From a virus, in the IMG/VR virus record IMGVR_UViG_3300030103_000726, positions 1 through 28,184 of that record: 28,184 bases of DNA. One strand, 5' to 3'. The notes beneath the pieces were generated by a model. That model saw only the letters and a list, made by a program, of their open reading frames with translations. It made no database searches and had not been told where the DNA came from. The translations under genes were made by a program, and so were the position numbers. This document shows positions 1-28,184 of this stretch, in pieces. How positions within the stretch are numbered: the first letter of the stretch is position 1; each line of letters starts with the position of its first letter.

Positions 1-137
1 GGGATCTTCTCGGAAGAGTTAAGTTGAACCACGGCCCCTACTTGGGACGAAGCACTGGTTCCTGTTGCAGATGCTTTGTCTGCGATTTTGATTACCCCGG
101 AGGTTAACCCTGCGGATACTTTTGTTGGTGAAGACAT
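1..137 (-). CDS. Unrecognised protein downstream of the tail fibre (5' part only)
   Basis: The window holds only the first 45 codons of this gene; it runs off the left edge. The protein begins MSSPTKVSAGLTSGVIKIAD and is rich in Ser, Thr, Ala and Gly, with no motif I recognise. The start is well supported: TAAGGAG lies on the minus strand at 150-144, its TAA being the stop codon of the tail-fibre gene, with about six bases before the ATG. The position directly after the fibre gene suggests another tail, fibre or lysis gene, but that is only context. No stop codon interrupts the frame up to the edge. Confidence 0.7.
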   Translation of the reverse strand, partial: MSSPTKVSAGLTSGVIKIADKASATGTSASSQVGAVVQLNSSEKI

Positions 138-147
138 GGGTTACTCC

Positions 148-1902
148 TTAGGTTTTAATGATGTAGTTAAGGGACAGGAAGGCTGGTGTTGCGACAAATG
201 GGGTGCCTGATCCGGTTGAACCAGAATCTCCAGTTACATCCACCTGTCCGCTGCTATTTACTTTTGATCCATCTTCAATGGGGATACTGGAACGTCCAAT
301 AGTTGCACCGGTTGATGTGCTTCTAAAGCCGTATTCAGTATTGCCGCCTGTGGTTCTTGCTTGAGGCAGTTGAGTAGTAGAACTTAGGGCCGGGCCCGCA
401 CCTGATACCTGAGTATTGGCAACTACATGGTGCTTGTGATCTCTAGCCTTAAACGTACCATCGTCGTGCGTGTGAGGAGGCAAGTTTGCTTCACTCAACG
501 TAATCTCACCATTACCAGTCGAAGCCAAATTATTTGTGGCTGTTCCAATAGGGAACCTGTTACGCATGTCGGGGACATTGAAGGTATTCACACCATCTCC
601 CGCTCCATATTGAACACCAATAACATCAAACAGGGCTTGATAAGTATTCCTATCCAAAGGCTGACCATTACAGAATTCGTATCCGTCAGGTTTGACCGCC
701 CCCGCAAACGGAGTAACGGCCCCCACTGGAAGAGTTGTAAGTCCAGCAATAGTTGCATTACCAGAAACCGTAAGGTCTTGAACGGTAGTTGTTCCCGTGA
801 CATTCAGAGTGCCACCGACAGATGTGTTGCCGGTCAAGGTCGAAGTGCCATCGACAGTCAGAGTACCATCGACATTCAAAGACCCATCAACATCGGCAGC
901 ACCAGTTGAGTTGAAACTTGCACATTCAAGCGTGCCCGTGGGCAGTACCCTGAGAAGATTACCATCTGCACTATCTACAACTTTGAAAATAGGTTCAGAC
1001 TGAACAGAGGCCCCCTTGAGGGTCATAGGTGTTTCCGAGGCAGAAGCCGCTGTTCCGGTCACGGGGAACTCAAAGACAGACTTACTGTTACCGAAGCACA
1101 AGATCACAACGGTGTCACCAGTATTCAGACCTGAGTCTTGTCCGTTTAGAAGCGTGAATACTCCTCCAGAAGACACGGTGTAGTCTGTGTTGGGGGCTTG
1201 TAGTACACCTTGAATACTCACAATGAACATCTCGTTGGTGCTGGAAAGCGGAAGAGGAGAGAGTGCTTTAGTTTTAGCATCAGGCCCTGAAATTGTCATA
1301 TCACCAATAGTGAATGAATATGACTGTGCCACAGATGTTGGGTTGGTACTGAAAGAAGTCAGAGCATCCACATAAGCCTTGGTGGCTGCCTCAGTACCAC
1401 CTACAGGATCAATCAGGTTCTTGATCGCTTTTGTTCCAGCGTTGAACTTGTTGTCTGCATCGAGAGGAAGCGATCCAATACCAATGTCAACCTGCTCTTG
1501 AAGAGTAAACAAGAGTTGCTTGGAGTTGTTGTTGAGGTCATCCGCCCGGAGCAGTGAGGCGTTGTTGAAGGTAGTCAGCAGAGAGGAGCGAGGAGTGACA
1601 CGCTTGACGCGGAGTTTGTTAGTGCCAGTAGGGAACGTAATGTTGCCAAAGGTAACTGTGGTTGTTCCATTAGATACAGTCACGGTGAACGGGGGGTTGG
1701 TCCCATCAGTGCCTAGAACAATATCTTCTGACCCAGATCCATCATCAGCCTGAGCGTAGGTGAATTCGGTAGCCGCTGTCACGTTGGTTGCCACGACTTT
1801 GATGTGGGCTGTTTCTAGGTATTCAAAGTCAGTATTGGTGAAACTCACCGATGGTGTGTTTTCATTGATATTGTCTTCGTAGTCTTTATAACTGTCAGGC
1901 AT
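148..1902 (-). CDS. Tail fibre protein (T7 gp17-like position) with C-terminal collar domain
   Basis: This 584-residue protein is the probable receptor-binding fibre. The N-terminal ~180 residues look like the virion-attachment part of T7-type fibres: a beta-rich segment, then a helical stretch (about 120-180) with RADDLNNNSKQLLFTLQEQ and GGTEAATKAYVDA. Residues about 334-389 form a six-residue repeat of the type LNVDGT/LTVDGT, likely a beta-structured shaft. From about 395 the sequence GAVTPFAGAVKPDGYEFCNG through FNVPDMRNRFPIGT is a typical phage tail collar domain (PF07484 type), followed by a Gly/Ser/Thr-rich tip. The start has AAGAGGAC seven bases upstream and lies two bases after the gp16-like gene. 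T7 gp17 is of similar length but has a different C-terminus, so host range likely resides in the collar/tip half. Confidence 0.9.
   Translation of the reverse strand: MPDSYKDYEDNINENTPSVSFTNTDFEYLETAHIKVVATNVTAATEFTYAQADDGSGSEDIVLGTDGTNPPFTVTVSNGTTTVTFGNITFPTGTNKLRVKRVTPRSSLLTTFNNASLLRADDLNNNSKQLLFTLQEQVDIGIGSLPLDADNKFNAGTKAIKNLIDPVGGTEAATKAYVDALTSFSTNPTSVAQSYSFTIGDMTISGPDAKTKALSPLPLSSTNEMFIVSIQGVLQAPNTDYTVSSGGVFTLLNGQDSGLNTGDTVVILCFGNSKSVFEFPVTGTAASASETPMTLKGASVQSEPIFKVVDSADGNLLRVLPTGTLECASFNSTGAADVDGSLNVDGTLTVDGTSTLTGNTSVGGTLNVTGTTTVQDLTVSGNATIAGLTTLPVGAVTPFAGAVKPDGYEFCNGQPLDRNTYQALFDVIGVQYGAGDGVNTFNVPDMRNRFPIGTATNNLASTGNGEITLSEANLPPHTHDDGTFKARDHKHHVVANTQVSGAGPALSSTTQLPQARTTGGNTEYGFRSTSTGATIGRSSIPIEDGSKVNSSGQVDVTGDSGSTGSGTPFVATPAFLSLNYIIKT
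735..903 (-). repeat. 18-bp degenerate tandem repeat inside the tail-fibre gene (hexapeptide repeat)
   Basis: The coding sequence repeats with an 18-base period, most clearly at about 848-903 where CCATCGACA-type units recur on the + strand. The translation gives consecutive six-residue units such as LNVDGT, LTVDGT, TSVGGT, LNVTGT. Such runs usually form an extended trimeric beta shaft in phage fibres. The DNA copies nearest the 900 end are the most alike, which suggests recent expansion by slippage. Confidence 0.6.
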
Positions 1903-1904
1903 GT

Positions 1905-4900
1905 TTAGTCCTCTTCTGGTATTGGGATCTGCTCAAATCCCTTTGTGATTGCTTCTGATAAAAATGGAACACTTAGAAGTCCTCCAAACCTCGCAAGGTT
2001 TTTCAAATCTTGTTGAGAGTAGTCATCGTTCCCTGCGATAGCAGACATGATTTCCTTTGTGGATTTCATTGCTTGATCGCCCATTTGGAACAGTGTGCTT
2101 CCGGTAACGATCCCAGATGCACCCATTGTAGTTCTTTGGTTGAACACAGGGTCAGCACCCATGAGATCTCGCATGGTGTCCACCATCATTGGACCTACGG
2201 TAGACACAGAACTTCGGGTGACCCCGGCACGGACAAGGTTAGCCGTTGAAAACTTATCGTTTAGATACAGCATCCTGTCCACCTCACTCATTCCCAGTGA
2301 TTTCTTCCAGTGCAAGATCTTGTATCCGAGCATCCCAAGGAATGCACCCCCAACAACATTCATCGCCATACGCCCATCCATACCGGCAACTGAGTATCCC
2401 AACTGCTTCGACTTAGACACAATCGAGAACACACGGAACTGCATCAAGGCACGGACAACAGGTCGGTCTAATATTAAAGGCATGTCGCCAAGATAGTTAC
2501 GTTGGACACCTCTATCCACATGGCGGCGGAGTGCGATAGCAAAGTTATCCATCGCGGCTTTATCTTGAACCTTTTCAAAATCAATTTTCTTAACTTTGTA
2601 GTTCCCGAATACGCCTTTTTCAACTTTGGCAACACCATCAGGTCGAGTAAGTTCTTTAATTACTCGATCAATCATTTCATCAGACATGCCGGTTTCTTTG
2701 AACATTCTTCTTGCACCGCCCCCAAAGAATCCCATGTCTGCTCTGATACCCCCCGCTTTCGCAATAGTGAAGCCTCGGTTCACAAACCCTTGGAAGGCTG
2801 ATTCAACCATCCATCGACGGAGTACAGTGTCCGCCGGAAGAATTCCAAAAGGATTCATGATGGCAACTTGTCGAGTTGTATCAATGTAATTTGATAACTT
2901 ACCTCGGATAGAACCAGAAAGTCCGGCTTCGCCTTCCATCATGTCCAGTCTACGAGTGATGTAGTCGCCACGAATCATGTCCCCACCAACACCGGTAAAT
3001 GTTTCTAGTTCGGCCAGTATGTCATCTGCGAGTTCACCTGAGGCACGCCGTCCCTCACCCAGTACAGGCGTTCCGTACACAGCCTTATTTCTTAGTTTCT
3101 CTGGACCCATAGTAAAGGTGCGTCCAATTTGTTTCCACCATGTCCCCCGAGTAAGAGGGACAGCAGCAGACCTTGCACCATTCCGGAATACAACAGAGGC
3201 TATTTCAGGCATCTGGGCTACACCCATCATGGAGCCAAAGTTCGCCATAGCAAGTGCCTGCCCATCACGAACGTGCTTCATCATCTCTTGAATACTTTCA
3301 TCGCCCCCGAAACCAAACCCCATATTAAATCTGTAAAGAGCATCTAGACTCTTAGATGCGGTTCGTGCCTGCGCATCCCCAGTAGCCAGCAAAGCAGCAT
3401 CCATTTGTGAAAGCGTCATCACTTCATCTGAGTCAGGTCGGAATGCTTTGAATCCTCGCCGCAACTCGGTTGCACCAATAACCCGCTGGGCATAAAGAGT
3501 GAGTCCAACGTTCAAGTCTCTGTCCATCAATTCGTCAATGTGGACTGTGCGAGTTCCGTTCTTACCCGTCATGGATGCTGAATAGTTTTCATCCATTGCA
3601 ATACGGCGGTAAGTCATGCCTAAGTGAGGATTACCTGCTTGCTGCGGGGCAACCATGTCCATGATGTCTTTGATTTGTTCTTCCGACAATCCATCTAAGT
3701 CACGGCGGAGTTGCTTTTCAAATACATCAAATGCTTCAGCACTGTCTTTACGCCACCGACCATACAGTTTGGGGTTCTTGTTGTAATCCAGAATACGTTG
3801 AGCAACTTTCCGAGCCTGATCATTATTCAGGGGAGTCTTTCTCGGTGCCCGTTTGATGGCGGAGCCGATGAAATTTAGCATCGTATCTTCACCAAACTCG
3901 TCAATCATCGCAACCGTACGGACATCGTTGTACCGTCTTTGTATGTATTTGGGGTCAAACGGGATATCCTCAAAGACCCCACCCCTCACGCCGTAACCGT
4001 GGAGGTCTTTATAGAACTCACGTACTGCTTTGACAGCCTGCCCCAGTTCACCCGATGGGGTGGCACCGGTGGTGACCGCACGACTGATGTCTTGATCTGA
4101 AAGTTGAACGCCACGTTTGGCGGCGTTGATCTTTGCCAAGTTCATTTTCTTGGATACTTTGGTAACTGACCGCTCAACATTGGTACGGATAATTACTTCA
4201 ACAGGTAGGGCACTGCCCTTTTGTCGGGGGCCGCTAAAGAAGATGGATGCAAAGTCTCTAATTTCTTGGCTATCTGATCTCATCATCTTGACAAATCGAG
4301 ATGTGAGAACACCCCCCGTACCGGGAATGTCGAAGATATCAATTGCCCTAGCAAGTCCTTCTCTAAATCCTTCGTCACGGAAGCCTTCCATAACACGCAT
4401 TCGATACGACTGGGTGCTGGCGGCCTTAGCCAAATCTTCTGCGGAGAGTTCAACAAGATCACTTGATCCCGTCGCCACAGGCACACCATCCACCATGATT
4501 GTTGTTTCGCCTGCATCATCAGTGGCGGTTCTCAGGCCACGAGCCACCTCATCATCAGCAATTTCAAACCGAGTTGCTGGGCGTGAAGCGGTAACTTCAA
4601 ACATGTCGTTGCGTTGAATTCTTTTCTGGAGGGCAGCCAGTCCTTTATCAAGGTCACTGAGATCTACCCTTTTGCCCTCAGCCACTGCCCCAGCAACCTT
4701 TCGTAAAAGTTTGGTAACTTCCAACTGAACACCTGTTGCCGCAAGTTTCTCAGACTCTTTCGCCATAGAGAAGAAAGCATTGGCAACAGTGGTCTGTTCG
4801 CCACGTTCAGCCTTAGCAAGAAGATTATCTATTGCTCCATCTTCTTTGAGTTTGGCTCTAAGGTTTTTGATTGCATCCCGAACGGCTTGTTTGTTACCTG

Positions 4901-5924
4901 TCAAAGCACCTTTAGTAGGTAGTTGTTTGAATGCTGCCTGAACAAGTTGATTAAGTTCGGAACCGACAACGCCAAGATTCTTCGCCCCAAGTGTCACCGC
5001 AGTAGGGAGTACGCCATCAAACCCTTTTCTAAGATTTTCGATAACGTCTGAAGTTAGATACTTACGAACTGTGATACGGCCTTCGAGTTGAGTTGTGCCT
5101 GTCGCCACATCTTCTGCACGAGTAGACAGTCTGCGTCCCTTGCTCAATTTCCGAGCAGACGCTTTGGCTGCCGCATCCCCGAAGTTGTTTGAGATTTTAA
5201 TAGCCTCTTCAAGCCGCAGTTCATTCTTGATTGCTTTTGATACTTTGAACAATGTACTCGGGAACGCCGCCCCGAAAGCCCCACCCATTACTCCCGCCGT
5301 TGCAAGAGCAGTGAGGAACTGCTTCTGGGTCAAAGATTCATCAAGTGAATACTTTGTATATTCAATAGGCAAATCCACAACACCCGCAATGCCAATACCT
5401 TTTAGGGCACCAAGAACTCTGTTGGTCTTATATGCTCGATCGACAAAGGCTGCACCACCACCAATGGGTCCAGCAAGTGCTGTGGCGGCTACTGTTGCGG
5501 GGACCATCTCAACAAGGTTGGGGATGATTGTGGCAACAAATCCGCCGAAAGCATCAAAGGCATTACCTTCAAAAAGTTCTCGCCTCTTCTTGAGGCTCCG
5601 TCGAACATTATCAACATTGAAGATGAACTCACCAAATGACCTAGAGTTTCCAACAATACGCTCGATAGTCTCTTCTTCAGTAATGTCGCCTGCGTAGCGA
5701 TCAAGCATGACTTGATTAACGCTAAATGTTGGATCAGGTGTGAAATTGGGGTCGTTTAGTTCTTGAAGAAGTTGCCCCGTCATAGTTTCATACTTGGCTG
5801 CAATGCCAAGTTTGCCAAAGAAGCCGGGATTATCCAGCCGCATTCCGTACATGTTGTCCAGTTCTCGACGGGTAACGTCTTCGTACTGGTTAAATGTAGT
5901 TGGGAAGGGGGTTAGGGTACTCAT
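1905..5924 (-). CDS. Internal virion protein D (T7 gp16-like), ejection channel component
   Basis: This 1339-residue protein is the largest in the window and sits where T7 places gene 16, between the gp15-like and fibre genes. T7 gp16 (about 1318 residues) is ejected into the cell and forms part of the DNA-translocating channel. The N-terminus (MSTLTPFPTTFNQYEDV...) shows no lytic transglycosylase domain, although T7 gp16 carries one in its first ~150 residues. There are Ala/Gly-rich hydrophobic stretches near residues 125-230 (IIPNLVEMVPATVAATALAG, AGVMGGAFGAAF) and again near the C-terminus (VVGGAFLGMLGYKI), which could insert into membrane. Charged helical regions fill much of the rest. 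The ATG overlaps the stop of the preceding gene (ATGA). The assignment rests mainly on size, order and composition. Confidence 0.85.
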   Translation of the reverse strand: MSTLTPFPTTFNQYEDVTRRELDNMYGMRLDNPGFFGKLGIAAKYETMTGQLLQELNDPNFTPDPTFSVNQVMLDRYAGDITEEETIERIVGNSRSFGEFIFNVDNVRRSLKKRRELFEGNAFDAFGGFVATIIPNLVEMVPATVAATALAGPIGGGAAFVDRAYKTNRVLGALKGIGIAGVVDLPIEYTKYSLDESLTQKQFLTALATAGVMGGAFGAAFPSTLFKVSKAIKNELRLEEAIKISNNFGDAAAKASARKLSKGRRLSTRAEDVATGTTQLEGRITVRKYLTSDVIENLRKGFDGVLPTAVTLGAKNLGVVGSELNQLVQAAFKQLPTKGALTGNKQAVRDAIKNLRAKLKEDGAIDNLLAKAERGEQTTVANAFFSMAKESEKLAATGVQLEVTKLLRKVAGAVAEGKRVDLSDLDKGLAALQKRIQRNDMFEVTASRPATRFEIADDEVARGLRTATDDAGETTIMVDGVPVATGSSDLVELSAEDLAKAASTQSYRMRVMEGFRDEGFREGLARAIDIFDIPGTGGVLTSRFVKMMRSDSQEIRDFASIFFSGPRQKGSALPVEVIIRTNVERSVTKVSKKMNLAKINAAKRGVQLSDQDISRAVTTGATPSGELGQAVKAVREFYKDLHGYGVRGGVFEDIPFDPKYIQRRYNDVRTVAMIDEFGEDTMLNFIGSAIKRAPRKTPLNNDQARKVAQRILDYNKNPKLYGRWRKDSAEAFDVFEKQLRRDLDGLSEEQIKDIMDMVAPQQAGNPHLGMTYRRIAMDENYSASMTGKNGTRTVHIDELMDRDLNVGLTLYAQRVIGATELRRGFKAFRPDSDEVMTLSQMDAALLATGDAQARTASKSLDALYRFNMGFGFGGDESIQEMMKHVRDGQALAMANFGSMMGVAQMPEIASVVFRNGARSAAVPLTRGTWWKQIGRTFTMGPEKLRNKAVYGTPVLGEGRRASGELADDILAELETFTGVGGDMIRGDYITRRLDMMEGEAGLSGSIRGKLSNYIDTTRQVAIMNPFGILPADTVLRRWMVESAFQGFVNRGFTIAKAGGIRADMGFFGGGARRMFKETGMSDEMIDRVIKELTRPDGVAKVEKGVFGNYKVKKIDFEKVQDKAAMDNFAIALRRHVDRGVQRNYLGDMPLILDRPVVRALMQFRVFSIVSKSKQLGYSVAGMDGRMAMNVVGGAFLGMLGYKILHWKKSLGMSEVDRMLYLNDKFSTANLVRAGVTRSSVSTVGPMMVDTMRDLMGADPVFNQRTTMGASGIVTGSTLFQMGDQAMKSTKEIMSAIAGNDDYSQQDLKNLARFGGLLSVPFLSEAITKGFEQIPIPEED

Positions 5925-8461
5925 TCGCTACTCATCCTATTTCTTTCTTGACGAGATTGAGGTGTCTCATCCATGAACATACCTTGACTACCAGTTCTAG
6001 GCATACGGATAGCAGTACCACCACCCATCGGGATCAAGATTTCCAACTCGCCCACAGGTACACTTTCACCGAGTGACAGTCTACGCCTCTGCTCATCAGT
6101 CAACTCGTCCATATCTGTTCGATCCACGGTGAAGTTGCCATGCTCATTGATCTTGCCGCGTTCTTTCAAGATGCTCACAATGTCTTCAGTAGTGAACACT
6201 CCATCTTCTCTTTTGGGGTTCGGAATAGACACAAAGTCAATGAACTCAGAATCTCCTTCTTCATTCATCCGCAGCGTGAAGTGTCCCGGTCGGCCTACTT
6301 CGGGGCGAATCTGGAACAACATTCCTTGGTCGCCCTCAAATCCATACAGGCCGTCAGCGATCCCTTCTGTAAGGACTCCGTGATCCAGCCCACTTTCATT
6401 CAAGTCGAGAACAAACTCATTTAAGAGTCGTTGACCATTCACCCTGTTCTTCACGATATCGCCATCCATCAATGTGGGGATGTTACTTCCATCAAGGAAG
6501 CCGGGGCCAAAGTCAAACTTGTAATATCTGTACCCGCCGATGGTTGTTGAGTTTTCTTGAAGAGTTGTGAAAGCAGATTCCAAAGCATCTTTTGGAGACA
6601 TATCTCCAAAGTATTGCAAGGCTCTTGATAAGTCATCAAGTCGATCCCGAGTAACCCCGATACTCCTATCCTTTTCAAGGTATAGGTTCAACTCTTTAGC
6701 AGTTTCAGAATCTCCTTGACGGGTAGCATCTCGAAATCCAGATGGTGGTTTACTAAAGAACAAGTCGGTTGCAGTAAAGTCACCTACCCGTGCCCCTTGT
6801 TCTCCATAAGCGTATAAGAACAATCCCCGGAGGTAATCGCTGTGTTTTTTGTCTACATAATTACCGAGCGTTGATCCATCTTGATCACTCAGCATCAAGG
6901 TCATCGCGGATTGCATACCTTCTTTAATCTGCTGCCTTGCTCTAAAATACTGCTCTGAATCCCTTGGGTATCTTTGGATATCACCAGCAGCACTAAAGGC
7001 TCTTGAAATAGAGTCTTCTACCGCCTTACTCTTATATCCCATTTGAGACAGTTCCACAGCAACCTGTGCTTCAGCGGTCGCTCGGGCTTGTCGCTCTCGT
7101 TGCTCCCGATCTTCCGGCCCCAGTATAGATCCGAGAAAGTTAGTGTCCCCGACAAGCGCTTGAGTAATCTCCGCCGTCATGGAGGCCGCCACGTTATTCA
7201 CCGCAGTCTTGTGAATAGTGGAGTATTTGAATTCTCGACTGTGGGAAGTACCATCGTCCAACGTAGTTGAAATTGAAATACCATCTTGGGTTTCGGATAC
7301 TTGCCACCCGTCAGGCAGCACAGCCTCTACTGCTTCAATGTACCCATCACCAGTCATGTCTCCCGGCATGTACATAAGGTTAGGCACCGAAGTACCATTC
7401 CCAAGCATGGTGGGAAAGTCAGGGCCAACACCGGAGATTACTTCCTGAAGTCGAGCCATGATTGCTCCGTGAGCATTCTGGTCGTGCTGTTGGAGTTCTT
7501 TAGTACGTGCCCCTGCCTGTCCCCTATTAATTTTAGACTTCTGTTTTGCAAGTTCAGACTTTAGGTAGTCATCACTCTCAAATAGTTTTGCCCCGCTTGA
7601 GAGTTCTATTTCTTCAATTGCTTTCAAGGCTCCAGCATCACCACTCACAGCGAGGTTTAGAAGGTAGTCGCCCACAATCCTGTTTGCCTGTTCGTTCCCA
7701 AAGACGGCACGCGGGACACCATCCTTGATCAGATCATTCATTGCATCAATAGGATTCTGTTCCCCCAAAGCATCTACAACAGAGGCTTCGATGCCTGCTT
7801 TTGTATCTGCCTTCTGCTTGTCAATTCGGAGTCCATTAACTTTCTGCTGAGTTGCTTCTCTAATCTTTTTGAATTCTTTTTCAAACGCTGAAGAATAGTA
7901 GTAATCCTCAGTAAAAGATTTATCCAAGGTCAGTGGTGAACTGTCACCGATTTTCCCTGAAAGGTATGCAGCAGTTGCAGCCCTTGGGTCATCTCCCGTC
8001 ATCAGTCCATACTTTTGATCCTTGCCCACATCATTATGGAAATCGCTGTATAGGTTTGCATCAATATCCGCAGCAACCATACGAGCATTCAATCTGGCAA
8101 TCGCCACCTTCTGCCCCATTTGAACGTATGGGTTTTCATCGGCAGCCATGATTCCCTTGTCAACAAGACTGGCAACACTTAATGCATTGTTGTTTCTCTG
8201 CTGTTCCGCAATGTCTAACTCCTGTTGAGGAGTCAATGTCAAACCTTCCTTCACGCCCTTAATTGCCTCTCGTCGTTCTTTCTCAGCAAAGAACCCAGCC
8301 GCCGTCTGAGAGAGGCTTGCGAGTTTGCCCAGCAAAGGATTGACTACAGGAGCCGCAGGTGTTCCCGGCATGGCTGCGGGTGCCGCTGGGGCACCTTCAC
8401 CATAAGTCTCAAAGGTAGACACAGGATTGGCAGTGATCTGGTAATTAGGTAACTGGCTCAT
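5921..8461 (-). CDS. Internal virion protein C (T7 gp15-like)
   Basis: At 846 residues, this protein matches T7 gp15 (747) in position and rough size. In T7, gp15 assembles with gp14 and gp16 into the internal core and, after ejection, a periplasmic tube. The N-terminal ~80 residues are Ala/Pro-rich (GAPAAPAAMPGTPAAPVV) and are followed by a largely helical, charged protein with no catalytic motif I can identify. The start overlaps the previous stop as TAATG, with GGGAG about seven bases before the ATG, and the end overlaps the gp16-like start by four bases. It is therefore translated in tight coupling with its partners. A peptidoglycan hydrolase domain was looked for and not seen. Confidence 0.83.
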   Translation of the reverse strand: MSQLPNYQITANPVSTFETYGEGAPAAPAAMPGTPAAPVVNPLLGKLASLSQTAAGFFAEKERREAIKGVKEGLTLTPQQELDIAEQQRNNNALSVASLVDKGIMAADENPYVQMGQKVAIARLNARMVAADIDANLYSDFHNDVGKDQKYGLMTGDDPRAATAAYLSGKIGDSSPLTLDKSFTEDYYYSSAFEKEFKKIREATQQKVNGLRIDKQKADTKAGIEASVVDALGEQNPIDAMNDLIKDGVPRAVFGNEQANRIVGDYLLNLAVSGDAGALKAIEEIELSSGAKLFESDDYLKSELAKQKSKINRGQAGARTKELQQHDQNAHGAIMARLQEVISGVGPDFPTMLGNGTSVPNLMYMPGDMTGDGYIEAVEAVLPDGWQVSETQDGISISTTLDDGTSHSREFKYSTIHKTAVNNVAASMTAEITQALVGDTNFLGSILGPEDREQRERQARATAEAQVAVELSQMGYKSKAVEDSISRAFSAAGDIQRYPRDSEQYFRARQQIKEGMQSAMTLMLSDQDGSTLGNYVDKKHSDYLRGLFLYAYGEQGARVGDFTATDLFFSKPPSGFRDATRQGDSETAKELNLYLEKDRSIGVTRDRLDDLSRALQYFGDMSPKDALESAFTTLQENSTTIGGYRYYKFDFGPGFLDGSNIPTLMDGDIVKNRVNGQRLLNEFVLDLNESGLDHGVLTEGIADGLYGFEGDQGMLFQIRPEVGRPGHFTLRMNEEGDSEFIDFVSIPNPKREDGVFTTEDIVSILKERGKINEHGNFTVDRTDMDELTDEQRRRLSLGESVPVGELEILIPMGGGTAIRMPRTGSQGMFMDETPQSRQERNRMSSE

Positions 8462-9120
8462 TATACAACTCCCGCTTCGGTATTGGCTGCATCACCGATT
8501 GACTGGTTGAAACTTGCAATCTGCATACCCGCACCCATCAGGTCAATCGCCAAGTCCATGCCTCCCGGCTGATAAGTACCGGGGAGTTGGTTTGGAGGAG
8601 CGATAGGTTGAAGAGGTGAGGGCATAGCAGCGTTGATCCTATTCTGGGCAGACGCACGAATACCTTCAAGTCTTCGCTGGCCCTGCCGGATGTAGCCTTC
8701 TAGGTTGTCATGGACAATAGCAGCGGCTCTAGCCTCGTTGGCTTTGAACTCCTGCAAGACCAGTCTCTTGGTCTGTCCCGAAGTCTCATCAGCACCAGAT
8801 GCGTAGGTCGCTGCACCGGCTGCTGCTTGTCGTGAGTAATTCTCAATGGTTTGAAATGCTTGATCTCGCCGCTGTCCGATTGATTCATACACAGCGTTGT
8901 ACTGTTGATCTGCATCCTTCTTGGCGGACTTTGCTACGGCTTTGTACTGCTTACGTTGGTGGGCTGCCAATGCCCGCTGGTAAGCCACCAATGAGTTGTA
9001 GTGAGCGTTGCGTTGGATCTGGAGTTTGTTGTTGTATTCGGCTTGGGCACGGGCATTTTTCCTACCCTGCATGTGGCCCAAGACCGCACCGCCTAGTGCT
9101 AGTGCTGTAAATATTGCCAT
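8461..9120 (-). CDS. Internal virion protein B (T7 gp14-like)
   Basis: This 219-residue protein starts with a hydrophobic Ala/Gly/Leu segment (IFTALALGGAVLGHM, residues 3-17), then a long highly charged, Gln/Arg-rich helical region (about 20-165) likely to be coiled coil, then a Pro-rich linker and a short hydrophobic tail. This plan fits T7 gp14 (196 residues), the internal core protein that enters the outer membrane on ejection. A good ribosome site, AAGGAG, lies eight bases before the ATG, within the end of the gp13-like gene, which it overlaps by 22 bases. Order gp13-gp14-gp15-gp16 is kept. Confidence 0.85.
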   Translation of the reverse strand: MAIFTALALGGAVLGHMQGRKNARAQAEYNNKLQIQRNAHYNSLVAYQRALAAHQRKQYKAVAKSAKKDADQQYNAVYESIGQRRDQAFQTIENYSRQAAAGAATYASGADETSGQTKRLVLQEFKANEARAAAIVHDNLEGYIRQGQRRLEGIRASAQNRINAAMPSPLQPIAPPNQLPGTYQPGGMDLAIDLMGAGMQIASFNQSIGDAANTEAGVV

Positions 9121-9551
9121 TGATAAAACTCCTTAAATAGTTGACCCTCAGGTCCGTACGTGAACTCTCGTCCTATGACAAAGCCAAGCCACCGCAGCCA
9201 CTTGATTGTCGCAACATTTCGAGAGTCAACAATATTGTATAGATACTTGTATTCTTCCAGATAGTCCTGCACCCGTTGCCGGGACTCTTTGCAGAACCGC
9301 ACCGATAGTTTGTTTAATCGGTTATTCCCAATCAGCCATATACGACCACCTGTGTCCTCTTGGACAACACCGTAGATCACAACAGGGTGATCATCCTCGG
9401 TAACCGTCATCGCTTCAGAGTGAACAAGGCCGTGGTACAGGGCTTCAGTTGGATCACTGCCCAGTGCCTTGATTTCCTCATAGTCACCTTTTCTAATGTC
9501 ATCGACAATGTAGGCAATATCAGGAATTACAGATCGTCTGAATTCAATCAT
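9099..9551 (-). CDS. T7 gp13-like protein with GNAT-like fold
   Basis: This 150-residue protein resembles T7 gp13 (138 residues), historically called internal virion protein A and needed for virion assembly. The pattern RIWLIGNNRLNKLSVRFCKE, then LYNIVDSRNVATIKWLRWLGF and a C-terminal aromatic strand matches the layout of a GNAT acyltransferase fold, as seen in gp13 relatives. No complete acetyl-CoA pyrophosphate loop (Q/RxxGxG/A) is visible, so enzymatic activity is doubtful. The ATG overlaps the stop of the tail tubular B gene (ATGA) and has AAGG three bases upstream. Confidence 0.82.
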   Translation of the reverse strand: MIEFRRSVIPDIAYIVDDIRKGDYEEIKALGSDPTEALYHGLVHSEAMTVTEDDHPVVIYGVVQEDTGGRIWLIGNNRLNKLSVRFCKESRQRVQDYLEEYKYLYNIVDSRNVATIKWLRWLGFVIGREFTYGPEGQLFKEFYQWQYLQH

Positions 9552-12199
9552 GTCCTTCGACTTCTGCTCGTCACATCGGCTTCAAAGAGTGCGGCTTGGA
9601 ATGCTGATGGCAATGCACCATCGTTCACAAGTTCAACCTTGACACGATCAGACTGAGCAAAGATCGGAACACGGAAGTCACCATCCACGTTAGGGAGTGT
9701 ATCAGTAACGCTACTACCATCGGAGTAGTACCTACCGGAGAATGGATACTCCGTTGATGTCCCGTATTCAGGGGTGACTCTAATCTTAAAGAAGGAGGTC
9801 TGGTCAAACACCACCGTCATGTATCTGATCTGATGGCGGTAACCCGCGATACTGACTTGAGGAGTCTGCTGACCGAACCTGTTGGGGGTCTTGAGGATAG
9901 GCTTGGAGAACTCGTAGGTCATGGTGTAGGGTTCACCTACATAGACCGGGGCTGTTGGTGAACCAGTATGATTACCGGATACCTTCATCTGTCCTGCACT
10001 TCTATCAGTAACCGTAAGAACAAGACCTTCCGCAGTGACCGCCTGAGCGTTCGCACTGGGGGTGTAGTTATTATTCAGGGTGTAGGTCGTGCGGTTGTCA
10101 GAGGGGTTGTAAGAACCTTCCCCTACTTCGGTGCCTGTAGCATTAATAGTAGTACGCCGATCCAAGGTCGTGGTGTAGGTAGAATTGACATCCACCGCCC
10201 CCGTTTGCATCTCAATCTTCTCAAGGAACAGGTCGCTGCCATACTTCATGACCAGATACAACTCTGTGTCAACAAAGAACATAGAGAAGATCTCACCACC
10301 AAAGGTGAACTTTGACCACGATGAAAGCACACGCTCGTTACCTGAAGACAGATACTTGTACACACAAGCAGTCGTTGGGTCTTGTTCAGAAGTAGTCACC
10401 AAGATGTCCTCGTGAGTAGACGAGGCAAAGTCTTTGATAGTACCCGTGATGTAGTTGGGCACCTGTGCGGATACGTCAACTGCATCAAACTGAATATCAA
10501 CTTCGTTCACCTTGAAGTATTGCTTGACCCCGTTGTTTGATCCTCGGGGGAATGCAAAGAACAACGATGAACCTGCAACAACTGGCTTGACCTTAGAGTT
10601 GATCTCGAACTGAGTTTGAGAAGTAATCGTTGCAGTCAGGGGTGATAGCACGCCCTGAGACTGGAGACTGAACTGAGCCTGTCCCGCAAATAGCACGAGC
10701 CTGTCCGAGAACGGGATAGCGTGTTTGAGTTTAGCCACAGTAGTACCGCCGACTGCAAGGTCGATGACCTCTGCGTCAGTAATCTGCGTCACCGTGGTTC
10801 TGAAGTAGTTGAAGTATTCAGCAGTCTCAGAGAGGATCACATTCTCACCAGAGAGCATGACCAGTCGGTTACGGAAGAACGACAGATCGTCAATAGTGTT
10901 ACCGACAAAGGTGGGGTTGGGGTTGGTAAGGGTGTCTCCCACTTGTCTCGGGGAGAACTTGAAGTTGGTGAATGGCGAAGCCGGGGTGGGTCCGAAGGAA
11001 CCATCGGCTCTGGTCACCTTGAATGCACCATTAGAATCCCGCACAATAATGTGGGGCAGGGTGTCGAAGTTGAAGTCGTTCTTGATACCGGGCTTGGTTG
11101 TCTCCTGCCATCGACCTTTGGTTGGAATGGCGTTACCGGGATCACCACCATCAGCAGTGAACTTGACGTAATAGTCATCAATCTCAGCCTCAGGGTTTCC
11201 TTCGACCTCAAAGATAATCCCGTGAGGTGATTCATTGGGGAGTTGAGAGAACTTCTCTACGCTTTCATTGAGTACGGCCACGACGTTGTTACTCTGACCA
11301 TCTGAGATAGTCAAGTTGAAGTCTGTACTGGTGCAGTAGACATGAATAACATTGGTTTTTGATGCAGCGTTGACTACAAGAAAATGCTCATTGTTGTCTC
11401 CAAAAGTCTTACCGCTCAAGAACGCACGGATCTGTTCAGTGGTTTCTTCGGAGTCTGTTGAGATCTTTAGTTTTTCTTTTAGGAATGTTGCATTAGAACC
11501 CGATACATCACTGTCCTCAAGGGCAAAAGAATCATGTTTAGAGCCAAATTCATTGTTTGATACACTGGCCTCGTACTCATCCTGAATACTGTTAGGGCTA
11601 TCATTTAATGTATTTTTTGCTGCTACCTTTTTACTGTTAGTAAACCCAAGGTCAGTACCATTCAACTTGATCTCAATCTTGCAACTGTTGAAGTTACCGG
11701 GGGCGGCTTTCACATGGACAAGACGTTCGTTGGCTTGAAGCGATGATGCAGACAAGGTGTCTGCCATTGCCACCGTCTTTTTGGTGTTAGCAATAAAGGT
11801 TACATCAGCAATAGTGACAGCCCTGAACAAGTCTTTGGGTGCAGGGTCCGATCCTTGCTTCGTAAAGTAGGTGGCAAGATTAGTGTCTTCAGTATCAAGG
11901 GTTACTGTCTGCGATGCACCCGCAAGGTCAAAGACTTTGACAGTGCCGTCGCCTTCCAAAGCAATGAAGTATTGCTCATCCGAGTCACGGTTCACTGAGT
12001 GAATAAAGGTGTCGGCTTGGACATTCTCAATAAGCCGGGTAGAGCCAAGTAGTTGAGTAGGGGGACGCTTGTGCAGCCCACGAACGGGACTGGAGATTGC
12101 ATTGAACTGTGCTTCACACTGGTTCGGGAGGCGGATCGCATCGGGTTGCTGACTCACGCCACCAATAAGGTTCGGTATATCGTGCGTAATCAGAGCCAT
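9548..12199 (-). CDS. Tail tubular protein B (T7 gp12-like nozzle)
   Basis: This 883-residue protein is the tail nozzle. The N-terminus MALITHDIPNLIGGVSQQPDAIR is the hallmark of the T7 gp12 family, with the conserved 'N-hydrophobic-GGVSQQP-x-RL' signature and the following NQCEAQFNAI...GLHKRPPT. Later family-typical segments include SFFRNRLVMLSGENVILSET (about residue 435) and FAGQAQFSLQSQGVLSPLTA (about 500). T7 gp12 has 794 residues, so this copy is somewhat longer. It starts at a TAATG overlap with the gp11-like gene, with GAGGAG within twelve bases. It forms the hexameric tube below gp11 that carries the fibres. Confidence 0.96.
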   Translation of the reverse strand: MALITHDIPNLIGGVSQQPDAIRLPNQCEAQFNAISSPVRGLHKRPPTQLLGSTRLIENVQADTFIHSVNRDSDEQYFIALEGDGTVKVFDLAGASQTVTLDTEDTNLATYFTKQGSDPAPKDLFRAVTIADVTFIANTKKTVAMADTLSASSLQANERLVHVKAAPGNFNSCKIEIKLNGTDLGFTNSKKVAAKNTLNDSPNSIQDEYEASVSNNEFGSKHDSFALEDSDVSGSNATFLKEKLKISTDSEETTEQIRAFLSGKTFGDNNEHFLVVNAASKTNVIHVYCTSTDFNLTISDGQSNNVVAVLNESVEKFSQLPNESPHGIIFEVEGNPEAEIDDYYVKFTADGGDPGNAIPTKGRWQETTKPGIKNDFNFDTLPHIIVRDSNGAFKVTRADGSFGPTPASPFTNFKFSPRQVGDTLTNPNPTFVGNTIDDLSFFRNRLVMLSGENVILSETAEYFNYFRTTVTQITDAEVIDLAVGGTTVAKLKHAIPFSDRLVLFAGQAQFSLQSQGVLSPLTATITSQTQFEINSKVKPVVAGSSLFFAFPRGSNNGVKQYFKVNEVDIQFDAVDVSAQVPNYITGTIKDFASSTHEDILVTTSEQDPTTACVYKYLSSGNERVLSSWSKFTFGGEIFSMFFVDTELYLVMKYGSDLFLEKIEMQTGAVDVNSTYTTTLDRRTTINATGTEVGEGSYNPSDNRTTYTLNNNYTPSANAQAVTAEGLVLTVTDRSAGQMKVSGNHTGSPTAPVYVGEPYTMTYEFSKPILKTPNRFGQQTPQVSIAGYRHQIRYMTVVFDQTSFFKIRVTPEYGTSTEYPFSGRYYSDGSSVTDTLPNVDGDFRVPIFAQSDRVKVELVNDGALPSAFQAALFEADVTSRSRRT

Positions 12200-12828
12200 T
12201 AGTAACCGGCTCCTCTGATACCAGACCGACGATTGACGATACTGAGAACATCTTGATTATCAAAGATAGAGTGATCTGCGGTATCACCTTCGTATTCCTT
12301 GAGGATCGAGAGTGCTTTCATCTCGTCCTGCACAGTAAACATGTTACCTTTCTGTGATCCAATCAAGCGGTCTTGGAACACACGAGCAGCCTTGATATTA
12401 ACGTATCGGCGTGCTGGTTCAGGTAAATCCTCAAATGGGTAGAGGTACACGAGAGTCAGCCGGATAGACGTACTGAACTCGAAGGTATTGTTGGTCTTGT
12501 CAAATAGTTTGTTGCCCCGCTGAATAACAGACCGAGACTCGTTAACGGTAGACACGCTGCCATCCCGAGGAACAGATGTGTCATTATCCACACGAACAAC
12601 CTCGTTACTGAGGATGATGTGCTTGTTGCTGTCAGGGCTAAGTGAGATGTTGTGCAGGGTATTGAAGTGCCATCCTTGACTCTGAACTTCACGGGAGATT
12701 TCAGACAAGATGTTTCTTGCGATAGCAGCATCTTGATTTTGCTGGCCCGTGAGGCTGTTGATTGGGGGTTCACCAATCGTTGAGAGGATGGTGTTTACCG
12801 CATCCAACTCTGATGTTTTTTCAGGCAT
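12199..12828 (-). CDS. Tail tubular protein A (T7 gp11-like adaptor)
   Basis: This 209-residue protein is the adaptor ring between portal and nozzle. The family signature is clear: an N-terminal ELDAVNTILSTIGEPPINSL, then IARNILSEISREVQSQGWHFN, and PARRYVNIKAARVFQDRLIG in the C-terminal third. T7 gp11 has 196 residues. The start is fixed by AAGGAG five bases upstream of the ATG, just downstream of the terminator that follows the capsid gene. Translation of the next gene begins on its stop codon. Confidence 0.96.
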   Translation of the reverse strand: MPEKTSELDAVNTILSTIGEPPINSLTGQQNQDAAIARNILSEISREVQSQGWHFNTLHNISLSPDSNKHIILSNEVVRVDNDTSVPRDGSVSTVNESRSVIQRGNKLFDKTNNTFEFSTSIRLTLVYLYPFEDLPEPARRYVNIKAARVFQDRLIGSQKGNMFTVQDEMKALSILKEYEGDTADHSIFDNQDVLSIVNRRSGIRGAGY

Positions 12829-12841
12829 TTCAACTCCTTAT

Positions 12842-12875
12842 AAAAAGGGCCGGGACACCCGAAGGTGCCCCGACC
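12842..12875 (-). terminator. Strong intrinsic terminator after the major capsid gene (T7 Tphi position)
   Basis: On the minus strand a 12-bp GC-rich stem with a TTCG tetraloop (12875 to 12848, two G-T wobbles) is followed by CTTTTT. T7 has its late terminator Tphi at exactly this place, between gene 10 and gene 11. It would lower transcription of tail genes relative to capsid. Confidence 0.93.
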
Positions 12876-12887
12876 GGGGGAGACTCA

Positions 12888-12905
12888 AGACTACACAAGT
12901 AGTCT
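12888..12905 (-). other. Second RNA hairpin upstream of the capsid terminator
   Basis: A perfect 7-bp stem AGACTAC/GTAGTCT with a four-base loop lies directly after the capsid stop codon and 13 bases before the terminator hairpin in transcription order. It lacks a U tract, so it is not itself a terminator. It could stabilise the capsid mRNA 3' end or serve as a processing site; that is inference. Confidence 0.5.
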
Positions 12906-12916
12906 CAGGGAGAAAA

Positions 12917-14029
12917 TCATGCAGTGACGATTTCGTAGCAGCATTCTTCACGAAGAACGCCGTGACCCATTGCATACTTAGCAACCATCAGGGTGCCAAG
13001 ACGGTCGAGTTGGTACTCAGACTCCAAGCCAAGGTCGAGCAACTTAACGGTGCCCACGCCTTCGGTTTGGAAAGCAATACCAGCAGTATTCGCGAAACTG
13101 GTGTTACCGTAACCGACACCGTTAGCACCGAAGATGTCGTTCTGAATAGACGATGAAGCCAATTCTTCAGTTGCGGATGCCGCCCCAGATGGGATGTGGT
13201 TGGACTTCATGATGCGAATACCCGCAACCTGAGCCACTTCACCCGTGGCAATAGATCCCATACCACCGAAGTCGGTGTTGATGGCATCGTTACCAGACCC
13301 TACCAACTTGTAATACTCAGCAGGATTAAAGATGACGTAACGACCTTCGGCAGGAACGTTCTTCTCGTCCATCTTCTGAGCAACTTGAACAATAGCGTTC
13401 ACAAGTTCTTTAGCGGTGTAGGTGTTCGTTGGGTCATCACCCTCAAACGTGGTTGCGTCAATAGTCGCACCGAGGAAGCGAGGATCAGCAGTGCCACCGG
13501 TAGCCGTACCACCAAAGCGGTCATCAACTCTACGGGCACCAGCAATAACAGTACGAATCAACGCACGGTCAGAGTGATAAGCCAACTCACGGCCAATTTG
13601 GGTGGTGTAAGCAGCACGAACATCGTAGTGGTTCTTGGCTTCGTCAATGTCAGCAATAAATGCAGACGAGACAAGAGTACCGTCGATGCTGATGGTACGC
13701 TCGGCGTGCTTGATACGGTTCAGGTACTTACCTTCACCGGCTTCAGCCGTGCCATCAGTGCCGCCAGTAGCATCCACGAATGAACCCATGATGGATTCAC
13801 CGGCAGAGTGGTACTTAGCAGCCGCAGTACCCATCACTGGGAACTGAGCAGTCTTACCGCTTGCAATAGTACGGACAGTATGAAGAGGCATCATTACGTT
13901 TGCTTCTTCAAAGGTTTGAAGGACTTCACCAGAGAAGACCTTGAGGAACATTGCGTTGGCATCGCCAGTCGCATTGATTTGACCCAAACGTGAAACGTCG
14001 ATTGGGTTCATGAAGTTTTGATCTGCCAT
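12917..14029 (-). CDS. Major capsid protein (T7 gp10A-like, HK97 fold)
   Basis: This 370-residue protein forms the icosahedral shell. The start region, with GEVLQTFEEANVM and HTVRTIASGKTAQFPVMGTA, then YHSAGESIMG, is the conserved N-terminal part of the T7 gp10 family; ALIRTVIAGARR and VGSGNDAINTDFGG are also typical. T7 gp10A has 345 residues. An AAAGGAAA ribosome site lies a few bases before the ATG. The gene is preceded by a ~90-base leader and followed by a strong terminator, the arrangement expected for the most highly expressed gene. I saw no slippery heptamer before the stop that would suggest a gp10B-like frameshift product. Confidence 0.97.
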   Translation of the reverse strand: MADQNFMNPIDVSRLGQINATGDANAMFLKVFSGEVLQTFEEANVMMPLHTVRTIASGKTAQFPVMGTAAAKYHSAGESIMGSFVDATGGTDGTAEAGEGKYLNRIKHAERTISIDGTLVSSAFIADIDEAKNHYDVRAAYTTQIGRELAYHSDRALIRTVIAGARRVDDRFGGTATGGTADPRFLGATIDATTFEGDDPTNTYTAKELVNAIVQVAQKMDEKNVPAEGRYVIFNPAEYYKLVGSGNDAINTDFGGMGSIATGEVAQVAGIRIMKSNHIPSGAASATEELASSSIQNDIFGANGVGYGNTSFANTAGIAFQTEGVGTVKLLDLGLESEYQLDRLGTLMVAKYAMGHGVLREECCYEIVTA

Positions 14030-14120
14030 GAGACATTTCCTTTCTAAGAAAAGTTAGAGTTAGTTTGGGCTGATTGGACTTAGATGTCGCAAAGATTGTC
14101 CTACCGCAGCAGGGTCAAAG

Positions 14121-14342
14121 TTATTCTTGTTCTTCTTCAGCACCAATAGATCCTGCAAACCAACCTTCAGGTAGGTCTACAGGGGATTGAGATAGAACCC
14201 ACGTGGTTCCATCCCAGAAATAGACATGGCCCCGAACATCGGAGCCTAGTCTCACGAGTCCATCGGACTCATTTACGAATACGACTTTGGAACTTCCGCA
14301 CCCGCTCAAGCCACCGCTCACGGTGAGGAGTAGGACGGGCAT
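14121..14342 (-). CDS. Small lipoprotein, possible outer-membrane spanin or surface protein
   Basis: From this ATG the product is 73 residues, MPVLLLTVSGGLSGC..., a short hydrophobic signal ending in a lipobox LSGC with Cys15 as the predicted lipidated residue. The mature part has KVVFVNESDGLVRLGSDVRG, HVYFWDGTTWVLS and DLPEGWFAG, a small beta-type domain with an acidic tail. The start lies inside the preceding membrane-protein gene in another frame, overlapping it by 74 bases, as Rz1 genes overlap Rz. The signal lacks N-terminal positive charges from this start. The frame stays open upstream to a GTG at 14450 that overlaps the holin-like stop, so a longer 109-residue form is possible. Its place beside a holin-like gene suggests a lysis role, but the mature domain is not a typical short proline-rich Rz1. 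I infer lipoprotein firmly and spanin only weakly. Confidence 0.6.
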   Translation of the reverse strand: MPVLLLTVSGGLSGCGSSKVVFVNESDGLVRLGSDVRGHVYFWDGTTWVLSQSPVDLPEGWFAGSIGAEEEQE

Positions 14343-14427
14343 CCATCGCAGTATTTTTGTTTGTAACCAAATATGTAACGAACGGAGTAAGTAGAGACAC
14401 CAGTACACCCGCGAGGATCTTTGACAT
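14269..14427 (-). CDS. Small membrane protein, nested with the lipoprotein gene
   Basis: This 52-residue ORF encodes MSKILAGVLVSLLTPFVTYL, one N-terminal transmembrane helix, then a short polar linker and a basic C-terminal helix with HRERWLERVRKFQSRIRK. It begins 20 bases after the holin-like gene ends and its 3' half is read in a second frame by the lipoprotein gene. One anchored helix with a charged tail followed by an embedded lipoprotein recalls the inner/outer spanin pair of two-component systems. At 52 residues the soluble part is too short for a classical i-spanin coiled coil spanning the periplasm. The ribosome site is weak (GAG about seven bases before the ATG), so coupling to the upstream gene is likely. 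Confidence 0.55.
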   Translation of the reverse strand: MSKILAGVLVSLLTPFVTYLVTNKNTAMDARPTPHRERWLERVRKFQSRIRK

Positions 14428-14446
14428 AGTTGTCTCGATTTGAATT

Positions 14447-14638
14447 TCACTTAAGACCGTTTTTAAGGGTAAGACGAGAGCCTGTGTAGCCCATTGCTAC
14501 CAGAGCAGTATTCAAGAGTGCAACCGCTTGGACCCACGGGCCATCAGCGGGAACAACACCCGACGCGATCACAGCACCAAGGCTGGCAGCGGCAAGCGAA
14601 AGCCAGAATTCAGTTGTCTTGTATCCGGGTTTATCCAT
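14447..14638 (-). CDS. Holin-like small membrane protein
   Basis: This 63-residue protein has two predicted membrane segments, FWLSLAAASLGAVIASGVV (about 11-29) and WVQAVALLNTALVAMGYTG (about 35-53), with short charged ends (MDKPGYKTTE and LTLKNGLK). That is the layout of a class II holin, which would permeabilise the inner membrane at the end of infection. The start is certain: AAAGGAG lies seven bases upstream of the ATG. It is placed between scaffold and capsid genes rather than near the fibre gene, where T7 has its holin 17.5. It is followed by the nested membrane protein/lipoprotein pair, so a compact lysis cassette is plausible. No endolysin is visible in the window. Confidence 0.7.
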   Translation of the reverse strand: MDKPGYKTTEFWLSLAAASLGAVIASGVVPADGPWVQAVALLNTALVAMGYTGSRLTLKNGLK

Positions 14639-14650
14639 TTGATTTCTCCT

Positions 14651-15400
14651 TTAGATGACGTTTGAGTTTTGAAGTCGATTGTAGACCTGCTGCCGGAACG
14701 CAGGGTCTTTCTTATAACGAGGGTCAGACATCGCCTCCACCACTTGGGCACGAGACTGAAAGGCTCCACTATTAGGGATAGTGTTCCCAGTCTCACCCTG
14801 CAATAGAGGGACACCTTGGGCCTGCACAAAGCGGGCGTACATCCCGTTCACAGCCATACGCATGGTTGATTGATCGGCGTTTACCAGATCATTAAACGCA
14901 TCAATCTCTTGGTCAGGAAGATTCTGGGCGGCCCACGACAACATCGCGTTGTAGTTTTCTTCGCCACCCACAGCCTCAAAGGTTTGCTGAACGACCTGCT
15001 CGGCTACAACCTTTTGACTATTGACGTAGTTGTCGATCATCGCACGCGGAATACCCGTCTGAACCAAGCGTTCACGCGACTCTTCAGAGACGTCACCCGT
15101 TGCATCAAACTCTTCCGACAATTCGTAGAAGACATCTTCTGTGATTTGCCCGGTATTCTCTTGAGCCGGTGCCTCTTCTTGAGGTTGTTGGCGTGACTGA
15201 GAGAATTCCTTTTGGAGTTGGTTGTAGGCAAATGCCAACGCTTCAGGCGATTCAAACTTCTCAGGGAGCCACGAGGGTCGTTCCTCGCCCACCTGCTCTT
15301 GGGCTTCCGGCGGGACTTGCGACTCAAATTGCTCTACTTGCTCCTGTTGATATGCGGGGGCTGCATCACTTTTGATTTCTACTTTTTCGTAATCAGACAT
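14651..15400 (-). CDS. Capsid scaffolding / assembly protein (T7 gp9-like)
   Basis: This 249-residue, highly acidic and Gln/Glu-rich protein lies between the portal and capsid genes, as T7 gene 9 does (307 residues). The N-terminal half is low complexity (PAYQQEQVEQFESQVPPEAQ) and probably disordered; the second half is helical (SEESRERLVQTGIPRAMIDNYV). Near the C-terminus, RAQVVEAMSDPRYKKDPAFRQQVYNRL is a recurrent signature of T7-type scaffold proteins, the end that binds the capsid protein. The ribosome site AAGGAG precedes the ATG by ten bases and the start overlaps the portal stop as TAATG. Confidence 0.92.
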   Translation of the reverse strand: MSDYEKVEIKSDAAPAYQQEQVEQFESQVPPEAQEQVGEERPSWLPEKFESPEALAFAYNQLQKEFSQSRQQPQEEAPAQENTGQITEDVFYELSEEFDATGDVSEESRERLVQTGIPRAMIDNYVNSQKVVAEQVVQQTFEAVGGEENYNAMLSWAAQNLPDQEIDAFNDLVNADQSTMRMAVNGMYARFVQAQGVPLLQGETGNTIPNSGAFQSRAQVVEAMSDPRYKKDPAFRQQVYNRLQNSNVI

Positions 15401-16923
15401 TATTGTTGTTCTCCTTGAGACATCATGTTGTCAATGATCTGCGGCCCTGCTTGTTGGGCCATCATCATTTGTTGTTGCTGCATCTGCTGCTCTTGCTGCA
15501 TCTGTTGCAGTTGTTCTGGCGTACGCACAAGACCCTTGATATCAATACCAAGAGCCAACGCACGCCGCTTCATGTACTCCCCAACATCCACATATTGTTG
15601 AAGCACCTCGGGACCGAGGACCTGTCCAATACCAGCAAGATAGGTGTCGAGTTTGTTGAGGTCATTTCCTCGCCCGAGGGCTTCAATTCCTGTAATAATG
15701 ACGGGCTTAATCTTATCCATAGGGATATCAGGCAAAGCACCGTCACGCTTCATTTTGTTCATAATCAACGTCACCATCGGGAAACTAAGTTCTCGGGATA
15801 GGACGCTGTAGATACCACCAAGTTGTCGTTCTACGGCTTGGGTAACCAGTCTTACTTCTTCTGCCGTAACTCGATCCGCATTACGAATACTCCCCTCAAG
15901 GAGGAGAAATGCATAAGCCAATCGCTCTTGGATGGTGTTGATTGTATTCTGAGCAACAGAGAAATCCTGCGCTTTCTGACTCTGGAGAACTGATACGTCA
16001 CCGCTGTTGCCCTCAATGATTGCACCGTTGGGAGATTTCGCAAGGTTGCGGGCACGGGTAGATCCGTTGGGGTTCACAAGGAACAGGATCTTAGATGCTG
16101 CCGCACTCCCTTCCACAATGGCTTTGGTTAAGGCTTCCAACGACTGGAGGTCGCCAAGGTACTGCTCTACATACCCTCGTCCATAGTCCTCGCCGTCAAC
16201 ACGGTTCATCCGCAACGGGATAAAGGGGGCGTCTTCAGCATCAAGAACTCTGCGAGAGTTAGGCACTTCCATGCCCTCGATCTCTTGGAACACTTCGACC
16301 TTGCCATCGTTGCGGGTATGCATCCCGGTAAACAAATCGATGTGCTTGTCATGAGAAGGCTCGCCATTATCAGGGCGTACTTCTTCGGGGAGCATAGAGG
16401 GGGACACGCTCTCCTTGAGAATAATCGTTCGAGCAAACCCGAGGGGGCATCGCTTGACTACATATCTATCAAGGTGAACTACCCGCATATTCCCACCATC
16501 AGGGAAATACAGCAAGGCGTTGCCTGCCACCACAAGGTGACGAACAGCATCGAACAGTCCAGTGCGAACACCTGACCGCTCGATCTCATCCATTACAGAT
16601 CGCTCAATAGCCGAGAGACTGTCCTCGATCTCAGTCTTAATCTTAGGATCAAGTTCATCAATCTCACGTTCAGTCTCTTCGTCTAGTTGTAGGCGGAAGA
16701 AGGGGGAGTTTGGGGGGAGGAGTGCCAGAAGCAACGCGGCTGCAAGGTTGTTTGAACCTCTAGCCCCGATGCTTTGGAAGGGTGTTGGGAATCTCGTAGC
16801 ACCTGTGGAACCATCCTCAGGCATAAGAGTAGGAATAGTGATTGCACTACAGTCGCGTGCCCGTTCTAGGAACTGGGACCGCTCAGTAGAGCATTTGTTG
16901 TATGTGCTACTTAGATTATCCAT
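15400..16923 (-). CDS. Portal protein (T7 gp8-like head-tail connector)
   Basis: This 507-residue protein forms the dodecameric portal through which DNA is packaged and ejected. T7 gp8 has 536 residues. Family-typical parts include the N-terminal FLERARDCSAITIPTLMPE, then TPFQSIGARGSNNLAAALLLALLPPNSPFFRLQL, and DRYVVKRCPLGFARTIILKE. Residues YGRGYVEQYLGDLQSLEALTKAIVEG are also characteristic. The C-terminus has a Gln/Met tract (QQMQQEQQMQQQQMMMAQQ), likely disordered barrel tail. The start overlaps the stop of the gp7.3-like gene (TAATG) and has no strong ribosome site, so it is probably translated by re-initiation. Confidence 0.96.
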   Translation of the reverse strand: MDNLSSTYNKCSTERSQFLERARDCSAITIPTLMPEDGSTGATRFPTPFQSIGARGSNNLAAALLLALLPPNSPFFRLQLDEETEREIDELDPKIKTEIEDSLSAIERSVMDEIERSGVRTGLFDAVRHLVVAGNALLYFPDGGNMRVVHLDRYVVKRCPLGFARTIILKESVSPSMLPEEVRPDNGEPSHDKHIDLFTGMHTRNDGKVEVFQEIEGMEVPNSRRVLDAEDAPFIPLRMNRVDGEDYGRGYVEQYLGDLQSLEALTKAIVEGSAAASKILFLVNPNGSTRARNLAKSPNGAIIEGNSGDVSVLQSQKAQDFSVAQNTINTIQERLAYAFLLLEGSIRNADRVTAEEVRLVTQAVERQLGGIYSVLSRELSFPMVTLIMNKMKRDGALPDIPMDKIKPVIITGIEALGRGNDLNKLDTYLAGIGQVLGPEVLQQYVDVGEYMKRRALALGIDIKGLVRTPEQLQQMQQEQQMQQQQMMMAQQAGPQIIDNMMSQGEQQ

Positions 16924-17189
16924 TATGCACCCGAACTAATATTCATAGATGACCCGCCCTTACCAAGAGCAGGATTATTCATAGGAATCTTCAGCATGGA
17001 TTTACCACGAGCAGAAGTTCCCCGTCGCTTCCGAATGGGGTTGTCAGCCTTTGCTTGCTCATTCTTAAACGGCTCAGGAAGGGACACGGTAGGAGCCGGG
17101 GCAACAGTGATCTTTGGAGGGGGCGGAGGGGGAGCCACCGGTGGAGGGGGAGGTGGTGGCATTGATGGTGATCCGCTCGGTAAGCACAT
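16923..17189 (-). CDS. gp7.3-like tail/host-range protein with polyproline N-terminus
   Basis: This 88-residue protein sits directly before the portal, where T7 has gene 7.3. Its C-terminal half (RKRRGTSARGKSMLKI ... GGSSMNI) closely resembles the T7 gp7.3 C-terminus, which has RKKARAGGKKSLSVARSSGGGINI-type residues. T7 gp7.3 (99 residues) is a virion-associated protein needed for adsorption. The N-terminal half here is unlike T7: two runs of seven and six prolines separated by VA (PPPPPPPVAPPPPPP, residues 11-25), then KITVAPAPTVSLPEPF. Translation of such runs generally needs EF-P. GGAG lies eight bases before the ATG. Confidence 0.75.
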   Translation of the reverse strand: MCLPSGSPSMPPPPPPPVAPPPPPPKITVAPAPTVSLPEPFKNEQAKADNPIRKRRGTSARGKSMLKIPMNNPALGKGGSSMNISSGA

Positions 17190-17191
17190 AG

Positions 17192-17404
17192 TTAGTTCTC
17201 CAAAAGGTTGTTTTTCTGGTTCTCCAGTTGATCAATAAGGAAGCGAACAACAGACCGTTTACCGGCCTCAATCCATATTTCCCTATCGGACATCTCTGGG
17301 TCAGGACATCTCTCAGGGAACCGCTCATTAAGAGCCTCAACCAGCCTAGAATCTAGGGCTGGTATGGGCCTGAACATAGCGTCGTTAGGATAATTATTCC
17401 TCAT
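17192..17404 (-). CDS. Small conserved phage protein of unknown function
   Basis: This 70-residue protein has the central sequence ALDSRLVEALNERFPERCPDPEMSDREIW followed by GKRSVVRFLIDQLENQ. I recall closely similar small proteins between the replication and head genes of many marine T7-like phages, always without a known role. I chose the second ATG of the pair at 17410/17404 because AAAGG stands at the right distance from it (five bases after GGA). The first ATG overlaps the upstream stop (ATGA) but has its Shine-Dalgarno directly abutting. The product looks mostly helical, without membrane segments. Confidence 0.75.
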   Translation of the reverse strand: MRNNYPNDAMFRPIPALDSRLVEALNERFPERCPDPEMSDREIWIEAGKRSVVRFLIDQLENQKNNLLEN

Positions 17405-17406
17405 AG

Positions 17407-17751
17407 TCATCCTTTTGAATCCTTCTCAGTCTGGATGTAGCCATAAAGCAATACGCTGTAGTTGATTAGATCCAGCACGGTGTCCTCGATCTTCTCGTCA
17501 GCAACCTTGTACTCACCAGTATCAAGGAAAGTAATCAGGCGTGAGATCTTGTCCGTCATGCGGACCATGAACCCCCGCTTGGTGTCGGTGATACCCAACT
17601 TCTCTACACGAGTGAAGTTCAGGAAGGGGTCGCTTTGGTTCTCACCCCCTGAATAGTCGTGGTTTTTCTTGGACATCAACATCTGTGCATTGTTGCAAAG
17701 GTGTTGGTGTAGTTTCAGTAGTTCTTCTCTTGTCATCCTCTTGGCTCCCAT
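17407..17751 (-). CDS. DUF1599-type protein (nucleotide-modification-associated domain)
   Basis: This 114-residue protein matches the pattern of the PF07659 family: an N-terminal helix, then KKNHDYSGG...DPFLNFTRVEKLGI, then RMTDKISRLITFL and EKIEDTVLDLINYSVLLYGYI. The spaced acidic and Lys residues (KNHDY, DK, E..DT..DL) resemble all-alpha NTP pyrophosphatases of the MazG/dUTPase type, so action on a nucleotide is plausible but unproven. It lies in the replication cluster immediately after the exonuclease, overlapping its end by 19 bases. The start could also be the ATG at 17736, which overlaps the exonuclease stop as ATGA. No base-modifying pathway is visible in this window. Confidence 0.7.
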   Translation of the reverse strand: MGAKRMTREELLKLHQHLCNNAQMLMSKKNHDYSGGENQSDPFLNFTRVEKLGITDTKRGFMVRMTDKISRLITFLDTGEYKVADEKIEDTVLDLINYSVLLYGYIQTEKDSKG

Positions 17752-18485
17752 AGTTTGACTTCTTTGGTTTTGAAATTGTAATCGCCTTCTCGCATGATAT
17801 AGGCAACTCGTGCCTGCTGTAGAGCATCCTCTTCATCAAAGCCCTGATCTTCGTAGGCTCGTCGAACAGTCTCCCAGCAGGGGTCTGTCTTCAGGAGTTT
17901 GGCGGCAGTCTTTGGACCGATACCGGGGCATCCTGAGTACCCATCCACTGGATCACCCGTGAGGGTTTGCAGCAAATGATTGTAGTGTCCATCCGTTGGC
18001 GTGACTTCTGAGACATCTTCCTCAGGTCTGCCGGGATTGTAATGAAGACCTTTGATCTGCTTCAGGTCTTTGTCTGTGGTCACAAGTATCTTTTCAAACT
18101 TCGTCTGCCACATCTTCCTGCCCATCAGCATGCCGCAGACATCATCTGCTTCAAGGTTGGAATACTCATAGTGATTGTAGGTTTCCCGAACATACTGCTT
18201 GAGGGCATGAAAGAGCAGGGGCTTGCGGGTCTTCTTGCGGTTTGCTTTGTATGTCGGGAGTACTTCTTTCCTCCAGTTCTTCTCACCACTTAGAGCAATC
18301 GCAATATTGCCCGCGTTTAGTTTCTGCTTGAGGTCAGCAATCTGAATATCAAATCGCTGGCGTGCTTCACGAGCGTCCCCATGCAGGGTCCACATGTCAT
18401 CTCCCCAGTCCCATGCTACCTCGCTGCCGAGGGCACACTCCCAGAGAAAGATATCTCCGTCAATCACAAGGGCCGTTTTCGTCAT
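17733..18485 (-). CDS. 5'-3' exonuclease (T7 gp6-like, FEN/PIN-type)
   Basis: This 250-residue nuclease degrades host DNA and removes RNA primers. Motifs of the 5'-3' exonuclease/FEN family are all present: VIDGD near the start, then YKANRKKTRKP (about 77-87), LEADDVCG (about 110), VTTDKDLKQI (about 135) and the helix-3-turn-helix GDPVDGYSGCPGIGPKTAAKLL (about 172-193). T7 gp6 has 300 residues. I prefer this ATG (MTKTALVIDGD), with GGAAT upstream, over one four codons earlier at 18497. It overlaps the preceding small gene by 26 bases. Its place downstream of DNA polymerase matches the T7 order 5-6. Confidence 0.94.
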   Translation of the reverse strand: MTKTALVIDGDIFLWECALGSEVAWDWGDDMWTLHGDAREARQRFDIQIADLKQKLNAGNIAIALSGEKNWRKEVLPTYKANRKKTRKPLLFHALKQYVRETYNHYEYSNLEADDVCGMLMGRKMWQTKFEKILVTTDKDLKQIKGLHYNPGRPEEDVSEVTPTDGHYNHLLQTLTGDPVDGYSGCPGIGPKTAAKLLKTDPCWETVRRAYEDQGFDEEDALQQARVAYIMREGDYNFKTKEVKLWEPRG

Positions 18486-18684
18486 CGCTGATTCCATTCA
18501 TAACTGCGTGCTTGCCAATCTCTACGAGTCCAAGCACTGAGTGAAATGGCCCTTGAAAGGCCACGGTTACATCCTCGACATCTTCCGTGCGATTGTTCGC
18601 GGCGAGGAACACCATCGTGTCGTGGCGAGTACGCAACTCATCCAACAACTTGGTGGTGGGGATCATATCTAAAGGTTCATCCAT
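18460..18684 (-). CDS. Small acidic protein of unknown function between polymerase/HEG and exonuclease
   Basis: This 74-residue protein (MDEPLDMIPTTKLLDELRTR...) is not one I recognise; T7 has genes 5.5 and 5.7 in the same interval, without obvious similarity. It is moderately acidic, with a central hydrophobic strand region (TMVFLAANN, VTVAFQGPFHSVLGLVEIG). Its ATG overlaps the stop of the homing endonuclease as TGATG. The AAGGAG that serves it lies within the last codons of that endonuclease gene, 12 bases before the ATG or nine before an adjacent TTG. The shared start/stop implies coupled translation. Confidence 0.7.
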   Translation of the reverse strand: MDEPLDMIPTTKLLDELRTRHDTMVFLAANNRTEDVEDVTVAFQGPFHSVLGLVEIGKHAVMNGISDDENGPCD

Positions 18685-19136
18685 CAAAATCTCTGTCTCC
18701 TTAATTTCTTGAGCCTGCGGGATTGCGACTTCCGCATCTCTGAGTTACGCGGATACTTACTGCCGTGAGCCACGATCTTGGCTTGAGCAGTTTTGTACCG
18801 CAGATAAGGCATTACACGCTTGAGTATTTCCTCTGCGTTCCTGCCATACACAGACCAACGAAACACAGTCGCATCGTTCCGTTGCCGTGTTGTAACTGAC
18901 CCGCCGAATAGTCGAGCGGGTGTTGTCACTAAAGAAGGAGACACTGAATCAACCTCTATTACAGGCCCATTATGAAAAGACACATATCCCTCCCCATCAA
19001 TTACTCCAGCCAACCATGCAACATCAGTGAGTGTCGGCCCATGTTCGTCCGATCTTGTACTCACCGTCGAGTGGACATCTGAACTTGTAATGTTCACCGG
19101 CCTTACGCATCGCTTGTACCGCAGTTCGTCCGACAT
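18684..19136 (-). CDS. LAGLIDADG homing endonuclease, free-standing, overlapping the DNA polymerase 3' end
   Basis: From the chosen ATG the product is 150 residues. It carries one clear LAGLIDADG motif, WLAGVIDGEG (about residues 41-50, catalytic acid Glu49), then the typical fold elements ELFGG-like ARLFGGSVTTRQ, FRWSVYGRNAEEILKRVMPYLRYKTAQAKIV and a very basic tail (RKSQSRRLKKLRRQRF). Single-motif enzymes act as homodimers and cut long DNA sites in cognate genes lacking the element. The start at 19136 has GAGG six bases upstream, but 113 bases then overlap the polymerase frame. A GTG at 19064 would leave the motif intact with less overlap. The motif begins right after the polymerase stop at 19024. 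T7-type phages carry HNH homing endonucleases (gene 5.3) in this same slot, so this is an equivalent position with a different nuclease family. Confidence 0.88.
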   Translation of the reverse strand: MSDELRYKRCVRPVNITSSDVHSTVSTRSDEHGPTLTDVAWLAGVIDGEGYVSFHNGPVIEVDSVSPSLVTTPARLFGGSVTTRQRNDATVFRWSVYGRNAEEILKRVMPYLRYKTAQAKIVAHGSKYPRNSEMRKSQSRRLKKLRRQRF

Positions 19137-20835
19137 CATCCGCCTCTTCATGGTTAGTTTGGAGTTGCACTTCATCATGAACGTGCATCAGTTGTTGTAC
19201 ATCCAGACGATCATTATGAAAGTCCTCGTGCATAATAACAGTTGCACGCTTCATCAGAATACTACCAGCAGATTGCAGCAGAAGATTCAAAGCACTATGC
19301 TCAGATCTAATTGGCAGCCTCCGACCATCAATAGCGGGCAACCATTCTTGTGACTGCAACTTCTTGGCGATAGCATTCTTCAGACGCTTGAGTGCTGGAA
19401 TACCTCGTTCAAGCATATTCCTCATACGTCGCCCTTCAGTCTTGCCGCCGCCAACAAGGCTTCCAATCTTGACATCACCAGCACCATACAAGGTGGCATA
19501 CATAATGCCCTTACCAGTTGAGCGTGAGACACCCATCTTGTCAGCATTAAACTGGTGGATATCACCTTCTTGGATTACGGATGCGTACTCGCCATCATCC
19601 CATCGGGCTAGATAGTGAGCAAGGCACCGTAGTTCCAGACCAGACATATCGCAGCCGACCATGACTTTACCATCGGCAGGAGTGAACAAGGCTCTGCACT
19701 CTTTACCCCAAAGAGATCCGAGGGAGGGGACCTGACCAAGGTTGGGTCTTGAGTGTGAGCAACGTGAGGACACAGTACCCATCGTGTTGACCCTGCCATG
19801 TACCTTGCCATCGCGGACAACTTTAAGCCACGCCTCTTTGCCATCACTAAGTTGGCCTAGACGCTTGATGATAGTCAGATATCTAGTGAGAACCTTAGCC
19901 TCTGGGTAGTCAAGCGAAGAAAGCACCGCCTCATCAACACGGGGGCGGCCATCACCAGTAAGTTCCGTTGGCTTCCAGCCATACATCGCCTTCAATGCGT
20001 TGGCGATCTGCAACCTACTGCCGGGATTGAACGGGATCTTGCGAACCTTACGGGGACCAGCGATCAGGTTGAAGGTGTCTTTGTTGGTGTAGTCCTTCTT
20101 ACGTTTGTACTGCTCCTTGGTCACCTTATGGTAGTAATACTGAGGAGTCTTCATCGGCTCCTCCTGCGGCGGGAATACTTCTTGGAGCGTTGCTTCCATC
20201 TCCGCCTTCTCTCCGATAAGTTCTGCGTGTAATCTTTTGGCGGCATCTTCGTCAAACGTCACGCCCTCCTTCTCTTGCCGCCGAATGATGTTGTCGAACC
20301 GATCCTCAAGTTCATGAGCATCCTCGTTGAATGTCTCGGATATTGCTGACCACAACTTCATGTTGACCAGAACATCCTGCTTGCAGTAGTCACCCATCTC
20401 ATCGGTGTACTCAGACCAGTCAGTAGTCTCGCCATAGTCACCTTTGTGTAGGCCCAGACGGTAGCCCCAAGCCTTCAGGGAGTAGCGGCCTCGGAGTTCT
20501 GGCGGCATGTCGCGGTTGGTGAAGTCACCACGAGCGACATCAGGGTTGAAGATCCGACCAGCAATCATGGTGTCGATGACATGGCAATCACCCAAGGTGT
20601 ACGCGGGGTACAACTTCTTAATCGCAGGGATGTCAAAGCGTTTGATGTTGTGACCAATCAGGCGATCAGCCAGCCGCATCTTCTGCAATCCTTTGATGAT
20701 GTCATCACCGTGATACAGATCTACTTCACCAGTAGACATGTCGCCGATAGCAATGCAGTGAATAACCTTGAGGTCAGACAGGTTTGCCCAGTCCTCGATG
20801 GCGTTTGTTTCGATATCAAATACTAATTCATACAA
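19024..20835 (-). CDS. DNA polymerase, family A with 3'-5' exonuclease (T7 gp5-like)
   Basis: This 603-residue replicative polymerase is complete. The proofreading domain has FDIETN (Asp7, Glu9), GHNIKRFD (about 61-68) and YCKQD (Asp154). The polymerase domain has SSRCSHSRPNLGQVPS (about 356-371), motif A VGCDMSGLELR (Asp396), motif B RSTGKGIMYATLYG (about 438-451) and motif C HVHDEVQ (Asp554). It ends GRTWADTH, the usual family terminus. T7 gp5 has 704 residues; the thioredoxin-binding insertion seen in T7 is not obvious here. There is no intein or intron interrupting the conserved motifs. Its start overlaps the upstream small gene by eight bases, with GAGGACA about eleven bases before the ATG. 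Confidence 0.97.
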   Translation of the reverse strand: MYELVFDIETNAIEDWANLSDLKVIHCIAIGDMSTGEVDLYHGDDIIKGLQKMRLADRLIGHNIKRFDIPAIKKLYPAYTLGDCHVIDTMIAGRIFNPDVARGDFTNRDMPPELRGRYSLKAWGYRLGLHKGDYGETTDWSEYTDEMGDYCKQDVLVNMKLWSAISETFNEDAHELEDRFDNIIRRQEKEGVTFDEDAAKRLHAELIGEKAEMEATLQEVFPPQEEPMKTPQYYYHKVTKEQYKRKKDYTNKDTFNLIAGPRKVRKIPFNPGSRLQIANALKAMYGWKPTELTGDGRPRVDEAVLSSLDYPEAKVLTRYLTIIKRLGQLSDGKEAWLKVVRDGKVHGRVNTMGTVSSRCSHSRPNLGQVPSLGSLWGKECRALFTPADGKVMVGCDMSGLELRCLAHYLARWDDGEYASVIQEGDIHQFNADKMGVSRSTGKGIMYATLYGAGDVKIGSLVGGGKTEGRRMRNMLERGIPALKRLKNAIAKKLQSQEWLPAIDGRRLPIRSEHSALNLLLQSAGSILMKRATVIMHEDFHNDRLDVQQLMHVHDEVQLQTNHEEADDVGRTAVQAMRKAGEHYKFRCPLDGEYKIGRTWADTH

Positions 20836-21088
20836 GGTAATTGTCCTCCAAGTAATCCCACAAATCAGGGTCAGCGATTATCGCGTCGATAATCTTTTTG
20901 AATATTCTTTTCTCATAGATCTCAATACATTGACGGGTGACTTTCTTTCCAAACTTTGGGTCTTTCCCCAACTGGTTAGCCACCCATGTATATGAACGGG
21001 GTATTTCAGTCTCCAAACGTATAGGTTTGTCCAACGGATCTTTGGTTCGAGTAGGTTTGACTTCGGTATGTGATCTATCAACTCGCAT
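20828..21088 (-). CDS. Small basic protein of unknown function between primase-helicase and DNA polymerase
   Basis: From the second ATG this is an 86-residue protein (MRVDRSHTEVKPTRTKDPLD...), unrecognised. The first ~35 residues are polar and basic; from about 37 it is predicted helical (SYTWVANQLGKDPKFGKKVTRQCIEIYEKRIFKKIIDAI) with an acidic C-terminus (DPDLWDYLEDNYLV). I chose 21088 because GAGG lies six bases upstream; an earlier in-frame start at 21118 lies deep in the primase-helicase gene and has no comparable site. It overlaps both neighbours by about ten bases. Confidence 0.72.
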   Translation of the reverse strand: MRVDRSHTEVKPTRTKDPLDKPIRLETEIPRSYTWVANQLGKDPKFGKKVTRQCIEIYEKRIFKKIIDAIIADPDLWDYLEDNYLV

Positions 21089-22667
21089 TGGATTCCTCAA
21101 AAGGTGAGTGGAACTCATTCAATCGACCAGTTGAGGGGTTGTACTCCAGTGTTGCACATACCCCCGTCGTGCCAGCATAACGATTTTTGAGAACGCGGAT
21201 GGTTGTATTCCGTGCTTCAAGTTGATCTTGTTGGTTACGTTCGCAGCCAAGCACAGCATCGGACAGTTGAGCAATGGCATGTGATCCACGCAACTGACTG
21301 AGTGAGGTGGCAGCACCTTCCTCGTGACCACGGCCATCAGGACGCTTGAGGTGAGAGACAAGCACGCAGTGGGTGTCTGTCTCCTCTACAAGGGCACGGA
21401 GTTTGGTCATGGTGTTGTCGATCATCCGCCGCTCGTCGCCCTCCTCAAGGGCAGACACAAGGATGGACAGGTGGTCAAGGAAGATGAACTTGCAGCCCAG
21501 CCCCTTGCACATGTACCTGACTTGTCCCAATAGTCGAGCAGGGTCTTGGCTACCCCAGTGATCATAGAGAACCAGATTGCCATGACCAATACACTCGTTG
21601 AATGCGTTGCGTCTTGCGTCTTCTGGTAACTCACGGAACGTGGTATGTGGTACATCCATGTGGATTGCCATCATGCACTCAGCAGTCTTCTTGATACTTT
21701 CTTCAAGAGCAATGTATCCAACCTTGTGACCTTGCTGCACCAGATAGTGAGCCAACTCACGGCAGACCGATGACTTGCCGATGCCAGTACCAGCGGTCAG
21801 GGTGACGAGTTCACCGCCACGCATACCCAAGAGACTGTCGTTGAATCCCTGCCACGGATACTCAACATGCCAACCAGTATCCGACTTGTTGATGTGATCC
21901 CATAGTTCCTCACCAGCAACCACACCATCGGGTCGGAAGGTCTTGGCCTCCCAGATAGCAGACACCAGTTCTTTGACCTTACCCTTCATGATGCACTCGT
22001 TGGCATCCTTCTCAGGCAAGCCATGTACGATCTTGCACTTGCCGGGAGTGATGAGGTGGGCACATGCGTTGGCAGCAGCACGCCCAGCATCGTCTTGGTC
22101 AAAGCACAGGACTACCACATCGAATGTCTCAAGCCATTCAAGGGACTTGCTGATTGCTTTGGGTGCAGCCGCCGCTCCGTTGGGGACGGATACGACAGGC
22201 CACTTGTTCTCAAACGCTTGGCTTACCGACAGGGCATCAAGTTCACCCTCAGTAATAACTACACGTTTGCCTGACTTCGATGGGTCCCAAAGGTGTTCAC
22301 CGTAAAGGTTGATGGACTTGGGTTCACCCAGCCACCTGAACTCCTTGGTATGAGAACGCAACTTCTGTGCTTTGAGATGTCCCTTGGGACAACGGTAGTT
22401 GGCAACTTGAAAGGGTTTGCCATTGATCTTGCCCATGCCATACCCCCACTTCTTGCATGTCTCAATCTTGATCCCCCTCTTCTTGAGAGTAATGTATTCA
22501 ATATCAATCAAACTCATGTTTGATGTCTCCGGTTCTGGTGTTGTAGATGCACCTCCTCGGTATCCGCAACCGGGAGTAAAACAATGCGATGAGCCATCAT
22601 CATAGATGGCTAAGTTATCTTTGCTACCGCACTTCTCGCAAGGCTCGTGCCTTAGGAAGTTCGCCAT
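21078..22667 (-). CDS. DNA primase-helicase (T7 gp4-like)
   Basis: This 529-residue bifunctional protein primes and unwinds the replication fork. The N-terminal zinc ribbon has Cys10, Cys13, Cys29 and Cys34. The TOPRIM primase domain has VVITEGELDAL (Glu140) and LCFDQDDAGR (about 187-196). The DnaB/RecA-type helicase has Walker A LTAGTGIGKSS (about 290-300), EES after the first strand (about 322), Walker B FIFLDH (about 394-399), VLVSHLKRP (about 435-443) and LRGSHAIAQLSDAVLGCERN (about 459-478). T7 gp4A has 566 residues. The ribosome site GGAGGTGA lies within the RusA gene, which it overlaps by 44 bases. Confidence 0.97.
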   Translation of the reverse strand: MANFLRHEPCEKCGSKDNLAIYDDGSSHCFTPGCGYRGGASTTPEPETSNMSLIDIEYITLKKRGIKIETCKKWGYGMGKINGKPFQVANYRCPKGHLKAQKLRSHTKEFRWLGEPKSINLYGEHLWDPSKSGKRVVITEGELDALSVSQAFENKWPVVSVPNGAAAAPKAISKSLEWLETFDVVVLCFDQDDAGRAAANACAHLITPGKCKIVHGLPEKDANECIMKGKVKELVSAIWEAKTFRPDGVVAGEELWDHINKSDTGWHVEYPWQGFNDSLLGMRGGELVTLTAGTGIGKSSVCRELAHYLVQQGHKVGYIALEESIKKTAECMMAIHMDVPHTTFRELPEDARRNAFNECIGHGNLVLYDHWGSQDPARLLGQVRYMCKGLGCKFIFLDHLSILVSALEEGDERRMIDNTMTKLRALVEETDTHCVLVSHLKRPDGRGHEEGAATSLSQLRGSHAIAQLSDAVLGCERNQQDQLEARNTTIRVLKNRYAGTTGVCATLEYNPSTGRLNEFHSPFEESNAS

Positions 22668-23052
22668 ATTCAGTCACCTCCAGTTCAATTCTAGGCTCGT
22701 CGCTGTATTCCTTTCGTGCAACGAGACTATGTATCTGGTCATCATCAAACCAGATGATCCTGTTCAACACATCCAGTGTCTTCAGGTAGTTGTCGATGTC
22801 ACCCCGAGGGGCAACACGATTGGTCTTCTTTGGACGAGGACAATAGAACGTCACATCCAAATGAAGAGGACCACCTAGCGGCAGGATGTCGGGGTACTTC
22901 ATTTCTCCCAACACCACTGCCGAGGTGTTCCTAAATTCTGTGTACTTCTTTCCGTAGTACACATGACCCCGCCGAGTAACCCTTGGCCTAGAAGCAGGAC
23001 AAGGAGTTACTGGCAGAGTGAAATTAAAAGTCGCAGTCTTCTTCCGTGTCAT
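22624..23052 (-). CDS. RusA-type Holliday junction resolvase
   Basis: From this ATG the product is 142 residues, MTRKKTATFNFTLPVTPCPASRPRVTRRG.... It shows the RusA family plan: an N-terminal beta strand then a P-x-SRPRVTRRGHVY loop, LHLDVTFYCPRP, the catalytic segment RGDIDNYLKTLLDVLN-like GDIDNYLKTLDVLN and IIWFDDDQIHSLVARKEY. The acidic residues in DIDN and DDDQ are the metal ligands that cleave branched DNA. It occupies the slot of T7 gene 3 (endonuclease I), so it likely resolves replication and packaging branches. An ATG at 23088 with GAGG upstream is an alternative start adding 12 residues; both overlap the SSB gene. Confidence 0.88.
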   Translation of the reverse strand: MTRKKTATFNFTLPVTPCPASRPRVTRRGHVYYGKKYTEFRNTSAVVLGEMKYPDILPLGGPLHLDVTFYCPRPKKTNRVAPRGDIDNYLKTLDVLNRIIWFDDDQIHSLVARKEYSDEPRIELEVTEYGELPKARALREVR

Positions 23053-23635
23053 CTTCAGTGGTGCTTTCTGCTTCCTCCGAAGTTTCATATCCCTCTTCTT
23101 GCTGGAATCCGAATGAATCAAACTCATTGCCACCGTACTCCACGAGGTCAATGACTTGCACTGCTTTCATCCGAAGACTGAGGCCCGCTCCAACCGCCGC
23201 CGTAAAGTATGGGATTACTTCAAACCCAACACAGATCTTACTACCGCTACCGACAGTAACTTTGTTGGGATCAATATTGCCACCCTTCGCATCAATCAAC
23301 TTCGGTCGTTGTTCCCACTTGCTGCCTTCTTTACCAGCCAGTGCTTTCAACTTGAACTTGAACTCCAACTCTCCAGTTGGTGTGCCATCCTCTTCGACTT
23401 CACTCACGGGTAATGATGCAGCCTTGACCTTCTTGCCACGTTCGCTGCACACTTGCTTGTGGTGTTCATCAAGCATCTCTTGAAGCGTACTCTGGAACGC
23501 CACGCCTGTCTGGTTATCAAGACGCAGTTTGGTTTCGTAGACCCCATCGGGATCGAACTTGGTTTCGGGCTGTGACAACTTAGGCCACACTGCCTCGCCA
23601 ATAGGTGATCGCATTTTCTTAAATCTTTTCGCCAT
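23024..23635 (-). CDS. Single-stranded DNA-binding protein (T7 gp2.5-like)
   Basis: This 203-residue protein (T7 gp2.5 has 232) binds ssDNA and organises replication and annealing. It begins MAKRFKKMRSPIGEAVWPKLSQPETKFDPDGVYETKL, the usual start of marine gp2.5 relatives, and ends in a highly acidic tail (EEAESTTEDDTEEDCDF) with a terminal Phe, the feature by which gp2.5 contacts polymerase and primase-helicase. The core has OB-fold-like alternating strands (KICVGFEVIPYFTAAVGAGLSLRMKAVQVIDL). AAGGGGAA precedes the ATG by a few bases and the gene follows the RNA polymerase after ten bases. Confidence 0.93.
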   Translation of the reverse strand: MAKRFKKMRSPIGEAVWPKLSQPETKFDPDGVYETKLRLDNQTGVAFQSTLQEMLDEHHKQVCSERGKKVKAASLPVSEVEEDGTPTGELEFKFKLKALAGKEGSKWEQRPKLIDAKGGNIDPNKVTVGSGSKICVGFEVIPYFTAAVGAGLSLRMKAVQVIDLVEYGGNEFDSFGFQQEEGYETSEEAESTTEDDTEEDCDF

Positions 23636-23645
23636 TGTATTCCCC

Positions 23646-26057
23646 TTATGAGAAGTAATATTGAGCCTTGTTAATGAGTGAAATATCCAAGTTGCCCTGT
23701 GGAGGCGGCTCGTCCAGTTGGACCCCCGAGGGTAACAAGGTATTGATTTGTGTGTGCAGATCTTTCAAGATATTTCCTGAGAAAAGATCTACGGTAGCAT
23801 CACGCACCGCGTTGCCCACGATAGGTACGCAGGGTGCATGAACACTGTACTCGTCATGGACCATGAGGAAGTCTGTAACTCCTTGGTCCATTGCTCTGTT
23901 GGTTGTCTCACCAAGTAAGCCACCAATGCCATCAATCGAGTGGACAAAGTTGGGGGCCATAGCATTCATAGACTTACGCTTACTGGGGTCACCGTTGTCC
24001 GTACGGATGCGGGTCTGTCGAATGACCCCGAATACATTTGTCTTGATATTCAGATGGTCCTGCTTCTCGTAGTGCATGTATACCGGGAAGCCTAGAGGTG
24101 TTACCCACTGAGGAGTAACGCCGTTATCAAGACATGTCTCAGCCACATGTTGCAGCCAGTCCATGCCAATGCGTGCGGCATGTACAACCTGACCAATAGC
24201 ATCCCAAATCTTCTCAGCCAGCCACCCACATGGTTGGTAAGTCTGGTCGCCGAATGGGTTGGTCTTGCCCTTCTTGAGTTCATCGTAGAACCACTCGGCT
24301 GTGTACTTCTTGCATGAGAAGAATGATGAGCCATAGGGCAGGGTCATCGTCTGTCTCTTGGTTGTCTTACGGGACAAGCCAAACTCACGCCACCCCTTCG
24401 CATACTCATGGGTATCAGTGGCGATCATGTCCAGCACAGTATCGCAAACCTGCTGGTAGATATCGTTTGGTAATTCACAGGGTAAGCAGTTGGTTGCTTG
24501 GGCACTGGTCTGATCTCTCAAGGCCAACGCATAGATCTGCAAGCCTTGGTTGGTTGCATCAATCCCGATGGGTAGAGAGGTATGGAACTGACCACCTTTC
24601 ATCATCCCCGCATACTCAATGCAAGCCGCAAGGAACCGCCAAGGATCATCAGCCTGCGTCCAGTCCATGTTACCAATAGGGTCAAGACCTATCGCATGTA
24701 GCATGCCCGAGTTCTCATGGGTCCACTGAATGCGTTGGTTATAACTGTTCTTATCCATGCCCCAACAGTTGGCGATGTGGATGCGAAGCCACTGCTCACC
24801 AATGTCAGTCATCACTGTTGTTCTATCGAAAGACAACAGGCTTCGAGCAAAGGATGGACCCTGTGGTTGTAGGAAGTAGGGCATTGGGTATACCCGACCT
24901 CTGAAGTCACAGTCGCTGGGATAGTAGATAGTCTCAGCCTTAAACTTCTCCGCAAGACTCATGACCCTCATTGCGTGAAGTCGTTTAGATCGCTGCCTTT
25001 CATTTTCAAAATGCTGGCGGGCAGCACGCCGTCTCCATTCTCTCCGAGCATCTTTGTTTGTATCAATGTCAACAGGCTTGGCAGGCAGGGGTGCATCCTC
25101 TGCGGTAACCAGCCCATCGACAGCGATGTTCTTGTTCCAACAGTGCTGCATTACTTCAAGCACTGCGGTGTTCACCTTGAACGGTGTACCTTGTATTGCA
25201 TTGATTGCCCTGTAAACCTTGGGCATATTCGCACCATTCACCAGTTCAAGGTGACCCTTATCTTTCGTCTTGACCAACGGCCTACGACGGAAGACACCGG
25301 ATGAATACCCGCCCACTATGGAGTCCTGCCACGGGACAGGTCGCTCTACCATAGGGAGAAACACTGGGTCGAGCATCTCCATGTGGGCATGGGCATTCTT
25401 AAGCCACTCAATAAGATCGGCTGAAGGCTCGACCCATTGCTCGGCTTTCCCGTGTTGGTTCTTGCGAGTATTGATATCAATGAGGCCGGTGGATTGCCTC
25501 ATTAATTCCAGACACACAAGTCCAACCTTGATCCTCTCCTGTGCTGACCAACGTGGTATCACGATGTCATGGTGTCGGAGAGATTTCTCTATGAACTTCT
25601 TCTTGGTGTACGCAGACTTGTAACGGTCCATCGCACGGTTGAGTTGTTGCCACAGTGCAGCGTAGTCATCCTTGAGAGTTTGGTACTTGACCTCATCCTC
25701 AATCAGACCACCGATGTTTGCTGCTGTGGCTATAAGTTTGCGACCATTGCTGATGGCATCGAGTGTTGCCCGTGCAGTGAGGGCAGCAGATACCTTGCAG
25801 GGTACTTGGTTCAGGTAAGGCAGAGCAGTATGTCTTTTACCTGAGGATGTGGTGGCATGATCAATCCATTTCTTGAAGTGATCAGTCAGTGACACCACGC
25901 TGTGCTGTAATAGTTTCTGACCTGCCGGATGGGTAGACTCAAGGTTCATTTCCTTGGCACGGGATACCTTGGCTTGGTATCTCTCTTGGCCCATCTTTAA
26001 CATCTCTTGTTCTAGATCGAACTGTTTCAACTGTACCCCTGTCACATTCAGTGACAC
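23646..26057 (-). CDS. Single-subunit DNA-directed RNA polymerase (T7 gp1-like)
   Basis: This 803-residue enzyme (T7: 883) transcribes the phage middle and late genes from phage promoters. Conserved parts are SDCDFRGRVYPMPYFLQPQG (about 381-400), motif A LPIGIDATNQGLQIYAL (Asp500), motif B KTTKRQTMTLPYGSSFFSCK (about 564-583, Tyr575), APNFVHSIDG (about 701-710) and motif C LMVHDEYSVHA (Asp735). The start appears to be GTG at 26057: no ATG occurs upstream before an in-frame stop near 26106, and the next ATG codons come at residues 20 and 23, leaving out family-typical sequence. No strong Shine-Dalgarno is seen. The gene starts 30 bases from the tRNA-like sequence, after the integrase gene. Confidence 0.97.
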   Translation of the reverse strand: MSLNVTGVQLKQFDLEQEMLKMGQERYQAKVSRAKEMNLESTHPAGQKLLQHSVVSLTDHFKKWIDHATTSSGKRHTALPYLNQVPCKVSAALTARATLDAISNGRKLIATAANIGGLIEDEVKYQTLKDDYAALWQQLNRAMDRYKSAYTKKKFIEKSLRHHDIVIPRWSAQERIKVGLVCLELMRQSTGLIDINTRKNQHGKAEQWVEPSADLIEWLKNAHAHMEMLDPVFLPMVERPVPWQDSIVGGYSSGVFRRRPLVKTKDKGHLELVNGANMPKVYRAINAIQGTPFKVNTAVLEVMQHCWNKNIAVDGLVTAEDAPLPAKPVDIDTNKDARREWRRRAARQHFENERQRSKRLHAMRVMSLAEKFKAETIYYPSDCDFRGRVYPMPYFLQPQGPSFARSLLSFDRTTVMTDIGEQWLRIHIANCWGMDKNSYNQRIQWTHENSGMLHAIGLDPIGNMDWTQADDPWRFLAACIEYAGMMKGGQFHTSLPIGIDATNQGLQIYALALRDQTSAQATNCLPCELPNDIYQQVCDTVLDMIATDTHEYAKGWREFGLSRKTTKRQTMTLPYGSSFFSCKKYTAEWFYDELKKGKTNPFGDQTYQPCGWLAEKIWDAIGQVVHAARIGMDWLQHVAETCLDNGVTPQWVTPLGFPVYMHYEKQDHLNIKTNVFGVIRQTRIRTDNGDPSKRKSMNAMAPNFVHSIDGIGGLLGETTNRAMDQGVTDFLMVHDEYSVHAPCVPIVGNAVRDATVDLFSGNILKDLHTQINTLLPSGVQLDEPPPQGNLDISLINKAQYYFS
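26040..26056. repeat. Left TGTCAC pair (candidate integrase arm sites)
   Basis: TGTCAC lies at 26040-26045 on the + strand and in inverse orientation at 26051-26056, eleven bases apart. They fall in the first codons of the RNA polymerase gene, left of the tRNA-like core. The same hexamer occurs twice on the other side of the core. Function as integrase or accessory-protein sites is inferred. Confidence 0.45.
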
Positions 26058-26086
26058 ATCTTGGATTAGTGTACAGGGGAATGGCG

Positions 26087-26176
26087 GTCCCGTGCGGTCT
26101 AAAACCTACATCGAGAAGATTAGGACACCGCCCTTTCACGGCGGCAACACGGGTTCGAATCCCGTACGGGATGCCA
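26087..26176 (+). other. tRNA-Glu(UUC)-like sequence, probable attP core
   Basis: On the + strand, opposite to all genes, 26120-26176 matches the 3' two thirds of a bacterial tRNA-Glu: the end of the D stem (AGGAC), an anticodon arm CCGCC-CTTTCAC-GGCGG with anticodon TTC, a T arm ACGGG-TTCGAAT-CCCGT, the acceptor 3' strand ACGGGAT, discriminator G and CCA. This is what attP carries when an integrase uses a tRNA gene as attB, and it directly adjoins the integrase 3' end. P-SSP7 and temperate pelagiphages have comparable sites near their integrase. The upstream part is odd: GTCCCGT at 26087-26093 pairs with all seven acceptor bases, but a 22-base D loop replaces the usual ~9, so I do not call a functional tRNA. 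The identity region should end near 26120 if it is attP. Confidence 0.75.
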
Positions 26177-26188
26177 TTCCACCTTGTG

Positions 26189-26206
26189 TGTCACAACTTA
26201 TGTCAC
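26189..26206. repeat. Right TGTCAC pair (candidate integrase arm sites)
   Basis: TGTCAC occurs at 26189-26194 and 26201-26206, both on the + strand and twelve bases apart, between the tRNA-like core and the integrase stop codon, which the second copy overlaps. With the pair at 26040-26056 this makes four copies within 167 bases. Confidence 0.45.
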
Positions 26207-27225
26207 ACTATCAGATCGTCGTTATCTGCGCAAGCCTCCAGTTTATCTATGTGGGTCTTGAGTGTCTCAGAGTTGAGGTGAGTGTACCGTTGAGTCGTAG
26301 ACAAATCCTTGTGCCCAGCCAACTCTTGGATGACCCTCATATCGGTCCCCTTCTGTGACAATCTTGAACAGAATGTGTGACGAATCGAGTGGATGCCATC
26401 ACCCTTACCCATACCGATACGACTACGAACTTGCACCCATTCCTCATTGGCTTGGTTGTAGTTCATGGTGAAGTATTGGTCATTGGTTTGCACCTGACTG
26501 AGCAAGCGGACCACCCGCTTTGTCATTGGTATTGACCTCGCATCGTTGTTCTTAGTCTCCCCGTAATGCAGGGTGATAAGGTTCTTATCGAAGTCAGTAT
26601 TGTCTAGAGTCAAGTCGAGTGCCTCACTGATCCGCATGCCAGTATCAAACAACACTGCCATGAGTATGAAGAACTCCTCATGCTTATTCTCTCGACAAGC
26701 CTCAAGGATAGTACGCTGCTCATCTTCGGTGTACCACCTGAACCGAGTGGGGGGTTCACCTTGGCGAGGGACAAAGGGCATACGCTCCAGTTCCTCCCGG
26801 CGATAGGCATGCTTGAGAACCTTGGACACAATGGATATCTTCCGGTTGATGGTTGCTCCACTGTTGCCCTCACGCTCCAACTCAATCGTGTATTGATCAA
26901 GCCGATCCGTGGTGATGTCAGTCAGTAGAGTATCCCTACCAATATCCACCTGAACAAGGCTGAGTCTGCTTCTAGTTTTATTAGCAGACTTGCCCTTGCT
27001 CCACTCAAGGTTCCAAACCTCTTCACTGGATTCTCCAAATGTTTTCCCAACTGATTCAGTTACAATTCCTTGACGGGGGAAGGGGTCAAGTCCTTCTAGT
27101 AATCGAGCCTTGGCTTTCACCTCGGCCTCAGACGCATCTTGATACGTCTTGTAGTCTTTTCGATAGCGTTGTCCACCTTGAACAAAGTCAACTTGAAAAG
27201 ACTTGCCACGCACACGAATAGTCAT
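26203..27225 (-). CDS. int: Tyrosine-family site-specific integrase
   Basis: This 340-residue recombinase would insert the phage at a host tRNA-Glu gene. The catalytic set is complete: Arg198 in LFDTGMRISEALDL, Lys225 in YGETKNND, His279 and Arg282 in HSIRHTFCSRL, His305 in LAGHKDLSTTQRYTH and nucleophile Tyr314. The N-terminal ~60 residues resemble an arm-binding domain (MTIRVRGKSFQVDFVQGGQRYRKDYKTYQDASEAEVKA) and residues about 65-150 the SAM-like core-binding domain. I chose this ATG because GGAGG lies five bases upstream; a GTG at 27303 would add 26 basic residues but has no ribosome site. A strong terminator separates it from upstream genes, so it likely has its own promoter. Confidence 0.95.
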   Translation of the reverse strand: MTIRVRGKSFQVDFVQGGQRYRKDYKTYQDASEAEVKAKARLLEGLDPFPRQGIVTESVGKTFGESSEEVWNLEWSKGKSANKTRSRLSLVQVDIGRDTLLTDITTDRLDQYTIELEREGNSGATINRKISIVSKVLKHAYRREELERMPFVPRQGEPPTRFRWYTEDEQRTILEACRENKHEEFFILMAVLFDTGMRISEALDLTLDNTDFDKNLITLHYGETKNNDARSIPMTKRVVRLLSQVQTNDQYFTMNYNQANEEWVQVRSRIGMGKGDGIHSIRHTFCSRLSQKGTDMRVIQELAGHKDLSTTQRYTHLNSETLKTHIDKLEACADNDDLIV

Positions 27226-27309
27226 ATCCACCTCCATATTGTTTTGGATGATTGACTTTAACAAACGCTTGAATCTGCGCCAAGTTTTGTTTCGCTTAAC
27301 CACATTTAT

Positions 27310-27338
27310 TAATTAGTACAATTTTGGTACTAGTTCAA
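27310..27338 (-). promoter_or_regulatory. Candidate host sigma70 promoter with palindromic operator for the integrase
   Basis: On the minus strand TTGAAC (27338-27333) and TAATTA (27315-27310) are spaced by 17 bases, a fair -35 and a weak -10. The perfect inverted repeat TAGTAC-N7-GTACTA (27314-27332) fills the spacer and touches the -10, a classical repressor operator position. Transcription would start near 27303, giving a leader of about 80 bases. It lies just after the upstream terminator. No repressor gene is visible in the window. Confidence 0.5.
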
Positions 27339-27349
27339 TACCTCCTATG

Positions 27350-27392
27350 AAAAAACCCCCCAGCCACCGGAGGTGCGTGTGTGACTGGGGGG
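27350..27392 (-). terminator. Strong intrinsic terminator after the DUF932 gene
   Basis: The minus strand reads CCCCCCAGTCAC, a 19-base loop region, GTGGCTGGGGGG and then six T. The 12-bp stem has one T-G wobble. It ends the early transcript after the DUF932 gene and insulates the integrase region. Confidence 0.93.
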
Positions 27393-27422
27393 CACTGAAA
27401 GGGGGAGCAGTGAGGAGAAAGT

Positions 27423-28184
27423 TTAGAAGTCAGCCGAGACTGGCAAGGCATCGGCAGTGTACACAGGTTGCACATCCGTGTCATCCGAAGGGATGGGGCG
27501 GGATGCATTGTTAGTGTAAGTGTCGATGATGTCCAGCATACGGTTGTTGGCACCGTGCCGACCGAAGATGTTGCGGCCACGACCACGCTCAGTGAATGCG
27601 TTGGCAAGTGACCAAGCATTACGATCCTTGTACTCAGCGTAGTTAGGTGTGTCCCACTTGTCCCACACATCCTTGACACCGGCAGGGTTGATGACCCCGG
27701 CACGCATACAGTCCATGATGATGTGGTCAGCCATGCGGTTGCTCATCTCCGTGTTCTGGAGTTGCTTGACCCGCTGGTCTTGGGCAAGGAAGTTGCCGAG
27801 CATCTTGTCGATGCCACCGTACACAATCTTGTAGATATCCTCGTCGATGTTCTTGGTTTGCTTGCGTCGGATCTCATCCTCGACCTGACCCATAGTCATG
27901 CCGTTGGTGCAGATACAAACCTCGATGCCAGTGATGATCTGGATAGACAACGACTTGTCATAGGAGTTCTGGATGAACACCTGACGGTTGACATCAAGAC
28001 CACCAGCGTGGTCAGTGATATTCTCGTGACGAATATTCATGACGGTCATGAACTTAGCCGGGGCTTTCTCATCGGTACTCACACGACCCTGAGCCACATA
28101 GTGTAGAGGTTCAGAGTGTTGGAAGCCCGCACGGTTAAGACCATTGGACACCATATCGAAAAGAGTGTGGTGATCCTTAGGCTT
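27423..28184 (-). CDS. DUF932 family protein (5' end outside the window)
   Basis: The reading frame stays open to the right edge (KPKDHHTLFDM... precedes the first internal ATG at 28154), so the gene is truncated by the window and at least 253 residues are visible. The core sequence VFIQNSYDKSLSIQIITGIEVCICTNGMTMG fits the DUF932 / phage-plasmid-like protein family, with its typical NSxDxS and CTNGM motifs. The C-terminus is NRMADHIIMDCMRAGVINPA...WSLANAFTERGRGRNIF and a Pro/Asp-rich tail. Its function is unknown. It is common in the early regions of marine podoviruses and myoviruses. A strong terminator follows 30 bases after its stop. Confidence 0.82.
   Translation of the reverse strand, partial: KPKDHHTLFDMVSNGLNRAGFQHSEPLHYVAQGRVSTDEKAPAKFMTVMNIRHENITDHAGGLDVNRQVFIQNSYDKSLSIQIITGIEVCICTNGMTMGQVEDEIRRKQTKNIDEDIYKIVYGGIDKMLGNFLAQDQRVKQLQNTEMSNRMADHIIMDCMRAGVINPAGVKDVWDKWDTPNYAEYKDRNAWSLANAFTERGRGRNIFGRHGANNRMLDIIDTYTNNASRPIPSDDTDVQPVYTADALPVSADF

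Follow-up and report, generated by a model that had tools for sequence, protein, structure and literature searches.

Integration into a host tRNA gene by means of an integrase (int) and an attachment site (attP) has been shown experimentally for T7-like cyanophages (PMC8776855). In the cyanophages S-TIP37 and P-SSP7 (Autographiviridae), int is followed by a tRNA-derived attP and the target is tRNA-Leu; the attP of S-TIP37 corresponds to the 5′ half of the tRNA. The order int, tRNA-half attP, RNA polymerase gene recurs in pelagiphages HTVC105P and HTVC048P and in contig S35-C6, where the halves are, as judged by eye, 5′ halves of tRNA-Leu (HTVC105P, S35-C6) and tRNA-Cys (HTVC048P). LUZ100, HTVC200P, HTVC119P, RHEph01 and others have related integrases and a tRNA beside int that scores as a complete gene. 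For the complete tRNAs of LUZ100 and of pelagiphages, imprecise excision has been proposed (PMC10134795). Among genomic islands in tRNA genes, class A of Islander is characterized by an anticodon-centred crossover and a 3′ tRNA fragment that restores the target (PMC4383910).

The window analysed here, a stretch of 28,184 nucleotides, is part of a 33,124-base IMG/VR virus record and shares this layout. A gap of 145 bases, which holds a tRNA-Glu-like site, separates a tyrosine integrase gene of 366 aa (26203-27303, minus strand; Pfam Phage_integrase PF00589, E 1.4e-28) from a T7-like RNA polymerase gene (23646-26057, minus strand), the best Autographiviridae match of which has about 35% identity at 98% coverage (tblastn). 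Homologues of int were found in integrase-bearing T7-like phages, and the gene order is that of integrase-bearing Autographiviridae. We infer from the sequence a marine, T7-like phage that is capable of integration. It differs from S-TIP37 and P-SSP7 in its target, tRNA-Glu, and from S-TIP37 and the pelagiphages in carrying a 3′ half; its tRNA-like site, in contrast to those of the LUZ100 group, does not score as a complete gene. Unlike the Islander class, it is a phage genome known from its unintegrated form. In the examined set, complete tRNAs near int also occur in L069, a Limnohabitans phage and S31-C1, and 5′ halves (by eye) in SS120-1, L071 and L074, while int and the RNA polymerase gene almost abut in L063-L066 and L073. 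Fewer members of this set are of the 3′-half type. The window adds a tRNA-Glu 3′ half to a phage group in which the examined attPs are mostly tRNA 5′ halves or complete tRNAs.

The core of the site (26120-26179, plus strand) consists of the 3′ half of a tRNA-Glu(UUC) gene including CCA, which a sequence-only reading had already recognized at 26120-26176, and of three flanking bases. It lies 24 bases from int. A search of bacterial genomes, which that reading had suggested, gave exact matches to the 56 bases 26121-26176 in 29 genome contig stretches, all of them alphaproteobacterial by title (SAR116, Micavibrio, Rickettsiales and unnamed MAGs), and at all 21 loci tested the match lies inside a tRNA-Glu gene called by ARAGORN. 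Within the order of one SAR116 genome (SAR116-order in the following), 108 of 136 genomes have the match. The best one covers 60 of 60 bases (26120-26179) and extends slightly past the tRNA, the others have 57-59 identical bases, with the identity to the host gene running through CCA. Judged from these alignments, the identity of the 3′ half to the host tRNA-Glu clearly exceeds chance, and its most plausible role is that of an attP core for the adjoining tyrosine integrase. The attP role that had been proposed is supported by this identity, by the adjoining integrase and by flanking repeats. The idea that the tRNA-Glu 3′ sequence acts as a host tag holds at broad resolution: it points to SAR116-type Alphaproteobacteria and thereby provides a probable host group for an uncultured marine T7-like phage. 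In this respect the site is a commonplace tRNA attP that gives a helpful clue to the host.

In several SAR116-order genomes the tRNA-Glu 3′ half occurs additionally in incomplete copies that are preceded by foreign sequence. We read these displaced fragments as what would be expected from integrated elements, which suggests that the tRNA-Glu gene is a frequent integration target in these genomes. In the displaced copies, identity mostly sets in at the anticodon stem or loop, and further viral contigs that share the 3′ half likewise start at TTTCAC or in the anticodon stem; a crossover in the anticodon loop (CTTTCAC, 26133-26139, plus strand) is therefore likely. Islander has a class for anticodon-centred crossovers (PMC4383910). 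The motif TGTCACA is found on both flanks of the core; 186 bases hold three copies, where shuffles predict 0.02. The candidate sites to the left are TGTCACA (26040-26046) and the inverted GTGACACA (26051-26058), those to the right TGTGTCACA (26187-26195) and TGTCACA (26201-26207), all given for the plus strand. Roseophages CRP-804 and CRP-403 have similar repeats in the gap that separates int from the RNA polymerase gene. We read the TGTCACA repeats as candidate arm sites of the integrase. The integrase would probably recombine the anticodon-loop region of 26120-26179 with the host tRNA-Glu(UUC) gene, upon which the phage-borne 3′ half, being identical to that of the host, would rebuild a whole tRNA-Glu at the int end.

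We consider it likely that the site is the attP of an integration-capable T7-like phage and that the resemblance of the sequence next to it to tRNA 5′ strands is coincidental. What argues against this is that the search for prophages at tRNA-Glu, another check that had been proposed, found none of this phage in the 136 SAR116-order genomes when the RNA polymerase gene was used as query (a single match with 25% identity), although integration may be rare.

The displaced 3′ fragments mentioned above lie in the SAR116-order regions L133-L149, where several genomes hold one or more of them in the tRNA-Glu region, as for a repeatedly used integration target; L149 looks like a diverged second tRNA-Glu. 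The viral contigs L042-L048 and L051 have near-identical upstream sequence and carry the tRNA-Glu 3′ half from the anticodon loop onwards. A search of these contigs for relatives of the window integrase came up empty, and they are therefore probably parts of other elements that target tRNA-Glu as well.

The window phage also has sequence resembling the missing part of the tRNA. As had been described earlier, GTCCCGT (26087-26093, plus strand) pairs in all seven positions with the acceptor 3′ strand ACGGGAT (26166-26172), and the D stem, GTCT (26097-26100) with GGAC (26123-26126), pairs 4/4 around a loop of 22 bases (26101-26122). These are joined by an anticodon arm (26128-26144; loop CTTTCAC, anticodon TTC), a T arm (26149-26165) and the GCCA end (26173-26176). 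The earlier description had missed an extra base: three bases link acceptor and D stem, versus two in the host tRNA. In addition, TCCCGTGCGG is a 9/10 direct copy of TCCCGTACGG at 26160, which is due to the T-stem/acceptor junction ATCCCGTACGGGAT being a palindrome.

Intact arms, complete acceptor and D-stem pairing and an encoded CCA might be taken to indicate a functional tRNA, or a tRNA mimic, with an enlarged D loop. We regard this as highly improbable and have rejected it on the basis of tRNA finders, fold and non-conservation. ARAGORN, one of the tRNA finders that the sequence-only reading had proposed, calls no tRNA at the site, and Rfam aligns only 26120-26166 with 27.4 bits, below the cut-off of 29, so that the cloverleaf as a whole is not recognized by either model. 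The cloverleaf is not the favoured fold (-26.8 versus -32.7 kcal/mol for the best predicted one). The predicted RNA prefers to pair GTCCCGTGCGG into the T stem, which is thereby broken; the predicted T-stem probability is 0.04, compared to 0.97 in the host tRNA. Moreover, the tRNA-like plus strand is opposite to the flanking genes, no promoter-like site was found, and the 5′ strand is absent from relatives.

These relatives are the viral contigs L034 and L035, which share the attP site with the window and have an identical core; eight viral scans (with int, RNA polymerase, core, arm-site and spacer patterns) brought up no other contigs in which this attP occurs. In the 29-base spacer that precedes the core (26087-26115, plus strand), the window differs from both relatives at 12 positions, while the surroundings hardly differ (2 of 231 bases in L034 and 3 of 231 in L035). 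GTCCCGT is present in the window phage and absent from both relatives. The relatives read GTTTCCTGCCGCTTTAATCCTCCCTAAAG in the spacer, with an alignment score to the host tRNA 5′ end of 4 versus 10 for the window. We have rejected a unique hypervariable cassette, as other 29-base segments of the same alignment reach 12-16 differences; the spacer behaves like an unconstrained block among constrained parts. A further close relative, L037 (about 530-560), has an RNA polymerase with 98% and a C-terminal int part with 91% identity; its int and RNA polymerase gene overlap directly with no attP between them, but as the contig ends inside int, an attP may lie elsewhere.

That core and flanks are nearly invariant and the spacer is not argues for coincidence in a neutral spacer, which is the most likely explanation of the acceptor match: the 29 bases would be unconstrained, and their similarity to the acceptor and D strands would most likely be without function. 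Among 59-base stretches of this genome, 6.6% allow acceptor pairing in all seven positions (G-U included), 0.4% contain the exact 7-mer, and 0.33% align to the host tRNA 5′ end as well as the window does; 0.6-2.1% of block replacements reach the plus-strand fold energy. As the feature was chosen after the fact, these figures are post hoc and suggestive, not convincing, and the 5′ strand exceeds chance only weakly.

An argument against coincidence comes from comparison with the host gene. The alignment of GTCCCGTGCGGTCTA to GTCCCGTTCGTCTA of the host needs a single substitution and a single insertion, which most random draws do not attain, and in a three-sequence alignment all seven differences that separate the window from the relatives in the spacer's first 15 bases agree with the host tRNA. 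These differences may be the trace of a patch that was copied from the host gene, and a host-derived patch is a live alternative to coincidence. The 5′ strand would then be host tRNA-Glu 5′ sequence that the phage picked up through imprecise excision, recombination or template switching; this could have happened recently in this lineage, or in an ancestor, with the sequence later decaying in the relatives. Complete tRNAs near int in related phages, and their attribution to imprecise excision by the authors of the LUZ100 study (PMC10134795), count in its favour, as does the fact that the identity in this lineage already extends 8 bases (TTAGGACA) past the edge that the core has in most other elements at tRNA-Glu. 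On the other hand, two other places in the window align better to the host 5′ end, the D loop that is larger by 13 bases and the extra base need to be explained, and both close relatives lack the match though they are otherwise hardly different. L034 and L035 do not settle the choice between patch and chance because they are nearly identical to each other in the spacer. We consider an origin from the host, in either of its two variants, unlikely. Slightly less probable still is the specific form in which the spacer has been overwritten in one lineage by a copy of the host 5′ half, with the attP growing towards a complete tRNA. If true, the overwritten spacer would be a snapshot of such growth towards the state found in LUZ100, HTVC200P and L069, and a host-derived 5′ strand would be relevant to the question of how phages gain and exchange attachment sites. 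Of the three explanations offered by the sequence-only reading, chance is thus favoured and the tRNA mimic disfavoured, while the relic of an imprecise excision keeps a small share, with a match that is confined to this one phage.

The pairing might also be part of a longer inverted repeat that forms a DNA or RNA hairpin or a protein-binding site. Adjoining GTCCCGT, the repeat GGAATGGC / GCCATTCC encloses the site, with its left arm at 26078-26085 and its right arm at 26173-26180, overlapping the tRNA GCCA end. L034 and L035 retain it in a 10-bp form (GTGGAATGGC), and the combined plus-strand fold is among the best 0.6-1.2% of block replacements. The relatives' block, however, shows no excess stability, 32-43% of the block-replacement controls being as stable on the plus strand, and no terminator-like site was found. 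We therefore regard this explanation as very improbable. The same controls led us to reject a structure conserved by compensation, despite a cloverleaf-like best fold in the relatives.

We also rejected the idea that attPs as a rule bring along the opposite acceptor strand, as neither other attPs nor junction loci gave a significant signal. Shuffle values were 0.08-0.96 for thirteen other attPs, some of which are near-copies of each other, and at least 0.25 for all of ten SAR116-order tRNA-Glu junction loci; an eleventh scored locus (L151) is an intact host gene, and other fetched loci did not match the pattern. A mirror-image case is seen in L071 (4064-4172), which carries the 5′ half of a tRNA with CAT anticodon: about 50 bases after the tRNA half, CGGGCCC can pair with the acceptor 5′ strand at 7/7 positions, one of them as G-U (shuffle value 0.08).

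A different arrangement was observed in HTVC200P, HTVC119P, the Limnohabitans phage, S31-C1 and L069. Here, a complete tRNA near int is accompanied by a separate copy of the anticodon loop of 10-11 bases in the gap between int and the RNA polymerase gene, which is reached by 0-6 of 20,000 shuffles. Complete tRNA and copy are located at 2396-2481 and 3575 in L086, at 4077-4165 and 4176 in L069, at 3800-3888 and 3761 in L084, and at 3552-3624 and 3723 in L098; the pattern also occurs in L096 and is weaker in L083 and L085. One reading is that the short copy is a putative attP core, such that integration would break the host tRNA and the phage would supply the replacement.
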